Notes under the pieces: model-generated
Told to the model about the DNA's origin: nothing
The model's database searches: none
Seen by the model: only the letters and a program-made list of their open reading frames with translations
Source of the DNA: Pseudomonadota bacterium
GTDB taxonomy: Bacteria; Desulfobacterota; Desulfobulbia; Desulfobulbales; Desulfocapsaceae
Length of the DNA stretch: 64,000 nucleotides
Direction of reading: 5' to 3'
Assembly (NCBI GenBank): GCA_023412495.1
Contig: JAEYNP010000039.1
Span: 62,001 to 126,000, forward strand
Translations under genes and position numbers: made by a program
Shown: piece after piece, positions 1 to 64,000 of the stretch
Layout: each line of letters starts with the position of its first letter
Numbering within the stretch: the first letter of the stretch is position 1

Positions 1-113
1 CGCACCCGGTCCGGCAAGGGCTGCGCCCGCAGGCGTTCGTAAATCGCCCGCCCGACGCCGTCATCGGCCACCAACTCGTTGCCGATGCAGACGATCAAGG
101 CGCGGCGGTTCAT
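1..113 (-). CDS. [NiFe] hydrogenase maturation protease, N-terminal part (runs off the window)
   Basis: Only the first 37 codons are inside the window; the 3' end lies beyond position 1. They begin Met-Asn-Arg-Arg and carry the HyaD/HybD/HycI signature V-C-I-G-N-E-L-V-A-D-D-G-V-G, whose Glu (residue 13) corresponds to the nickel-sensing residue of the family. These endopeptidases trim the C-terminal tail of the hydrogenase large subunit after nickel insertion. The start ATG overlaps the TGA of the preceding gene (ATGA), so it is the last visible gene of the hydrogenase operon. The substrate is presumably the large subunit at 839-2257, which still has a 24-residue tail after its DPCxxCxxH motif. 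Confidence 0.85.
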   Translation of the reverse strand, partial: MNRRALIVCIGNELVADDGVGRAIYERLRAQPLPDRV

Positions 114-589
114 GGCTGGGGTCGCGAGCCGCTGAAGGCGAGACTGAAGCTGCAGGTGTCGCCTGTGGCAATGGTTTTCGGTCTGGCGGGATAGCCGCAA
201 AGTTCCGCCATAATGCCAGCAATATAGTAATGGAACATCTGGCAGGCTTGCCCGCCGATCTCCATCCTGCGGTTTTTGCAGACGCTGCCGATGGGGCAGT
301 GATTCAGCTCTACCACCGCCTCCGGTCCCACGAATTTCCCTTCGATCTCCATCTGCTGAATCTTCAGGACCCGGACCAGCTCGAAGAGCGCAATCTCCGG
401 CGTCCTCTCGGTCATATGGACCGGCAGGTTGGCGGCCATCTTCCGACCGGCCGCGACCGCAAGTGAAGGCGTCGACTTGCCGACGAAGGTCACGATGGTC
501 TCGATGAACATGTCGAGGAGGAAGGACACCTCGGTGAAGGCCTTGTCGTAATCCTCCGGGGTCAGCGTCAGCTCGATGTTGCCGCTCAT
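110..589 (-). CDS. V4R-like small-molecule-binding domain protein in the hydrogenase operon
   Basis: A 159-residue soluble protein without a signal peptide or membrane segment. The C-terminal half has a Cys-rich pattern: Cys98, Cys104, Cys116 (QAC), then a Y-x-x-A-G-I turn and G-D-T-C-S-F-S-L at 143-150. This is the arrangement of V4R (4-vinyl reductase / hydrocarbon-binding) domains, which bind small ligands or metals and often act in sensing. A distantly similar protein (3217-3711) opens the same operon. The start ATG at 589 overlaps the ferredoxin stop; a longer in-frame extension upstream would run inside the ferredoxin gene and was rejected. The role in hydrogenase assembly, regulation or electron transfer is inference. 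Confidence 0.6.
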   Translation of the reverse strand: MSGNIELTLTPEDYDKAFTEVSFLLDMFIETIVTFVGKSTPSLAVAAGRKMAANLPVHMTERTPEIALFELVRVLKIQQMEIEGKFVGPEAVVELNHCPIGSVCKNRRMEIGGQACQMFHYYIAGIMAELCGYPARPKTIATGDTCSFSLAFSGSRPQP

Positions 590-837
590 AGAAATTTCTC
601 CATACGCCTGCTGAATTCGATATTGCGGTAAAAATTCTTGACCACGTGGTGGTTGCGGTGGGTTATCGCCCCCGAGGGACAGATATAGGCGCAGCTCAGG
701 CAGGCGATGCAGTTTTCCAGAATCGCCACCGTCGCCTTGTTGGTCCCGCCGTCGTAGGCGAAGCATTCCGTCGGGCAGACATCGAGGCAAAGCCGGCAGC
801 CGCGGCATGCTTTCTCATTGATCGTCATCTCCAGCAT
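586..837 (-). CDS. 2[4Fe-4S] ferredoxin subunit of the hydrogenase operon
   Basis: An 83-residue protein with two complete CxxCxxCxxxCP motifs, Cys11/14/17/21 and Cys43/46/49/53, so it should hold two [4Fe-4S] clusters. The remaining 30 residues are basic and aromatic (HHVVKNFYRN). It lies 1 bp after the large-subunit stop and overlaps the next gene by 4 bp, so co-translation is likely. The natural inference is that it is the electron-transfer partner of the small subunit, taking the place of the MvhD/Hdr, flavin or NAD modules that usually accompany group 3 hydrogenases. None of those is in the window. Confidence 0.85.
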   Translation of the reverse strand: MLEMTINEKACRGCRLCLDVCPTECFAYDGGTNKATVAILENCIACLSCAYICPSGAITHRNHHVVKNFYRNIEFSRRMEKFL

Positions 838-838
838 C

Positions 839-2257
839 TCAGCCCCTCCATATTGTTTTCATTGTCCTGCCCTTTTCACGGATCGAAACGCTCATCGCCA
901 TCCTGCCGATGGCATGGGTCGAACAGGCGAGACAGGGATCGTAACAACGCACCACGAACTCCAGGCCATTCAGCATCCGTTCGTCCTCCGCGCCGATCAA
1001 TAGGGCATTGGCGCCCTCCTTGATCGATCTGTTGATCGCCGCGGTATTCTGCTGGGTGGCTATGATCATATTCGCCGCCCTGACGATACCGCGCTCGTCG
1101 ATCTCGTAGTCATGGATAAGGGTGCCCCTGGGAGCCTCGATATGGGCCACGCCTCTGCCGCCGGAGAAGGTCGCCGGCACCCGGTTGTCGCCCCGCAGGG
1201 CAGGCGTGTTGATCAGCTCGTCCGCCCGCTCGCAGGCATGGATCAGCTCGACCAGTTTGGCATACATCTGGATCACCGCGTTATGGCAGGGCCGGCCGAA
1301 TTTGGCGCGGAACTCCTCGAACTCCGCCTGGGCCAGCGGCGTGCCGATGCCGTCGACCACATTCAACCGGGCAAGCGTACTGACCCGGTAAAGGTGCTCC
1401 TCCCCCTCGTGTTCGAAGTAAACTTCCTTGGCGTAGGAGTTGGTCACCGTCCGTTCGACGAGGAACCGCCTGTAGTCCGTGCTGTCGAATTCGGTCTTGA
1501 TCGTGCCCTGCTCGTCCATGACCCGCAGCCGGCCGTCGTAGAAGTTGAGCAGCCCGCCATCGGTCACCGTGCCCATATACCAGGTCGGCAGGTTGAGGCT
1601 GTCGAGCAGCTGCGGATTGTCGTCGAAGAGCTTCAGGAGGAGGGTCTTGACAGGTCCTGTCAGCTCCTTTACCAGATTCACCGCCTCGGCGGTCAGTTCC
1701 TTCAGCTTCTGGAACTGGCCGTCGCTCAGCTCAAAGGAAATTCCGCCGGCGACGGCGGTGACCGGATGGATGCCGCGGCCGCCTACCGTCTCGTTGATCT
1801 TCTGGCCGAGGCTGCGGAGGCGGAGCCCTTTCTTGGCCAGCTCCGGCTCGGCGGCCACCATGCCGACGATGTTCTGGGTGGCGGGTTCGCCGTGGAGACC
1901 GAAGACCAGGTCGGGGCCTGCCAGCACGAAGAGCGAGAGGGCGTGGGAATGGATGACATGGCCCATGTACATGAATTCCCGAAGAAGTCGCGCGGCATCC
2001 GGAATCCGCACGCCAGCCGCGCGGTCCAGAGCTTTGGCCGCGACCAGGTGGTGGGCGGTGGGACAGACGCCGCAGATGCGCGCGGTCACCTGGGGCAAGG
2101 TGTGGGCCTGCATGCCGACCAGGATGCGCTCGAAGCCGCGCAGTTCGTTGACGCAGAAGAAGGCCTCCTCGACCTTGCCCTGATCGTCGCAATCGAGGAG
2201 AACCCGGGCATGACCCTCGATCCTCGTTACCGGATCTATTCTTATGGTTTTTGACAT
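839..2257 (-). CDS. [NiFe] hydrogenase large (catalytic) subunit, group 3-like
   Basis: A 472-residue large subunit. The N-terminus reads I-D-P-V-T-R-I-E-G-H. The first nickel-binding motif R-I-C-G-V-C is at 60-65 and the second, D-P-C-L-A-C-S-T-H, at 440-448, so all four nickel Cys ligands are present and none is Sec. A 24-residue tail follows His448 and would be removed by the maturation protease encoded at the end of the operon. Length and motifs resemble the F420-non-reducing (Mvh) and related group 3 enzymes rather than membrane-bound uptake enzymes. The start was set at 2257, where ATG overlaps the small-subunit TGA (TGATG); a 89-codon upstream extension would overlap that gene and is not credible. 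Confidence 0.92.
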   Translation of the reverse strand: MSKTIRIDPVTRIEGHARVLLDCDDQGKVEEAFFCVNELRGFERILVGMQAHTLPQVTARICGVCPTAHHLVAAKALDRAAGVRIPDAARLLREFMYMGHVIHSHALSLFVLAGPDLVFGLHGEPATQNIVGMVAAEPELAKKGLRLRSLGQKINETVGGRGIHPVTAVAGGISFELSDGQFQKLKELTAEAVNLVKELTGPVKTLLLKLFDDNPQLLDSLNLPTWYMGTVTDGGLLNFYDGRLRVMDEQGTIKTEFDSTDYRRFLVERTVTNSYAKEVYFEHEGEEHLYRVSTLARLNVVDGIGTPLAQAEFEEFRAKFGRPCHNAVIQMYAKLVELIHACERADELINTPALRGDNRVPATFSGGRGVAHIEAPRGTLIHDYEIDERGIVRAANMIIATQQNTAAINRSIKEGANALLIGAEDERMLNGLEFVVRCYDPCLACSTHAIGRMAMSVSIREKGRTMKTIWRG

Positions 2258-3189
2258 CAGCTGGCCTCCCCTTCGGCTATCCACTTGCGGATGAGAAATG
2301 TAGGTTTGTTGCCGATCATCTTGGTCGCCATGGCGTAGGCGTACTGCGTCTTTGCCGTTTTTTCCAGATGATCCTTCACCGTCTCGTACGGAATTGTGGT
2401 GAGCCGGGACATCCGCTGGCCGATCTCGGTGCGGATATCCCGGGTCGGCTCGGTCAAGACCTGCATGGTAGGGCCGGCGCAGCCGCTGCACGGCACGCCG
2501 TGGTTGGGACACGGGGCCAGGCACCGGTCAAGGGTGACCGAACCCTGGCAGACAAAGCCCTGGCTTAAGAAGCAGGTTTCCTTGTCCGGCACGCCCTCGG
2601 TGATCTCGCGGATCGCCCCCACCTCGGTCTTGACCATGGTCCGCCGGCAGCCGGCGCAAACGCTCTCCTTGACGACCGTGGACGCCCGCCCTTCGGTCAG
2701 GGCTGAAAGGCCCTCAAAGACGAAGTGGGGATGGGGCGGACAACCGGGCAGATAGAGATCGACATCGATGACCTCATCGACAGGGGTAACCATCTTTTCC
2801 AGAGCGCTTATGGAATTGTTCGGCAGGAAGCTGGTCCTGGTGGTCGGGCTCTGCCGGTAGACGTGATCCATGATCTCCTCGCGGCTGTGGGCCAGGCCCG
2901 CGCCATGCAGCCCGCCATAGACCGCGCAGGTGCCAAAAGCAATGATGGTTTTGCAGGCTTTCCGCATCTCGATCGCAGCATGGCGGTCGTGCTCCGTCCG
3001 CACCGAGCCGGTGAGGATGCCAATATCCGCCGCCGGATAATTCTTTTCGTCCGTCAACACCGGACATTTCTGAATCTCCACCGACTCCAGGACCTTCAGT
3101 ATCTTTTCATGCAGATCGACCAAGGCCACATGACAACCGCCGCAATCGCACAGCCACTCGGTATTCAGGCGAATCTTTTCTCCGCTCAT
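2257..3189 (-). CDS. [NiFe] hydrogenase small (iron-sulfur) subunit, group 3-like
   Basis: A 310-residue cytoplasmic-type small subunit with no Tat signal. The proximal-cluster region starts C-D-C-G-G-C-H (Cys14/16/19), followed by F-G-T-C-A and P-G-C-P-P. A Cys-rich C-terminal half (CAGCRR, then CFLSQGFVCQG, CLAPCPNHGVPCSGC) can supply ligands for further [4Fe-4S] clusters. This matches the MvhG/FrhG-type gamma subunits, which pass electrons from the NiFe site to a partner; here the partner is probably the adjacent ferredoxin. A good Shine-Dalgarno (AGAGGA) precedes the ATG. It is translationally coupled to the large subunit. Confidence 0.9.
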   Translation of the reverse strand: MSGEKIRLNTEWLCDCGGCHVALVDLHEKILKVLESVEIQKCPVLTDEKNYPAADIGILTGSVRTEHDRHAAIEMRKACKTIIAFGTCAVYGGLHGAGLAHSREEIMDHVYRQSPTTRTSFLPNNSISALEKMVTPVDEVIDVDLYLPGCPPHPHFVFEGLSALTEGRASTVVKESVCAGCRRTMVKTEVGAIREITEGVPDKETCFLSQGFVCQGSVTLDRCLAPCPNHGVPCSGCAGPTMQVLTEPTRDIRTEIGQRMSRLTTIPYETVKDHLEKTAKTQYAYAMATKMIGNKPTFLIRKWIAEGEAS

Positions 3190-3216
3190 CTTGTCCTCTT
3201 CACAGTTGTCATGTTC

Positions 3217-3711
3217 TCAAGCCTCGACGGTAAGCACCTTCAGGCAGGCGTTTTCCCCGGCGTGCCGGATCTCGAGTGTCGCCTTCTTCCCCATGATCGT
3301 CTCGAGGGCCCCGGCAAAAAAGCCGTACATCATGTTGCACAGCGACCCTTGCTGCGGATGACCGAAGCGCAGGAGGGCCTGGCGGATCATGCAGTCCCGG
3401 AAGACCAGCTGCAGCTGGCGCTGCCCTTTTTCATTGACGGTAATCAGCTCAGCCTGGCCCTTCTGCTTGAAGGGTTCAAAGCCCCAGAGGCAGTGGTTTG
3501 CCTCGAGGATATGGCGCACCTCCTCGACCGCCTCGAGAAGATCTCCGGTCCTTTTGGCATTTTCGGAAAATTTTCGACCGAGATTGCGGCCCGCCGAGGT
3601 CGTCATGCTGTTCGCCCCCCGCCCGAGGATCGGTTCGATTCCGGCCGACAGGGCCGCCATGAAGTTCATGGTTTCCTGCAGCGTCCGCCTTTTTTTCAGG
3701 ATTTCCTCCAC
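3217..3711 (-). CDS. V4R-like domain protein, first gene of the hydrogenase operon
   Basis: A 164-residue soluble protein. An N-terminal helical half is followed by a V4R-like C-terminal half: R-D-C-M-I-R-Q (Cys107), S-L-C-N-M-M-Y-G-F-F-A-G (Cys125), and a final E-N-A-C-L-K-V-L strand (Cys156). The Cys/Tyr/Gly spacing parallels the protein at 110-589. The start is GTG at 3711, preceded by GGAGGG with six-base spacing; an internal ATG at codon 15 with AGGAAA in front is an alternative. It sits 27 bp before the small-subunit gene. V4R domains bind small hydrophobic ligands, tetrapyrroles or metals, so a sensory or assembly role is possible but unproven. Confidence 0.55.
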   Translation of the reverse strand: MEEILKKRRTLQETMNFMAALSAGIEPILGRGANSMTTSAGRNLGRKFSENAKRTGDLLEAVEEVRHILEANHCLWGFEPFKQKGQAELITVNEKGQRQLQLVFRDCMIRQALLRFGHPQQGSLCNMMYGFFAGALETIMGKKATLEIRHAGENACLKVLTVEA

Positions 3712-3789
3712 TTCAAGCCCTCCAGTGCAATGTGTTGCGTTTCCAGACGTACTACATCATATAAGTCTTTTTTCTTAAGCCCCTAATTA

Positions 3790-3819
3790 CATATACTCTG
3801 TCGGCACCGCTTTTGTAAA
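3790..3819 (-). promoter_or_regulatory. Possible sigma-70 promoter for the hydrogenase operon
   Basis: On the minus strand TTTACA (3814-3819) and TATATG (3790-3795) are separated by 18 bp, inside the AT-rich 328-bp gap between pcm and the hydrogenase operon (3712-4039). No TGGCAC-N5-TTGC sigma-54 site was found in this gap, and nothing else in it was recognised. Confidence 0.3.
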
Positions 3820-4039
3820 ATTAAAAGAAGCAGGATTGTGGATTCATGACCTAAAAATCAGAAGTTGGCAGATGAAGACAGGATGCGGCACCAGGACCCT
3901 TCCTGATCACCCTAAGATGAAACAAATCGATGACTACGCGAAAACAACTGACGGGAAGGGAATGAAATAGACCCGTTCGCTCTCAAGCGATACTTCGCTC
4001 GAACGTGCGGCGCAGGGCGGTCCGGAAGATGCAGCCGGT

Positions 4040-4684
4040 TCACTTATTCCAGCCGTATTCTCCCACCAGATCAACAAAACGGACGCCGGCGAGATTGGTA
4101 ATCTCCAGCTTGCCTTGCTTCTTCTCCAGCAACTGCAGCACTTGCACGTGCTGGTCGCCGACCGGGATGATGATGCGTCCGGGATCGGCAAGCTGCTCGA
4201 CCAAGGGTTCGGGAATGGTTGGACCGCCGGCGGTGACGATAATGGCATCGTAGGGACCGTATTCCGGCCAGCCGAGTGTGCCGTCATCGATTTTGGACCG
4301 GATGTTGTAGTAGCGCAGTTTGTCGAAGATCCGCCGGGCTTCGGTGAGCAGGGAGTCGATCCGCTCGACGGTATAGACCTTGTAGCACATCCGGGACAGC
4401 ACTGCAGCCTGATAGCCGGAGCCGGTACCGATTTCCAGGACCTTTTCATTTCCCTGGAGCCGGAGGGCCTGGGTCATGTACGCTACTATGTAAGGTTGGG
4501 AGATGGTCTGGCCGGCGCCGATCGGCAGGGGATGATCGCCATAGGCCCGTCCCCGCATGGCATCGTCGACAAAAAGATGCCTGGGCACTTCCAGCATCGC
4601 TTGGATAGTCCGCTGATCGTAGATATCCCGGCTCAGGAGCTGTTCCTGAACCATTCGTATCCGGCCGGTTTCGTACGGATCCAT
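4040..4684 (-). CDS. pcm: Protein-L-isoaspartate O-methyltransferase
   Basis: A 214-residue cytosolic repair enzyme that transfers a methyl group from S-adenosylmethionine to L-isoaspartyl residues in damaged proteins, starting their return to L-aspartate. The family's SAM-binding motif E-I-G-T-G-S-G-Y is at 84-91, preceded by the substrate loop G-A-G-Q-T-I-S-Q-P at 57-65; both are textbook for Pcm, and the length is normal. ATG at 4684 was preferred to the adjacent GTG at 4687. It begins 6 bp after the lipoprotein gene at 4691-5074, so the two are probably one transcript. Confidence 0.93.
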   Translation of the reverse strand: MDPYETGRIRMVQEQLLSRDIYDQRTIQAMLEVPRHLFVDDAMRGRAYGDHPLPIGAGQTISQPYIVAYMTQALRLQGNEKVLEIGTGSGYQAAVLSRMCYKVYTVERIDSLLTEARRIFDKLRYYNIRSKIDDGTLGWPEYGPYDAIIVTAGGPTIPEPLVEQLADPGRIIIPVGDQHVQVLQLLEKKQGKLEITNLAGVRFVDLVGEYGWNK

Positions 4685-4690
4685 CACCTT

Positions 4691-5074
4691 TTACTTCTTT
4701 TGCCAGGAAAAGTCTTTGGCCCAGCCCATCTCATCCTCGTCTCTCGAGAAATAGACACAGTCGGTCACGATGGAATTGCGCAGAGTCACCACCACTGTCT
4801 GGTATTCCGGAGCGCCGATACGTTTGCCGACCAGAGGGGTCTTCTCCATCAGGGACATCTTTTTGTCCCGGTACAACCATTTCTCCACGCCCTCGCCAAC
4901 CTCCTCCTGTTCGTCCGGTTCGCCGAGAAAGACCAGGACATCTTCCTTGGTGGATTTTCCAACCTTAAGCAGTGCCGCGTCCGATGCAAGGTGGCGCACC
5001 GGGTTGATATAGCACCCCGAAACGCCGGCAACCAGCATCAGTGCCAGGAGAAAATTCCTCAATTTCACAGCCAT
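4691..5074 (-). CDS. Small lipoprotein with SmpA/OmlA (BamE-like) fold
   Basis: A 126-residue protein with a basic start, a short hydrophobic stretch and a lipobox (V-S-G-C, Cys21), so it should be lipidated and held in the outer or inner membrane. The mature part starts with a helix and G-K-S-T-K-E-D-V-L-x-F-L-G-E-P-D-E, the pattern of the SmpA/OmlA/BamE family (helix, G-x-P turn, then beta strands W-L-Y and V-V-V-T-L). BamE family members help BamA insert outer-membrane proteins; whether this one does is unknown, as bamA is 7 kb away. A longer 5' extension to 5113 would spoil the signal peptide and was not used. Confidence 0.7.
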   Translation of the reverse strand: MAVKLRNFLLALMLVAGVSGCYINPVRHLASDAALLKVGKSTKEDVLVFLGEPDEQEEVGEGVEKWLYRDKKMSLMEKTPLVGKRIGAPEYQTVVVTLRNSIVTDCVYFSRDEDEMGWAKDFSWQKK

Positions 5075-5278
5075 TGTACTTCTCCATCGAGCAGAGGGAC
5101 CAGGATTTCCCATCTCTGCCGTTTTCTGTAAAGATGGTGAGGTCGTGAGACCAGCGCAAAGCGAACCTCAAGAATCGCAACTCTTGAAAATGAAGCTCAA
5201 TCGATCTCCATTTCTATAGCCGGTGGATTTCAAATTTTCAACGAATAAACTGAGACAAACGCAGGAACAGCAGATCAT

Positions 5279-5311
5279 GCCGCTCCATACCGCTTGGCGG
5301 CATGGAGCGGC
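5279..5311 (-). terminator. Hairpin after htpG
   Basis: A perfect 10-bp inverted repeat (GCCGCTCCAT at 5279-5288, ATGGAGCGGC at 5302-5311) with a 13-nt loop lies 13 bp beyond the htpG stop. There is no U-run on the minus strand, so it may stabilise the 3' end or need Rho. Confidence 0.5.
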
Positions 5312-5323
5312 AATTCCCGCAGA

Positions 5324-7207
5324 TCAGTCCTGCACGACCCGGTTGAGGATACGATAGTTCCTTTCAACCATGGCCAGGGGATCGACGACCAGTCCCGCCT
5401 GGATCATGGCATTGTCATGGATCTGCCGGGCAATTTCGGCAGCGAAGTCTTCGTCTTTCTCGGACAGCTCAACGAGTTTTTTGATGAGGGGATTTTTTGG
5501 ATTGATTTCAAGTTTCTTTTTGCTCTCGCCCATCCCGGGGAAGCCCTTTTCCTTGCGTCCCACGGCCAGCACCCGCTCCATTGTGGAGGTCATGAATCCG
5601 TCGGGGTTGACGATCATCGCGGGAGAATCGACCAGTCGCTTGGATATCACGACATCCGAGACCGTTTTTTCGAGAACCTTCTTCATCCACTCGGTGAGTT
5701 TTGCGAGTGCATCCTGGTTGAGCTTTTGACCCTCGTCGCCCGCCGTCGCCTCCTCCTCTTTCACTTCCTCGCTGCCTGCGATGGACAGGTCAGCCCGGTC
5801 GGCGGAAACCAGCTTCTTGCCCTCGAACTCGGCGAGATGGCTGAGGACGAAATCATCGATGGGCTCCAGGGTGTAGATGATCTCGATATCCTTCTTGCGA
5901 AACATCTCCACGTAGGGACCGGCCTCGATGGCGGCCCGGCTGGGACCGTTGATATAGTAGATCTCCTCTTGGTCGGGGTTCATCCTGAGGAGGTAGTCGG
6001 CAAGGGAGATCGGTTTGTCCGCCTCCGACTTGGAGGACTCGAATCGCAGCAGCTTGCCCAGTTCCTTCTGGAATTCATAATCCGATGTAATGCCCTCCTT
6101 GATAAAGATGCCGAAGGTGGTCCAGAACTTCAGATACTTCTCGGGATCGCTCTTGGCCTCCTCGTCCAGGAACTTCAGGAAGCGCCTGGTGATGACCTTG
6201 CGTATCTTCATCACCAGGGCGTTGTCCTGGAGGGCCTGGCGGGAGATATTGAGGGGCAGGTCCTCGCTGTCCACCACGCCCTTCAAAAAACGCAGCCAAT
6301 CGGGCAGGATATTCTTGGAGTGCTGGTCGATGAGGATTCGCTGGCAGTAGAGGTTCGCGCCGGGGTCCATCTTGCCGAAGCCGAAGACCTCGAGGTTTTC
6401 GGCCGGGACGAAGAGCAGGGCATTGATGGCGAGCGGCGCATCGGCGGAAAAATGCAGCCGGTAGAGAGGATCGCCTACCGCGTTGCCTATGAACTTGTAG
6501 AATTCCACATACTCTTCATCCTTGATCTCGCTCTTGTTCCTGGTCCACAAGGCCTGCACGGTATTGAGGGTTTCCCCGTCCAGCTTGATGGGGAAGGGCA
6601 CGAAGGCCGAATACTGCTTGACGATCGAGCTGATCTTCCACTTCTGGACATAATCCTTGGCGTCATCCTTCAACTCGACGATGACCTTGGTGCCGCGGCG
6701 CAGGCCGGGCGCCTCGCTGATGGTGAAGGAGCCGGTGCCGTCCGAGACCCACTCGTGCCCCTCGCTCTTATCCCAGGACCGGCTCTGCACCCGTACCGCC
6801 TTGCCGGCCATGAAGGCCGAGTAGAAGCCGACCCCGAACTGCCCGATGAGGTTGACATCCTTTTTCGCCGCCTCGACCAGCTCGGACAGGAAGGTATTCG
6901 AGCCGGAATGAGCGATGGTCCCCAGGTTATGCTCCAGCTCGCTTCGGGTCATGCCGATGCCGGTGTCGGTGATGGTCAGGGTGTTGCTCTTCTCGTCGAG
7001 GTCGATGGTAATCTCGAGCGGCAGATGACCGTCGAAGAGATCGGTCTCGGTAATGCTTTCATGCCTGAACTTTTCCAGGGCGTCGGCCGCATTGGAGATC
7101 AATTCCCGGATAAAGACGTCCCTCTCGGTGTAGAGGGAGTTGATGACAATATCGAGGAGCTTTTTTGTTTCCGCCTTGAATTCGTAGGTTGTGGTCTGGC
7201 CAGTCAT
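5324..7207 (-). CDS. htpG: Chaperone protein HtpG (Hsp90)
   Basis: A 627-residue cytosolic ATP-dependent chaperone of normal family length. The GHKL ATP-binding domain carries the N-box R-E-L-I-S-N-A-A-D-A-L at 34-44 (Glu35 catalytic, Asn39 metal) and D-T-G-I-G-M at 80-85, followed by the lid loop G-Q-F-G-V-G-F-Y-S-A-F. The middle domain has N-I-S-R-Q-x-L-Q with the ATP-contacting Arg. The C-terminus ends A-M-V-E-R-N-Y-R-I-L, the dimerisation end. It is transcribed alone, divergently from the phosphoesterase at 7384. Confidence 0.97.
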   Translation of the reverse strand: MTGQTTTYEFKAETKKLLDIVINSLYTERDVFIRELISNAADALEKFRHESITETDLFDGHLPLEITIDLDEKSNTLTITDTGIGMTRSELEHNLGTIAHSGSNTFLSELVEAAKKDVNLIGQFGVGFYSAFMAGKAVRVQSRSWDKSEGHEWVSDGTGSFTISEAPGLRRGTKVIVELKDDAKDYVQKWKISSIVKQYSAFVPFPIKLDGETLNTVQALWTRNKSEIKDEEYVEFYKFIGNAVGDPLYRLHFSADAPLAINALLFVPAENLEVFGFGKMDPGANLYCQRILIDQHSKNILPDWLRFLKGVVDSEDLPLNISRQALQDNALVMKIRKVITRRFLKFLDEEAKSDPEKYLKFWTTFGIFIKEGITSDYEFQKELGKLLRFESSKSEADKPISLADYLLRMNPDQEEIYYINGPSRAAIEAGPYVEMFRKKDIEIIYTLEPIDDFVLSHLAEFEGKKLVSADRADLSIAGSEEVKEEEATAGDEGQKLNQDALAKLTEWMKKVLEKTVSDVVISKRLVDSPAMIVNPDGFMTSTMERVLAVGRKEKGFPGMGESKKKLEINPKNPLIKKLVELSEKDEDFAAEIARQIHDNAMIQAGLVVDPLAMVERNYRILNRVVQD

Positions 7208-7310
7208 GATTCACCTCTTCTCGTGTGACAATGCGGCAAGTACCCTCGGCCCGGTTCCCGGGGACCTCTTGAGGCTGCTTGCCATTGATTTTTTTCCTAA
7301 ATTCGGCGAA

Positions 7311-7339
7311 TATGGTAAACATCGATGCACCGCTGTCAA
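7311..7339 (-). promoter_or_regulatory. Possible promoter upstream of htpG
   Basis: On the minus strand CTTGACA (ending near 7334) is followed about 17-18 bp later by ACCATATT. This fits a sigma-70 -35 box and, loosely, the CTTGA/CCCATNT pattern of heat-shock (sigma-32) promoters. No CIRCE element was seen. Suggestive only. Confidence 0.25.
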
Positions 7340-7383
7340 GAGTCCTTGAGGGCGTCTCTACCACCTTCATCATGTAGATAAGT

Positions 7384-8067
7384 ATGAAAATAATAGCCTT
7401 CGGCGACATTCACATGGCCATCGGCGAAGCCCGGCGGATTCCTGGCATTGGAGAGGCTGACCTGATCATCCTGAACGGAGATTTGACCAACCGCGGTGGC
7501 GTGAGGGAAGTCAAGGCAGTCCTGGACGACATCCTTGCCGTAAATCCGAAGGTGCTCGCCCAATTCGGCAACATGGACCGCCCGGAAGTCAACGAGTACC
7601 TGGAAAACCTGGGAATCAACCTGCACGGCCAGGCTCGCCTGGTGGGCGGGGAGGTCTGCCTGGTAGGTGTCGGCGGCTCGAATTTTACTCCTTTTCGCAC
7701 TCCCTCCGAGTTCTCCGAGCAGGAGCTGCATCGTCTGGCCGAACAGGCCATGGAGCAGGGAGTGGAGTACAAAAAGCTTGCCGAACCGCTGCACAGGAGG
7801 ACAATTCCACTGGTCCTGGTCAGCCATGTGCCGCCCTACGGTACCAGGATCGACACCCTGTCGAGCGGCAGACATGTCGGTTCCTCGGCCGTGCGCGCAG
7901 CCATCGAAAGGTATCGGCCCGATCTCTGCATTGCCGGGCACATCCATGAGGCCAAAGGCAGGGATCTCCTGGCCGGCACTCCGATCCTCAACCCCGGCGA
8001 CCTGCGGGGAGGCGGCTGGGTCACCGTCCACATCAACAACTCCCAACTGGAAATCCATCTGCAATGA
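7384..8067 (+). CDS. Calcineurin-like metallophosphoesterase
   Basis: A 227-residue cytosolic phosphoesterase with the two-metal signature in order: G-D-I-H (Asp8, His10), N-G-D-L (Asp33), G-N-M-D (Asn63, Met64 in place of the usual His, Asp65), S-H-V-P-P, and G-H-I-H close to the C-terminus. The substrate cannot be told from sequence. It overlaps the next gene, protoporphyrinogen oxidase, by 4 bp (ATGA), so the two are translated together, but no functional link with haem synthesis is evident. Confidence 0.85.
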   Translation: MKIIAFGDIHMAIGEARRIPGIGEADLIILNGDLTNRGGVREVKAVLDDILAVNPKVLAQFGNMDRPEVNEYLENLGINLHGQARLVGGEVCLVGVGGSNFTPFRTPSEFSEQELHRLAEQAMEQGVEYKKLAEPLHRRTIPLVLVSHVPPYGTRIDTLSSGRHVGSSAVRAAIERYRPDLCIAGHIHEAKGRDLLAGTPILNPGDLRGGGWVTVHINNSQLEIHLQ

Positions 8068-9464
8068 ACGATCATTATCAAACCATCATTATCGGCGGCG
8101 GGCTCTCCGGGCTCACCGTCGCACATAAGCTGCGCCTCACAAAACCCAACCACCGCTTTCTGGTTATCGAAAAAAGCGGCCGGACCGGCGGGGTCATCGC
8201 CACCCACCGCGAAGAAGGCTACACAGCCGAGATCGGGCCGCACGGCTTTCTCGACAACTGCCGGGAAAGCAGAGAGATTCTCACCGAAACGGGGCTTGAC
8301 CGAGAATGCGTGAAGGCGCCGCTCATCGATTTTGTCCGTTATGTCTATCTGCATGGCCGGATGAACCTCATCCCGCAGACCCCAAAAAAAATCCTGATGG
8401 CGCCACTCATCCCCTGGCATGCCAAGTTGCGGGTATTGGCCGAACTCTGGCAACCGGTGCTCGAAGGCGAGCCGACGGTGGCTAAATGGATCGCCCACCG
8501 CTTCGGGCCCGCCATTCTTCCCTATGCCGACGCCGTCTATACCGGCACCTATGCCGGCGACTTCGATCGGCTGACCATCGACAGCGTCATGCCCGGGCTG
8601 CGGGCGTTGGAGAGGGAACACGGCTCGGTGCTGCGTGGCGCGCTGCAGCGGCTGCGCGCGGGGAGGAAGGGAAAGTCGGAAAAGAAACAATTCGTGATGC
8701 CGGCCATGACCAGTTTTCCTCAGGGAATGGCGCGCCTGCCGGAACGGCTCACGGAACATCTCAGCGAGGGCCGGGACCTCTTGCTCAATACCGCGGTGAG
8801 CGCCCTGCAGCCAGTCGGAAACGGCTGGCAGGTGGAGACGACCCGGGGTGTGCTGCAGGCCGGCAATGTCGTTATCGCCCTACCCATCAATGCCGCCCTG
8901 CGGCTGCTCGCCGCCATCGATACCGCCATTCCGGAAAAGGCCGTGCCGGAAGCATGGCTGGCGACCGTGGTCCTTGGCTTTTCTGACCGGGTGCAACTAC
9001 CGCCGGGCTTCGGTTTTCTCACCCCGGAATGCGAGGGAAGGTTCGCCCTCGGCGCACTCTTCTCCTCCAACATGTTTCCCGCCAGGGCCCCGGACGGCCG
9101 TATCGTCTTCGAAGTGCTCGTCGGCGGCAGAAGACACCCGGAACGGCTTGAACTGGATGACAAAACGCTCACCGAGAAAGCCTTCGAGGATGTCCGGCAG
9201 ATTTTAGGCATCTCCGCGGATCCCGCCTACAGCACGGTCTTTCGCTCGTCGGGCGGCATTCCCCAACTCGAGCGTAACTACCCCGCGCTCCTCGCCTGGC
9301 GCCGGAAATTCCTTGCCGCCCACCCCAGCCTGCATCTCTGCGGCTTCGGCTGGGAGGGCATCGGCCTGAACGACATGATGAAACAGGCCACCAGGGTGGC
9401 GGAAGAACTCCTCTCCCCCGGCCGGAGAGAGACGGAGGCAGAGATAAAGGGGGTCTATTTTTAG
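8064..9464 (+). CDS. hemG: Protoporphyrinogen oxidase (HemY/HemG type)
   Basis: A 466-residue FAD enzyme that oxidises protoporphyrinogen IX to protoporphyrin IX, the penultimate step of protoporphyrin-dependent haem synthesis. The N-terminal dinucleotide fold I-I-G-G-G-L-S-G-L (9-17) is followed by the family's E-K-S-x-R-x-G-G. The end L-C-G-F-G-W-E-G-I-G-L-N-D contains the C-terminal FAD contact. The length fits HemY-type PPOX rather than the flavodoxin-like HemG of E. coli. Other amine oxidase-like enzymes share the fold, but the whole pattern fits PPOX best. It is the second gene of a two-gene unit. Confidence 0.85.
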   Translation: MNDHYQTIIIGGGLSGLTVAHKLRLTKPNHRFLVIEKSGRTGGVIATHREEGYTAEIGPHGFLDNCRESREILTETGLDRECVKAPLIDFVRYVYLHGRMNLIPQTPKKILMAPLIPWHAKLRVLAELWQPVLEGEPTVAKWIAHRFGPAILPYADAVYTGTYAGDFDRLTIDSVMPGLRALEREHGSVLRGALQRLRAGRKGKSEKKQFVMPAMTSFPQGMARLPERLTEHLSEGRDLLLNTAVSALQPVGNGWQVETTRGVLQAGNVVIALPINAALRLLAAIDTAIPEKAVPEAWLATVVLGFSDRVQLPPGFGFLTPECEGRFALGALFSSNMFPARAPDGRIVFEVLVGGRRHPERLELDDKTLTEKAFEDVRQILGISADPAYSTVFRSSGGIPQLERNYPALLAWRRKFLAAHPSLHLCGFGWEGIGLNDMMKQATRVAEELLSPGRRETEAEIKGVYF

Positions 9465-9531
9465 CGCCTCGGGAAAGCAGTTCAGCTAATACATTCAGTC
9501 AGGCTGACTGTGAATACTGTGAGCAGGAAGC

Positions 9532-9573
9532 AAAAAAAGCCACGCCTGGCGGGTCGCGACTGCCAGGCGTGGC
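9532..9573 (-). terminator. Intrinsic terminator of dnaA
   Basis: A perfect 12-bp stem (GCCACGCCTGGC at 9539-9550, GCCAGGCGTGGC at 9562-9573) is followed, read on the minus strand, by seven T (complement of the A-run at 9532-9538). It lies 28 bp past the dnaA stop and can also stop transcripts from hemG on the other strand. Confidence 0.85.
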
Positions 9574-9601
9574 CTCCGGGGGGGGGAACTTATAAGGTTA
9601 C

Positions 9602-10939
9602 TTAAAGCTGCTTCACTTTGTTGCTCAGGATATCAACTTGGGCACTGAGGGAATTGTCCCGCAGCAGCTGACTGCTGACAACCTTGATCGAATGAAGAAC
9701 TGTGGAATGGTCGCGGTTGAAGGTGCGGCCAATGTCGACCAGGGATTCTTCAGTGTGCTTTCGGGCCAGATACATAGCGATCTGCCGCGGAAAAGTTATT
9801 GATTTCTTTCGCGAGCGCGACTGGAGGTCCTGAACGCTTATATTGAACTGTCGACTCACCAATTCGCAGATGGTCGCGGCGGAAAGCACCTGACTGACCC
9901 CGATGATCGAGGCCACCACCTCCCGGACCAGATCGAGATCGACAAAGCCACCGGTCAAGCGGGCTTTGGCGCGAACGGCGATGAGCGCCGATTCGATCTT
10001 ACGGATGTCGCCGCGGATATGGTTTGCCAGGTAATCAACCAGTTCCTCGTCCAGCATCAATTGCTGCAGTTGCGCCTTTTTCTGGACGATTCGGACCCGT
10101 GTGGCGATGTCCGGGGCCTTGATCGAGGTCACGAGCCCGGAGGACATCCGCGAAAGGAACTCACTGTCGATGCCCACCAGTTCCCTTGGCGCGCGGTTGG
10201 CTGTGAGAATCACCCGCTTGCCTGATTTGATCAGAGCATCCAGCAGTTCATTGAGTTCTTCCTGGGTCTTTTTCTTTCCGGTGAGGGCGTGGACATCCTC
10301 CACCAGCAGGATATCGCAGTTCTCATGGTATTTCCGCTTGAAGGCGTCCATGGAATTGTTCTGAATCCCCCGCACCATTTCCGCCGAAAATTGTTTGGCT
10401 GTCATGTAATGCAGCCTGGTCATCGGAGATTCGGCGAAGATCTTGTGCGCCACCGCATGGGTCAAATGACTTTTGCCGAGACCCGTATCACTATTTATAT
10501 AAAGGCAGGGGCCGACCGTGCCGTCTTTGGCGGCCATCGAACGGCAGGCCGACTCAGCAAGGATATTGCTCTCCCCAACCATGAATTCGTCGAAGGTGTA
10601 ACGTGGATGCAGGGCTTTGAATTTCGAACTGTTTTCCGGAATGAAGGGCAATCTCATGGGAATGCCGGCGGCAGATCTTGCCCCCGTTGCGACCACCACG
10701 TCATGGCTGCCCTCTTCGCAGAAGGTTACTTTCGTCGCAACCATGCCGTTTTGCTGCATTTTGTCTTCGATCACGCCAAGAAAATTTTGTCTGACATAGG
10801 CGCTGAAATATCTATCCGGGGTCGAAAGAATGAGACATCCACCCTGGATCTGGACGAACTTAATCGGCTCGATCCACAGGTTGAATATATTTTCCGCCAT
10901 CGTCTCTTTCAGACTCTCTTTGATTCTCTCCCAGACCAT
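9602..10939 (-). CDS. dnaA: Chromosomal replication initiator protein DnaA
   Basis: A 445-residue initiator that binds DnaA boxes, opens the origin and loads the helicase. Domain I (W-x-x-I-K-E-S-L) opens the protein. The AAA+ domain has Walker A S-D-T-G-L-G-K-S-H (150-158; Ser where most DnaA have Thr) and Walker B D-I-L-L-V-E-D-V-H-A-L (209-219; Glu-Asp where Asp-Asp is usual). The C-terminal helix-turn-helix holds the DnaA signature A-R-K-H-T-E-E-S-L and R-D-H-S-T-V-L-H-S. No dnaN, recF or gyrB is next to it, which is unusual; a second dnaA elsewhere is possible. Confidence 0.95.
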   Translation of the reverse strand: MVWERIKESLKETMAENIFNLWIEPIKFVQIQGGCLILSTPDRYFSAYVRQNFLGVIEDKMQQNGMVATKVTFCEEGSHDVVVATGARSAAGIPMRLPFIPENSSKFKALHPRYTFDEFMVGESNILAESACRSMAAKDGTVGPCLYINSDTGLGKSHLTHAVAHKIFAESPMTRLHYMTAKQFSAEMVRGIQNNSMDAFKRKYHENCDILLVEDVHALTGKKKTQEELNELLDALIKSGKRVILTANRAPRELVGIDSEFLSRMSSGLVTSIKAPDIATRVRIVQKKAQLQQLMLDEELVDYLANHIRGDIRKIESALIAVRAKARLTGGFVDLDLVREVVASIIGVSQVLSAATICELVSRQFNISVQDLQSRSRKKSITFPRQIAMYLARKHTEESLVDIGRTFNRDHSTVLHSIKVVSSQLLRDNSLSAQVDILSNKVKQL

Positions 10940-11485
10940 ATGGAACCTCTTCCCAACCTTGGAAAAACAGATATAACCCGATTATAAGCGATTAGGCCTG
11001 GACAAACAGTCCCCTTCACCCCTCAGGGGGCCGGATACAACTGCTTCTCAGCCTTGTCTCGCCGTACTACAGAATTGTCATGCAGACCCGCATGACAGGT
11101 GTTTTTTCTGGCGCCAGAATTAACCTTAATTTTCTTGACCAGTCAAAGACGATCTATCGATATTTTCTTATAAGGTTGGCGTCTTAGAGGCCCTCCTCCG
11201 GATCCCCCGAAATGGTTGAATCTGTGAATTTCATCCCCCGAAAAGCCAGATTTTCAAGGCATCTTCCGCCGCACGCCTTTTCTCGCGACATCTGGCACCC
11301 TTAGCCTCTTATCAACAGAGTTATCCACAACTTAAAAGAAATATTGACCTCCATTATTCTTTTATTTAATGCATTATCCTCAAATTATCTCAAACTACAT
11401 CCATTATTTTTTGGGTATGCACGTCATTTCGCGGGCTTCAGGCGACTAAGAAAAAAGTTAAATTTTTTTCACGTTTTGAATTACT
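10940..11485. other. Candidate replication origin (oriC) between dnaA and comF
   Basis: A 546-bp gene-free stretch upstream of dnaA. It holds one perfect DnaA box, TTATCCACA (11321-11329), a near box TTATCAACA twelve bases before it (11309-11317), and relaxed matches TTATCCTCA (11374-11382) and TTATCCTAA (11486-11494). Immediately after the perfect box the sequence turns strongly AT-rich (about 11331-11420 and 11446-11495), as expected of a DNA-unwinding element. A separate 8-bp inverted repeat TGTCATGC/GCATGACA lies near 11077-11098. Only one consensus box is present, so this could instead be a DnaA autoregulatory site. Confidence 0.5.
11321..11329 (+). promoter_or_regulatory. DnaA box (TTATCCACA)
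   Basis: Exact match to the bacterial DnaA-box consensus, next to an AT-rich tract and upstream of dnaA. It could serve origin opening, dnaA autoregulation, or both. Confidence 0.75.
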
Positions 11486-12232
11486 TTATCCTAACATACT
11501 GTTCCTACTTGCCCGTGCCAGGGTCAGCACCCTCACCTCCTTGGCACCGTGACCTTTAAGGACCATGCTGCACTCCTCGACGGTGGTTCCCGTGGTAAAG
11601 ACGTCATCGATCAGGCAGACAATCAACTGGTCAGGATCGAAGGACCTGTTCAGCTGAAAGGAGTTCTTCAAATTCTTCCGGCGATCGATGCCGCGCAGCT
11701 CCGTTTGCGCCACAGTATTGCGGATCCGGAACAGTCCGTCAGGAATGATAGCCTGTTCCCTTCCGGGAAACAGCAGACGGGCAAGCACCATCGCCTGGTT
11801 GAGTCCACGCAGCCGCAGCCGTTGGAGGTGCAGGGGGACCGGAATGATGACCCTACACTCGGCAAAGAGGGAAAGATCGCAGTTGCTGATCAACTCTCCC
11901 AATGCACCGGCCACGAAGGAGTTCCCGCCATATTTAAGTCTGTGAATCAGCTGCCGTACGACAGTTTCGTAACGGACGAGGGACCTGGCGAGTTCGTACG
12001 ACGGCGGATTGGAAAGGCAGGTGCCGCAGAGATGTCCAAGGCTGCCGGCCACACCCTGCTGCTCCATCCCGCAGACCGGGCAGAGCGGTTCACAGAGGAA
12101 CCGGACCTTGCTTGCACAGTCCGGGCACAGTCCGGCTTTTTTGCCGATATGCATCCGCATCCCGCAAGCGCCGCAGACTGGCGGGAAAATAAGATTCAGG
12201 CATCCTGTTTTCAGTGCGGTAAAAATTTCCAT
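11486..12232 (-). CDS. comF: ComF family phosphoribosyltransferase-like protein
   Basis: A 248-residue protein with an N-terminal zinc-ribbon (Cys pairs 20/23, 36/39 and 51/54) and a type I phosphoribosyltransferase domain. Its PRPP loop reads C-L-I-D-D-V-F-T-T-G-T-T near residue 215. ComF/GntX proteins are linked to DNA uptake and single-stranded DNA handling in competent bacteria, but are widespread and their enzymatic activity is not established. It is divergent from bamA and ends at the edge of the origin-like region. Confidence 0.85.
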   Translation of the reverse strand: MEIFTALKTGCLNLIFPPVCGACGMRMHIGKKAGLCPDCASKVRFLCEPLCPVCGMEQQGVAGSLGHLCGTCLSNPPSYELARSLVRYETVVRQLIHRLKYGGNSFVAGALGELISNCDLSLFAECRVIIPVPLHLQRLRLRGLNQAMVLARLLFPGREQAIIPDGLFRIRNTVAQTELRGIDRRKNLKNSFQLNRSFDPDQLIVCLIDDVFTTGTTVEECSMVLKGHGAKEVRVLTLARASRNSMLG

Positions 12233-12346
12233 CTTCGCCTCCCGACCATTTCCCCTGAACCCTCCTTCTCTTTCCGAGGATTACTCTGCTTGCGTTATAG
12301 TAACCGCTCTTTCCCACATTTTTCCCGCTCCGCCACAAGCCAAGCT

Positions 12347-12374
12347 TTGCAATTCATTTGAAACATGGCATAAT
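12347..12374 (+). promoter_or_regulatory. Possible sigma-70 promoter of bamA
   Basis: TTGCAA (12347-12352) and CATAAT (12369-12374) are separated by 16 bp, about 120 bp before the bamA start, in the divergent gap with comF. Confidence 0.4.
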
Positions 12375-12494
12375 ACCCCGCGAATTTCGGCACTCAGCAA
12401 CTCTTATTAAAACGGCCGTATAGGAATCAATCACCACTTCTTTTCAGTTCGCCCGCGGCCAGACAGCCGCAGGGTGTTTCACAGGAAGGTATCT

Positions 12495-15188
12495 ATGACT
12501 GTATCGAGGAAGATCGTCTGCTGCGCTGTGGAAAGATGTTTTACGAACCGTCTCGCCCTGCTTGCCCTGCTTACCTTGGTGTTCGCCTTGCCGGCCTGGG
12601 CGGAGAATGACAAAATCAATTTCCTGCCCCTCAACGTGCATAGTCCATACGATGCCGAAGCGATCCAGAGCCGTACCGACGGCGAACTGCGTTCGGTCCT
12701 GGCGGCGGCGGGCATTCCACTCATCCCCAGGGACGAGGCGGAGAGGCTGGTCGATTACCGGGCGGCCTGGCCTCCGTCGGCAAAAAAACTGCAGGAAATC
12801 GCTGACAAAACCGACGCAGACAACCTAGCCGTGGGTAACCTCACGGTTATCGGCAACAAGATCAGCATCGACATCAAACTCTTTGATCTGCTCACCCCCG
12901 ACAGTCCAACCTTCTACTTTCAGACCGCGGATTCCGTGGAGGGCATAAGAGACGCCCTGGTGAAGATTGCAGACGAGATAAACAATTTTCTCGACAAGGA
13001 CATCCGCATTGCTTCCATCGCCCCGGAAGGGAACGTGCGCATCGATTCCGGTGCCATCCTGCGCAAGATCAAGACCAAGCCCGGCGACGCCTACAGTCCG
13101 GCAGCGCTGCGCAACGATCTGAAAGAGATATTCAAAATGGGATATTTCGACAATGTCCAGATCGATATCGAAGACACGCCGACGGGGAAGAATGTTGTGT
13201 TCCGGGTCTTTGAAAAGCCGCTCATCGGCTCCGTCACCTTTGAAGGAATCGACGAACTGAAGGAAGAGGATGTCAAGGCGGCGGCCAATATCAAAGAGCA
13301 AACCATTCTCAACCCGGTCAAAATAGCCGAAGCGGAAGAAGCCATTCGGCAGCTCTACAAAACCAAGGGCTTTTACAACAGCAAAGTGAGTTCCGCCATC
13401 AGCTATCCGACGGACAAAGGGGCTAACCTGGTCTTCAAGATAGAGGAAGGCAAGAAGATCTACATCAAAGAAATTACCGTGGAAGGCAATGTGACCTTCA
13501 GCGACGGCAAAATTCTCGACGAGATCGAAACCGGCGAGAAATGGTTCATGTCCTGGCTCACCGACGCGGGGCTCCTGGATATGAACAGGATCCAGCAGGA
13601 TGCCCAGCGCATCGTCGCCTTCTACAACAATCACGGTTTCCTGGAAGCGAAGGTCGGCGAGCCGCAGATCCGGCAGGAGGAAGAGTGGCTGTTTGTCAAA
13701 TTCGTGATCGAGGAGGGGCCGCGTTACCGCGTCGGGACGGTGGATATTACCGGCGATCTGCTGGACAGCAAGGAAAAAATGCTCTCTCTCGTCGAAATCC
13801 GTAACCTGGAATTCGTCAGCCGGCAGCAGATCAGGGACGATATCCTCAAGCTCACCGATTACTATTCGGAAGCCGGCTATGCCTTTGCCAGCATCCGCCC
13901 CGCCACCGAGAAGTCCTCCACCGGCGAGAAAATGGACATCACCTTCAGGATCACCAAAGGCAACCTGGTCTACATCGACCGGATCACCATCAAAGGCAAC
14001 ACCCGTACCAGGGATAACGTCATCCGCCGCGAGCTTCGGGTTGCCGAGGGCGGCGTCTTCAACTCCAAGGCCTTGCGCGACAGCACCCAGGCCCTGCAAC
14101 GGCTCATGTATTTCGAGGAGGTGAATATCACCCCCGAGCCGTCCCTCGACCCCGACCGGATGAACGTGGTGGTCGACGTCAAGGAGAAGAGCACGGGAAC
14201 CTTCAGCATCGGTGCAGGGTATAGCTCCGCCGATAACCTGATCGTCATGGGCCAGATATCCGAGAACAACTTCCTCGGCCGGGGCGATACCCTGGCGTTC
14301 AGCGCCAACCTCAGCGGCAAGAGTTCCCGGTACAATCTCGGTTACACCAACCCGCACCTGAACGATTCCGCGCTCTCCTGGGGTTTGGATCTGTTCGATA
14401 CTGAACGGGAGTACGACGATTACACCAAGGACTCGATGGGCGGCGGCATCCGCATCGGCTATCCGATCTTCGAAAAATGGCAGCTGTTCGGTAATTACAG
14501 CTACACCGATACCGATCTGACCGACGTTTCCGAGAATGCCTCCTTCATCATCAGAAACTCCGTCGATATCCACGTGACCAGCGCCATAAAGTTCTCCCTG
14601 GTCAGGGATACCCGGAACAGACGGTATGGGGCTTCCGAAGGTTCGAGAAACTCTATCAGCGTCAAATACGGCGGCGGCCCTTTCGGCGGCGATGCCGAGT
14701 TCACCAAGCTGGAAGGCTCGTCCGGCTGGTACTTCCCGCTGCCGCTCAGGACCAGTTTCCACTTCAGCCTGAACGCCGGCCAGGTCTTCGAAAACGAGAC
14801 CGACAAGCTGCCCGTATACGAGCGGTTCTACCTGGGCGGCCTCAACTCGGTCCGTGGCTTCAAGTATGCCAAAATAAGCCCCATCGATCCCGTGAGCGGT
14901 GATCGCATCGGCGGCGACAAGATGTGGTACACCAATACCGAGTTGGTCTTCCCGCTGCTGGAAACCCAAGGGTTGATGGGCGTGCTCTTCTACGATACCG
15001 GTCAAGTCCTGAACGACGACGAGGACTGGTTCGACGACGCGGCCGACTCGGTCAAGCAGGGGACGGGCCTTGAGGTTCGCTGGCTGTCCCCCATGGGACC
15101 CTTGCGTCTGGTCTGGGGCTACAACCTCGATCCGAAAAACGGTGAGGATGATTCCGTCTGGGACTTCAGTGTCGGCGGAGTGTTCTGA
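12495..15188 (+). CDS. bamA: Outer-membrane protein assembly factor BamA with extra N-terminal domain
   Basis: An 897-residue outer-membrane protein that folds beta-barrels into the outer membrane. A signal peptide ends at A-W-A (residue 36). Before the POTRA repeats there is an added domain (about 38-160) with the feel of TolB-N/CsgG-like folds: I-N-F-L-P-L-N-V, then D-A-D-N-L-A-V-G-N-L-T-V-I-G. Five POTRA domains (about 165-530) follow, then the barrel with V-R-G-F and a C-terminal aromatic (Phe897). The start was set at ATG 12495, preceded by AGGAAGG; an in-frame GTG at 12474 has no such site. Common BamA proteins are near 800 residues; the surplus is the N-terminal domain. Confidence 0.93.
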   Translation: MTVSRKIVCCAVERCFTNRLALLALLTLVFALPAWAENDKINFLPLNVHSPYDAEAIQSRTDGELRSVLAAAGIPLIPRDEAERLVDYRAAWPPSAKKLQEIADKTDADNLAVGNLTVIGNKISIDIKLFDLLTPDSPTFYFQTADSVEGIRDALVKIADEINNFLDKDIRIASIAPEGNVRIDSGAILRKIKTKPGDAYSPAALRNDLKEIFKMGYFDNVQIDIEDTPTGKNVVFRVFEKPLIGSVTFEGIDELKEEDVKAAANIKEQTILNPVKIAEAEEAIRQLYKTKGFYNSKVSSAISYPTDKGANLVFKIEEGKKIYIKEITVEGNVTFSDGKILDEIETGEKWFMSWLTDAGLLDMNRIQQDAQRIVAFYNNHGFLEAKVGEPQIRQEEEWLFVKFVIEEGPRYRVGTVDITGDLLDSKEKMLSLVEIRNLEFVSRQQIRDDILKLTDYYSEAGYAFASIRPATEKSSTGEKMDITFRITKGNLVYIDRITIKGNTRTRDNVIRRELRVAEGGVFNSKALRDSTQALQRLMYFEEVNITPEPSLDPDRMNVVVDVKEKSTGTFSIGAGYSSADNLIVMGQISENNFLGRGDTLAFSANLSGKSSRYNLGYTNPHLNDSALSWGLDLFDTEREYDDYTKDSMGGGIRIGYPIFEKWQLFGNYSYTDTDLTDVSENASFIIRNSVDIHVTSAIKFSLVRDTRNRRYGASEGSRNSISVKYGGGPFGGDAEFTKLEGSSGWYFPLPLRTSFHFSLNAGQVFENETDKLPVYERFYLGGLNSVRGFKYAKISPIDPVSGDRIGGDKMWYTNTELVFPLLETQGLMGVLFYDTGQVLNDDEDWFDDAADSVKQGTGLEVRWLSPMGPLRLVWGYNLDPKNGEDDSVWDFSVGGVF

Positions 15189-15219
15189 TCCTTCCCAAAA
15201 GAGGGTACGGTAATTATAC

Positions 15220-15339
15220 TGCCGGTTATGCCGTGCAGGTTCCAGGAGTCAGACATCAGGTACCAGGTCAAGAGGCGCAAGGCGCTTGCTGCCTGTCTCC
15301 TGTAACTTGCCTCCTGTTTCCTGAAGGGCATAACCGGCA
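15220..15339. repeat. MITE-like element with 13-bp terminal inverted repeats
   Basis: The ends TGCCGGTTATGCC (15220-15232) and GGCATAACCGGCA (15327-15339) are perfect inverted repeats enclosing about 94 bp. The interior is itself two imperfect inverted arms of degenerate CAGG/CCTG units (left near 15236-15275, right near 15291-15322) around a GGCGCAAGGCGC core. It fills the bamA-mfd gap. It could fold into one long RNA hairpin. No clear target duplication is visible. Confidence 0.6.
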
Positions 15340-15351
15340 CTTTTGTTGATA

Positions 15352-18300
15352 ATGTACGACACACTCCTCAATCTCCTGGCTCAAAATGATGGCCTGGCCG
15401 TGGCCGGACTGCGCGGGGCGAGCCCTGCCTGGCTGGCGGCTCAACTGGCGGACAACACCACCTGCTGCTGCATCGTCCCCGATGAATACCTCATCCCGAT
15501 CTTGGAACAGGACATCGGGCTTTTCACCGACAGGCAGGTCCTGCCATACCCGGGCCATGAGATTCCACCCTACACCCCACTCTCGCCGGACCAGCGGATC
15601 GCCGCCGCCCGGCTCTCGACTCTCTATCGGCTGAAGACCGGCAGTGGGGGTATCATGATCACATCGATCGAGGCGCTGCTGCGCCGGGTTATGCCGGCCG
15701 ATCTTCTCACCCGGGTTGCGGAATATCTGATGTCGGGCGAGGACTGCGACCGGGACGACCTGCTGCAGCGCCTGGTGTACCTGGGATATGAGAAAGCTGC
15801 CCTCGTGCAGTCGGTGGGTGACTTCTCCGTACGCGGCGGCATCGTCGACATTTACCCTCCACCGTTTGCTCTAGACTCCGGCGTCATTCACGACGGACCG
15901 ATCCGCCTGGATTTTTTCGGAGACACCATCGAATCCCTGCGGCCTTTCGATCCCTTCACCCAGCGCTCGATCGGTGAACTCAGCGAGGCGACGCTTCTGC
16001 CGGTAACGGATGTCCTGCTCGACACCACCCCCGGCCGGCTAAAGAGAATCGCCGGGCTGATCCACGACCTCGGCGACCAAAACGGCTGGAACAGCGAGGA
16101 GACCGCCCGCATGGCGGAACGGGCCGGCAGCGGTCTGCGCTTTGAGGGGATGGAATTCTTCCTGCCCCTGTTCTATCGGGAGCATGAGCCGCCGACCTCT
16201 ACCGTCCTCGAATTTCTGCCCAAGAACACGGTTCTGGTGCTCATCGATCCGGAGGGCATCCGGCAGAGCATGCATCTTACCCTCGAGCGAATCCGCAAAA
16301 ACTACGAAACATCCCGGGAGATTGGCAATCCCGCTCTGCCGCCGCCTGACCTCTTCTTGATGGAAGACGGGGCAACCAGACAGCTGGCGGAATTCAAGTG
16401 CTTGAATATCACTGATTTTTCCCGACCGGGAGAGGAAACGATCACCATCACCACCGGCAATCATCAGCTGCTGAAACAGGAAATATCCCTCAATCGCGCC
16501 AAACTCGGCATCCTCGCCCCGCTCTCCGCTCAGATCTCCACCTGGCAGAAGCACGGCGACCGGGTGATAGTCTGCTGCCGTTCGTCGCGCCATACCAAAA
16601 ATCTGGCCGAGCTCATCGCCAAACATGGCCACCAGGTGGAAATCCTGCCCTCCCCGCTCAATCTCGAACATCTTCCCGCCCGCGGCCAGGACCAGCCCCT
16701 TTTTCTCTGCGATCACCCGCTCTCCGAAGGTTTCTCTTTGCCGGAGATGCATCTGCACATCCTCTCGGAAAACGAGCTGTTCGGTGAGATGCGCCTGGGC
16801 GGCAAGAAGAAAGCCAAGCAGAAGGAGGACCCGCTCCTCTTCACCGAACTGCACTACGGCGATATCGTCGTCCACCACGACCATGGCCTTGGAATCTATC
16901 GTGGCCTCGACACCGTTACCTTCCAGGGGGTGATCAACGACTTCGTCTGCCTCGAGTACAAGGACGGCGACAAGCTCTACCTGCCGGTCGACCGGCTGAA
17001 CCTGCTCACCCGTTATCAGGGTCTCTCCGACCGGGAGCCCAAGATCGACAAACTCGGCACCCAGAACTGGAAGACCACCAAGACCAAGGTCAAGGAGGAG
17101 GTCTGGAAGGTCGCCCAGGAACTGCTCGAGATCTATGCCAAACGCGAGCTGCGGGAGGGCCGCCAGTTTTCCCAGCCCGGGCCGCTCTTCCACGAGCTCG
17201 AGGAATCCTTTCCCTTCGACGAGACACCCGGCCAGGACCAGTCGATCAGCGATGTGATCAACGATCTCGTCAGTGATCGGCCCATGGACCGGCTGGTCTG
17301 CGGCGATGTCGGCTACGGCAAGACCGAGGTGGCCGTCCGCGCCGCCTTCAAGGTGGTGGAAGACGGCTACCAGGTGGCCATACTGGTGCCGACCACCGTC
17401 CTGGCCGAACAGCATGCCAAGACTTTCGCCGAACGGCTGCAGGGTTTCCCGGTGACCATCTCCTGTCTCAACCGCTTCCGCACCCCAGCCGAACAAAAGA
17501 AGATACTGAAGGATCTTGCAAAAGGCGCGATCGACATCATCATCGGCACCCACCGCCTGCTCTCCAAGGACGTGGTCTTCAAGGAGCTGGGGCTGGTGGT
17601 CATCGACGAGGAACACCGGTTCGGGGTGGCCCACAAGGAGAAGCTGAAAAAGCTGCGGGCGGAGGTAGACATCCTGACGCTGACTGCGACACCCATCCCC
17701 CGGACCCTGCAGATGTCGCTGCTGTCGATCCGCGACTTGTCGGTCATCTCCACCCCGCCCGTCCACCGCCAGCCGGTCAAGACCTTCGTCGCCCGTTTCG
17801 ACGAACTGGTCATCAAGGAGGCGGTGAGCAAGGAGCTGCGGCGCGGCGGCCAGGTCTTCTTCGTCCACAACCGGGTAAGATCCATCCACCGGATGGCAAA
17901 CGTGGTGCAGCAGCTTGTGCCAGAAGCTCGTATCGCTGTGGCCCACGGCCAGATGGCCGGCAAGGAATTGGAGGAGATCATGGTCTCTTTCGTCACCAAG
18001 AAGATTAACGTGCTGGTCAGCACCACGATCATCGAGTCGGGTCTCGACATCCCCTCGGCCAACACCATCATCATCAACCGGGCCGATATGCTGGGGCTTG
18101 CCGAGATCTATCAGCTGCGCGGCCGGGTCGGCAGGTCGAGCATCCAGTCCTACGCCTATCTGCTGGTGCCGTCGCTCGATAGCCTGACCAAGGATTCCAA
18201 GGAACGTCTCCGCGCCCTTATGGACTGCAGCGACCTCGGCGGAGGGTTCAAGCTCGCCATGAGCGACCTGCAGATCCGCGGAGGCGGCAACCTGCTCGGA

Positions 18301-18897
18301 ATCAGCCAAAGCGGCAATATCGCCGCCATCGGCTACGATCTCTATCTCGATCTGCTGCAGAAGACGGTCGCCGATCTCAAGGCCCAGGCGATGCGGGAGG
18401 AGGGGCCCGCCCGCGAGGAGGTCGATCCGGAGGTGAACCTCCAACTGTCCGCCTATATACCCGAAAGCTATATCCCTGATATCAGCCAGCGCTACATTAC
18501 CTACCGGCGGATGGCCGCGCTTTCCACCGCTCCGACGGAGATGCAGGCCGATCTGGAGGAGGAGCTTATCGACCGCTATGGGCCGCTGCCCGTCGAGACG
18601 ATCACCCTCTTCCGTATCATCGCGCTCAAGAAGGAGCTTGCCGACTTACGCATCAGCAAGCTGGAACACGGCAGGGATAGTCTTGCTCTGTCCTTCCTGA
18701 ACGACACGCCCCTTGCGCCCGAGATGCTACTTTCTTACCTTGAAAAGGCCGGAACAAAAAAACAGAACGCCGTGCCCAAACTCACGCCTGACGGGCGTCT
18801 GATCATCTACGACCGGTTGGCTTCAACCGAACATATTTTTGAAACCATCACACGAGTACTCCATGAACTGGGCAACCTTATCTCCCCTGCCGCCTGA
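15352..18897 (+). CDS. mfd: Transcription-repair coupling factor
   Basis: An 1181-residue SF2 translocase that removes stalled RNA polymerase at lesions and recruits UvrA. In order: UvrB-like N-terminal region (to about 400), the CarD-like RNA polymerase-interaction domain (about 500-575: Y-G-D-I-V-V-H-H-D-H-G, then L-Y-L-P-V), the helicase core with Walker A G-D-V-G-Y-G-K-T-E (near 648-656) and D-E-E-H box (near 752), then T-A-T-P-I-P-R-T-L, and the TRCF C-terminal domain. Length is normal. ATG 15352 was preferred to TTG 15343. It follows bamA with only a repeat element between. Confidence 0.97.
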   Translation: MYDTLLNLLAQNDGLAVAGLRGASPAWLAAQLADNTTCCCIVPDEYLIPILEQDIGLFTDRQVLPYPGHEIPPYTPLSPDQRIAAARLSTLYRLKTGSGGIMITSIEALLRRVMPADLLTRVAEYLMSGEDCDRDDLLQRLVYLGYEKAALVQSVGDFSVRGGIVDIYPPPFALDSGVIHDGPIRLDFFGDTIESLRPFDPFTQRSIGELSEATLLPVTDVLLDTTPGRLKRIAGLIHDLGDQNGWNSEETARMAERAGSGLRFEGMEFFLPLFYREHEPPTSTVLEFLPKNTVLVLIDPEGIRQSMHLTLERIRKNYETSREIGNPALPPPDLFLMEDGATRQLAEFKCLNITDFSRPGEETITITTGNHQLLKQEISLNRAKLGILAPLSAQISTWQKHGDRVIVCCRSSRHTKNLAELIAKHGHQVEILPSPLNLEHLPARGQDQPLFLCDHPLSEGFSLPEMHLHILSENELFGEMRLGGKKKAKQKEDPLLFTELHYGDIVVHHDHGLGIYRGLDTVTFQGVINDFVCLEYKDGDKLYLPVDRLNLLTRYQGLSDREPKIDKLGTQNWKTTKTKVKEEVWKVAQELLEIYAKRELREGRQFSQPGPLFHELEESFPFDETPGQDQSISDVINDLVSDRPMDRLVCGDVGYGKTEVAVRAAFKVVEDGYQVAILVPTTVLAEQHAKTFAERLQGFPVTISCLNRFRTPAEQKKILKDLAKGAIDIIIGTHRLLSKDVVFKELGLVVIDEEHRFGVAHKEKLKKLRAEVDILTLTATPIPRTLQMSLLSIRDLSVISTPPVHRQPVKTFVARFDELVIKEAVSKELRRGGQVFFVHNRVRSIHRMANVVQQLVPEARIAVAHGQMAGKELEEIMVSFVTKKINVLVSTTIIESGLDIPSANTIIINRADMLGLAEIYQLRGRVGRSSIQSYAYLLVPSLDSLTKDSKERLRALMDCSDLGGGFKLAMSDLQIRGGGNLLGISQSGNIAAIGYDLYLDLLQKTVADLKAQAMREEGPAREEVDPEVNLQLSAYIPESYIPDISQRYITYRRMAALSTAPTEMQADLEEELIDRYGPLPVETITLFRIIALKKELADLRISKLEHGRDSLALSFLNDTPLAPEMLLSYLEKAGTKKQNAVPKLTPDGRLIIYDRLASTEHIFETITRVLHELGNLISPAA

Positions 18898-19570
18898 ACG
18901 AGAGGTCCCGATCCCGCCTGGTTTCACCTGGGAGGAAATCGATGCGGTTTTTCTCGATATGGACGGCACCCTCCTCGACAAATACTACGACGATTTCTTC
19001 TGGGAATCCTACGTCCCCGAAGCCTACGCCCTCCGCAACTCCCTTGCGCCCGATCTGGCCCGGGAACAATTGCTGGCCGTTTACCGGAGTGTCGAGAACA
19101 CCCTGCAGTGGACCGATCTCGACTACTGGTCCGAACGCCTAGACCTGGATATCGCGGCCCTCAAGCGGGAAGTGAGCCATCTGGTGGATATTCATCCCTA
19201 CGTGCTCGATTTTTTCCTGTACATGCAGAAAATGAAAAAAAAGCTCTATCTCGTCACGAATGCCCATCCCAAGACCCTGGAGGTCAAGATGGAGAAGGTA
19301 AAGATCGAGCGCTGGTTCGAGCAATTGATTTGCTCCAAGGAAGTCGGGGCAGCAAAGGAGCAGCCCGAATTCTGGCAGAAACTGCAGACGCTCTTGCCCT
19401 ACGACAAGGGGCGGACGCTTTTTGCAGACGATACCGAAAAGGTTCTCCACGCGGCCGCAGCCTATGGTATCAAGCATTTGATCCATGTGGCAAAACCCAG
19501 CTCCCGGCTTCTTCCCCGCCATTCTCCACATTTCCCGTCGATTCTCACCTTCCGGGAGTTGATGTTTTAG
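18863..19570 (+). CDS. yrfG: HAD-family nucleotidase resembling GMP/IMP nucleotidase YrfG
   Basis: A 235-residue HAD phosphatase. Motif I is F-L-D-M-D-G-T-L-L-D (nucleophile and acid Asp), motif II L-V-T-N-A-H-P-K-T-L, and motif IV F-A-D-D-T-E-K-V-L. The segments D-Y-W-S-E-R-L-D-L-D-I and F-F-W-x-x-x-V-P-E closely match E. coli YrfG, which dephosphorylates GMP and IMP, so a purine nucleotidase is likely. The start ATG lies 35 bp inside the mfd end, in another frame, so translation is probably coupled. A TTG further upstream has no support. Confidence 0.75.
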   Translation: MNWATLSPLPPEREVPIPPGFTWEEIDAVFLDMDGTLLDKYYDDFFWESYVPEAYALRNSLAPDLAREQLLAVYRSVENTLQWTDLDYWSERLDLDIAALKREVSHLVDIHPYVLDFFLYMQKMKKKLYLVTNAHPKTLEVKMEKVKIERWFEQLICSKEVGAAKEQPEFWQKLQTLLPYDKGRTLFADDTEKVLHAAAAYGIKHLIHVAKPSSRLLPRHSPHFPSILTFRELMF

Positions 19571-19729
19571 AGGTCGCCGAACCGGAGAGATGGGAAATGG
19601 CCGCTTCAGCCTCGGCCTTGCTGCCGGTCCATGTCGGATTAATGTTGCAAAGTTGCTCTAGGATGACAATTATTTGAGTATCTTACCCCCTGGAGCATGA
19701 GCAATTTAAAAATGAGGAGTAATGAAAAA

Positions 19730-20185
19730 ATGAAAAGACTATCGCTGTTTTTGCTTCCGATATTTGTAGTCTTCTCCCTTTCTTCCTGTGCCGACTACAG
19801 CAAAGGGACCCGGGGCGCCGGAATCGGGGCGGCCGGCGGCGCCATCGCCGGCCAGGCCATTGGCCGCAGCACGGAAGCAACGCTGATCGGTGCCGCGGTG
19901 GGTAGCTTGCTCGGCTACATTGTAGGCAACGAGATGGACAAATACGACCGGCAGCAATTGAATCACGCATATGAGTTCGCACCCTCCGGGCAGCCGACCT
20001 CCTGGCACAATCCGGACAACGGCAACACCTATCAGGTTGTTCCACAGCCGGCCTATATCAATCCGACCCAGCCGGATAGACCTTGCCGGAAAGCCGAAAT
20101 TCTCGCCACCATCGACGGCAGGACCGAAAGGACCTACACCACGGCCTGCCGCAACAGCGTAGGACAGTGGGTCTTGCAGAACTAA
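19730..20185 (+). CDS. Glycine-zipper outer-membrane lipoprotein
   Basis: A 151-residue lipoprotein. A K-R-L start, a hydrophobic stretch and the lipobox L-S-S-C are followed by a glycine zipper (G-A-G-I-G-A-A-G-G-A-I-A-G, then L-I-G-A-A-V-G-S-L-L-G-Y-I-V-G-N) typical of the YMGG/SlyB/17-kDa antigen group, and a C-terminal domain with C-R-x-A-E-I and Y-T-T-A-C-R, whose two Cys may pair. Such proteins sit in the outer membrane and are linked to envelope integrity. Two upstream in-frame ATGs (19697, 19712) give a poorer signal peptide. It stands alone with its own terminator. Confidence 0.75.
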   Translation: MKRLSLFLLPIFVVFSLSSCADYSKGTRGAGIGAAGGAIAGQAIGRSTEATLIGAAVGSLLGYIVGNEMDKYDRQQLNHAYEFAPSGQPTSWHNPDNGNTYQVVPQPAYINPTQPDRPCRKAEILATIDGRTERTYTTACRNSVGQWVLQN

Positions 20186-20209
20186 CTGATCCGCCTTCGC
20201 TCAAGGATA

Positions 20210-20236
20210 GCCTCCTTTACTGCCGGTAAAGGAGGC
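20210..20236 (+). terminator. Intrinsic terminator after the lipoprotein gene
   Basis: GCCTCCTTTAC (20210-20220) and GTAAAGGAGGC (20226-20236) form a perfect 11-bp stem with a 5-nt loop, followed by a pyrimidine-rich tract ending in eight T about 28 bases later. Confidence 0.7.
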
Positions 20237-20274
20237 TTCATCCCGCTTTCATTCCCTTTTCCATTTTTTTTCGA

Positions 20275-21159
20275 ATGATGACAATGCCCAAAGGCCAGTC
20301 GCAGCTGGCGACATTTGCCCTGGTTCTGGCCATGATTCTCTGGGCAAGTTCCTTTATTGCCTTGAAATTCGCTTTTCGGACCTACGACCCCCTGGTGGTG
20401 ATCTTCGGGCGTATGTTCATCGCCAGCGTCTGCTTTGTGATCATAGGTAAACGCCTGGCCCAATCGCTTCACTACCGCAAGGGCGATTATCGGCTCATCC
20501 TGTTCATGGCCCTGTGCGAGCCCTGCCTTTATTTCCTGTTTGAGGCGAAAGCGGTGGAGAACACAACCGCCTCACAGGCCGGCCTGATAACAGCCATGCT
20601 GCCGATCATGGTTATGATTGCCGCCGCCTTTATCCTCAAGGAACGCATCACCCGCCGCTCCATCGCAGGTTCGGTTATGGCCATTTCGGGGGTCTGCTGG
20701 CTGACTCTACAGTCCACTCCGACCACCGACGCCCCAAATCCCCTGCTCGGCAACTTCCTGGAACTGCTGGCGATGGTTTGCGCCACCGGCTACACCATCG
20801 CCCTCAAATCGCTCACCGAGCGCTACCCCCCGTTCTTTTTGACCGCGATGCAGGCCTTTGTCGGCTGCCTCTTTTATTTTCCCCTGCTCTTGTACCCCCA
20901 GACAGAACTTCCGAGTGAATTTCACCTCGGCCCTACCCTGGCCATCGTCTACCTCGGCGCGGTGATTACTCTTGGTGCCTACGGCCTGTACAATTTCGGC
21001 CTCAAGCACGTCCCCGCCAACAAGGCCGCCTCCTATGTCAACCTCATTCCGGTCTTCTCGGTGATCATGGGCTGGCTGATACTGGGCGAGACCTTTACCG
21101 GAGGACAGATTGCCGCCGCTGCGGTCATCATGGGCGGTGTTTATCTGAGCCAGAGATGA
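20275..21159 (+). CDS. EamA/DMT-family membrane transporter
   Basis: A 294-residue inner-membrane protein with about ten hydrophobic segments arranged as two EamA repeats (first near 15-148, second near 160-290). The end of each carries the family's small-residue and Glu pattern (I-L-K-E-R-I-T-R-R-S and W-L-I-L-G-E-T-F-T-G-G-Q). Family members export amino acids, metabolites or nucleotide sugars; the substrate cannot be read here. A repeat element begins at the base after its stop codon. A second EamA gene of the window is at 26225-27070. Confidence 0.85.
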   Translation: MMTMPKGQSQLATFALVLAMILWASSFIALKFAFRTYDPLVVIFGRMFIASVCFVIIGKRLAQSLHYRKGDYRLILFMALCEPCLYFLFEAKAVENTTASQAGLITAMLPIMVMIAAAFILKERITRRSIAGSVMAISGVCWLTLQSTPTTDAPNPLLGNFLELLAMVCATGYTIALKSLTERYPPFFLTAMQAFVGCLFYFPLLLYPQTELPSEFHLGPTLAIVYLGAVITLGAYGLYNFGLKHVPANKAASYVNLIPVFSVIMGWLILGETFTGGQIAAAAVIMGGVYLSQR

Positions 21160-21290
21160 TGGACTCCTAAAAAGTCCGCATCTACTTGATTCGCTGTACC
21201 ATATGTACCACCAAAGCGCCGTTTGAGACTCTACTCCTCGTATATCAACTTTTTCCAGAGTCCATCTCCACGGGTTGGAGCACTTTTTAA
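21160..21290 (+). repeat. Dispersed MITE-like repeat, copy 1 (internally deleted)
   Basis: It starts TGGACTC immediately after the stop codon of the EamA gene and ends near GGAGCACTTTTTAA. It matches the element at 45165-45320 along its whole length but lacks most of the left inner arm (about 23 bp between CTACTT and CGCTGTACC). Shared blocks include CGCTGTACCATATGTAC, CCTCGTATATC and CCAGAGTCCATCTCCA. No target duplication is obvious at this copy. Confidence 0.75.
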
Positions 21291-21741
21291 CGACTACTCT
21301 AAAAAAATCCGAGAAATTTTCCCTTTTGAAGGTGAGTGGGAGAGGATTCAGGCCCCAAGGAAAGAACAATCCTGCACCGCCCTGGAAATTTCCCCCGAAA
21401 TTTATCTATCCCCGAAATCCTGCTCCGGAGTTCGCCTGGTGCAGTCTTATTCTCCCCCTTTCGGCAGTCTTCGTGACAGCATTGAAAAAAAGATTGACAA
21501 AATCCATCCGAAGGTTAATGATCAGAAGTCGATCGAGCGCTTGCTCAGGTATGCGTTATCACTTTATACTTACAAATCTTCCGGCATAACTGGCTGTATT
21601 AGCGTATTTATTTTCCGACTGAGCGCTCGACCGAAAAGCTGCTGTCTATGATCTGCGTTACCTGTTCGAGGGCCGGCAATGTCTCTGTTGCCGGCCTCTT
21701 TACACACAAACGAAGTTCATCTTTCGCAAAAGGAGGAGCGT
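21291..21741 (+). other. Gene-free leader upstream of the Trp/His-rich membrane protein
   Basis: About 450 bp without a credible gene. It holds a possible sigma-70 promoter (TTGACA 21494-21499, 16 bp, TAATGA 21516-21521), an interrupted inverted repeat (GATCGAGCGC-TTG-CTCAG at 21531-21548 against CTGAGCGCTCGACC at 21619-21632), and a strong hairpin at 21671-21696. A long structured 5' leader controlling the next gene is possible; no known riboswitch was recognised. Confidence 0.4.
21671..21696 (+). terminator. Leader hairpin before the membrane protein gene
   Basis: GGCCGGCAA (21671-21679) and TTGCCGGCC (21688-21696) form a perfect 9-bp stem with an 8-nt loop followed by TCTTT. It lies 45 bp before the start codon, so it could be a terminator for upstream transcripts or an attenuator. 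Confidence 0.5.
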
Positions 21742-23055
21742 ATGGCCGCAGCAGAATTAAAGCCCCGGTGGGGACAGCCTCTCACCGGAATCATCTCGTT
21801 TATTGCATTTTTTGGCATAGCCTGGATACTCTGGTTTTTCCTGAGTGACCCGCGGGGTCCGCTGCACACTTTCCCCTACCCCTTCGTGCTCTATCTGGCC
21901 ATGATGATCCTGGTTGGCCTGTGGCAGCATATGTTCCTCGGCGACTGGCCCTTCGACGATCTGCCCCAGCCGACGCGCGGCATCGTCGAGACCTTCGTCA
22001 ACCTGGTCCTCGTCTGGTTCGTGATTCATATCGTCTTTTACCGAGTCCTCGGGCTCGGTTTCAATTTCCTCAGCCAGAGCAATATCGAGGCCCTGGCCGC
22101 CACCGGCTCGTGCGTCGCCCAGTTTCAGGATGCGGCGGGGGCCATGGTCAACTGCGGCAAGGAACTCTCTTTAGAGAAACTGGTGGCCGGCACCGCCCGC
22201 TACGGTGAGCGGGCGGTGGTCTGCTTCGTGCTCATCGGCTTTTTCAGCTATCCCTTCATCACCATCCTCTTCGGCAAATGGCCGGTCCGTCCCAGCGACC
22301 TGAAACAGCCCATGGCCGGTCTCGCTGAATTCGGCTGGTCCTCCATGTGGACGATGTTCTTCTACGTCGCGCTGATCGTGCCTTTCTGGGGGATGCTCTA
22401 CGGCAAGGTCTTCGGGTCATCCTACGGCATGAATTTCCCGTGGTGGACCGAAATCGCCGGAACCCCGCATGTGCACTGGGTATTCGGCTGGTGGGAATGG
22501 ATGATCGTGGTCCTGTTCATGACGCCCAACGTATGGCGGATGAAGCCCTGGTCGGCGATCAAGCTTGCCCAGCCTCTGAAGGGATTGGTCTCCTTTTTCG
22601 CCATCGTGGTGATCGGCTATCTGATCGCCCTGGCCTGCGTCAAATTCGCGCCCCTCTGGCTGCCCGACATGACCGAGGCGCTGAAGGCGAACGGCAACGA
22701 CAGCATGGCCCGCTTCCTGTGGTACCATGCCGCCGAGATCGCCGGCTTCACCTTGATCCCCTTCCTGGTCTGGCACCATTATTTCGACGACATGGTGCCG
22801 ATGCAGGACATCGACTCCTGGGCCGCCTTCTGGTTTCGGACCGTCGGCGTCCTCGTCTTCGCAGTGCTCAACTACATCTTCTTCTACTACATCAATTTCG
22901 GCCACTGGGGGCTCGGCAACCATCACATGGCCCACGGCGTGGCGGACAGAATTTTGCACGGCGAGTCCCTGATCTGGAATTTCTGGTGGATCATCCCCTT
23001 GCTCTGGAACGAATGGTTCTTCCACAAGTGGCCGTTCTATACCCATGAACATTGA
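21742..23055 (+). CDS. Unrecognised Trp/His-rich polytopic membrane protein
   Basis: A 437-residue integral membrane protein with roughly ten hydrophobic segments and very high Trp content. I do not recognise the family. Four segments start with the same motif, Q-P-x-x-G followed by a hydrophobic helix, at residues 12, 76, 189 and 277; three of them are preceded by W-P/W-x or a basic-Trp turn (G-D-W-P-F, G-K-W-P-V, M-K-P-W). This suggests an internally repeated architecture. Loops carry clustered His and Trp (T-P-H-V-H-W near 241-246, V-W-H-H-Y-F near 343-348, G-N-H-H-M-A-H near 392-398). Start at 21742 follows AAGGAGG; the frame upstream to 21679 would cross a hairpin. It is a single-gene unit ending at a bidirectional terminator. 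Metal or haem binding is only a guess. Confidence 0.75.
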   Translation: MAAAELKPRWGQPLTGIISFIAFFGIAWILWFFLSDPRGPLHTFPYPFVLYLAMMILVGLWQHMFLGDWPFDDLPQPTRGIVETFVNLVLVWFVIHIVFYRVLGLGFNFLSQSNIEALAATGSCVAQFQDAAGAMVNCGKELSLEKLVAGTARYGERAVVCFVLIGFFSYPFITILFGKWPVRPSDLKQPMAGLAEFGWSSMWTMFFYVALIVPFWGMLYGKVFGSSYGMNFPWWTEIAGTPHVHWVFGWWEWMIVVLFMTPNVWRMKPWSAIKLAQPLKGLVSFFAIVVIGYLIALACVKFAPLWLPDMTEALKANGNDSMARFLWYHAAEIAGFTLIPFLVWHHYFDDMVPMQDIDSWAAFWFRTVGVLVFAVLNYIFFYYINFGHWGLGNHHMAHGVADRILHGESLIWNFWWIIPLLWNEWFFHKWPFYTHEH

Positions 23056-23173
23056 TCCTGCCTGTTTGAATTGATTTCGTGAAAGTGCTTCCCCCTCTCA
23101 AGGGGGGACTGAACTGGGTACCCCTCAAGGGGTCGCTGAAAGAGCCCCTTTTTGGGGGATTGACGAAAAAACA

Positions 23174-23214
23174 AAAGGGCCGGGACCTCCCCAGGGAGAT
23201 CCCGGCCCTTTTTG
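23174..23214. terminator. Bidirectional terminator between convergent genes
   Basis: A long GC-rich hairpin (AAAGGGCCGGGA-C-CTCCC paired with GGGAGATCCCGGCCCTTT, near 23174-23211) with an A-run on its left and a T-run on its right. It can end transcription of the membrane protein gene on plus and of the LtaS-like gene on minus. Confidence 0.8.
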
Positions 23215-23269
23215 CGCCACTTGCTGTTCGAATTTCGTCCAGTCCCGAGGCCGCCTGGCGGTTACCTCG

Positions 23270-25117
23270 CTACAACCGGGGATCTGCCGCAGCGGGAGCG
23301 GCTCCCGCCCCGGCTGCCGCACCCGCCATCAACGTGGTCGGCCGGCGCGTGATACCCGCGCCAAGACTCATGATGTTGTTGTAGCTCGCCATTATTTTCT
23401 GCGGAGCCCACTCCTCCCGGTTCTTACAGGCCACCTGTTTGCAGATGCGCTCCTCCGTGAGAATATCGAGGATGAAATCCATGAACTCATAATGGTGATC
23501 CGGCCAGGCAACCTGTTTTTGCTGGGGGCCGTCGTAGAACCAGATATTCTGCTTATCTGACAGGTTGTATCCTAAATTCTTATAGATCCGTCCGCCGTCC
23601 AGAGGCGGCAGGTGATCGCTGGTGATCACAATCAGACTGTCCGGATCGATCTCCCGCAGCTTTTTCAGGTAGCCGGCAACGGCTCCGGCTCGATAATAGA
23701 ATTGTTGAATAGCGAGATAGGTCTGGGAATTGTTGCCGACGCCGATCACATCGACCTTCGGCGGAAAACGCTCCAGGTCGGTCTTGTGAGGCAGATGGCC
23801 ATAAACACCCAGTATATAGTTGAGAAACGGCCTACCTTCCGCCGTGAGTTTTTCGACGTAGGCAAGGTTCTGGCTGAGCAGATCCCCGTCGAAGATGTAT
23901 TGTTTGACACCTTCCGTCCCCTCGTACTGCAGATATGTGGGTCGGCTGCCGGCAAAGGCGCTGGGGAAGTTGATCTCTTGAAAACCCAGGCTGCGGTAGG
24001 CCTTTTCAGAGTTGAAAAAATCCGGCTTGTAGGATTGCGTGGCCACCGTCCGGTAGCCGACGTCGGCGAGAACATTCGGCAGGCAGGGCGTCTTGGCCCC
24101 GTCCAGCATATTGAATTCGGCCGAGGTATAGAGCTCGAGCGCCGGCACGCCGCAGAGAAGCTCGAACTCCGCCTGCGCCGTTCCGCCCCCGAACACCGGC
24201 GAAGTGCTCACATGCATCTTGGCCCGCATGGCCTTGAACTCCGGGGGTGCCGCCGGAGTACGGAAGGACAGGCCCTTGAAGCGTTCCGGATCGAAAAATG
24301 ATTCCAGCACGAGGATATGGATATTGCGGGATTTCTGCAGGGTGCTTTTCAGGATCTCCGGATTCCGGCCGGGATCGTCGATCGGCGCCTGCGTAGCAAG
24401 TTCCGCCATCGCCCTATGCTTGTTGGCGGCAAAGAGCAGCAGCGAGATGGCTCTGCCCACACTGGCGGAAGTCCATCGGTCCGACCAGGGAACAATATTC
24501 AGCCCGCGACTGCCGGCGAGCTGCAGGAATTGCTTGGGTGCCATATAGGCGGCGATTGGCGGTATTGCGGCGACAAGCAGCAGCGCGAGGGGCAGGATCA
24601 GTTCCCGGGGACGGCGCCGAAGCGAAACGGCAAAAGCCGTAATCCAGAAGAAAACTCCGGCCACCACTCCCATCCGGACCCAGATCGGCGATACCGTAAG
24701 TCCCTCCGGCAGGAGAAGCAGATCATCCAGCTTTAAAATGCTGTGCATGAACACATAATAGAGATCCATGCCCACATAGAGCAGAACGATCGGTGCCGCT
24801 GCAATGACACCCCGCCAGGTGCCGGGACGCATGAGATAATAGAGCGCCCCGTAGACGAGCAGCAAAAAGGGCAATTCGTGGTAGAAAAAGTAATTCCGGA
24901 CCTGATCGAAAATTTCGTAAACCAGCAGAAAAAAAGGCAAATCGTGCTGGAACGCGAAGTACTCGTCAATGCCTCCGATCAGCCCGAAAGACAGCGAGAT
25001 GGTCAGAAGGAGAAGGCTCAGGACGAAAAAGGGCACGACGGCCAGCACCGCACCGCGCAAAAGATGGACGGACTCTTTCTTCCGGGGAAGATAGCGACGA
25101 AAGTATTCTGTTAACAT
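23270..25117 (-). CDS. LtaS-like membrane sulfatase/phosphoglycerol-transferase-type enzyme
   Basis: A 615-residue protein with about five or six membrane helices in the first 200 residues and a large periplasmic alkaline-phosphatase-fold domain. This has the metal/nucleophile pattern of LTA synthase-like proteins: V-L-E-S-F (Glu ligand, about 273), F-G-G-G-T-A-Q-A-E-F-E-L-L-C-G (Thr nucleophile near 320), H-L-P-H and S-D-H-L-P-P-L (near 525). In Gram-negatives such enzymes move phosphoglycerol or phosphoethanolamine groups onto glycans or lipids (OpgB, EptA and CptA relatives); the acceptor here is unknown. The last 35 residues are an unusual Ala/Gly/Pro-rich tail. Confidence 0.8.
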   Translation of the reverse strand: MLTEYFRRYLPRKKESVHLLRGAVLAVVPFFVLSLLLLTISLSFGLIGGIDEYFAFQHDLPFFLLVYEIFDQVRNYFFYHELPFLLLVYGALYYLMRPGTWRGVIAAAPIVLLYVGMDLYYVFMHSILKLDDLLLLPEGLTVSPIWVRMGVVAGVFFWITAFAVSLRRRPRELILPLALLLVAAIPPIAAYMAPKQFLQLAGSRGLNIVPWSDRWTSASVGRAISLLLFAANKHRAMAELATQAPIDDPGRNPEILKSTLQKSRNIHILVLESFFDPERFKGLSFRTPAAPPEFKAMRAKMHVSTSPVFGGGTAQAEFELLCGVPALELYTSAEFNMLDGAKTPCLPNVLADVGYRTVATQSYKPDFFNSEKAYRSLGFQEINFPSAFAGSRPTYLQYEGTEGVKQYIFDGDLLSQNLAYVEKLTAEGRPFLNYILGVYGHLPHKTDLERFPPKVDVIGVGNNSQTYLAIQQFYYRAGAVAGYLKKLREIDPDSLIVITSDHLPPLDGGRIYKNLGYNLSDKQNIWFYDGPQQKQVAWPDHHYEFMDFILDILTEERICKQVACKNREEWAPQKIMASYNNIMSLGAGITRRPTTLMAGAAAGAGAAPAAADPRL

Positions 25118-25323
25118 GAGCGTGACGAGACGGTGAGATCTTCTGAAGAAGAGGGGGGAACAGATGGTTACAACTTCGACTGCAATCCGCTTGCGTTTCC
25201 GCGAGTGGGCTCTGCTCGCGGTCAGCCCGAAGTATGCCTGTTTCCATTCCCGGCAGAGTTGTCGTAATTTACCCGATTTTTAAGACTTCAGCTAGTTCTT
25301 TTGGGTTAACGCCCGTCGCCGCG

Positions 25324-26115
25324 TTATTTGCACGCTCCTTCAGGGGAAGATAAGATCGCCAGCAATTCGCCATGGATCCCCGGAGCCGTCGCCAGCACAG
25401 AATAGGGAGGGGAGAGAAGTTTCTCGTCTCCCTTTATGGAAGTGACCTTTGCGCCTGCTTCCCGGGCGATCAGCGCCCCCGCCGCCAGGTCCCATGGTTG
25501 CAGGGAAAGCTCCCAGTACCCTTCAAAGCGGCCGGCCGCCACGTAACAGAGATCGAGAGCCGCCGAACCCAACCTGCGTACTCCCTGGGCGAGCATGGTG
25601 AGTCTCACGAAATGATCGAGATTGTTTTCCTTTTTCTTCCTGACATCATACGGGAAACCGGTAACCAGGAGGGACCGGGCCAGCACCGTCTGCCGCCCCG
25701 CCTGGAGGGTTCGCCCGTTCAGCATGGCGCCTTTGCCCCGTTCGGCGCTGAACAGCTCATCTCGCATCGGATCGTAGACCGCTGCCAGGGTCAGCTCGCC
25801 GCCCGCGGCATAGGCGATGGAGACGCAGAAAAAAGGGATGCCGTGGGCATAGTTGACGGTGCCGTCCAGGGGATCGATGTACCACTGGTCTCTGCCGCCG
25901 TCTTCTCCACCGCCCTCTTCCGCCAGTATCCGATGGCCGGGAAAACTGCGATTGATTTCGCCTACCAGATAGGCCTCCGACCGATGGTCGATCTCCGTGA
26001 CGAGGTCGATCTCCCCCTTGAAATCTATACGATGTTCCTGCTCGTACCCGTCGGCCAGAATCCCTCCCGCCCGGCGGGCCAGTCGCTCAAGATCCATAAG
26101 TGATGGTGTCGCCAT
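25324..26115 (-). CDS. suhB: Inositol-1-monophosphatase family protein
   Basis: A 263-residue Mg-dependent sugar phosphatase. Metal ligands are in place: A-E-E-G-G (Glu66/67), I-D-P-L-D-G-T-V-N-Y (Asp81, Asp84) and W-D-L-A-A-G (near 208). SuhB-type proteins hydrolyse inositol 1-phosphate and related sugar phosphates and, in some bacteria, take part in rRNA antitermination. It is transcribed with or upstream of the LtaS-like gene, 206 bp away, so an independent transcript is also possible. Confidence 0.88.
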   Translation of the reverse strand: MATPSLMDLERLARRAGGILADGYEQEHRIDFKGEIDLVTEIDHRSEAYLVGEINRSFPGHRILAEEGGGEDGGRDQWYIDPLDGTVNYAHGIPFFCVSIAYAAGGELTLAAVYDPMRDELFSAERGKGAMLNGRTLQAGRQTVLARSLLVTGFPYDVRKKKENNLDHFVRLTMLAQGVRRLGSAALDLCYVAAGRFEGYWELSLQPWDLAAGALIAREAGAKVTSIKGDEKLLSPPYSVLATAPGIHGELLAILSSPEGACK

Positions 26116-26224
26116 ATTCGCCTCCCTTTCCGATGCTCATGTTTTTCCACACAGTATGTACTCCGATCCGGGAAGACGAGCCGGATGCCCGAAATTCTCC
26201 GAAGGCGCAGGACTTGAAAACCGC

Positions 26225-27070
26225 TCAGCTGTTGATTCTCAGCAAAATAACGCCCAGAAGCGTTGCAGCGGTTGCCAAGGCCTTCATGATGTTGAGCCGT
26301 TCCTTGAGCACGAGCACGCTCAGCATCAGGGCAAAGACGATACTCGTCTCCCGTAGGGCGGTAACCAGGGGGATAGGCGCCATGGTGAAGGCCCAGGTTA
26401 CTATGGCATAGGAGAAAAAAGAGGCTCCGCCGCCGAGAAGGGTGAGCCGCCAGTGGCTGCCGACCGACCTGGTCACCAGTCCCGGTCGCAACAGCTGCAT
26501 GATGATTGCAAAGATCAGGCCATTGACGGCGGATAGCCAGCCGTAGAAACCGACGGCCGTGCCGGCCTCGCGGGCCCCCAAGCCGTCCACCAGGGAGTAG
26601 GCGGCGATGAAGCATCCGGTGATCATGGCAAGCGGCGCGGCTCGCCGGTTGTAAAGGCCGTCCCCGCGGCGGACCGCGGCAAGACTCATGATCCCGATGC
26701 CGATGACCGCCACGGCGGCGAGCTCAAACCGGCCGAGATGCGCGCCCAGAAACAGCATCGAGACACCCGCCACCAGGAGGGGAGCGGCACCGCGGGCCAG
26801 AGGATACACCTGGCTCAAGTCACCGAAACGATAGGCGGAGAGCAGAAACAGCTGATACCCCACATGAAGCGCCGCGCCTCCCAGAATATACGGCAGCGCC
26901 TCGATCCTCGGCAGGGGGGCGTAGAGCAACCCCGCCACCGCGAAGGGCACGTGCCCCAACACCACACAGCTCATGCTGAGGTACTTGTCGTCCGTCCGCT
27001 TCACCAGAAAGTTCCAGCAAGCGTGCAAAAGGGCGGCAACCAGTACGGCGACCATCACCACAGAGGACAT
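26225..27070 (-). CDS. EamA/DMT-family membrane transporter
   Basis: A 281-residue inner-membrane protein with about ten hydrophobic segments in two EamA repeats. The second ends T-A-L-R-E-T-S-I-V-F-A and V-L-K-E-R-L-N-I-M-K, the conserved Glu-containing ends of this family. An N-terminal A-L-L-H-A-C-W-N-F (residues 13-21) is typical of a subgroup close to PecM/RhaT-like exporters. Substrate unknown. It is separated by about 110 bp from suhB, on the same strand. Confidence 0.85.
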   Translation of the reverse strand: MSSVVMVAVLVAALLHACWNFLVKRTDDKYLSMSCVVLGHVPFAVAGLLYAPLPRIEALPYILGGAALHVGYQLFLLSAYRFGDLSQVYPLARGAAPLLVAGVSMLFLGAHLGRFELAAVAVIGIGIMSLAAVRRGDGLYNRRAAPLAMITGCFIAAYSLVDGLGAREAGTAVGFYGWLSAVNGLIFAIIMQLLRPGLVTRSVGSHWRLTLLGGGASFFSYAIVTWAFTMAPIPLVTALRETSIVFALMLSVLVLKERLNIMKALATAATLLGVILLRINS

Positions 27071-27144
27071 GGGCAGTTTTACCTCCGCTTCTTTGCCGCC
27101 TCAGGCGGTCATTTGCTGAGTCGGGACCAGTAGCCCGCTTTTAC

Positions 27145-27681
27145 TCAATCAAAATGGATATCATCGGCAAGGACTGCAGAAATCCTTGGCCCGAAGCTTT
27201 TTATGTTGGACAGCGTGGCATTATGATGGGCCCTGATTTCTTTTGCCGTTGCGTGTTGTTTGTCATGGGTCGTATGACCGTCGGCCACGAGTCTCACGGT
27301 ATAGCCGAGCGCCGCGGCCCGACGGGTGGTGGTGTCGACGCAGAATTCGGAAGCGTAGCCGCAGATGACCAGATCATCCACCCCTTTTTCCGCGAGCAAC
27401 TCGTAAAGATTTGTACGGAGAAAGGAGTCAGGGGTTTTCTTCCGCACCCTGGCGTCGCGTTCGTTCACCTCGAGTCCCGCCGCCAGTGGCCATCCCTCGC
27501 TTTGGAATGCCAGAACACCTGCCGCCGCCTCGTGCTGGATGAAAATCACCGGAGCCTCCGCCTTTCTGGCCCTGTCGGTGAGACGGTTGATCCGCTCGAT
27601 GAGCGCATTCGCTTCATAGGGCTGGGGTGCCGGCTCGAAGAGCCCGCGCTGGACGTCGATTATCAGAACTGCCGATTTCAT
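27145..27681 (-). CDS. Isochorismatase-like cysteine hydrolase
   Basis: A 178-residue cytosolic enzyme with the catalytic triad of the family: Asp9 (L-I-I-D-V-Q), a Lys at 81-82 (R-V-R-K-K-T) and Cys114 (G-Y-A-S-E-F-C-V-D). Members hydrolyse nicotinamide, N-carbamoyl amines or isochorismate. The metal-binding His residues expected of nicotinamidases are not all evident, so the substrate is open. The start ATG at 27681 is preceded by GGAGTGAA; a 28-codon extension upstream is poorly supported. Confidence 0.85.
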   Translation of the reverse strand: MKSAVLIIDVQRGLFEPAPQPYEANALIERINRLTDRARKAEAPVIFIQHEAAAGVLAFQSEGWPLAAGLEVNERDARVRKKTPDSFLRTNLYELLAEKGVDDLVICGYASEFCVDTTTRRAAALGYTVRLVADGHTTHDKQHATAKEIRAHHNATLSNIKSFGPRISAVLADDIHFD

Positions 27682-27761
27682 TTCACTCCTCCGAGACTTG
27701 CTCTTCACGTTTCGCAGGATCACTTTATCTGATCCACGGACGAAATGAAAGCGTCCTCGGC

Positions 27762-29198
27762 TCAAACAGACAGGCGAACAGACAGGAAAGGTTGCAGGAT
27801 CTCCAGGAGTTGCTCGAATTCTTCTGCAAAGGCCCGGGCGTGGGCCTCATCCACATACCGGGTCGCGCCGCTGCTGCCCAGGGGGACTATATCCCCGCGC
27901 CAGCAATATCCAAGCCTCGCGAAGAGATTTTTCATTTCCGCATTCAGCCGCAGGCTGGAATTGCGGCTTCCGGAATGGTTCAGGAACCAGGCCCGGGGCG
28001 AAAAACTCTCCGGGTGCGACAGGGCGTGGAGTATCGCGCCGGGCAGGGCCTTATCGGAGGCGACGCACCCGGTATGACTGTTGATCAGATCGAAATTGCA
28101 GCCGGCCATGGAGGAGGTGACGATCGTCGGCAGATCCGCCCGCATGTACTCGTAGATGCAGCGGCAACCGTTCTCGTTGACCGAAGTGAGCATCCCGATC
28201 CGGCAGCGGGCGAGCTGCTCCGAGACCTCGTTGCGCCGGAGGTTGGCGAGCGCTTCGACCCTGCCGCCGAGTCCGCGATCTTCCACCTGGCGGCGGAAAA
28301 GATCAAAGCTTTGCTCGCTGCCCCGACCGATGAAGAGCGCGGTCGTATGCGTTAGCGGGGGACGGCTGAGGAGATCGAGCATGAAGCCGTGCCGCTTGCG
28401 CTCCATTTCATCATAGGTTGCGACAAAAACGAGATCGAACTCCTTGCCGCGGGTGGGCGGCAGGTCCTCTTCTTCCAGGAAATCGCCATGGCACAGGCGG
28501 GTGGTCGCAATCCCGCCCTGGCTCTCGAGAAACGCCGCATCCTCATGGCCGGCGACGCCGAAAAGGACCGGGTCCGTCAGTTGGCCGAAAGCCCGGAGCC
28601 AGGCATGACGCGCCACGACTCCCCAGGGCGGCTCGACATAGAGCAGGTACAGCCGGTTCAACCGGTGGAGGAGCTGCACATCGGCAAAGAGATAGGGGAG
28701 GGAAAATATTCTCAGAATGCCCTTTTCATCGGGCAGGTTCGGCCTCTTCAGCACCTGGCAGAAATTGCGGAGCTTGAACACCCGTTGCTTTTTTTTATGA
28801 ATTTTTTCCTCGATCCTCTGCCTTTCCGACGACAGCAAGGCCTTGATTTCCGGATCATCGGCCGAATCCTGCGAAACCTCCGTCAACCATCGCCACTGCC
28901 CGGGAAAGGGAAGCAGGGCCAGAAACAGCCTGGCCTGCTGCCGGATATGCTCGGTCCTTCCCCGCCGGGCCTCCCCCTCCAGGAGGGGAACTCGCCGGGC
29001 GAACTCCCGATACGGCCAGGCGAGGCCAGTCTCTACTTCCATGAACGGCCGATGAGTCAGGAGGAGGTCTACGAGGGCGTCACCCACCTGACGGCGCAGT
29101 GCGCGACAGGCCGACTCATCGCCGTCCAGTAGACTACTGTCGTCGATTCCCGCAAAAAAGTACTTGAGCAGGTTCAGTTTTTCCAAGGGGTTGGGCAT
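27762..29198 (-). CDS. GT4-like glycosyltransferase
   Basis: A 478-residue cytosolic protein. The N-terminal 150 residues are charged and helical (R-R-x-V-G-D-A-L, K-I-H-K-K-K-Q-R-V-F). The C-terminal half shows the GT-B pattern of glycosyltransferase group 1: F-D-L-V-F-V-A-T-Y-D-E, a middle segment F-I-G-R-G-S-E, then C-R-I-G-M-L-T-S-V-N-E-N-G-C-R-C-I-Y-E-Y-M, where E-N-G-x-x-x-x-x-E matches the nucleotide-sugar contact. Donor and acceptor are unknown. No polysaccharide cluster surrounds it. Confidence 0.65.
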   Translation of the reverse strand: MPNPLEKLNLLKYFFAGIDDSSLLDGDESACRALRRQVGDALVDLLLTHRPFMEVETGLAWPYREFARRVPLLEGEARRGRTEHIRQQARLFLALLPFPGQWRWLTEVSQDSADDPEIKALLSSERQRIEEKIHKKKQRVFKLRNFCQVLKRPNLPDEKGILRIFSLPYLFADVQLLHRLNRLYLLYVEPPWGVVARHAWLRAFGQLTDPVLFGVAGHEDAAFLESQGGIATTRLCHGDFLEEEDLPPTRGKEFDLVFVATYDEMERKRHGFMLDLLSRPPLTHTTALFIGRGSEQSFDLFRRQVEDRGLGGRVEALANLRRNEVSEQLARCRIGMLTSVNENGCRCIYEYMRADLPTIVTSSMAGCNFDLINSHTGCVASDKALPGAILHALSHPESFSPRAWFLNHSGSRNSSLRLNAEMKNLFARLGYCWRGDIVPLGSSGATRYVDEAHARAFAEEFEQLLEILQPFLSVRLSV

Positions 29199-29282
29199 AA
29201 TCGACTCCAGGGATATTTTATACTGGGCAGACGGTGCGGGACTTTCCGGAGGACGAGGTGAAAACGGAGGGAACCTTTATCT

Positions 29283-29660
29283 TCAGGGGCTGCAGTCGGT
29301 GGTCATTTGCTGGAGATAGGAGATCAATCGCGCCAGAAGAGGACGGTTTTTCTCGTCGAGGGCAAGATACTCGACGCCGACCTCCTTTCCCTGGTGAGGG
29401 ATAATGGGACTGACGCTGCCATTCATCCGTTCGTGAACCAGGCGAACCGGCACCCGTATCACCCGGAGCAGCGAGCCGGCAACCATGATTTCCAGGGGCC
29501 ATTGGGTTGGGAATACCAGGTCTCGGGGGCAGAAAAAGGAGAGTCCTCCAAAACTGATATCCCGGAGATGATGGATGCCGCTTTGCTGGAGGAGAATGAT
29601 TTTCTTCTGGCCCTGATAGCGGAGAGTTCTTCTCCGGTCGAAGCAGCTTGTGGCAGGCAT
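29283..29660 (-). CDS. PilZ domain protein (probable c-di-GMP receptor)
   Basis: A 125-residue single-domain protein with the PilZ ligand motifs: R-R-R-T-L-R (9-14, RxxxR) and D-I-S-F-G-G (34-39, DxSxxG), then a beta-barrel and a C-terminal helix. PilZ domains bind cyclic di-GMP to control motility, polysaccharide or adhesion. It stands next to a chemoreceptor gene, which fits a motility role. The start is uncertain: ATG at 29660 has a GGGGG tract in front, while ATG 29705 and TTG 29750 have weaker sites. Confidence 0.75.
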   Translation of the reverse strand: MPATSCFDRRRTLRYQGQKKIILLQQSGIHHLRDISFGGLSFFCPRDLVFPTQWPLEIMVAGSLLRVIRVPVRLVHERMNGSVSPIIPHQGKEVGVEYLALDEKNRPLLARLISYLQQMTTDCSP

Positions 29661-29847
29661 GGCGAGTCCCCCGAGCTTTGTCCCACCTATCAACAAAATC
29701 GTCATAGGTCGAAACCCACTTAAGATACTTTTTTGTGACAGGCATCGCAAGTGTGAAATCCGGTGCCGGTAAAAACCCCTTTAAGTATAACGGCCAAGCG
29801 CCTGATGGTATCTCCGGGCAATTCACTACAGATTCACGAAATTCCTC

Positions 29848-32292
29848 TTATATATTACGGTCGCGCAGATGCGCGACGTAGGCCCGATCTGTCTTCATGA
29901 TGTGATCCCTCAGCCAGTGGTTGAGAAAATCCATGAGCTGCATGGAAAGTCCCGCCTTGCCGTCACGCAGGTCCTGCTGAAATCGGGCGACGGTCGCCAG
30001 CAGCTCACTATGGGCCTTGTTATGCGGTCCGGCTTGCGGATACGCGTATTTTTCGAAGAGCTTTTCCTCGAAGCCGAAGTGATACACGGTATAGTCGGCA
30101 AGCTTGCCGAGGACGGCCTCCGCCTCCCGCTCCCCCACCTGCCGCTTCATCGCCCGATGCAGCTGATTGACGAGTCCGACCAGCTCCTTGTGCTGGGCAT
30201 CTATCGTCTCGATCCCGAGACTGAGCCTGTCCGTCCAGGGAATGAGGTCCTCCACCGGATCAGTCACGGCTGCCCCCCCGTATTTGCGGGCGCCGCTTTT
30301 GCCGACCTTGAAGACACTGATCATGTTTCGAAGTTCGTTGGCCATGGCGCTCAAGGCTTCAGAGTTGGAGCGCATATTGTCGCTTGCCCTGAACATCGAC
30401 CGGGAAATACTGCTGACTTCGCTGATATCCCTGGCGATCTCGGCTGAGACGAGCGATGTCTGCGCTACATTCTCGTTGACCTCGGCAATGCCCGCGGAGG
30501 CTTGTTCGACGTTTGTCGCCACCTCGGAGGCCCGCTCCGACTGCTCCACCATCGCCTCATTGATGCCGGACATGATCTCGTCCACGGCATCGATCACCCC
30601 GGTAATAGCCTCGACTTCGACCACCGTGTCACTGGTCGATTGCTGGATCCCTTCGATCTGCTGTTTGATTTCCTTGGTCGCCTGGGCGGTCTGCTGGGCA
30701 AGATTCTTGATTTCACCGGCGACGACGGCAAAGCCCTTGCCCGCATCACCTGCCCGGGCAGCCTCGATGGTGGCGTTCAAGGCCAGCAGGTTGGTCTGAT
30801 CCGCAATCTCGCTGATGACTTCCGTCACCTTATTGATCTGGCTGGCGGCGCTGCCCAGCAGAGCCATTTTCTCCGCCGCCTTCTTCACCTGGGCCGTGGC
30901 CTGGCCGGAGATGTTCTTGGCTTCGTCGCAGCGGCCGACCACCTTGTCCATCGCCTCTTTCATATCGGTGGCGGTGCCGGCCACGATGCCGACATTGGTG
31001 GACGCCTCCTCGCTGGCGGCGGCCACCGAGGTCATCGAGACGTTCATCTCCTCGCTGGCGGCGGCGACACCCTCCGCCCTGCCGCTGAGATCCCTCGCCT
31101 TCTCCTGCATCTGCTCGCTGGCGCTGAGCACTTCCCGAGCCGAGCTGCTCACCGTTTCGGCATTGCCGTTGATCTCGACGATGATATTGTGCAGCCGATC
31201 GACAAAGGAGTCGAACCAGCCGGCCAGAACGCCTATCTCATCCTGACGCCGGGCATTCAGCCGCTTGGTGAGATCGCCCTCCCCCTCGGCCGCATCCCTC
31301 AACCCTTCTATGACCCTGTTGATCGGCGCGAGCACCATGAATTTCAGGAGGACGACCAGAAGCACCAGGATCACCAGGCAGCAGACAAAACCGATGACAA
31401 CGACCACCGCTGCGGTGCCGGCATTGACTTCGGCCATCGATTCCGTCAGGATCCGGCCGGTCGCCTCCCCGGCCTTCAGACTGTCGGCGCCAACCTGATC
31501 GAGGTCGTCGCCGATCCGGCCGATCACCTTGGCAGATTCCTCCGCGAGCACATTCTTCACGCTCGTTTCGTTCTCCCCCCGCAGGGCTTCGAAGCGGGCA
31601 GCAAGGGCCTCGATTTCTTTCGCCACAGCCGCCTTGTCGATACAGACCAGGACCTTGCCGATCGGCAGTCCATAGTACTCGATCTTTTCCTCATGGATCA
31701 GGACGCCGGGGTCCTGGCGGGCGGCGTCCAGCATTTTCTCGGTATCCTCCTCGCCACGGCCTTTTTTGAGATAGGAGATAACCAGATCATCGACGACATC
31801 GGCGTATCCCGGCAAGAGCTTGTCCTTATCGTCGAAGAAGAGGGCGAAGACAACCTCCTCGGTCTTCGATGCCCCCCGGCTGAATGCGATCAGGTCATCT
31901 CCCCGCTTGGCCATTATGGCCTCCGGAGCAACGGAGGCAAGCAGGGCGGCCACCGCCCTGGCGTTGGCGGAGAGGGTCTTCTCCATCGCCAGCCGAATAT
32001 TTGTTTCCTCCTGTTTCAAGGATTTTTCGGTGGCAGTCGACAGATGGGCGGCGGCTTCGTCGCCCATTTTGGCGAGGGTGAGACGGACACCGTCCTCCAA
32101 CTCGGCAAACCGCTGTTGGGCCTGACTGTTGGTATCGGCGATATTGCCGGTCACGACCTCCGACATCCGGCCGAGGAGCCTGTCCTGTCGGTGAAGAATG
32201 GACAGGCTCAATACGGTAAAGGCAGTGACCAGAATCGCGGCCAGGGCAATAATGATTTTCAGGGTCAGACGTTTCTCGACAATCCTCAGCAT
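29848..32292 (-). CDS. Methyl-accepting chemotaxis protein with C-terminal hemerythrin domain
   Basis: An 814-residue chemoreceptor. TM1 (about 11-31), a mainly helical periplasmic sensor, TM2 (about 288-312), HAMP, then the cytoplasmic signalling domain with the hairpin tip [12 protein letters not shown]. The final 125 residues are a bacteriohemerythrin domain with its diiron ligands: D-A-Q-H, Y-H-F-G-F-E-E, P-H-N-K-A-H and [12 protein letters not shown]. This is the DcrH layout known from Desulfovibrio, in which the diiron site binds O2 for aerotaxis (avoidance in anaerobes). It is transcribed alone. Confidence 0.92.
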
Positions 32293-32569
32293 GGTTCCCT
32301 CGTATTCATCGGCCGGAAGATGTTTTTTCTGATACCGTTCTACATGATATTGCGTTTCTTTCCTTGTACCGGAAATTTGACGATCTTGTCAAACCGGGCA
32401 ACCGGAAGGGAACGTGGAATAAATCCCGCCGACCTTACATTTTTCGCTTTGGCAGTACAACTCTTTTATGGTAAGGCTGACGAACAGGTACATTTCGTAA
32501 TTTGCCCATGATCATTTTGAGGACCTTTCTCTCTTTCCTACGACCTATTTTCCCGGTTTCATTTTCCCT

Positions 32570-33817
32570 ATGCTACGCCGAATCTTCTCCCTGTTGCTGT
32601 CGTTCATGGTCCTTGCCCCCTTTGCCGAACCCTTTGCGGCGGACCAAAGCGTAATCAAATCCTCCGGCATCTCCGCCGCCACGCCGCAGCCGGCGAGGTT
32701 TGTCGTCGAGGGCAGCCGGATTATCGACAGACAGACCAATGAGCCGGTATTTTTCAAGGGCATCGGCTATTCCCCTTACCTGCCCAATGAGACGCCGCTG
32801 AAGGGTGCGCCCCCAGGCGACGACGGCCGCTACGACGAGCACATCGACTTGATGGAAAACATGGGTGTCAACTATCTCCACGTCTTTCCCATGAAAATGC
32901 CGCCGAAATTCTTTACCGCCCTTGACCGGACGGATATGGTCTACGGGCAGGATATCTGGATCTGGGCGTACGAGGAGGATTTTCTCGCCGAGCCGTTCCT
33001 GGCCAAGACCATGGAGGACATCAAGGCGGCCATCGATCATGTCTATGCGGTGGGTAGGCCTGACCGGCTGGTGCTCTTTTCCATCGGCGACGAGCTGCAG
33101 GCCGACTCCGTGGTCCGCACCGACACCCGCCACCCCGAGGTCCGCAGCTACAAAGGCAAGCATATAGAAGTGAGCGACCGGACCCCGACCGAGATCGCCC
33201 TGGCCCGGCTGATCGATGGGGCCATGGACTACGAGCTCACCCGTTACGGCCGGAGGCACCTCTACTGTCACACCAGCTGGACCCATATCGGGCCCATTGC
33301 CAACCGTCCGGACCTCGAAGTGCCGGAGGCCAATGCCATCAACCCCGATCTCGGCGATCTGGTCTGCCTCAACGTCTACACCTACGCCCGGGGCGTGCGC
33401 ACCTCGCCGCCCGGTTCGGTGACCGGCACCACCTACCAGGGCTATCTGGAGGAGCTGGCCGCCCAGACCGACAAGCCGATCTTCGTCACTCAGGTGGGGT
33501 TGTCCACCTCGCCCTTCGAACCCAAGCCCTGGGTGCCGGGATTCGGCGGACACAGGATTGAGGACGTTCCGAAGGATTTCCGTGCGGTGTGGCAGGATAT
33601 CCGCACCGCCAAAGGAAAGGAAAAGTACTGCGGCATCTCCTTCTTCGAACTGCATGACGAATGGTGGAAGAGCGGCGAGGATCCTACCGACTCGACCCGC
33701 CATGAGCGGGAAGACCCGGAGGAGTGGTTCGGTCTCTACGAGGTCGGGCCCGACAACCGGCTGACGCCCAAAGGCAAGATCCCCGAGACGCTCGGCAGCC
33801 TGTACAAAAAGCAATGA
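32570..33817 (+). CDS. Secreted TIM-barrel glycoside hydrolase-like protein
   Basis: A 415-residue protein with a signal peptide (cleavage near residue 23, A-E-P-F-A). The sequence reads as a clan-A-like (beta/alpha)8 barrel: F-F-K-G-I-G-Y-S-P-Y near the N-terminus, M-G-V-N-Y-L-H-V-F, then S-I-G-D-E-L-Q-A-D with the expected acid/base Glu (near 175), and F-V-T-Q-V-G-L-S (Gln308) where the nucleophile Glu is normally found. It may therefore be an inactive, binding or altered enzyme. Substrate unknown. The next gene starts 45 bp downstream. Confidence 0.55.
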   Translation: MLRRIFSLLLSFMVLAPFAEPFAADQSVIKSSGISAATPQPARFVVEGSRIIDRQTNEPVFFKGIGYSPYLPNETPLKGAPPGDDGRYDEHIDLMENMGVNYLHVFPMKMPPKFFTALDRTDMVYGQDIWIWAYEEDFLAEPFLAKTMEDIKAAIDHVYAVGRPDRLVLFSIGDELQADSVVRTDTRHPEVRSYKGKHIEVSDRTPTEIALARLIDGAMDYELTRYGRRHLYCHTSWTHIGPIANRPDLEVPEANAINPDLGDLVCLNVYTYARGVRTSPPGSVTGTTYQGYLEELAAQTDKPIFVTQVGLSTSPFEPKPWVPGFGGHRIEDVPKDFRAVWQDIRTAKGKEKYCGISFFELHDEWWKSGEDPTDSTRHEREDPEEWFGLYEVGPDNRLTPKGKIPETLGSLYKKQ

Positions 33818-33862
33818 CCGCAGTATCCATCAACCTGAACGAACCATTGAGGTGACGCGCAG

Positions 33863-34213
33863 ATGCATCCGCTTCTCATCTCCATACTCCTGCTGCTGTG
33901 CAGCAACGTCTTCATGACCTTCGCCTGGTATGCCCACCTGAAGGAGCTGAACAACAAGCCCTGGATCATCGCCGCCCTGGTGAGCTGGGGTATCGCTCTG
34001 CTCGAATATCTGCTGCAGGTTCCCGCCAACCGCGTCGGCTACACGGTCCTGAATGTCGGCCAGCTGAAGATCATCCAGGAGGTCATCACCCTGTCGGTCT
34101 TCGTGCCCTTCTCGGTCATGTACCTGAAGGAGCCGCTGAAGCTCGACTATCTCTGGGCGGGGATGTGCCTGATCGGCGCCGTCTACTTCATGTTCCGCAG
34201 CAAGCTGGTGTAA
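33863..34213 (+). CDS. DUF486 (DMT-superfamily) membrane protein
   Basis: A 116-residue protein with four hydrophobic helices. F-A-W-Y-A-H-L-K (residues 21-28) and L-L-Q-V-P-A-N-R-V-G followed by L-K-I-I-Q-E-V-I are the hallmarks of the DUF486 family, small relatives of the drug/metabolite transporter superfamily. Function is not established. It probably shares a transcript with the secreted glycosidase-like gene. Confidence 0.85.
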   Translation: MHPLLISILLLLCSNVFMTFAWYAHLKELNNKPWIIAALVSWGIALLEYLLQVPANRVGYTVLNVGQLKIIQEVITLSVFVPFSVMYLKEPLKLDYLWAGMCLIGAVYFMFRSKLV

Positions 34214-34247
34214 GATAGCAGGAAAAGAGAGAAGAAAACCGCCCGGT

Positions 34248-34808
34248 TTATCCTTTCCCCCTCATTTCCCCGAGCTTGGCGGACAGCGCCCCTTCCAGGG
34301 CTTCTTGAATCTCCACCCCGAAACAGGCGAAGGTGACCGCGAGCTTGTCATTGCTCTCAAGGAAGGAGAAGACGGTGTCGACGGCGATCCTCGCCGCCGT
34401 GATCACAGGGAAACCGTAGGCCCCGCAGCTGATCGCCGGAAAAGCGATCGTTGCCAGACCCTTTTCTCCTGCGATCCTGAGACACTGGCGGTAGCACGAG
34501 GCCAATAGTTCCTCCTCCCCGTGCCCGCCGCCCCGCCACACCGGTCCCACGGTGTGTAACACATATTTCGCCGGCAAACCGTAACCCCGGGTGATCTTGG
34601 CTTTGCCGGTCTCGCAGCCGTGCAGCTGGCGGCATTCCTCAAGCAGCTTCGGGCCGGCCGCCCGATGAATCGCCCCGTCCACACCTCCTCCGCCGAGCAG
34701 TGACTTGTTGGCGGCATTGACGATCGCATCGACGGCGAGTGTGGTGATGTCTACCTTACGGATGGAGATGCGGTTTGTTACGTGCTCAAGATCGTTTTTT
34801 GATTTCAT
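34248..34808 (-). CDS. Macro domain protein (O-acetyl-ADP-ribose deacetylase type)
   Basis: A 186-residue cytosolic macro domain. It has the MacroD/YmdB features: V-D-A-I-V-N-A-A-N (27-35), [12 protein letters not shown] (38-49), and S-C-G-A-Y-G-F-P near 127-134. These bind the ADP-ribose diphosphate and ribose and catalyse removal of O-acetyl or protein-linked ADP-ribose. Its first 40 codons and upstream region are copied in a decayed form at 35918-36027. It is convergent with DUF486 and divergent from the first PEP-CTERM gene. Confidence 0.9.
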
Positions 34809-35188
34809 GCAATCGCCTCATGATGATTGGGATTGGGAGCGCGCGGAGATACCGGCCGCCGACAACCGCACCCTTTCCATTACGACTTCTTCCGATCCTT
34901 GAAAAAGCCCATACCCTAACTATTATATGAATCTTATAATTGTTGCATGGATGCCGCAAATATGGTTTGCTTTCGATGCTCGCCCGGAATCATTTTTCCC
35001 GCACCGTCCTCCAGTTGGAGTCACAGATAATTCTCCTAGGCTTGCTCATCAAGCTCCCGATGCCGTGGATGGTGCTCACATCGCCATGGGCGCTTCTTTT
35101 CTTGTCGACCGGACAAGATCGCCCTTCCTTTCATCACCATAAAAAACCCGAACTTCACGAAGGCTGAAGACGGGTGAAGGAGAACTCC
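34809..35188 (+). other. Divergent gap upstream of PEP-CTERM gene 1
   Basis: About 380 bp with no gene. Blocks such as GCCGCAAATATGG, AATCAAGCTCCC-like text and CTGAAGACGGG recur in order in 36028-36418 before the second PEP-CTERM gene, so the promoter was duplicated with the gene. No operator was recognised. Confidence 0.5.
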
Positions 35189-35893
35189 ATGAATCGAAGT
35201 AAGTATTTGTTTCTTGCTGTAGTTCTGGGATGTCTCATCAGTCCGGCATTCGTCACCGCAACGCCCATAGGTTATACGGCGAGCGGTTCCGTCGACGATG
35301 CGCAGGGACTATTACTGCCAATTTCGGGTGAAATGACCATCGACAACCAACTGCGAGGCTGGACGACGGGACAGCCGACCCAATTGCAGGGCAGTGGACA
35401 ATATTTTTATGACATGCCCGGTTATTCGCTCACGATTGGTCCATACTCCTTTTCCGGACCGCGTGGCGAACTTTATATGGAATTCCTGCAGACTGATTCC
35501 CCTGCCGATGATTTGGACTTCGGCGATTTCATGTGGTTCTTGGAGGATGGAGACGAGAATTCGCAATGGGACTCCTGGGGCGGCGAGGTTTTCACTTTTT
35601 GCAACGCAGATGGGTCGCCGCAGCTGCTCCCTTCCCAGTACGGCAGCCTGGCCGATATCATCCGCCTCGAAGGGTTGGCATACCTGCCAAATTACCCCGA
35701 CCCCATCTTCGGGGATTTTCCTTCCGGTTTCAATTTGTTGCTGGTCCGTAAAAACGACTCGGCTCCCGTGCCCGAACCGGCAACCATGACTCTTTTGGGT
35801 GCGAGCGCGCTAGGTATGTTCCTGCATAGAAGACGCGGCTCTCGTCAAATGACCTCGGCCTTGCAGGCGGCTCCCCTCACCTCCCGCCGGTGA
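35189..35893 (+). CDS. PEP-CTERM sorting domain protein, copy 1
   Basis: A 234-residue exported protein. A signal peptide (M-N-R-S-K-Y-L-F-L-A-V-V-L-G, cleavage near 26) is followed by an acidic, beta-rich, Trp/Tyr-rich body and a C-terminal V-P-E-P-A-T-M-T-L-L-G-A-S-A-L-G then R-R-R, the PEP-CTERM signal. PEP-CTERM proteins are processed by exosortase and usually accompany exopolysaccharide systems; no exosortase is in the window. The body matches no family I know except its neighbour at 36419. Its last 14 residues differ from the paralogue because the frame runs into duplicated acyltransferase tail sequence. ATG 35189 follows AAGGAG. Confidence 0.85.
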   Translation: MNRSKYLFLAVVLGCLISPAFVTATPIGYTASGSVDDAQGLLLPISGEMTIDNQLRGWTTGQPTQLQGSGQYFYDMPGYSLTIGPYSFSGPRGELYMEFLQTDSPADDLDFGDFMWFLEDGDENSQWDSWGGEVFTFCNADGSPQLLPSQYGSLADIIRLEGLAYLPNYPDPIFGDFPSGFNLLLVRKNDSAPVPEPATMTLLGASALGMFLHRRRGSRQMTSALQAAPLTSRR

Positions 35894-35917
35894 CTATTGT
35901 CAGTAACCTGCCCCTCC

Positions 35918-36027
35918 CCCGTCAAAAGGGATTGGTTCGCAATATTGACGATCGCATCGACGGCGAGTGATGTCGGCCTGGCTGCCTGGCTGATAGCAAT
36001 GCGTTTTGTCACGTTTTGTTTCGGCAT
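35918..36027 (-). pseudogene. Macro domain gene remnant (N-terminal fragment)
   Basis: Reading from ATG 36027 gives M-P-K-Q-N-V-T-K-R-I-A-I-S, then [20 protein letters not shown], a clear match to residues 9-42 of the intact macro protein at 34248-34808. The ADP-ribose-binding G-G-G-G is already altered and the rest of the domain is missing, because the duplication junction cuts it. Not expected to be functional. Confidence 0.75.
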
Positions 36028-36418
36028 TTCATACGAGCGTCTCATGATGATTGGGATTCGGGGAGCGCGGGGGTATCTCTAAACACCATCTAACATCCGA
36101 CCTCCGTACCGTTTTCGTTACGTCTTCTTCCAAATTCAGGAGGAAGATATCCTAACGATATAATGAACCATTCTATGATTGCTTTTTTGCCGCAAATATG
36201 GTTGTATGTCGATACAAATTCTCGCTCTCCTGTACTCCTGTAATTTCTTTTTTGTCCGCACATTGCTCAGTCAGAGTCATAGATAATCAAGCTCCCGGTT
36301 GCCGTTGGTGCTCTCATTGCCGTGGGCGTTTTTGTCGATCGTAGACAGGATCGCCCTTTCCATACTCAACATGTAACCCGAATTTCGCGAAAGCTGAAGA
36401 CGGGGAAAGGAGGAAGCC
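36028..36418 (+). other. Gap upstream of PEP-CTERM gene 2
   Basis: About 390 bp, the duplicated counterpart of 34809-35188, with the same succession of short conserved blocks and a Shine-Dalgarno AAAGGAGGAAG just before the gene. Nothing else recognised. Confidence 0.5.
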
Positions 36419-37075
36419 ATGAATCGAACGAAGTGTCTAGTTTTGGCTGTGGTTTTGGGATGTCTCATCGGTCCGGCAATCGGCATGGCATCGCCTGTTG
36501 GTTATTCGGCGATCGGTTCCGTAGAGGATGCGCAGGGACTAATACTGCCAATTTGGGGTGAAATGACCATCGACAACCAACTGCGGGATTGGGAGACGGG
36601 GCGACCGACCCAATTGTTTCAGGGAAGTGGACAATATTTTTACGACATACTCGATTATTCGCTCGCGATTGGTCCATACTCCTTTTCCGGACCAAGCGGC
36701 AGTCTTTATATGGAATTCTTCCCGGGGCCTCGGTTCGGTGATTTTGTTTGGTTTTTGATCGATGGAGACATGAATTCGCAATGGGACTTCTGGAGCGGCG
36801 AGGTTTTCACCTTTTACAACGCAGATTGGACGCCGCAGCTGCTCCCTTCCCAGTACGGCAACCTGGCTGATGTCATTCATATCGAGGATTTGGCGACCAT
36901 GAGGCCAACTCCCGCCCCCCTCGGGGACCCCCGCGTGAACCCCGTTTTCAGTTTATGGCTGGTCCGTAAAAACGACTCGCCTCCCGTGCCCGAACCGGCA
37001 ACCATGACTCTTTTGGGTGCGAGCGCGCTAGGTATGTTCCTGCACAGAAGACGCGGCTCTCGCCGCAACCCGTAG
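36419..37075 (+). CDS. PEP-CTERM sorting domain protein, copy 2
   Basis: A 218-residue paralogue of the protein at 35189, similar over its full length: same signal peptide pattern, same G-S-V-x-D-A-Q-G-L-x-L-P-I and G-E-M-T-I-D-N-Q-L-R blocks, same P-Q-L-L-P-S-Q-Y-G segment, and an identical V-P-E-P-A-T-M-T-L-L-G-A-S-A-L-G end followed by a basic tail. The middle part differs by small insertions and deletions, which shows that the copies have had time to diverge while both frames stayed open. Likely exported and processed by an exosortase encoded elsewhere. ATG preceded by GGAGGAAG. Confidence 0.87.
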   Translation: MNRTKCLVLAVVLGCLIGPAIGMASPVGYSAIGSVEDAQGLILPIWGEMTIDNQLRDWETGRPTQLFQGSGQYFYDILDYSLAIGPYSFSGPSGSLYMEFFPGPRFGDFVWFLIDGDMNSQWDFWSGEVFTFYNADWTPQLLPSQYGNLADVIHIEDLATMRPTPAPLGDPRVNPVFSLWLVRKNDSPPVPEPATMTLLGASALGMFLHRRRGSRRNP

Positions 37076-37097
37076 TGTTGCAGGCAGTGCCACCCCC

Positions 37098-38177
37098 TCA
37101 CCTCCCGCCGGTAACAATAGAGAGCAACCTGCCCGAACGGGCGGCAAGCAGGCTGTGCAGCCACACCAGGAAGGCGATGAGAGCAGGCGGCAGCAGCAGG
37201 TAGGTGAGCAGCATGGTAAATGGCCGGTCGAAGGGGACGAGTTGGAAGGCCAGGGTCCGGAGGAGTCCGAGCAGCGGCTCGTGGGCGGCGTAGACGAAGA
37301 AACTCGCGCCGCTCAGCCAGACGATGAAGTTTTTCAGCCGCTCATGACCGAGCACCCATTTCGTCCCGGAGAGCACGGCCGCGATGCCTACCACAATGCC
37401 GCATCGATGCAGGCAGAGGTTGAAGGGTTCGTCGTACCAGATCACATCGGCAAGAAGAATCGGGAGATAAAGCATCCACAACCATCTCCCATACCTGTCG
37501 AGGGCAAAGAGGCTTTTCTCCCTCATGGCCAGCCAGCAGCCCGCCGAAAAAAACAACACCCCCACCGCGTCGGGAATCGCCAGTGGCCATTCCGCGAAAA
37601 TCCAGGCGAAGAAGACCGCCGCAAGGAATGGCACAGCGGCGCGTTCCAGAACAAAAATGAGCAGCGGAGACAAAATCATCAGCACCATGAGGTCCCGGAT
37701 AAACCAGAAGTGGTAGGCCTCGGGCATCGAGGTCAAGCCGAGCACGGCGTTTGCCAGGGCAAAAGGGGAATAGTCGGCCACCAGCGGGCCCGAGCCGACA
37801 AAGTAATCCTGTACCGCCGGAATGGACTGGCCGAGGAAACGGATCACCACACCGAGTACGGTCCAGAACAGAAACGGCACCAGCAGCGTTCTGGCTCGTG
37901 CGGCAAGCTTTCGTCCGTATACCTGCACCGACCATTGTGTGCCGGCCAGAAAAAGATAGCCGGAGATCAAAAAGAACATCGGCACCGCGAGCCGGGCGAT
38001 CCCCTGGGAGATCAGGATCCGGACAAAATCTGTGAGAGAATCGAGCCGTTCGAGGCCCAGGGTCCGGCCTGCGAAACTGATAGTGGTGCCGTAGGCGTGA
38101 ATATAGACCACGCCGACAATGAGCGGGAAATTGAGCAGCCTCAGCCGGACCGAGGCTTCATGATCGAGGGGCGTCAT
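37098..38177 (-). CDS. Acyltransferase family 3 membrane protein
   Basis: A 359-residue protein with about ten membrane helices. It has the acyltransferase_3 (OafA/WecH/OpgC) features: V-V-Y-I-H-A-Y (His26 region) in the first helix, P-M-F-F-L-I-S-G-Y-L-F (66-76), H-F-W-F-I-R-D-L in the middle and F-F-V-Y-A-A-H-E-P near the end. Such proteins O-acylate surface sugars or osmoregulated glucans. The last 12 codons (ending S-I-V-T-G-G-R) are copied at 35879-35917 as part of the tandem duplication. Convergent with the second PEP-CTERM gene. Confidence 0.85.
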   Translation of the reverse strand: MTPLDHEASVRLRLLNFPLIVGVVYIHAYGTTISFAGRTLGLERLDSLTDFVRILISQGIARLAVPMFFLISGYLFLAGTQWSVQVYGRKLAARARTLLVPFLFWTVLGVVIRFLGQSIPAVQDYFVGSGPLVADYSPFALANAVLGLTSMPEAYHFWFIRDLMVLMILSPLLIFVLERAAVPFLAAVFFAWIFAEWPLAIPDAVGVLFFSAGCWLAMREKSLFALDRYGRWLWMLYLPILLADVIWYDEPFNLCLHRCGIVVGIAAVLSGTKWVLGHERLKNFIVWLSGASFFVYAAHEPLLGLLRTLAFQLVPFDRPFTMLLTYLLLPPALIAFLVWLHSLLAARSGRLLSIVTGGR

Positions 38178-38506
38178 ATGGAGAAAACGGAAAGTTTTTG
38201 ACAGCAGGCAACGGAGTCCGGAAAGAAGAACCAGAGTATATCCGAAGCCCGTGTCGGCCGCTCGACAATTTTTGCAAGGACGCCCGGGGGACTTCCCTCG
38301 TTGTCAGTGAAGCGGAGAGCGAAACGATTGTCGTTGTCGTAATGGTGTGGCCGTTGTCGTAGTCGAGTCGTTGTCGTAAACAGTAACCTCTTCCTGCAAT
38401 TTATGGTTTCAGCCGGGAAACATCAAATTGCCCGCAACCGGATTCCATCATTCTTTTCGACAACGACTTCAACAACGACAACGAATCTCAATATCCCCCA
38501 TCCTGC
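38178..38506. repeat. Inverted low-complexity repeat between slipin and acyltransferase genes
   Basis: The gap carries a left arm of TCGTTGTCGT units (about 38324-38379) and a right arm of the complementary units ACAACGACAACGA (about 38457-38486), separated by about 80 bp. In design it resembles the element at 15220-15339, which is also built of two complementary arms of short degenerate units, though the unit sequence differs. No gene is supported here. Confidence 0.5.
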
Positions 38507-39271
38507 CTATTTCCCCATGGCCTTGGCCAGCGCCGCCTGGAACTCGATCGGGAAAGGAAAGACGATGGTATTAGTGTTTTTCTGGTTGGTCATGTCCGTC
38601 AGGGTCTGGAGGTACCGAAGCTGCAGGGCCTGCGGGTTCCTGGATATGATCTCGGCCGCCGCCAGCAGCTTCTCCGAGGCCTGGTACTCGCCCTCGGCGT
38701 GGATGACCTTGGCCCGCCGCTCGCGTTCGGCCTCGGCCTGCCGGGCTATGGCCCGGACCATCGATTCGTTCAGGTCGACGTGCTTGATCTCCACGTTGAT
38801 CACCTTAATGCCCCAGGCGTCCGACCGCTTGTCGATGATCTCCTGGATATCGTTGTTCAATTTTTCCCGCTCGGAGAGCATCTCGTCCAGGTCGTGCTGG
38901 CCGAGCACCGAGCGCAGGGTGGTCTGGGCCAGCTGGTTGGTGGCGTTGAGGTAGTGCTCCACCTGGATGATCGCCTTCTCCGGGTCGACCACCCGGAAAT
39001 AGAGGACGGCGTTGACCCGGACCGTGACGTTGTCCTTGGAGATCACGTCCTGGGGCGGAACATCCAGGGTCACCACCCGCAGATCGACGCGGAAGGCCCG
39101 CTGGATGCCGGGCAGGATCACCCTGAGCCCGGGCTGTTTCACCTCCTGAAACCTGCCGAGGAAGAGCACCACCAGCCGCTCGTATTCGGGAACAATCCGG
39201 AAGGAAATGGCGATCAGCCCGACCACCAGGGCTATCAGGGTCACGTATGGCAATAAGGCGCTGGGAATCAT
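38507..39271 (-). CDS. Slipin (stomatin/prohibitin SPFH family)
   Basis: A 254-residue membrane-anchored SPFH protein. One N-terminal hydrophobic helix (7-27) is followed by the SPFH core, with R-I-V-P-E-Y-E-R, the conserved L-P-G, V-S-K-D-N-V-T-V-R-V-N-A, and a coiled-coil region rich in A-E-A-E-R-E-R-R-A. These proteins form membrane-associated oligomers and are classically paired with an NfeD partner, which is encoded 84 bp upstream on the same strand (39356-40771). Membrane-domain organisation is the usual proposed role. Confidence 0.92.
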   Translation of the reverse strand: MIPSALLPYVTLIALVVGLIAISFRIVPEYERLVVLFLGRFQEVKQPGLRVILPGIQRAFRVDLRVVTLDVPPQDVISKDNVTVRVNAVLYFRVVDPEKAIIQVEHYLNATNQLAQTTLRSVLGQHDLDEMLSEREKLNNDIQEIIDKRSDAWGIKVINVEIKHVDLNESMVRAIARQAEAERERRAKVIHAEGEYQASEKLLAAAEIISRNPQALQLRYLQTLTDMTNQKNTNTIVFPFPIEFQAALAKAMGK

Positions 39272-39355
39272 TTTTCATCCTCCTTTGACTTGGAAGTTCA
39301 TCTTGCCGTGCAGCTCGAGGACTGGAAAGAGTAAGAAAGAATTTCGTGAAGGTGC

Positions 39356-40771
39356 TTACCCTCCCTCGCGAGGGGTAAGCTTTTCTACGGTAAGCAAAAG
39401 GCCCTCCTTGGCCGCGACTTTCACCTTTTCCCCTTTTTTCACCTGTCCGGGGTATCGAGCCTTCCAGGATTCCCCCTCCAGCCAGATTCTGCCTTCCCCG
39501 ATAAAGTCCTCGGTTGCCTCTCCGGTCATGCCGATCATCGCCTCCGTGCCTGTCACCACCTTTTTCCTGCGAAATGCGATGAAGCGGCCGATGATCAGGA
39601 ACAGGAGCGTGCCGAAGGTGGCGACAGTCACGGTGATCAGCACTGGCGAGATCCGGAACTCTTCATCGTCCATGAGAATGATGGAGCCTATCGAGAAGGC
39701 GATGATGCCGCCGATGCCGAGCGCGCCGAAACTCGGCATGAAGGCCTCGCCCACCATGAGCAGGATGCCGAGCAGCATGAGGGCCACTCCGCTGTAGTTG
39801 ACCGGCAGCACCTGGAAGGCGTAGAGGGCGAGCAGGAGCGAGATGGCCCCGGCCACGCCGGGCAGAAGGACCCCCGGGTTGGACAGCTCGTAGATCAGGC
39901 CGAGCACGCCCAGCAGCATGAGCAGGTAGGCGACGTTCGGGTCGGTGATGACGGAGAGCAGCTTGACCCGCCATGATTGCTCGATAGGGGTTACGGCAAG
40001 ATTTTTTGTGGCCAGAGTCTGAACACCTGTCTCCATCCGCACCTGCCGGCCGTCGGCCTGGGCGAGCAGATCGTCGATATCGGTGGCCACGATGTCGATC
40101 ACCTTCATGTCCAGGGCCTCACGGGCGGAGAGGCTGACCGATTCCCGCACCGCCCTGACCGCCCATTCCGCGTTGCGGCCGTGCCGGTCGGCCAGCGCCT
40201 TGATGTAGGCTGCGGCATCGTTGATGATCTTGCGCTCCATGGCATCCGCCGGCGCCTTGTCCTTCTTCTCGCCTTCCTTACCCTTGTCCTCCTTGCCGGG
40301 TTGGCCCGGCGCGCCGCCGATCTGCACCGGCGTGGCAGCCCCGAGATTGGTGGCCGGGGCCATGGCCGCCACATGGCTGGCATAGAGGATGTAGGTTCCG
40401 GCGCTGGCGGCCCGGGCCCCGTCCGGAGAAACGTAGGTTATGACCGGGACGGGCGAGGCGAGGATCGCCCTGATGATGTCCCGCATCGAGGAATCGAGGC
40501 CTCCCGGCGTATCTATGCGGATGATGACGAGGTGAGCCCCGAGTTCCTGCGAGGTGGCGATCCCCTGCTGCAGATAGTCGCTTATCGCGGGACCGATGGC
40601 GCCTTGTACTTCGAGCATGGTAGCCGTGCGCTCCTCGGCATGGGCGGGGAAAACAAGAAGGGCGAGACCGAGCAGGCAGAGCGCCGGCAGGGAGGCTGCG
40701 AATGAGAGCAGTCCATGCCTTCGCTGTTTCACCTGAAAACACCTGGGCTGTTTTGTGTTAGGCAGGTACAT
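39356..40771 (-). CDS. NfeD family membrane-bound serine protease
   Basis: A 471-residue protein. A signal sequence ends near residue 45. The ClpP/S49-like protease domain has I-R-I-D-T-P-G-G-L-D (85-94) and D-G-A-R-A-A-S-A-G-T-Y (118-128), with Ser123 as candidate nucleophile. It is followed by four membrane helices (about 285-400) and a C-terminal NfeD OB-fold with G-x-A-x-E-D-F-I-G-E-G-R-I-W-L-E-G. Long NfeD proteins cleave stomatin C-termini in archaea, so the slipin at 38507 is the likely partner. ATG at 40771 follows GGAGGT, better than the internal GTG at 40732. Confidence 0.9.
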   Translation of the reverse strand: MYLPNTKQPRCFQVKQRRHGLLSFAASLPALCLLGLALLVFPAHAEERTATMLEVQGAIGPAISDYLQQGIATSQELGAHLVIIRIDTPGGLDSSMRDIIRAILASPVPVITYVSPDGARAASAGTYILYASHVAAMAPATNLGAATPVQIGGAPGQPGKEDKGKEGEKKDKAPADAMERKIINDAAAYIKALADRHGRNAEWAVRAVRESVSLSAREALDMKVIDIVATDIDDLLAQADGRQVRMETGVQTLATKNLAVTPIEQSWRVKLLSVITDPNVAYLLMLLGVLGLIYELSNPGVLLPGVAGAISLLLALYAFQVLPVNYSGVALMLLGILLMVGEAFMPSFGALGIGGIIAFSIGSIILMDDEEFRISPVLITVTVATFGTLLFLIIGRFIAFRRKKVVTGTEAMIGMTGEATEDFIGEGRIWLEGESWKARYPGQVKKGEKVKVAAKEGLLLTVEKLTPREGG

Positions 40772-41172
40772 ATTATACCTCCAACGACAGGTTCTCGATT
40801 ACAGTTTAAACATAACATAATGATGAATTGCAAATACAGCAAAAATCTGGTGAGGCCGTGCAGCCGGCTGGCGTGCTGGGGCGAATCTTGTCCAAAGAAT
40901 CTGACTGACGGGCCATCACGAGGACCGCCCCTACAGTCCTCGGGCGGACGCATCGATGAATACCTGGCAAGGATTCGGCATTAATAAGTCCTGGCGAACG
41001 ATCAAATATCACTCCATGGCGGCCCCGGCCGGTCCTGCCCCATACCCGTAAAGGCGAGGCCGCTCTTGTCCCCTGCCCGTCCGCTGGTATACTATTAAGA
41101 AAGATAGGGAGAAGCGGCTTCCCGAGGCTGCACCCGTTCAAAGTCTCCCGCGAAAAAGGATGAGAGAAAGGT
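40772..41172. other. Divergent gap between nfeD and ppk1
   Basis: 401 bp without a supported gene. The ppk1 side holds a candidate promoter (TTGTCC 41066-41071, 16 bp, TATACT 41088-41093). Around 40910-40948 there is a short palindromic stretch GGCCATCACGAGGACCGCCCC then CCTCGGGCGG reminiscent of dispersed intergenic repeats, but no second copy was found here. Confidence 0.35.
41066..41093 (+). promoter_or_regulatory. Probable sigma-70 promoter of ppk1
   Basis: TTGTCC (41066-41071) and TGG-TATACT (-10 at 41088-41093, extended by TG) with a 16-bp spacer, about 80 bp before the ppk1 start. No Pho box was recognised. Confidence 0.5.
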
Positions 41173-43269
41173 ATGACCGTCACACCCTTGCCGAACGTCG
41201 ATGCCTACGAGGCCTATATCAACCGCGAACTGAGCTGGCTCGCCTTCGCCCGCCGGGTGCTGGAGATGGCCGAGGATGAGAACCAGCCGCTGCTCGAGCG
41301 GGTCAAGTTCGTCGGGATCATGGGGATGATCTTCGACGAGTTCGTCATGAAACGGCTGGGTGGACTGCATCAAAAGATCAGGAAATCGCCGACGGCGACC
41401 GGCTGCGACGGCCTGGCCCCGAGCCGGGAACTCGACCTCTGCCGCGCCGAACTGCAGAGGCAGGTGAAGATCCTCGGCGACCTGTTCGAGGATGTGCTGC
41501 GCCCTCTGCTCAGCCGCGAGGGCATCTTTCTGCCGGCCTACGAATCGCTTCGGGACGAGGACCGGGACTTCCTGCAGCGTCATTTCGAGGAGACGGTGCT
41601 GCCCATCCTGACGCCTCTCGCCGTCGACGCGGCCCACCCCTTCCCCTTCATCAGCAACCTCAGCCTCAATCTGGCCGTGGTCATCACCAAGGGGGACGGC
41701 CGCCACCGCTTTGTCCGGCTGAAGGTGCCGGCCAACCGCAAAAGATGGGTGTCCCTGCCGGAAGGCCGCGGCTTCGTCCGCCTCGAGGAGGTCATCGCGA
41801 GCAACCTCCACCTCCTCTTTCCACGCGCCGCCGCCATCGCCACCTACAGTTTCCGCGTCACCCGAGGGGCAAAAGACAATCCCTGGGACCGTGCCAAACT
41901 GGATCTGCACGACGAGGAGCTCGAGCCGGGCAGCATCATCGACATGGTGACCGCCGAACTCAATTACCGCAAGTTCGCGGGGATAGTCCGCCTGGAGGTG
42001 AGCGATGCCATGCCGGACGAGCTGCTCTCCTGGCTGGTCGATCGGCTGGAAATCATGCCCTCCCAGGTGATGAAGATACGCGGCATGCTCGGTTACGGGG
42101 ACCTGCTCGACCTGAAGATCGACGGCAGAAGCGAGCTGCGCGACCCGCCCCATGTCCCCGTCCCCCACCACCGGCTGAGGGACATCCACCCCAGGGACAG
42201 CGACGCCTATTTCGCGCAGATCAGGAAAAAGGATCTCCTCATCCATCTGCCGTACCACGATTTCGACTCCTCGATCCTCAGGCTCCTCCAGCACGGCGCC
42301 GCCGACCCGAAGGTCCTGGCCATCAAGCTCACCATCTACCGGACCTCCAGCCAATCGCCGATCATCCGCGCCCTGACGGAGGCCGCGGAACGCGGCAAGC
42401 AGGTGGCGGTACTGGTAGAGATCACCGCCCGCTTCGACGAGGCCCCGAACATCGCCTGGGGCAAACAGCTCGAGCGGGCGGGGGCCCATGTGGTCTACGG
42501 CATCGAGCGCCTGAAGACCCACGTCAAGCTGGCCATGATCGTCCGCGAAGAGGAGGATGGCATCAAGCGCTACGTCCACATCGGCACCGGCAACTACCAC
42601 ACCGGGACCGCCCGGCTCTACGGCGACCTGGGCATCCTCAGCTGTCACCGGGAACTCGGCGAGGATGTCGGCCGGCTGTTCAACGAACTCACCGGCGCCA
42701 TCCCCTCCCAGGAATACCGGCTGCTGTTCGTCGCCCCCCACAACATGCGGGATCGCTTCACCGCCCTGATACGCAATGAGGCGGAAAATTGCCGGGCCGG
42801 CAGACCTTCCGGAATCAGGGCGAAGCTCAACCAGCTCCAGGACTGCGATATCATCCGGGAGCTCTACCTGGCCAGCCAGTCGGGCGTGCCGATCTCGCTC
42901 AATGTCCGAGGCCTCTGCAGCCTGCGGGCAGGCGTGCCGGGACTGTCGGAGTCCATCCGGGTCTTCAGCATCATAGGGCGCTTCCTCGAGCACAGCCGGA
43001 TCTACCGCTTCGAGAACGGGGGCGACCCGCTCTTCTTCATCGGCTCGGCGGACTGGATGAAACGCAATCTCGACCGGCGCATGGAAACCATCGTACCGGT
43101 CGAAAGCCCGGAGATCAAGGCCGAGCTGGAGGAGATCCTCTCGGTCTACGAACGGGACAACACCTGCTCCTGGGATATGCATCCGGACGGCAGCTACCGG
43201 CGCCGGAGGCCTGCGCCCGGCGAGGAGCCGCTCTGCGCCCAGAGCCATTTCGCGGCAACCGCCCGCTAA
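41173..43269 (+). CDS. ppk1: Polyphosphate kinase 1
   Basis: A 698-residue enzyme that polymerises the gamma-phosphate of ATP into polyphosphate, reversibly. N-terminal Y-I-N-R-E-L-S-W-L-A-F opens the protein. The catalytic region has K-L-T-I-Y-R-T-S, V-L-V-E-I-T-A-R-F-D-E, the phospho-His candidate K-T-H-V-K-L, and H-I-G-T-G-N-Y-H-T-G-T-A-R-L-Y. The end has the second His region and G-S-A-D-W-M-K-R-N-L-D-R-R. Normal length. Start preceded by AGAAAGG. No ppx or pho genes are near. Confidence 0.95.
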   Translation: MTVTPLPNVDAYEAYINRELSWLAFARRVLEMAEDENQPLLERVKFVGIMGMIFDEFVMKRLGGLHQKIRKSPTATGCDGLAPSRELDLCRAELQRQVKILGDLFEDVLRPLLSREGIFLPAYESLRDEDRDFLQRHFEETVLPILTPLAVDAAHPFPFISNLSLNLAVVITKGDGRHRFVRLKVPANRKRWVSLPEGRGFVRLEEVIASNLHLLFPRAAAIATYSFRVTRGAKDNPWDRAKLDLHDEELEPGSIIDMVTAELNYRKFAGIVRLEVSDAMPDELLSWLVDRLEIMPSQVMKIRGMLGYGDLLDLKIDGRSELRDPPHVPVPHHRLRDIHPRDSDAYFAQIRKKDLLIHLPYHDFDSSILRLLQHGAADPKVLAIKLTIYRTSSQSPIIRALTEAAERGKQVAVLVEITARFDEAPNIAWGKQLERAGAHVVYGIERLKTHVKLAMIVREEEDGIKRYVHIGTGNYHTGTARLYGDLGILSCHRELGEDVGRLFNELTGAIPSQEYRLLFVAPHNMRDRFTALIRNEAENCRAGRPSGIRAKLNQLQDCDIIRELYLASQSGVPISLNVRGLCSLRAGVPGLSESIRVFSIIGRFLEHSRIYRFENGGDPLFFIGSADWMKRNLDRRMETIVPVESPEIKAELEEILSVYERDNTCSWDMHPDGSYRRRRPAPGEEPLCAQSHFAATAR

Positions 43270-43404
43270 GTCGGACATTAGCCCTGTCCCGCGCCTGATT
43301 CAACTTTGCCTTTTCATATCCTGGCCTTATTGTCATTGCATAATTGTTCCGGAGGAGTAACCTCCGAGGAACCACCTCTTTTGCAACGTTTCTCAGGAGC
43401 AACA

Positions 43405-43710
43405 ATGATCACCTGCTATCTCAGATATGTCATCGACCCCTATAAGCTTGCCGAGTTCGAGGAGTATGCCGGGATGTGGATCCCCCTCGTCAACAGGTTC
43501 GGCGGGAACCATCACGGCTATTTCCTGCCTCATGAAGGGGCGAATAATATCGCCATCGCCCTCTTCAGTTTCCCGAGTCTTGCCGAGTACGAGCAGTACC
43601 GGGAAAAAATCAAGACGGATCCCGATTGCCAGGCGGCATTTCAACACGCCCGGGAGACGAGATGCATCGTCAGTTTGGAACGGAGTTTCCTGCGGCCGGT
43701 TTTCAAGTGA
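43405..43710 (+). CDS. NIPSNAP family small protein
   Basis: A 101-residue protein of the dimeric alpha-beta barrel type: Y-L-R-Y-V-I-D-P-Y-K-L-x-E-F-E-E-Y at the start, a G-x-x-x-G-Y-F-L-P-H-E-G middle, and a terminal E-R-S-F-L-R-P-V, all typical of bacterial NIPSNAP proteins. Biochemical role unknown. ATG at 43405 is preceded by CAGGAG; an upstream in-frame start at 43306 adds a non-conserved stretch. It sits between ppk1 and the glycolipid-binding-like gene. Confidence 0.8.
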   Translation: MITCYLRYVIDPYKLAEFEEYAGMWIPLVNRFGGNHHGYFLPHEGANNIAIALFSFPSLAEYEQYREKIKTDPDCQAAFQHARETRCIVSLERSFLRPVFK

Positions 43711-43741
43711 AACAAATCAAGGCGACTGAGCTGAGACCGAC

Positions 43742-44302
43742 ATGAATAACAGCATCATTTCAGCATGCTGGCGAAGGCTCGATACCCCGGGGCACGACGC
43801 CTGCCGCCTGCGGCGGACGGAGGAGGGCTGGCTGCTCGAGGGAACTGCGGTTTTCCGCCACGAGGGCGGCGCCGCCGTCCTCCGCTACAGCGTCGCCTGC
43901 GACCGGGACTGGATGTCCCGCAGCGGAGAGGTGAGGGGCTGGATCGGCACGCAGGATTTCCACTTCAGGATGAATCGCACCGAGGCCGGCCTGTGGACCC
44001 TCGACGGCGCGGTCTGCAACGGCCTGGAAAACTGCAGCGACCTCGACTTCGGCTTCACTCCCGCGACCAATATCCTGCAGCTCCGCCGCCTGGGGCTGGC
44101 GGTGGGCGAAAGCGCGGAGGCCCCGACTGCCTGGCTGGACGTTCCCGAGGGGGTTCTGAAACTGCTGCCCCAGCGTTATGAGCGGCGAAGCGAGCTGACC
44201 TACTGGTACGAGGCCCCGAGCGCCGGTTATGAGGGTTTGCTGGAGCTGGACCCGGAAGGTTTTGCACGCACCTATCCGGGATTGTGGAAAATGGAAAAAT
44301 AA
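43742..44302 (+). CDS. Putative glycolipid-binding (DUF1089) domain protein
   Basis: A 186-residue soluble protein with no signal peptide. The pattern W-R-R-L-D-x-P-G-H-D-x-C-R-L near the N-terminus, D-L-D-F-G-F-T-P-A-T-N-x-L-x-L-R-R-L (about 100-117) and the terminal Y-E-G-L-L-E-L-D-P-x-G-F-x-x-x-Y-P-G-L-W identify the DUF1089 family, called putative glycolipid-binding from a crystal structure. Function unproven. It starts 31 bp after the NIPSNAP gene, so the two are likely co-transcribed. Confidence 0.85.
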   Translation: MNNSIISACWRRLDTPGHDACRLRRTEEGWLLEGTAVFRHEGGAAVLRYSVACDRDWMSRSGEVRGWIGTQDFHFRMNRTEAGLWTLDGAVCNGLENCSDLDFGFTPATNILQLRRLGLAVGESAEAPTAWLDVPEGVLKLLPQRYERRSELTYWYEAPSAGYEGLLELDPEGFARTYPGLWKMEK

Positions 44303-44426
44303 AATGGGGAAGTATCCTCCTATTTCTTTGCATCCGAAAAATCCTTTTCCCCTTCTGTTTGGGTATCGCTATACATACTGTATGTGAGGATGCACATAAT
44401 CCAAAACAACACGATCACCCAACACC

Positions 44427-45164
44427 ATGGCCATACTCGATGTAAAGAATTTGTCAAAAAAATACCAAAAGATAGAAGCTGTTCACGACGTCTCTTTCGA
44501 GGTTGGGGAGGGGGAGATCGTGGGGCTCCTGGGGCCGAACGGCGCGGGGAAGACCACCATCATCTCGATGATCCTGGGCATCCTCGAACCGAGCGGCGGC
44601 TCCATCGAGATCCTTGACCGGACAATGGCCACCGATGCCGAGGAAATCGGCCGGAAGATCAACTTTTCCGCGGTCTACACCCACGTCCCGGCGAACCTGA
44701 GCGTCCAGCAGAACCTGAAGATCTTCGGCATGCTGTACGATGTCCGGGATCTGCCGGGGAGGATCGAGTCGCTGCTGGCCGAATTCGACCTGGAGCGGTT
44801 CCGTCACACCAAGGCGGGCCTGTTGTCCTCGGGGGAGATGGCCCGGCTGAATCTCGCCAAGTCACTGATCAACGAGCCGAAACTGCTGCTGCTCGACGAG
44901 CCCACCGCCTCGCTCGACCCCAGCATCGCGAGCGACGTGCGGGAAAAGATCCGGAAATATACCGAGCGGACCGGCGCGGCGGTGGTCTGGACATCCCATA
45001 ACATGAAGGAGATCGAGAACATGTGCACCAGGGTGCTGTTCCTGTCCCGCGGTCGGATCCTGCTGACCGGCGACCCGCGGACCCTGCCCCGGATGAACGG
45101 CAAGAGCGATCTGGAGGAACTTTTCATCGCGGTGGCCCGTGAGCCCTTGTCCATCAACAACTGA
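44427..45164 (+). CDS. ABC-2 type transporter ATP-binding protein
   Basis: A 245-residue ATPase. Walker A G-P-N-G-A-G-K-T-T is at 36-44, the signature reads L-S-S-G-E-M-A-R-L (usual L-S-G-G-Q replaced by S-S-G-E), Walker B L-L-L-L-D-E-P-T-A-S-L-D, and the switch His follows in T-S-H-N-M-K-E-I-E. It belongs to the drug/polysaccharide exporter (ABC-2) class. The partner permease is the next gene, but the two are now 171 bp apart because a repeat element inserted at the stop codon; before that they would have been about 3 bp apart. Confidence 0.92.
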   Translation: MAILDVKNLSKKYQKIEAVHDVSFEVGEGEIVGLLGPNGAGKTTIISMILGILEPSGGSIEILDRTMATDAEEIGRKINFSAVYTHVPANLSVQQNLKIFGMLYDVRDLPGRIESLLAEFDLERFRHTKAGLLSSGEMARLNLAKSLINEPKLLLLDEPTASLDPSIASDVREKIRKYTERTGAAVVWTSHNMKEIENMCTRVLFLSRGRILLTGDPRTLPRMNGKSDLEELFIAVAREPLSINN

Positions 45165-45332
45165 TGGACTCGTAAAAAGTCCGATCTACTTCGTTGTAGG
45201 TCTGAAACGGCGCTTCGCTGTACCATATGTACTACCAAAGCGCCATTTCAGACACTACGCCTCGTATATCGAACTTTTTCCAGAGTCCATCTCCATGGTT
45301 GGAGCACTTTTTACGGCTTTATCAACAACTGA
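45153..45332. repeat. 12-bp direct repeat flanking the inserted element
   Basis: ATCAACAACTGA occurs at 45153-45164, where it holds the last codons and stop of the ATPase gene, and again at 45321-45332, just before the permease start. It bounds the repeat element exactly and looks like a target-site duplication. Confidence 0.75.
45165..45320 (+). mobile_element. MITE-like non-coding element, copy 2 (complete)
   Basis: A 156-bp element. It begins TGGACTCGTAAAAAGTCC and near its right side has ACTTTTTCCAGAGTCCA, an imperfect inverted match of the left end. Inside is a long palindrome, GTAGGTCTGAAACGGCGC and then AAAGCGCCATTTCAGACACTAC around GTACCATATGTAC. It has no coding capacity, is flanked by the 12-bp direct repeat, and a deleted copy lies at 21160-21290. 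It separates the two genes of an ABC exporter and could fold into a strong RNA hairpin. Confidence 0.8.
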
Positions 45333-45335
45333 CGA

Positions 45336-46151
45336 ATGAGAGAAATGAACCTGAACCGGATCTACGCGGTCTTCGTCCGCCAGTTCTACCTGCTCACCAA
45401 TAACCCGACCCGGCTGGCCGGCAACTTCGTGTGGCTGACCATCGCTATCGTCCAATGGGGCTTTATCAGCAAGTACCTGGGGACACTTGGCAAAGCGAAC
45501 TTCAGTTTCATCACGGTCATCCTCGGCGCCCTTATCCTGTGGGAGTTCCTCACCCGCATCCAGCAGGGGCTGATGATGGCTTTCCTGGAGGATATCTGGT
45601 CCAACAACCTCATCAATTTCTTCGCCTCGCCCCTCAAGATCTCCGAGTACACGATCGGCATGGTCCTGAGCAGCATCGTCACCGGCCTGCTCGGCTTTCT
45701 CATCATGTCGACCATCGCCGGCCTGGGCTTCGGCTACGATATCTTCATTATCGGCCTCTCCATCCTCCCCTTCATAGCCATCCTCTTCCTGTTCGGCATG
45801 GCCATGGGCCTCTTCGTCTGCGGAATGATCTTCCGGCTGGGCCCGACCGCCGAGTGGCTGGGCTGGCCGATCCCGATGATCCTCTCCCTCATCTCGGGGG
45901 TCTACTACCCGATCGACACCCTGCCCGCGCCTCTGATACTTGTCGCCAAGGCATTCCCGCCCGCCTATGTCTTCGAGACCCTGCGGGCCCAACTGGAGAT
46001 GGCGTCGACGCTGCAGGGCTTCATGGAGAATCTGGCCATGGGGCTGGGACTTGCCCTCTTCTATCTGTTCATCGCCTACCGCTTTTTCCTTGTCGTTTAC
46101 CGCCACAACCTGAAATCCGGCAAACTCGCTCGGTTCAATGCCACGATATAG
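45336..46151 (+). CDS. ABC-2 type transporter permease
   Basis: A 271-residue membrane protein with six hydrophobic segments, the ABC-2 fold: an N-terminal cytoplasmic helix with R-Q-F-Y-L-L-T-N-N-P-T-R, and late in the protein W-P-I-P-M-I-L-S-L-I-S-G-V-Y-Y-P-I-D-x-L-P, the characteristic ABC-2 signature region. It pairs with the ATPase at 44427. The first ATG (45336) lacks a Shine-Dalgarno; ATG 45345 has AGAGAA before it. Exported substrate unknown. Confidence 0.9.
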   Translation: MREMNLNRIYAVFVRQFYLLTNNPTRLAGNFVWLTIAIVQWGFISKYLGTLGKANFSFITVILGALILWEFLTRIQQGLMMAFLEDIWSNNLINFFASPLKISEYTIGMVLSSIVTGLLGFLIMSTIAGLGFGYDIFIIGLSILPFIAILFLFGMAMGLFVCGMIFRLGPTAEWLGWPIPMILSLISGVYYPIDTLPAPLILVAKAFPPAYVFETLRAQLEMASTLQGFMENLAMGLGLALFYLFIAYRFFLVVYRHNLKSGKLARFNATI

Positions 46152-46224
46152 CTCAGGGGTCAGCGCAAGAGGAAACAGTCGGAGCCAGAGCGCCTGATTT
46201 GTGTAACCGCAGTGGTACCTTCCC

Positions 46225-47748
46225 TCATAATTGTATGGCGTTGAGAATTATGAGTTGCGTCACAAGCGCACCGGCGGGTTCACCACCTTGAACTTTCGTT
46301 ATAACCTTTTCACCATCGCGCAAAATGTTAAGCAGTACTGGCGCATCCGACATCTTCGCAAGAACGGATGCTATATCCAGAGGTTCATTTATTGCCTGAC
46401 CGTTTAAAGACAGTATGACATCGCCAACGTTCAGACCAGCTTTCGCAAAATTGCCGTTTTCCGTTAGCTTTACGATCATTACACCAATGCTACCAGAATA
46501 CTCTTGGGGCCTTTCGATTCTGTCAATGGATAGTCTTGCAAATCTCTGCTGCGATGGTGCCAATTTTTTTGTCTCTATCGCCTTCCGAAAATAATACCGT
46601 GAGGCGTGTCCGTCGGATTCAAGATAAGACATTGCGGCCAGCTCAAATAACTTTTCAGGTTGTTCTTCATTCTGATCGATAACTTTATTTTGCAGCGCGT
46701 ATACTTCCCCCTCAGTAAGGGTAACAGGTAGCCCTGTCGATTTCCTGAGCATGAGCAAATACGGATCTGTTACGCGTCGTTCGATTTCTCGCGTCGACGA
46801 TTGAGAGTCGAGGTCGACTCTTTTTGCCAGCACTTTCACCTTCTCATTGGCGAACTGCGCGGCAAGTTTCGTCAGCGCTCTAAATCCTTCTACGCCTGAT
46901 TGCGCACCGATATCAATCCCTCCAGATTCAAGCGCATCAGATAACAGAGCATTATCACTCTCGTCTTGGGCTAAAGAGAAAAACCGAGCGCCGGCATTTG
47001 CCAAGGCGACTTTTGCATTCAACATCATCTCATTATGAAACGACAGCCCCTTCTCCGTCCTCGGCAGATCACTGAGATGCAACGACGCCAAATGCTGCAG
47101 GCCATTTTCCAATCGGTAAAACGAGTCCATCACTTCACGGTGCTGCCGGTAAATTTCCTGTATCTGCTCAGCGAGTGCGGGATCATGAGATAAGTCGCGT
47201 TGGAAGCTATCGAATACGTGAGTTGAAAAATTGGCCTGGTTCACGTAGAGACTGATTGCTTTTTGATAATCGCGAAACTCGCTTTTCGCCCTGTCCTGAT
47301 ACGCGAGTTCCGTTTCGTTCGCACGCCTCACATCCCAGAATTTCTCTGGCGGGTGAGTTACAATGGCCTGAATGGTTAACGCTAAAGTACGAAAATTATT
47401 TAGCACTTCTGCTTTGATCCTGACAAAAGCGACCTCAGCTCTTTTTTTTGCAGAGGTGCTCGTATCACCTATCGTCACATCGCCGCTGTTTGATTGACCA
47501 ACTAAATTCCCCTGAGAGTTGTTACCGATAGAAATATTCTGCTGTGATTGAACAGCCGTCTTTTTCAGTTCGTCGCTACGGTCAAATGGGTTGACGAAAG
47601 CCACGATAGCTACCAGAAGAGCAACTACACTCGCAACCTTATCGGCTCTGTCCAGCCATCCATCGCCAAGCGCGCCCTTTAAGCTTAGGAGGAACAAGGA
47701 TACAGCCAAAATGACAAAAATGACGCCTACAACAACATTAGCTTCCAT
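46225..47748 (-). CDS. Unrecognised membrane protein with C-terminal PDZ domain
   Basis: A 507-residue orphan. Two N-terminal hydrophobic helices (about 4-24 and 38-54) are followed by a short Gly/Asn-rich repeat (I-S-I-G-N-N-S-Q-G-N-L-V-G-Q, then G-D-V-T-I-G-D) of a kind often seen in prokaryotic signalling and conflict proteins. Then comes a long charged helical region (about 100-400) and a PDZ domain (about 415-500: G-V-M-I-V-K-L, A-K-A-G-L-N-V-G-D-V-I-L-S-L-N-G). No protease domain is visible. The base composition is clearly AT-richer than the genes on both sides, suggesting acquisition. I cannot assign a function. Confidence 0.7.
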   Translation of the reverse strand: MEANVVVGVIFVILAVSLFLLSLKGALGDGWLDRADKVASVVALLVAIVAFVNPFDRSDELKKTAVQSQQNISIGNNSQGNLVGQSNSGDVTIGDTSTSAKKRAEVAFVRIKAEVLNNFRTLALTIQAIVTHPPEKFWDVRRANETELAYQDRAKSEFRDYQKAISLYVNQANFSTHVFDSFQRDLSHDPALAEQIQEIYRQHREVMDSFYRLENGLQHLASLHLSDLPRTEKGLSFHNEMMLNAKVALANAGARFFSLAQDESDNALLSDALESGGIDIGAQSGVEGFRALTKLAAQFANEKVKVLAKRVDLDSQSSTREIERRVTDPYLLMLRKSTGLPVTLTEGEVYALQNKVIDQNEEQPEKLFELAAMSYLESDGHASRYYFRKAIETKKLAPSQQRFARLSIDRIERPQEYSGSIGVMIVKLTENGNFAKAGLNVGDVILSLNGQAINEPLDIASVLAKMSDAPVLLNILRDGEKVITKVQGGEPAGALVTQLIILNAIQL

Positions 47749-47982
47749 AAACCGCGCCCCACTGACAAAGTTCGTGGTGAAACTGAGCAGCCAACAGAAT
47801 AACTATATTTATGGAGAGGATTTATGGTGAGGACTTTGGGTCAATAATGCTCCTCGTATCGTCTCAAACTTGCCGTTTCCGCTCGATCGCCCCCGGCTCC
47901 ATGCTAAAAAGGCGACGCACAGCCCAACTCAGCCGGATCTGGATGTAGCGCGAGTCATCGCCCGATTTTCACCTGTACGTGT

Positions 47983-50900
47983 TCAATCCCGTCCCCGCAA
48001 CTCCTGCTCAACACGCCCGCCGGGCTGCAGTTCGTAAAGGGTGTCGCGCAACCGCAGGCGGATTGGGGCGGCATGGCCGCTGAGGCTCTGGACGCCGATC
48101 CTCTCCCGCTCCAGGACCACCTTCAGCCAGTGCTTGCGGTAGAGGATGGTGAAGGTCATCCGCCGCACCTCCTCGGGCAGGGCCGGGTCGAACCGGAGGG
48201 TGTCCTCCCTGGTTTCCAGTCCGGTGTAGCAGCGCTGCATGAGGTCGACGGTGCCGGCCATGGCGCCGAGGTGGATGCCCTCGTGGGTGGTGCCGCCCTG
48301 GACATCGGCGATGTCGCTCTGCAGGGCCTCCTGGAACATGTGCCAGGACCGGCGGCGGTTGGACCTCGCCAGCACCCAGGCATGGACCACCCGGCTCAGG
48401 GTCGAGCCGTGGGAGGTCCGCTTGAGGTAGTAGTCGATATTTCTGGGAATGGTTTCGTGGAAAAACGGGTAGTCGAGGCGCCGGAACAGCTGGCGCAGCT
48501 CGTCGGCCGACAGCAGGTAGAAGAGCATGAGCACGTCCGCCTGCTTGGAGAGCTTGTAGCGGTTGGTGCTGTCGCCCTCGGCTTCGAGGATGCGGTCGAG
48601 GCGGTGGATATCGCCGTATTTCTTCCTGTAGCGGTCCCAGTCGAACTCTTCCAGCCGATCATACCCCTCGAACTGGCTGATAATACCGTTGTCATGGAAG
48701 ACGATGCGCATCCTGCGACTGATATCCTCCCAGCGGCGCAGCTCCTTATCCCCGAGGCCGAGATTTTCGCCCAGGAACTGCCGCCGATCCTCCGGCAGCA
48801 TCTCCAGCACTTCCAGGGCGCGGCAGAAGAGCCAGGCGACCATGACGTTGGTGTAGGCGTTATTGGCAAGGCCCGGCTCCGCCGCGCCCGGATATCCGGT
48901 GTGGAATTCGTCCGGGCCCATGATCCCCTTGATCTCGTAGCGGTCGAGGGCGCTGTCGTAGCTGGCGAGACTCGCCCAGAACCGCGCCGTTTCGACAATC
49001 ATTTCGGCGCCGTAGAAGGACATGAAGTCGATATCGCCGGTCACCTGGTAGTAGAGCCAGACATTGTAGGCCACCGCGATGTTGATGTGACGCTGGATCT
49101 GGGTTTCGTCTTTGACCCAGTGACCGGAGTCGGGATTGAGATGCAGCGTCTGGGCCTCCTCCCGTCCGTTGCTGCCGCTCTGCCACGGGAACATGACGCC
49201 GGCCAACCCCTCGCGCCTGGCCGCCAGCTTCGCCCGGGGCATCCGCCGGTACCGGTACTTGAGCAGCGCCCGGGTGATGTCGGGGATGCGCAGATTCAGG
49301 AAGGGAAAGACGAAGAGCTCGTCCCACATGATCAGGCCTCGATAGCCCTCGCCGTGCAGCCCCCGGGGTGGGACGCCCGCGTCCCGGTCGATCACGTGCA
49401 CCGAAACGGTCTGCAGCAGGTGGAAGATATGGAGATTGAGGAGCTGGGGGATTTTCGTCCCCGAGGTCTGCAGATCGAGGCCGCAGCGCTGCCAGAGATG
49501 GCCCCAGGCCCGCCTGTGCCCCCGCAGCAGGGTCTCGAAATCCGGGGCATGGGCGACCTGCTGGAGCGCCTCGTCGAGGCTCTCGGAGATGGCCCAGTCC
49601 CTGGAATTGTAGATGGCGACGATCTTCTCCAGGCGGACCTGCCGACCGGCCTCGACCGGCAGGCCGATCTCGCAGGCGACCCGGTCCCGCTCCCGCACCA
49701 GGCGGCGCTCGACATACAAGGCCTCCTCATCGCCGACGAAACATCTGGTACGGGCGGCCTCGGCAATCCGGACATGGGACTGGTTCGTCTCCGCCTCGAG
49801 CCAGATGATCCCGCCCTCCTCGTCGCCGCCCGTGCCGATGACGTCCAGGTGGTGGTTGTTCAGCTGCCGGTAGCGGGCCACCAGGGTATTCTCGACCCGG
49901 CCGTCGAGCGCGCTACGGATGCGGAGGACGCCCGACCAGTCCTTTACGCTGACCACCGTCTCGAGCCCCGCGAGATGGGGCAGCTCCATATTGACGAAGC
50001 GGCGCTCGCGCAGGAGAATCTCTTTTCCGTCCGCGACAAAACGGATGGACCTCGACAGAATGCCCGCGGCAAGATCAAGCTCCTGGCGATACTCGCCGGA
50101 CTCCATGGACGAGCTGTCCAGCCAGGGACCGTCGTCCAGTCGGAAGGCGAGCGGCAGCCAGTTGGGGACATTCACCACGCTCTCGTTCTCGACCTGCTCC
50201 CCCGCGATGCTGCTCCGCAGCCGGTTGTAGCAGCCGGCGATATATGTCCCGGGGTAGTGCTCCGGCCCGGCCTCGGCCTGGGGACTGGCGCCCCGGCCGG
50301 CAAAGTAGCCGTTGCCGAGGGTGCAGATGGACTCCCGCAGCTTCTCGCCGTCCGGGTCATAGCCCTCGTAGGCGATGGTCCAGACGCCCTTCTCCAACTC
50401 CCGTTCGGCCAGTGAGGCCAACTTTTCGAGAAAGGTCGTGACCTCGCCGGGATCTCGCAGGAAGTAGCGGGCGGCGGTAGGCCGGGGCCGCTCGCTGACC
50501 ACGATCGAGATGCCGTTCTCGCCAAGGCAGCGGAAACCGTCCTCGTCGGTGGTGTCGTCGCCGATATAGAGTGGTGTCACCCGTGACCCGTCGACATGGA
50601 ACCTCTGCAGCAGGGCCTGCAGCGCCCGGCCCTTGTGCCAGTCGACGTTCGGATGGAGTTCGAAGATCTTTTTGCCGGCACTCTTGCGCAACTCGTCGTA
50701 CCTCTCGACGAGGGCGTCGACCCGGTCTTCGATGGCCGCAATGGCCGGTTGTTCGGCATTGCGGTAGTGGACGGCGATGGCGAAGGGTTTACGCTCGATC
50801 CGGATGTGGTGCAAATCGCGGGCGGCCGGGCGAAGCTCCTGTTCGGCTTTCTCCAGGGCGAGGAGGTACGGCCCGGCGCGCCGTTCCTCGTCGAAATAGC

Positions 50901-51939
50901 CGCCCCCGCCGCTAATCTCGAAGCCGTGGCTGCCTGCACAGACTATCCCCTCGATCCCCACCATGCTGCTGACGTCCGCCAGGCTTCTGCCGCTGATGAC
51001 GGCCACGAACATGTGCCGGGCAAGTCTCGTCAGGACCTCCCTGGTCTTTTCCCCAAGCCGCGCCTGGCGGGGATCCTCGACGATGGGAGTGAGGGTGCCG
51101 TCGTAATCGATGAAGACGGCGGGCAGCTCTTTCCGCAGCCGGTTGAAGATGTCCTGGGTCTCGTCCAGAGCCGGGATCCACCTTTGCCGCCGCAAGGACA
51201 CGACACCATTCCCCCACTCGAGTTCACTCAAGTCCCCCACCACCAGGTCGGCGCCGCAGCAACCCAGGTCCGCCCGGCCTTCACGCTCGACCCCGACCAC
51301 CAGCGCGAAACCTCCCGCCTTGCCCGCCCGGATGCCTGCCTCCGCGTCCTCGACGATCATCGTCCGATGCGCCTCGACCCCGAGGCGGGCGGCGGCTTCG
51401 AAAAAAATGTCGGGCGCCGGCTTGCCGGCCAGTCCCCGGTCGGCGGCTTCCAAGCCGTCCACGACCACCGGGAACAGCTCGCCAAGGCCTGCTGCCGCAA
51501 GAACCTGCCGCGCGTTGCGGCTGGCGGAAATAAGAGCAAAGCGCAGGCCCGCCGCCTGTCCCTCCCGCATGAAGGTCAGCGTCGACTCGAAGGCCCTGAC
51601 ACCTTCCCTTGCAAGAATTTCGTGAAAGAACTCATTTTTCCTGTTGCCCAGGCCGCAGACGGTATCTCTCGCCGGGGGATCGTCGAGAAGGCCGTGCGGC
51701 AATCGAATGCCGCGGGAGGCGAGGAAGCTCTCAATCCCGTCGTAGCGGGGCTTGCCGTCCACGAATTTGCGGTAGTCGTCAAGATCGAATGGGACGAACT
51801 CCTCGCCCCGTCGATCGGCCCAGGCCGCCAGAAAATCGTCGAACAGCCGTTTCCAGGCCTTGGCATGGACTCGTGCCGTATCGGTTACCACGCCGTCCAT
51901 ATCCAGAATACAGGCGACGATCGAATCGTTGCGTTCCAT
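47983..51939 (-). CDS. Three-domain enzyme: beta-phosphoglucomutase-like HAD, trehalose-6-phosphatase, GH65 phosphorylase
   Basis: A 1318-residue fusion. Residues 1-250: HAD of beta-phosphoglucomutase type (L-D-M-D-G-V-V-T-D, G-K-P-A-P-D-I-F, V-E-D-A-E-A-G). About 262-500: trehalose-phosphatase (I-D-Y-D-G-T-L-T-P-I, I-S-G-R-S-L-A-D-V, G-S-H-G-F-E-I, G-D-D-T-T-D-E-D). About 510-1318: GH65 phosphorylase (G-T-Y-I-A-G, M-W-D-E-L-F-V-F-P-F, and M-G-P-D-E-F-H with the general acid Glu near 1006, then N-N-A-Y-T-N). Together these could turn trehalose 6-phosphate into trehalose, then glucose plus beta-glucose 1-phosphate, then glucose 6-phosphate. Start set at ATG 51939; the open frame before it lacks similarity. 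No trehalose-6-phosphate synthase is nearby. Confidence 0.88.
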   Translation of the reverse strand: MERNDSIVACILDMDGVVTDTARVHAKAWKRLFDDFLAAWADRRGEEFVPFDLDDYRKFVDGKPRYDGIESFLASRGIRLPHGLLDDPPARDTVCGLGNRKNEFFHEILAREGVRAFESTLTFMREGQAAGLRFALISASRNARQVLAAAGLGELFPVVVDGLEAADRGLAGKPAPDIFFEAAARLGVEAHRTMIVEDAEAGIRAGKAGGFALVVGVEREGRADLGCCGADLVVGDLSELEWGNGVVSLRRQRWIPALDETQDIFNRLRKELPAVFIDYDGTLTPIVEDPRQARLGEKTREVLTRLARHMFVAVISGRSLADVSSMVGIEGIVCAGSHGFEISGGGGYFDEERRAGPYLLALEKAEQELRPAARDLHHIRIERKPFAIAVHYRNAEQPAIAAIEDRVDALVERYDELRKSAGKKIFELHPNVDWHKGRALQALLQRFHVDGSRVTPLYIGDDTTDEDGFRCLGENGISIVVSERPRPTAARYFLRDPGEVTTFLEKLASLAERELEKGVWTIAYEGYDPDGEKLRESICTLGNGYFAGRGASPQAEAGPEHYPGTYIAGCYNRLRSSIAGEQVENESVVNVPNWLPLAFRLDDGPWLDSSSMESGEYRQELDLAAGILSRSIRFVADGKEILLRERRFVNMELPHLAGLETVVSVKDWSGVLRIRSALDGRVENTLVARYRQLNNHHLDVIGTGGDEEGGIIWLEAETNQSHVRIAEAARTRCFVGDEEALYVERRLVRERDRVACEIGLPVEAGRQVRLEKIVAIYNSRDWAISESLDEALQQVAHAPDFETLLRGHRRAWGHLWQRCGLDLQTSGTKIPQLLNLHIFHLLQTVSVHVIDRDAGVPPRGLHGEGYRGLIMWDELFVFPFLNLRIPDITRALLKYRYRRMPRAKLAARREGLAGVMFPWQSGSNGREEAQTLHLNPDSGHWVKDETQIQRHINIAVAYNVWLYYQVTGDIDFMSFYGAEMIVETARFWASLASYDSALDRYEIKGIMGPDEFHTGYPGAAEPGLANNAYTNVMVAWLFCRALEVLEMLPEDRRQFLGENLGLGDKELRRWEDISRRMRIVFHDNGIISQFEGYDRLEEFDWDRYRKKYGDIHRLDRILEAEGDSTNRYKLSKQADVLMLFYLLSADELRQLFRRLDYPFFHETIPRNIDYYLKRTSHGSTLSRVVHAWVLARSNRRRSWHMFQEALQSDIADVQGGTTHEGIHLGAMAGTVDLMQRCYTGLETREDTLRFDPALPEEVRRMTFTILYRKHWLKVVLERERIGVQSLSGHAAPIRLRLRDTLYELQPGGRVEQELRGRD

Positions 51940-52137
51940 AGATATTGTATTAAGCACAAAACCTGCCCTAAGGAAGACCGCGGTTGCCGAAAAATACCAG
52001 GGATCCGAAGCGGTACGGCATATTGCTCTTGGTATGGATGTTGCTAGTGTATTGGTACAGGGATTCGCAGAAGGCCTGCGGGCTTTGTGCGGGGACGGAC
52101 TCAAGGCACGAGGCAACGGTCGAGGAGGATAAGGAAA

Positions 52138-54522
52138 ATGGATGCAAGGCACGACTCCATCCGCTGGTTTTCGCAGATCGGCAAAAAAGACGTGGCCGCC
52201 GTTGGCGGCAAGAACAGCTCGCTCGGCGAAATGATCGCCGCCCTCAAGGCGGAGGGCCTCCGGGTGCCGGATGGCTTTGCCACGACCTCAGCTGCCTACC
52301 GCCGTTTCCTCGAGGAGAATCGCCTGATCGGCGGGATCGCCGAGTGGATTGGCCGGTATCGCGACAACCCCGACGATTTGGCCGCCGCCGGCCGAGCCAT
52401 CCGGACGATGATCCGGGAAGGGAGGTGGCCGGAGGAGATCGCCGGGGAGATCCGGCGGGCCTACCGGGAACTCGGCCGCCGACTCGGCGTCCGGCAGCCA
52501 GCGGTCGCGGTGCGCAGCAGCGCCACCGCCGAGGACATGCCCGAGGCGAGCTTCGCGGGCCAGCTCGAATCTTTTCTCAATATTTCCGGGGAGGATGATC
52601 TGCTCGACGCCTGCCGCCGGTGTTACGCCTCGCTCTTCACCGACCGTGCCATCGCCTATAGGGAAAACAAGGGTTTCGATCACCTGGCGGTCACGCTCTC
52701 GGTGGGCGTGCAGCAGATGGTGCGGGCCGATGGGGCCTGCTCGGGCGTGATGTTCTCCCTCGACCCGGAGACCGGCTTCCCGCATGTCGTGGTCATCGAC
52801 GGCGCCTGGGGGTTGGGGGAAAACGTGGTGCAGGGCAAGGTCAACCCCGACAGCTTCATCGCCTTCAAACCGCTGCTGGGCAGGGAAAACCTCCGGCCGA
52901 TCCTGTACAGGAGGCTCGGCTCCAAGGAGCAAAAAATGATCTACGGCGGCGAGCGCGACCGGCCTACCGTCAACATCGACACCACCGCCGAGGAGCGGCA
53001 GTCCTTTGTCCTCGACGACCATGAGGTCCTGCAGCTCGCCCGCTGGGCGGTGGTCATCGAGCGCCACTACGGCCGGCCCATGGATATCGAATGGGCCAAG
53101 GACGGCGAGAGCGGCGAGCTGTTCATCGTCCAGGCCCGGCCGGAAACCGTCCAGTCGATGAAGGGCAACACCCTCAAGAGTTACTCCCTCAAGGAAAAAG
53201 GCGAGATCCTGATCACCGGCCTGGCGATCGGCGAGGCCGTCGTCGCAGGCCGGGTGCAGGTGATCCAGAGCGCGGAGGATATCGACCGCTTTCGGCCGGG
53301 CAATATCCTGGTCACCGGCAGCACCGACCCCGACTGGGTGCCGATCATGAAAAAGGCGGCGGGGATAATCACCGACCACGGCGGACGGACCTCGCACGCG
53401 GCCATCGTCAGCCGGGAGCTGGGCATCGCCGCGGTCGTCGGCACCGGCCGCGGCACTTCGAAACTTACGGACGGCCAGGAGGTGACCCTCTCCTGCGCGG
53501 AGGGCGACCAGGGGCGGATCTATAGAGGCATCCTCGAACACGAGGAAGAGGAGATAGATCTCGATCGCCTGCCGGAGGTCGCGACCCCGATCATGGTGAA
53601 TCTCGCCAGCCCCGGCGCGGCCCTGCGCTGGTGGCGCCTGCCGGTCCGGGGCGTGGGTCTCGCCCGCATGGAATTCATCATCAACAACAGCATCCAGGTC
53701 CATCCGCTGGCCCTGGCCGACTACGACCGGCTGGAGGACGAAAAGGCCAAGGAGCGGATCGATGCGCTGACCCAAGGCTACCGGGACCGGCGGGAGTTTT
53801 TCGTCGACCGGCTCAGCCAGGGCATCGCCCTGATCGCCGCCAGCCGCTGGCCCGATCCGGTGATCGTGCGGATGAGCGATTTCAAGACCAACGAGTACGC
53901 CGATCTCATCGGCGGCCGCCAGTTCGAGTTCAAGGAAGAAAATCCCATGCTCGGCTTCCGGGGCGCCTCCCGCTACTACAGCGAGCACTACCGGCGGGGC
54001 TTCGCCCTGGAGTGCGCGGCCATCCGGCGGGTGCGCGAGGAGATCGGCCTGTCTAACGTCATCGTCATGATCCCCTTCTGCCGGACCCCGGAGGAGGCGG
54101 ACAGGGTCCTCACGGTTATGGCCGAATACGGACTGGTACGGGGGGAAGAGGGCCTCGAGGTTTACATGATGGTGGAGATCCCCGCCAATGTGGAGCTGGC
54201 CGAGCAGTTCGCCGAACGCTTCGACGGCTTCTCCATCGGCTCCAACGACCTGACCCAGCTGGTCCTGGGGGTCGACCGGGATTCGGCCCAGTTGAAGGAG
54301 CTGTTCGACGAGCGGAACCCGGCGGTCAAGTCGATGATCTCCCGGGTCATTCAGAGCGCCCGCAAGACCGGGACCAAGATCGGCATCTGCGGCCAGGCCC
54401 CCAGCGATTATCCCGATTTCGCCGCCTTCCTGGTCGAGGAAGGCATCGATTCCATCTCACTCAATCCGGACAGCGTGGTCGGGGTGATCCGCCGGCTGGC
54501 GGGAATTGGCAAAAGCAAATGA
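52138..54522 (+). CDS. ppsA: Phosphoenolpyruvate synthase
   Basis: A 794-residue enzyme converting pyruvate, ATP and water to phosphoenolpyruvate, AMP and phosphate for gluconeogenesis. In order: ATP-grasp domain (V-G-G-K-N-S-S-L-G-E-M, A-V-R-S-S-A-T-A-E-D), the swivelling phospho-His domain (G-G-R-T-S-H-A-A-I, His near 420) and the PEP/pyruvate TIM barrel (G-S-N-D-L-T-Q-L, and the catalytic Cys in G-I-C-G-Q-A-P-S near 752). Full length. GAGGAGG precedes the ATG. It is divergent from the trehalose enzyme and 49 bp upstream of the first UGA-containing rhodanese, so the three may be one operon. Confidence 0.95.
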   Translation: MDARHDSIRWFSQIGKKDVAAVGGKNSSLGEMIAALKAEGLRVPDGFATTSAAYRRFLEENRLIGGIAEWIGRYRDNPDDLAAAGRAIRTMIREGRWPEEIAGEIRRAYRELGRRLGVRQPAVAVRSSATAEDMPEASFAGQLESFLNISGEDDLLDACRRCYASLFTDRAIAYRENKGFDHLAVTLSVGVQQMVRADGACSGVMFSLDPETGFPHVVVIDGAWGLGENVVQGKVNPDSFIAFKPLLGRENLRPILYRRLGSKEQKMIYGGERDRPTVNIDTTAEERQSFVLDDHEVLQLARWAVVIERHYGRPMDIEWAKDGESGELFIVQARPETVQSMKGNTLKSYSLKEKGEILITGLAIGEAVVAGRVQVIQSAEDIDRFRPGNILVTGSTDPDWVPIMKKAAGIITDHGGRTSHAAIVSRELGIAAVVGTGRGTSKLTDGQEVTLSCAEGDQGRIYRGILEHEEEEIDLDRLPEVATPIMVNLASPGAALRWWRLPVRGVGLARMEFIINNSIQVHPLALADYDRLEDEKAKERIDALTQGYRDRREFFVDRLSQGIALIAASRWPDPVIVRMSDFKTNEYADLIGGRQFEFKEENPMLGFRGASRYYSEHYRRGFALECAAIRRVREEIGLSNVIVMIPFCRTPEEADRVLTVMAEYGLVRGEEGLEVYMMVEIPANVELAEQFAERFDGFSIGSNDLTQLVLGVDRDSAQLKELFDERNPAVKSMISRVIQSARKTGTKIGICGQAPSDYPDFAAFLVEEGIDSISLNPDSVVGVIRRLAGIGKSK

Positions 54523-54571
54523 GATCAATGCCCCACGGTCGGGCTTACGATAAGCGATAAGGAGAACAGAC

Positions 54572-54904
54572 ATGGAAGCAGCAAGAATATCGAAGAACGA
54601 AGTCAGGGAAAAACTCGGAAATCCGGGCGTGACGGTTATCGACGTCCGCCACGAACAGAGCAGCGCAGCGGAGAAAATAGCCGGGGCCCTGCTGGAGAAC
54701 CCCGACAAGGTCGAATTCTGGCAGAACAAATACGCCAAAGACAGGGAAATCATCCTCTACTGCTCCTGACCCAACGAAAACACCAGTGCCGGTGCGGCAC
54801 GGCAGTTGACTCAGAAGGGCTTTTCCCGGGTGTCCGCCCTGAAGGGCGGCTGGAACGAGTGGCGAGAGGGTGGGTATCCCATCGAGCCGGTCGGGGGGAG
54901 ATGA
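54572..54904 (+). CDS. Rhodanese-domain protein with in-frame UGA (predicted selenocysteine), copy 1
   Basis: Read through TGA at 54767-54769, the frame gives 110 residues. The first 65 (R-I-S-K-N-E-V-R, T-V-I-D-V-R, I-I-L-Y-C-S) are the front half of a rhodanese. After the UGA come P-N-E-N-T-S-A-G-A-A-R-Q-L, L-K-G-G-W-N-E-W and G-Y-P-I-E-P, the exact back half. Rhodaneses of this kind normally have Y-C-x-C-P-x-E, so UGA falls on the second Cys. The catalytic residue may be Cys64 or the Sec at 66. Ending at the UGA would leave half a fold. A SECIS-like hairpin follows, and the paralogue at 55033 has the same arrangement. Start ATG preceded by AAGGAG. No sel genes are in the window. Confidence 0.88.
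54767..54769 (+). promoter_or_regulatory. Predicted selenocysteine UGA codon, rhodanese copy 1
   Basis: TGA in frame after TAC-TGC-TCC. The frame stays open for 44 more codons with family-specific sequence and then stops at TGA 54902-54904. Confidence 0.85.
54783..54802 (+). promoter_or_regulatory. SECIS-like hairpin, rhodanese copy 1
   Basis: CC, bulged A, GUGCC, loop GGUGC, GGCAC, GG. It starts 13 nt after the UGA. The layout (short lower stem, one bulged base on the 5' side, five-pair upper stem, loop with GU) parallels the E. coli fdhF SECIS, though the bulge there is U. Confidence 0.7.
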
Positions 54905-55032
54905 TCCTCCCGCCGTTGTAACGATTCAGAAAGAGCTGCGAGCGGCAGCGTGCCGCCGCCGGCCTGAATCGTGAAGGCAGATAACCGTCTGCCCGGACAA
55001 CAACGGGCTAGACGACATAAGGAGATGTAATT
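54905..55032 (+). other. Structured spacer between the two rhodanese genes
   Basis: ACGATTCAG (54921-54929) and CTGAATCGT (54964-54972) are a perfect 9-bp inverted repeat enclosing a second one, GCGGCA/TGCCGC (54942-54947, 54951-54956). A third hairpin GGCAGA/TCTGCC follows (54976-54993). No U-run follows, so this is more a processing or stability structure than a terminator. Confidence 0.5.
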
Positions 55033-55362
55033 ATGGAACCAAGAATATCGAAGAACGAAGTCAGAGATAAGCTCGGGAAGCAGGACGTGATCGTCATCGA
55101 CGTCCGCCATGACCAGCGCACCGCCACGGAAAAAATAGCGGGCGCCATGTTGGAGGATCACGAGAAGGTCGAGCTTTGGCTGGGCAAGTACCCGAAAGAC
55201 AAGGAAATCATCCTCTACTGCTCCTGACCCGACGAGAACACCTGTGCCAGTTCGGCACGGCAGTTGATGCAGAACGGTTTCTCCAGGGTTTCCAGCCTGA
55301 AGGGCGGCTGGAACGAGTGGCGCGCGGATGGGTACCCCGTCGAGCCGATCGGGACCCGGTGA
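55033..55362 (+). CDS. Rhodanese-domain protein with in-frame UGA (predicted selenocysteine), copy 2
   Basis: A 109-residue frame through TGA at 55225-55227. The first 64 residues parallel copy 1 (P-R-I-S-K-N-E-V-R-D-K-L-G, V-I-V-I-D-V-R-H, I-I-L-Y-C-S). After the UGA the sequence continues P-D-E-N-T-C-A-S-S-A-R-Q-L, L-K-G-G-W-N-E-W, G-Y-P-V-E-P and stops at 55360-55362. The nucleotide differences from copy 1 are largely conservative at the protein level on both sides of the UGA, so selection has kept the whole frame. It has an extra Cys six residues after the UGA. AAGGAG lies before the ATG. Cytosolic, single rhodanese domain; probable sulfur or selenium transfer or redox role. Confidence 0.88.
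55225..55227 (+). promoter_or_regulatory. Predicted selenocysteine UGA codon, rhodanese copy 2
   Basis: Same position in the active-site loop as in copy 1 (TAC-TGC-TCC-TGA-CCC); 44 sense codons follow in frame. Confidence 0.85.
55241..55260 (+). promoter_or_regulatory. SECIS-like hairpin, rhodanese copy 2
   Basis: CC, bulged U, GUGCC, loop AGUUC, GGCAC, GG, starting 13 nt after the UGA. It keeps the bulged U and the GU-containing loop of the bacterial SECIS. The loop differs from copy 1 but the stem is identical. Confidence 0.75.
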
Positions 55363-55420
55363 TTTTTCCTGCCGATGCCTGACCCGGACTTCCCGGTGAG
55401 GAATCCGGGCCAGGGGACAG

Positions 55421-55825
55421 CTAGGGGAGCAGGCCTATCACCACTGCGAGCAGCAGTATGATGATCAGGGCCCAGAAGTAGAGGCCGAAGATCGTCACCG
55501 CCGCGAGGGAATCGGGATCGCTTTCGGCTTCCCGCCTCACTCGCGGCGGTTTTTTTGGAGGCGCGGATACCGCGAGGATCAGCAGTGAGACGGTGAGGCC
55601 GACCAACAGCAGGCTGAGCCATGAAGTTCCGTACGCTACAGGTCCCCAGGGAGGTATCCACGCGCTCGCCGCCCACATGGTGAGCAGCAGGACCAAGAAC
55701 AGAAACAGCATCGATCCCCCGGCGACCTTGCTCCCCACCGGATGGCGCCAGCCCAGCGCCCAGACGATGGCGCCGGTGTAGATCATGGCGAAAATCAGGG
55801 CGAAAACGATATCGAACCACATCAT
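55421..55825 (-). CDS. Unrecognised small membrane protein
   Basis: A 134-residue protein with four hydrophobic helices (about 3-24, 36-54, 67-86, 110-133) and a basic/Pro linker A-P-P-K-K-P-P-R-V-R-R between the third and fourth. No family recognised. It starts 21 bp after the BON-domain gene, preceded by AGGAAGG, so it belongs to that transcript. Confidence 0.7.
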   Translation of the reverse strand: MMWFDIVFALIFAMIYTGAIVWALGWRHPVGSKVAGGSMLFLFLVLLLTMWAASAWIPPWGPVAYGTSWLSLLLVGLTVSLLILAVSAPPKKPPRVRREAESDPDSLAAVTIFGLYFWALIIILLLAVVIGLLP

Positions 55826-55846
55826 AATCCTTCCTCAATTCCAGAT

Positions 55847-56653
55847 TCAAACACAAGAGGAGCGATCTTCCGGCAAAGGACTCCGCTCCGCTTCATCTTT
55901 TCGTGGCAGATAGAAGCTTGGGCCGAACAGGACATTCAGCTCATTGTCGACTTCAACGGCTCCCCCCTCCAGGGCGTTCTCCGTCGCGGCCCGCCGCTCG
56001 CCCCAGGTATCCACCGTACCGGTCAGCGTCGCTTTGCCGTCATCGACTCTCACCGTGATATCGCCCCCGTCCACGAAAGGACTCCAGAAGAATTCGTCCT
56101 TGATGTCCTCCTTGAGCTCCCAGTCGCTCTTCTTCACGGTCGTGGCCACCCCGTTGGTAATATAGCCGTAGTCGTGGGAGGACAACTCGTCCACGTATGG
56201 GTTGTAGATGTCAAGGAAGGGCTCGTTGACCGTCAGATAATTCCTGACCCGGACAACCCCCTGCTGAAGGGAAGCGATGTCCTCGGCCCGGCTTTTTTCG
56301 AACGCGCTGTCGACATCGCCGAAGAGATAGACCACCCCGTTCGTCGCCGAAATATTGATATCGAATCGATTGATGTAAGGATCCTCCAGAAGCGCGTTAC
56401 GGATTTCTGCGGCCAGGGCGCTGCCTTCGACGTCCCGGGTCCTGACCTTGATCTTGTTGTCGACACTCCAAACCCCGACCACGGACTCCGCAGACCTTGT
56501 CGCCGCCCGCTTCGCCTTGAGGTTGTCCACGTTGCCGCGCAGGGTCACATGTCCCTGGTCGGAGATGACGGCCACTTTGTAGGAAGCGACCCGCGGATCG
56601 TACAAGAGGACATCCTTCACCGCCTGCTCGATCCGTGCATCCGTCCGGGCCAC
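55847..56653 (-). pseudogene. BON-domain protein, C-terminal piece of a split gene
   Basis: 268 codons from a GTG that is probably not a genuine start. It holds three BON repeats (D-A-R-I-E-Q-A-V-K-D-V-L-L-Y-D-P-R-V onward; A-L-A-A-E-I-R-N-A-L-L-E-D-P; E-L-K-E-D-I-K-D-E-F-F-W-S-P). Upstream, in this frame, D-L-E-R-L-R-K-D-K-Y-V-A-R-T-D continues open into the preceding gene's sequence, which shows the two pieces once formed one multi-BON protein. BON domains bind membranes or periplasmic ligands. Translation may still occur by reinitiation, as the two frames overlap by 37 bp. Confidence 0.65.
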
Positions 56654-57330
56654 ATACTTGTCCTTGCGCAGACGCTCAAGGTCACCTTTCCCTTTTCCAC
56701 GGCCACATCGATCAGCGCGTCATCCACGAAAGCATCCCAGTGCAGCATGCCTTCTATATTCTCACGGATCTCGGCGTCGCTTCGATCGGCCCGGTAATCG
56801 ATCCTGATGTTATTGGCGAGGGCCTTCACGCCTCGCACCCCTTTCGCCACCTTGCCGGCGAGCCGGTATTCCTGCCAGGAATCCACCTCCCCGGCCAGGG
56901 TGACCGTCCCATTCTCCACCGAGGCCTGCAGTTCCCGGCCTTCGGTGGCAGGGTCCCTGGCCAGGGCCTTCTGCACGGCCTCCCTGATCTCCGCATCCGA
57001 TCTCGCCGGCGCATCCACCGTTATGGCGTTGACCACGCCCCGCACGCCTTTCACCGTCGCGGCGATCTTTTCCGCCCGCTCCTTTTCGAGGATGCTGGTG
57101 ACATCCCCGGTCAGGGTGACGATTCCCTCGCTGGTGATGACATCGAGATTCCATGCCGGAATGGCCGGATCCTTGGCCAGCTGGTCATCGACGGCATCCC
57201 GAATCTGCTGGTCCGTCAGCTCATCCTGGGCTCCGGCATGGCCTGGACCCCAGACAGTGGCGAGGCAGACAGCAGCCAGACCTGTAAGAAACAACAAGAG
57301 TATTCTAACGATTACGATGGATTTCAACAT
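56617..57330 (-). pseudogene. BON-domain protein, N-terminal piece of a split gene
   Basis: 237 codons. A signal peptide (M-L-K-S-I-V-I-V-R-I-L-L-L-F-L, cleavage near G-A-Q) is followed by BON repeats beginning L-T-D-Q-Q-I-R-D-A-V, S-D-A-E-I-R-E-A-V-Q and S-D-A-E-I-R-E-N-I-E. The third breaks off right after E-K-G-K-V-T-L, where the frame turns into an unrelated basic tail. About 40 residues expected between here and the downstream piece are missing, so an out-of-frame deletion is the simplest reading. Start ATG 57330 follows GGGGAGGTG. The product could still be a secreted two- or three-BON protein. Confidence 0.65.
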
Positions 57331-57673
57331 CTTACACCTCCCCGCGTCGAGAATCATTCCGGTATCTGCACCAAAGGACTCCAAGATTGATGCCAGTAAC
57401 GTTTTCATCAACAGAAACAAAAAAATTCCGGTCCGTTACTTGAAACCGGCAATGCAACGCAGCACCTTTCCTTCAGGATGTGACGTCCGTCGTCGCAAGA
57501 CACCATCCGATCAAACAGGACCGGATAGCAGTCAGGATCTGCTTGTTATTGCATTGGATCGTGCCGGCTCATGTCCATGGTCTTGTCAGGCTGGCGATCT
57601 TTTTGCATGAGTGCCTTCCAGGTGATGCATCTCAAGTAATGAAAAAACCTTTCTTCTGTAGGGAGTTCTTTGG
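57331..57673. other. Divergent gap between BON gene and dnaE2-like gene
   Basis: 343 bp in which I see no gene. GGGAG precedes the polymerase start. I could not identify a LexA operator or any other known site. Confidence 0.4.
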
Positions 57674-60600
57674 ATGTTCGCACCCCTCCATGCCAAAAGC
57701 GATTATTCGCTCGGTTTCGGCACCGCCTCCGTGAGCGAGCTGGCGGCGCGGGCGGCAGAGCTGGGCTACGGAGTGCTGGGACTGGCAGACATCGAAAACC
57801 TCTACGGTCAGGTGCGCTTCCATGCCGAATGCCGGGCTCGAGGGATCCGGCCGCTGACCGGGGTGGAGCTGCGTCCCGGCTTTGTGCGCGGCCGCCGTCC
57901 GGGCGACCGGCAAGGCAGCCTGGTGCTGCTTGCGGCCGATTGGTCAGGCTACGCCAACCTGTGCCGGATCGTGAGCCTGCGGTCCGGCGGCGGACGCGGG
58001 GGTGATTCCGGGGCAGGCGGCCTGGCGGCCGCACTCACAGGCAGAACCGCAGGTCTTTTCGCCCTCTCCGACGACCCCCGCCTCCTCGCCGGGATCCTCT
58101 CCAAAAGGCTTTTCGACCGCAGCCGGCTGGGACTTCTGCTTATCCGCCCGGCCGTCCCGGACAACACCGTTCTCCTCCGCGGGATGGCGCGGGAACTCGG
58201 CGTTCCGCTGGTGGCGGACCTGGACGCGGTGTTTCTCACCCCCTTGGACCGCGACCTGCATCTGCTGCAGCTGGCCGTCCACCGGGGCGCAACAGTGTCC
58301 GGGACGGCGGGCGACCCGGCGGCGGAAAGCCCGGAGAGGTGGCTGCGCCCGCCGCGGGAGGCCGCCGCCCTGTTCGCGGATCTGCCCGAGGCGCTTTCCG
58401 CGGCCGAACAGATCGCTGAATCCTGCCAATTTGAGTTGGGAAGGCAGGGTTTGGCCCGGACGGCGCTGCCCGTCGACAGCCTTGCCGGCGACAAGCTCCG
58501 CGGCCATTGCCACAGAGCCCTCGTTCCCCGCCGTGCGGCCGGCACCTGGAGCCAGTCTCACGAGGAGCGACTGGCGGCAGAGCTGGCGATCTTCGAACGG
58601 CTGGGGTTTGCCGGCCTTCTGCTGATCGTGGCCGAGATCCTCGCCTTCTGCCGCGAGCAGCGGATTACGGCAGTGGCCAGAGGCTCGGCCGTGAGTTCGC
58701 TGACCCTGTACCTCCTGGGCGGCTCGCCCGTCGACCCGCTGGCAGAGGGTCTGCTGTTCGAACGCTTCCTGCATCCGGCCAAGACCGCCTGGCCGGACGT
58801 GGACCTCGACCTGCCCTGGCATCGCCGGGACGAAGTAATCGCCTGGGTCTATCGCCATTTCGGGACCGACCGGGTGGCGATGGTGGCGGCTCACCACACC
58901 TTCCGGCGCCGCCTGGCCCTGCGCGAGGGGCTGAAGGCCTGCGGCCTGCCCCCGAACCTCATCGCCGCCCTGGCCGCCGCTCTTCCTGCCGAAAATCCGG
59001 CGGTGGAAGAGGTCGATTTCCTCAATCTGGCCACGCCGGAGGGAAAGGACTTCCTGCCGCTTCCTCCCGGGCTGGCCAGCGCCGTTCTCCCCCGCATCCT
59101 GCCGCTCGTGCAGAGATTGATCGGCCGGCCGCGACACATCGCCACCCATCCGGGCGGCATCGTCATCGGCGGGAGCCCGCTCGCGGACCTGCTGCCCCTG
59201 GAGCGGGCCCCCAAGGGGGTGATCATCACCCAGTATGATCTGGCGGCCATTGCCGAGCTCGGCTTGGTGAAGATCGACCTGCTCGGCAACCGCTGCCTGA
59301 GCGAGCTTGAGGAAACGCTGGCATTGGCCGGACGGCCGGCGCGGCTGGAGGATGTCCCCGCCGAGGACCCCGCGGCGCTCGCGCTCATCGACCGCGCCGC
59401 CACCCTGGGCTGCTTTCAGCTGGAGAGCCCGGCCATGCGGTCCCTCCTGGCCCGCCTGCCGGTGAAGAGGAAAAGCGATGTGACCGCGGCGCTGGCCCTC
59501 ATCCGGCCGGGCCCCGCCTCGGGCGCCGCCAAGGATGCCTTCATCCGGCGCGCCCGCGGCGAAGAACCCGCGGAGGTCGCCGAACCGGCCATCGCCGACC
59601 GTCTCGCCGAGACCTGCGGCCTGCCCCTCTACGAAGAGGATATCATGATGCTGCTCAGCCGGGTGGGTGGGATCGACCTGGCCGAGGCCGACGAACTGCG
59701 GGCGGCAATCGTCGAGAGCGGCGGGGAACGGGAGATGCTCGCCCGCCTGGAGGAGAATTTTCTGGGCAAGGCGCGGCGCAACCGGCCGGGACAAGGGGCG
59801 GCCCGGGCGCGGCAGGCCTGGGCCTGCGCCTCCCGATTCGCCGCCTATTCCTTCAACAAGGCCCACGCCGCAAGCTACGCCCATCTGGGCTACCTCGCGG
59901 CCTACATGAAGACGCACCACCCGGTGCAGTTCGCCTGCGCCCTGCTCAACCACCACCAGGGGCTCTATCCCCTCCGTACGCTTGCGGCGGATTTCGGGCG
60001 CCGGGGGATCATCCTCCGCCCCCCGCACGTCAACTTCTCGGAATATCCCTCCACGCTGGAAGCGTCGCCGGACATCCGCGACGGGCCGATCCGCGTGGGC
60101 CTCGACAAAATCAAGGGACTGGCCGCCCGCGCGGCGCATGACATCCTCCTGGAACGGGCGAAGAGAGGAGCATTCATAAACCTGCCCGATCTGCTCTCCC
60201 GGGTGCGGCTCACCGCCCGCGACCGCCGCTCGCTCATCCTCTCCGGCGCCTGCGACGGTCTGCCACCCCTCGCCCCCAAGGGCTTCCCCTTCGTCCACCA
60301 ACTGGTGCTCGAAAAACTGAAGGAGGGCGTGGACCATGAGGAAATTCTCCGCCTGCCCCCGCCGGGCGTTCGGGAAGATACGGAGCGATTCCGGCAATTT
60401 CAAAAGCTTTCCCGCATCCAGAACGAGCTGCCCCTGCTCGGCATGCACCTCTCGGCCCATCCCCTAGCCCTCCTGCGGACCGAGGCGGGACGGTACGAGT
60501 GTCTGCCGATCGTCTTCGCCGTCACCCTGCCGGTCGGCGTCCGCATCCGGCTCATCGCCCTGGTGGCGGCCATGCGGCGCGTCCTGACTGCCAGGGGCGT

Positions 60601-60811
60601 CCTGCAGTTCCTCACCCTGGAGGACGAGACCGGGCTCATGGAATCCGCTGTCCTGCCGCCGGTCTACGCCCGGCTGGGCAACCGCGTGACCACCCCCGGG
60701 CCCTTCCTCGTCGAGGGCCGAATCCGGCGCCCGCACGGGGCCGTCCACCTGGAGGTCACGGGGCTCACGCCCTTTCATGAGCGGCCACGACCGTATGGCC
60801 GACAAGCATGA
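57674..60811 (+). CDS. DnaE-family DNA polymerase III alpha subunit, DnaE2-like
   Basis: A 1045-residue C-family polymerase. PHP domain at the start (P-L-H-A-K-S-D-Y-S-L-G-F, where the usual second His is Lys; L-A-D-I-E-N-L-Y-G). The palm has A-R-G-S-A-V-S-S-L and P-D-V-D-L-D-L-P with the catalytic Asp pair near 376-378. Helix-hairpin-helix and OB folds follow (V-L-Q-F-L-T-L-E-D-E-T-G). The length matches the shorter error-prone DnaE2/ImuC group rather than replicative DnaE1 (about 1160). No imuA or imuB is adjacent, so a mutasome role is inference. It is convergent with the uracil-DNA glycosylase. Confidence 0.85.
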   Translation: MFAPLHAKSDYSLGFGTASVSELAARAAELGYGVLGLADIENLYGQVRFHAECRARGIRPLTGVELRPGFVRGRRPGDRQGSLVLLAADWSGYANLCRIVSLRSGGGRGGDSGAGGLAAALTGRTAGLFALSDDPRLLAGILSKRLFDRSRLGLLLIRPAVPDNTVLLRGMARELGVPLVADLDAVFLTPLDRDLHLLQLAVHRGATVSGTAGDPAAESPERWLRPPREAAALFADLPEALSAAEQIAESCQFELGRQGLARTALPVDSLAGDKLRGHCHRALVPRRAAGTWSQSHEERLAAELAIFERLGFAGLLLIVAEILAFCREQRITAVARGSAVSSLTLYLLGGSPVDPLAEGLLFERFLHPAKTAWPDVDLDLPWHRRDEVIAWVYRHFGTDRVAMVAAHHTFRRRLALREGLKACGLPPNLIAALAAALPAENPAVEEVDFLNLATPEGKDFLPLPPGLASAVLPRILPLVQRLIGRPRHIATHPGGIVIGGSPLADLLPLERAPKGVIITQYDLAAIAELGLVKIDLLGNRCLSELEETLALAGRPARLEDVPAEDPAALALIDRAATLGCFQLESPAMRSLLARLPVKRKSDVTAALALIRPGPASGAAKDAFIRRARGEEPAEVAEPAIADRLAETCGLPLYEEDIMMLLSRVGGIDLAEADELRAAIVESGGEREMLARLEENFLGKARRNRPGQGAARARQAWACASRFAAYSFNKAHAASYAHLGYLAAYMKTHHPVQFACALLNHHQGLYPLRTLAADFGRRGIILRPPHVNFSEYPSTLEASPDIRDGPIRVGLDKIKGLAARAAHDILLERAKRGAFINLPDLLSRVRLTARDRRSLILSGACDGLPPLAPKGFPFVHQLVLEKLKEGVDHEEILRLPPPGVREDTERFRQFQKLSRIQNELPLLGMHLSAHPLALLRTEAGRYECLPIVFAVTLPVGVRIRLIALVAAMRRVLTARGVLQFLTLEDETGLMESAVLPPVYARLGNRVTTPGPFLVEGRIRRPHGAVHLEVTGLTPFHERPRPYGRQA

Positions 60812-60847
60812 TGGGATTTGCTTCGGCGAATACTGTCCCGCGACCGC

Positions 60848-61495
60848 CTACCGCTCTTTCCGCAACACCGCGGCCACCAGCCTCAGATCGTCCACGAAGC
60901 CGGCGAATCCCCGCCGGCGCTGCTCGCCGGTCGGGGCGCGGAGGATGGAAGAGGGGTGGACCGTCACGGTGGCAAAGGGGGCGAAAGGGCTTGGCAGGAA
61001 ACGGCCCCGGTCCCGCGTCACCCGCACCTCCCGGCCGAGGAGAGCCTGGGCTGCCGTCGCCCCCAGGGCCACCAGCACTTCGGGGCGGATCAACTCGATC
61101 TCGGCGTCCAGCCAGGGCAGGCATGCACCGATTTCCCTGGCATTGGGCTTCTGGTGGAGACGCAGCCTGCCTTTTTGGACCCATTTAAAATGCTTCACCA
61201 CATTGGTGACATAGGCCTCGCGGCGATCGATGCCCGCCTCGGCGAGCGCCTCGTCCAGCATGCGCCCGGCCGGTCCCACGAAGGGTCGGCCCTGTTTGTC
61301 CTCGGAGTCCCCGGGCTGCTCGCCCACCAGGATGATCCGGGATTCGGAGAGGCCCTCCCCGAACACCGTCCGGGTTCCGCGCTCCCAGAGCGGGCATGCC
61401 CGGCAGTCGGCGGCCGCGGACTGCAGGGCGGCGAAATTCCGCTCGTCGGGCAGGTACCCCGCCGCGGCGCCTCGCTTCATTTTGTCGCGATCCAT
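60848..61495 (-). CDS. UdgX-like uracil-DNA glycosylase
   Basis: A 215-residue Fe-S uracil-DNA glycosylase of the family 4/UdgX group. G-E-Q-P-G-D-S-E-D (58-66) and G-x-P-F-V-G-P-A-G match, Cys31/Cys34 and a Cys near 125 can serve the [4Fe-4S] cluster, and H-P-S-S-I-L-R-A is the motif near the end. V-K-H-F-K-W then K-G-R-L-R-L-H (108-114) corresponds to the UdgX insertion, usually K-R-R-I-H, whose His attaches covalently to the abasic site. The His (114) is kept but the Arg pattern differs. Convergent with the polymerase, 36 bp apart. Confidence 0.85.
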   Translation of the reverse strand: MDRDKMKRGAAAGYLPDERNFAALQSAAADCRACPLWERGTRTVFGEGLSESRIILVGEQPGDSEDKQGRPFVGPAGRMLDEALAEAGIDRREAYVTNVVKHFKWVQKGRLRLHQKPNAREIGACLPWLDAEIELIRPEVLVALGATAAQALLGREVRVTRDRGRFLPSPFAPFATVTVHPSSILRAPTGEQRRRGFAGFVDDLRLVAAVLRKER

Positions 61496-61588
61496 GACTC
61501 ACCTCGGTCGAGGGTGATGGCGCCGCAGAGCGCCGGAGGATTCTTTTAACCGCTCCGAAAATCAATTTACGAAAGTGAAAGATCCGCG

Positions 61589-64000
61589 TTAGTTTTGCAT
61601 CACTGCCCGAATCTTCCGCAGCAGGTCGATGACCGTGTAGGGTTTCATCAGGAACTCGTCCACCCCCGCTTCCCGGGCGCTCCGCTCGTTGACCAGCTCG
61701 CTGAACCCGGTACAGAGAATGATCGGGATATCTTTGCGGATTGCCTTTATTTCCGCTGCAAGCTCCTTGCCGGTGAGCTGGGGCATGGTCATGTCGGTGA
61801 TGACGAGATCGAATGCCTGGGGCTCGGCCCGGAAGGCGGCCAGGGCCTCGGGTCCGCCGGTCTTGACCGTTACTTTGTAGCCTGAAGGTTCGAGTATCTC
61901 CACTCCCAGCTGGGCCAGGGTCTCTTCGTCGTCGACGAAGAGAACGCGCTCGCTGCCCGGCGGGAAGGATTCGACGGCCGGCTCCGTCACCCCTTCCAGT
62001 CCCTCCATCCTCGGCAGGAAAACCTTGAAGGTCGTGCCCCTGTGCGGCTGACTGTGGACGCTGATCATCCCGCCGTGCCCTTTGACGATGCCTCTCACCA
62101 CCGACAGGCCAAGGCCCGTCCCCACACCAGCCTCCTTGGTAGTGAAATAGGGATCGAAGATCCGTTCCAGCAGCTCCACGGGAATACCGCTGCCGGTATC
62201 GCTCACCGCCAGACACACGTAGCTGCCCGGCTGCAGCTCGAGATGACGGGATGCCAGCTCCGCACCGACGACAATCTCCGAGACTTCGATGCCAAGAACC
62301 CCTCCCCCCGGCCCCATCGCGTGAGCGGCATTGGTGCAGAGGTTCATAACCACCTGGTGCATTTCGGTGAGATCCATGGACACTATCAGGGGCCTCGCGG
62401 AAGGCGCCGCCCGGGAGACGATCTCTATTGTGGTCGGCAGGAGCGGCCTCATGAGGCGCAAGGCCTCCTTGATGAACTCGGCGAAATCCATCGGAATCTT
62501 CTGATGCTCGGTTTTGCGGCTGAAGGCGAGGATCTGCCTGACCAGATCGGTGGCCCGGGTGGCGGCATCCTTCACCCGCTGCAGGTTGTCCCTGGCCGGG
62601 CCCGAGCCGGGCAGCTTCATGATGGCGATTTCGGTAAATCCCAGGATAATCGCCAGGATGTTGTTGAAATCGTGGGCGATGCCGCCGGCGAGCGTGCCGA
62701 TCGCCTCCATCTTCTGGGCCTGGCGCAACTCCCGCTCCAGCCGCATTTCCACCGTAATATCCCGCGACACGCCGACGAAATTGATGATAGTGCCGGAGCC
62801 GTCACGCACCGGCGAGTCGGTCGCCTCCGTGGGGTATACCGTGCCGTCCTTCTTCCGGCTGAAGATCTGGCCAGACCACACCCTGCCCGCCATCAGGGTC
62901 TCGCGGATCTGCCGGTAAAAGTCCGGGGCATGGACCCCGCTCTGCAGAAGCCGGATGTGGCGGCCGAGGATCTCGTCCCGGGAATACCCGGTCATCCGTT
63001 CGAAGGCGGGGTTGATATACTGGACGATCCATCGGGTGTCCGTGATGAAGATCGCCTCCGCCGCCTGCTCGATCGCCGTGGCCAGCCGAATGCGTTCGTC
63101 GTTGATGGCCTTCTCCCGGGTGCTATCGCGAAGGTAGGCGGAGATGCCACCTCCTTCGGCAGGATAGGCCTTCACCGCCAGCCACCTGCCCGTCCCAACC
63201 CCCGGTCCCTCGTGCCAGTACTGCAGATCGCCGCCGATGCCGCGGGCCATCACCTGCCGGTAGAAGTCCTCGACTTCCGTCATGTCCGGAAAGACTTCCT
63301 GGTGGCTGCGGCCGATGAGGGCATCCCGGTTCTGACCCAGCATCCGTTCCGCCTCCCGGTTCACGTAGGTGAAGCGTAAATCTCCGTCGACGGCGATAAA
63401 GCCGTCGGTGATGCTCTCGAGGATCGTCGCCGTCTGCCGGTGGGCCCGCCCCATCTCCTCCGCCGACCGCCGCCGTTCGGCCATCCGCGCCAGCAGCAGG
63501 ACGATGACCACCAGGAGCCCCGCGACCACGATTACGGCCCCGCGAATGATCCCGCCGTGGATATCCATGAAGGTGACCGGCTCGTTGATGATCAGCGAGC
63601 CCCGCGGCAGGTCGCCCGCATCGATCCCGAAACGTTTCAGCTGCCGGTGATCGAACATGAACCGGTTGGGACTCCTGGTGATCACGGGGATGTTTTCCAG
63701 CCGTTCCCCACCGATGATGCGCAGGGCGATTTCAGCGGCCGTCCGGCCCTGGTCCCATCCGCTGGTCAGCATCCCCCCGACGATGCCCTTGCCCAGGTAA
63801 AAATCCCAGACCCCGTAGATCGGCACCTTTGCCGCATGGGAAATGAGCTCGATGCTTTCGTTGTAGTCGAAGGCCTCATCGTTGCTGTCCCGGTTGAAAG
63901 TCATGAGCAGGATGATCGAGGTGGAGGGGAGATTACCCACCGTCGCCTGCAGTTCCGCCATGGTCAGATCTTCCAGAAACTCAATCTCCGTCTTTCCGGC
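61589..64000 (-). CDS. Hybrid sensor histidine kinase with ABC-type substrate-binding sensor (5' end outside window)
   Basis: The frame is open to the window edge, so the N-terminus is missing; 803 codons are present. Periplasmic part of ABC_sub_bind type (I-P-I-Y-G-V-W-D-F-Y-L-G and G-R-T-A-A-E-I-A-L-R-I-I), a membrane helix (I-V-V-A-G-L-L-V-V-I-V-L-L-L-A), PAS 1 and PAS 2 (I-T-D-T-R-W-I-V-Q-Y-I-N-P-A-F), HisKA with phospho-His in G-G-I-A-H-D-F-N-N-I-L, the ATPase domain (N-A-A-H-A, D-T-G-S-G-I-P, G-T-G-L-G-L), and a receiver with phospho-acceptor D in V-I-T-D-M-T-M-P. Its ligand and cognate regulator are unknown. Confidence 0.92.
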   Translation of the reverse strand, partial: AGKTEIEFLEDLTMAELQATVGNLPSTSIILLMTFNRDSNDEAFDYNESIELISHAAKVPIYGVWDFYLGKGIVGGMLTSGWDQGRTAAEIALRIIGGERLENIPVITRSPNRFMFDHRQLKRFGIDAGDLPRGSLIINEPVTFMDIHGGIIRGAVIVVAGLLVVIVLLLARMAERRRSAEEMGRAHRQTATILESITDGFIAVDGDLRFTYVNREAERMLGQNRDALIGRSHQEVFPDMTEVEDFYRQVMARGIGGDLQYWHEGPGVGTGRWLAVKAYPAEGGGISAYLRDSTREKAINDERIRLATAIEQAAEAIFITDTRWIVQYINPAFERMTGYSRDEILGRHIRLLQSGVHAPDFYRQIRETLMAGRVWSGQIFSRKKDGTVYPTEATDSPVRDGSGTIINFVGVSRDITVEMRLERELRQAQKMEAIGTLAGGIAHDFNNILAIILGFTEIAIMKLPGSGPARDNLQRVKDAATRATDLVRQILAFSRKTEHQKIPMDFAEFIKEALRLMRPLLPTTIEIVSRAAPSARPLIVSMDLTEMHQVVMNLCTNAAHAMGPGGGVLGIEVSEIVVGAELASRHLELQPGSYVCLAVSDTGSGIPVELLERIFDPYFTTKEAGVGTGLGLSVVRGIVKGHGGMISVHSQPHRGTTFKVFLPRMEGLEGVTEPAVESFPPGSERVLFVDDEETLAQLGVEILEPSGYKVTVKTGGPEALAAFRAEPQAFDLVITDMTMPQLTGKELAAEIKAIRKDIPIILCTGFSELVNERSAREAGVDEFLMKPYTVIDLLRKIRAVMQN

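Follow-up and report, generated by a model that had tools for sequence, protein, structure and literature searches.

Two tandem, leaderless rhodanese genes with in-frame UGA codons as predicted selenoproteins of the NF041203 family

Described families closest to the pair

The described proteins closest to the genes reported here are those of NF041203 (rhodanese_LYCAU). In the passages of a 2026 review that deal with it (PMC13188914), this "rhodanese-related (seleno)protein" is listed as rhodanese form 3, with the motif CxU; the corresponding passages of a 2022 review (PMC9312934) give the same example accession under COG0607 form 2, again with CxU. Among open-licence full texts, the family appeared by name in PMC13188914 only, and we found no experiments on it in the open-licence literature, the coverage of which is incomplete.

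Two genes, R1 and R2, in the 64-kb stretch of DNA that we analyzed (the window) are a well supported further example of this already catalogued family, not a new family. Both exceed its curated cut-off of 115 bits (R1, 130.3; R2, 130.2) and share with it the C-x-U loop, an in-frame UGA, and a bacterial SECIS (bSECIS) hairpin. They differ in that 107 of the 120 family rows considered have a hydrophobic leader, as called from hydrophobicity alone without a signal-peptide program, whereas the window pair is leaderless and joins two selenocysteine (Sec) genes in tandem. The leaderless branch, the Sec+Sec tandem, and an orthologue with a G-x-U loop are modest features that we did not find described in those parts of the open-licence literature that were covered.

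Two other systems invite comparison. GlpE, the single-domain thiosulfate sulfurtransferase (NF001195, PDB 1gmx), is matched by R1 at 41.8 bits and by R2 at 38.4 bits, against a cut-off of 102. GlpE is not known to contain Sec. TsoB (NF045694), similar to a rhodanese/DsbD fusion, is likewise a selenoprotein with a rhodanese part, but its model is 572 positions long, and R1 and R2 reach 23.5 and 24.2 bits against a cut-off of 805. The motif given for TsoB in the relevant passages of PMC13188914 is UxxxxU.

The two genes, their loop, and their possible chemistry

R1 (54572..54904, plus strand) starts at an ATG at 54572 and ends at a UGA at 54902-54904; with its in-frame UGA taken as Sec, it encodes 110 residues and matches Pfam Rhodanese at 50 bits. 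R2 (55033..55362, plus strand) starts at an ATG at 55033, ends at a UGA at 55360-55362, and encodes 109 residues (51.3 bits). Ribosome-binding-like AAGGAG motifs lie ahead of R1 (54559..54564) and R2 (55019..55024), both on the plus strand. The products share 73% identity across 102 aligned residues, and in each the match to PF00581, above the gathering score, spans the UGA (R1, residues 8-99, E 4.3e-13; R2, residues 7-98, 1.8e-13). The in-frame codons are predicted to encode Sec 66 of R1 (54767..54769, plus strand) and Sec 65 of R2 (55225..55227, plus strand). As the first-pass annotation had stated, they occupy one shared position in the active-site loop, Tyr-Cys-Ser-UGA-Pro, which is the C-x-U of NF041203. 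Its further statements, that 44 codons with ENT, ARQL, LKGGWNEW, and GYPxEP follow before a real stop and that products ending at the UGA would have 65 and 64 residues, hold for both genes.

We consider it very likely, from sequence evidence, that R1 and R2 are NF041203 selenoproteins in which UGA is read as Sec under the control of an in-gene bSECIS hairpin. The first-pass annotation had proposed selenoproteins, and the proposal gains support from the family match, conservation both before and after the UGA, a covarying bSECIS, and the presence of UGA in most of the relatives gathered. Neither gene has a hydrophobic leader, as judged by hydrophobicity, and therefore the products, which are single-domain rhodaneses, are probably cytosolic. 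No partner genes of the pair were recognized in the window, and a consensus scan returned no promoter. The same scan returned six terminator-like sites, compared to 1.1 in shuffled sequence; five were on the minus strand, and three of those overlap the R1 hairpin.

Relatives were gathered with the family model. In the phylum of G001, the genome holding L001, 46 of 297 genomes had a match above the cut-off, and by a hand count of the matches listed, 61 of 66 matching places had at least one in-frame TGA. (L001 is labeled "Deltaproteobacteria bacterium," a name found under Myxococcota in the NCBI taxonomy.) The window's Mfd matched 296 of these 297 genomes, best in G264 at 59%, and this guided the choice of further search; in the order of G264, 62 of 242 genomes had a family match above the cut-off. 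Among 121 distinct rows, a set biased by taking the best family matches and by deliberately fetching cases without TGA, the loop read CxU in 89, UxU in 11, GxU in 1, CxC in 14, CxS in 4, and CxA in 2. The earlier expectation that relatives usually have Cys where the window pair has UGA did not hold for this set. L037 and L066 were dropped throughout (the same places as L001 and L132, respectively), and L063 and L081, broken or lacking the motif, are outside the motif, hairpin, tree, and leader counts. The motif counts also exclude the UGA copies of L118 and L119, which matched only in part and in which the motif was unreadable; these copies, as rows of fewer than 85 residues, and L019 are excluded from the tree and leader counts. 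L134, a manual addition to the tree, is absent from the motif, leader, and wider hairpin sets.

The U-x-U loops occur in L018, L024, L026, L035, L046, L051, L052, L054, L056, L075, and L127. There, an additional in-frame UGA replaces the first loop Cys, six bases 5′ of the usual UGA, with one hairpin downstream. In L065 (genome G277), the UGA lies one codon later (Y-C-C-S-UGA), and four of the five hairpin pairs are found in their normal columns.

How might such a loop work? The Cys and the Sec are two residues apart. Most likely, one of them would accept a sulfane sulfur, forming a persulfide or selenosulfide that the other would attack, and the resulting Cys-Sec bond would be reopened by a thioredoxin-type reductant. 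We imagine that R1 and R2 could run such a cycle, as a persulfide reductase or sulfur carrier, but we hold this tentatively, at somewhat short of an even chance, because the alignments disagree on which residue holds the canonical catalytic position: it is the first loop Cys by alignment to 3tp9, 6pfz, and 3nhv and the Sec by alignment to both domains of 6mxv. Given a Gly as the first loop residue in one relative (G519) and Ser or Ala at the Sec site in six rows, one Cys-Sec mechanism does not fit all members.

A plausible minority reading accepts the Sec but has the protein carry selenium or serve general thiol redox chemistry rather than act as a sulfur-transfer or persulfide enzyme. The C-x-U and U-x-U loops do look redox-like, and the passages of PMC9312934 that treat such families expect redox roles for most of them. 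Against it, the rhodanese fold appears complete in the structure model, and 120 of 121 rows have Cys or Sec as the first loop residue, which fits persulfide chemistry; no selenium-metabolism gene was recognized among the 30 window proteins scanned. Of use here is that the relatives form a natural series on one scaffold, CxU, UxU, GxU, CxC, CxS, and CxA, which, together with the Sec+Sec and Sec+Cys tandem pairs, would allow a direct test of what Sec brings to rhodanese chemistry.

Probable recoding of the UGA and the downstream hairpin

In the relevant part of PMC13188914, the bSECIS model has a loop of 3 to 9 nt with G within its first two positions, mostly then followed by G or U, an upper stem of 4 to 16 bp, 16 to 37 nt from UGA to loop, and a minimum free energy of −7.5 or lower. 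The predicted stem-loops of R1 (54786..54800, plus strand) and R2 (55244..55258, plus strand), assigned from this model and from covariation, agree with it as printed: the 5-bp stem is GTGCC/GGCAC in both, the loops are GGUGC (GGTGC in the DNA) and AGUUC (AGTTC), respectively, and the loop begins 21 nt from the UGA. Over 45 nt, the folding energies are −12.2 kcal/mol for R1 and −13.0 kcal/mol for R2. Taken alone these are ordinary (z of −0.77 and −1.25), and so only comparison across relatives is telling.

That comparison was made on 62 UGA-form sequences, aligned without gaps over the 45 bases from the UGA onward. Columns 20-24 pair with columns 30-34 in 99.7% of 310 cells, while sliding the partner strand by 1 to 3 columns leaves 21.9 to 62.6% paired. 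Two-sided changes occur in four of the five pairs, with 22 such cells, compared to 4.7 in shuffles. In a wider set, all five pairs are present in 99 of 101 UGA forms and four pairs in the other 2; among 19 other forms, five pairs were found in 1 (L057) and four in 2 (L065 and L126), with L065 counted as non-Sec (CxS); without it the five-pair count among non-Sec forms is 1 of 18. One stem pair joins two third-codon positions (U-A in 80, C-G in 18, U-G in 2, and C-A in 1 of 101), and most of the covariation of that pair is therefore silent in the protein. The family provides a strong example of bSECIS covariation within a coding sequence. In L057 (genome G195), the Sec site is occupied by the Ser codon TCA and yet all five pairs of the hairpin are preserved; this may be a fossil SECIS.

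These observations bear on a second alternative, in which the UGA is a true stop and the genes are pseudogenes or make products of 64 to 65 residues. This is in keeping with the existing gene calls: in the database, R2 (P0002) appears as a 64-residue protein ending at the UGA, and a metagenomic relative that is 88% identical (P0003) is also called as 64 residues, stopping at the UGA. That R2 would be misannotated as a truncated protein had been predicted, and P0002 is just such a call. Because both P0002 and P0003 have the UGA at the end of the call, however, they also argue against a sequencing error, and the UGA stands at the identical codon in both window copies, in P0003, and in most of the gathered relatives. 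Conservation also persists 3′ of the codon. Between R1 and R2, dN/dS is 0.148/0.556 5′ of the UGA and 0.163/0.428 3′ of it, figures that rest on few changes (beyond the UGA, about 10 synonymous and 15 other) and come without a significance test; the two halves are conserved alike. Compensatory changes keep the stem. Finally, the structure model and its VIA matches suggest a complete rhodanese fold over the read-through product, of which a product ending at the UGA would miss helices 69-80 and 92-98 and strands 86-89 and 103-105. We therefore regard a true stop as very improbable. The pair is a clean case in which gene calling misses about 40 percent of each of two proteins.

A changed genetic code, in which UGA is generally an amino acid codon and which had been named in advance as a possible refutation, would account for the open frame beyond the UGA, but it is almost certainly wrong: TGA ends 23 of the 43 coding-like frames of the window, including HtpG, BamA, and Mfd; the genes for the hydrogenase large subunit and the PEP-synthase-like, GH65-like, and DnaE-like proteins also end at UGA, and R1 and R2 themselves terminate at a later UGA.

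The reading of UGA as Sec also draws on the decoding machinery of relatives. The 64-kb window itself gave neither a tRNA nor an Rfam match. Sec machinery is present in the two relatives that were found to be closest, and this too favors selenoproteins. It is complete in G538, where SelA, SelB, SelD, and tRNA-Sec were all found. G519 has SelB (352 bits) and SelD (348 bits; its gene contains an in-frame TGA) and gave no match for SelA; its tRNA-Sec gene runs off the end of a contig (53 bits), with letters identical to those of G538 over the part present. More broadly, SelB was above the cut-off in two of three genomes, G001 (UGA form) and G003 but not G002, the genome with the Cys form L002. It was also above the cut-off in all six picked carriers, among them G050, G060, and G197, in which tRNA-Sec fell under its cut-off, and G080, with a marginal tRNA-Sec (47.2 bits). 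The same was true of both genomes in a further check. As a discriminator of carriers, tRNA-Sec was tried and rejected as too common in this phylum, being equally frequent (43 of 46) in carriers and in 46 non-carriers picked for a weak or absent match from the 251 genomes under the cut-off.

A leaderless branch, its duplication, and other features of the window

In a tree of 121 rows and 105 columns, in which many forks are unresolved and the bootstrap had not completely settled, R1 groups with R2 as its sister (100/83), joined in turn by the copies of G519 (100/90), G538 (88/76), and G256 (84/37, a weak value). None of these has a hydrophobic stretch before the domain, in the case of G538 as judged by eye. 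Other rows without a clear leader, such as L072, L079, and L127, are placed elsewhere in the tree, and leader loss is therefore not unique to the window's branch.

G519 is the closest relative found. One rhodanese copy was found in it, 68% identical to R1 and 63% to R2, with Gly for the first loop Cys (G-x-U). On the 19-kb contig stretch around it are orthologues of the window's histidine kinase (78%), p45 (88%), and ABC protein (86%), as well as of the GH65-like enzyme (60 to 80%, in pieces); that stretch gave no match to the window's PEP-synthase-like, BON, DnaE-like, UDG-like, and PPK genes. R1 and R2 arose by tandem duplication, probably after the split from G519.

Might Sec, and not the Cys before it, be the working residue in this branch? 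The window pair and the copies of G519, G538, and G256 would then form a cytosolic branch of selenium-first rhodaneses, tandem-duplicated in the window with both UGA codons and hairpins kept. The suggestion comes from G519, in which Gly stands for Cys and yet Sec is kept, and from the 6mxv alignment, which places Sec at the catalytic position; we consider it rather unlikely.

Tandem pairs are also found in six genomes (L115 to L120). Like the window pair, these are two family-type genes head to tail, with about 200 to 230 nt between the matched domains, a UGA in the first gene, and, in each of the four rows scored, a complete hairpin. They differ in that the second gene is a Cys form (YCAC), in having hydrophobic leaders where the start was matched, and in their position elsewhere in the tree; the UGA genes of L118 and L119 were only partly matched, and those two copies are absent from the tree. 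Since those of these pairs that can be placed in the tree lie apart from the window pair, the tandem arrangement probably arose more than once.

Around the relatives, membrane-protein-like frames of one family, mostly of about 420 to 460 residues, were common to 34 of 115 loci; in 33 of these the frame lies upstream and is encoded on the same strand (for example, L020:1908-3356 and L085:1928-3235, both minus strand). Three examples gave no Pfam or NCBIfam match, and one gave no PDB match.

Within the window, a crude scan for other UGA/Sec frames by composition and hairpin returned seven frames. A hairpin accompanied two of them, R2 and one lying antisense to the gene for the histidine kinase. 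The scan missed R1, and its sensitivity is thus poor. Genes for hydrogenase large and small subunits (839-3189, minus strand) are most like VhuA and VhuG, at scores under those cut-offs; the large subunit was rejected as a NiFeSe candidate, its DPCLACSTH motif having Cys. Two BON-domain frames at 55847-57420 on the minus strand (55847-56653 and 56617-57420) overlap in different reading frames and may be two genes or one frameshifted gene. At 47983-52152, also on the minus strand, a single frame of 1389 residues combines HAD hydrolase, trehalose-phosphatase, and GH65 domains.
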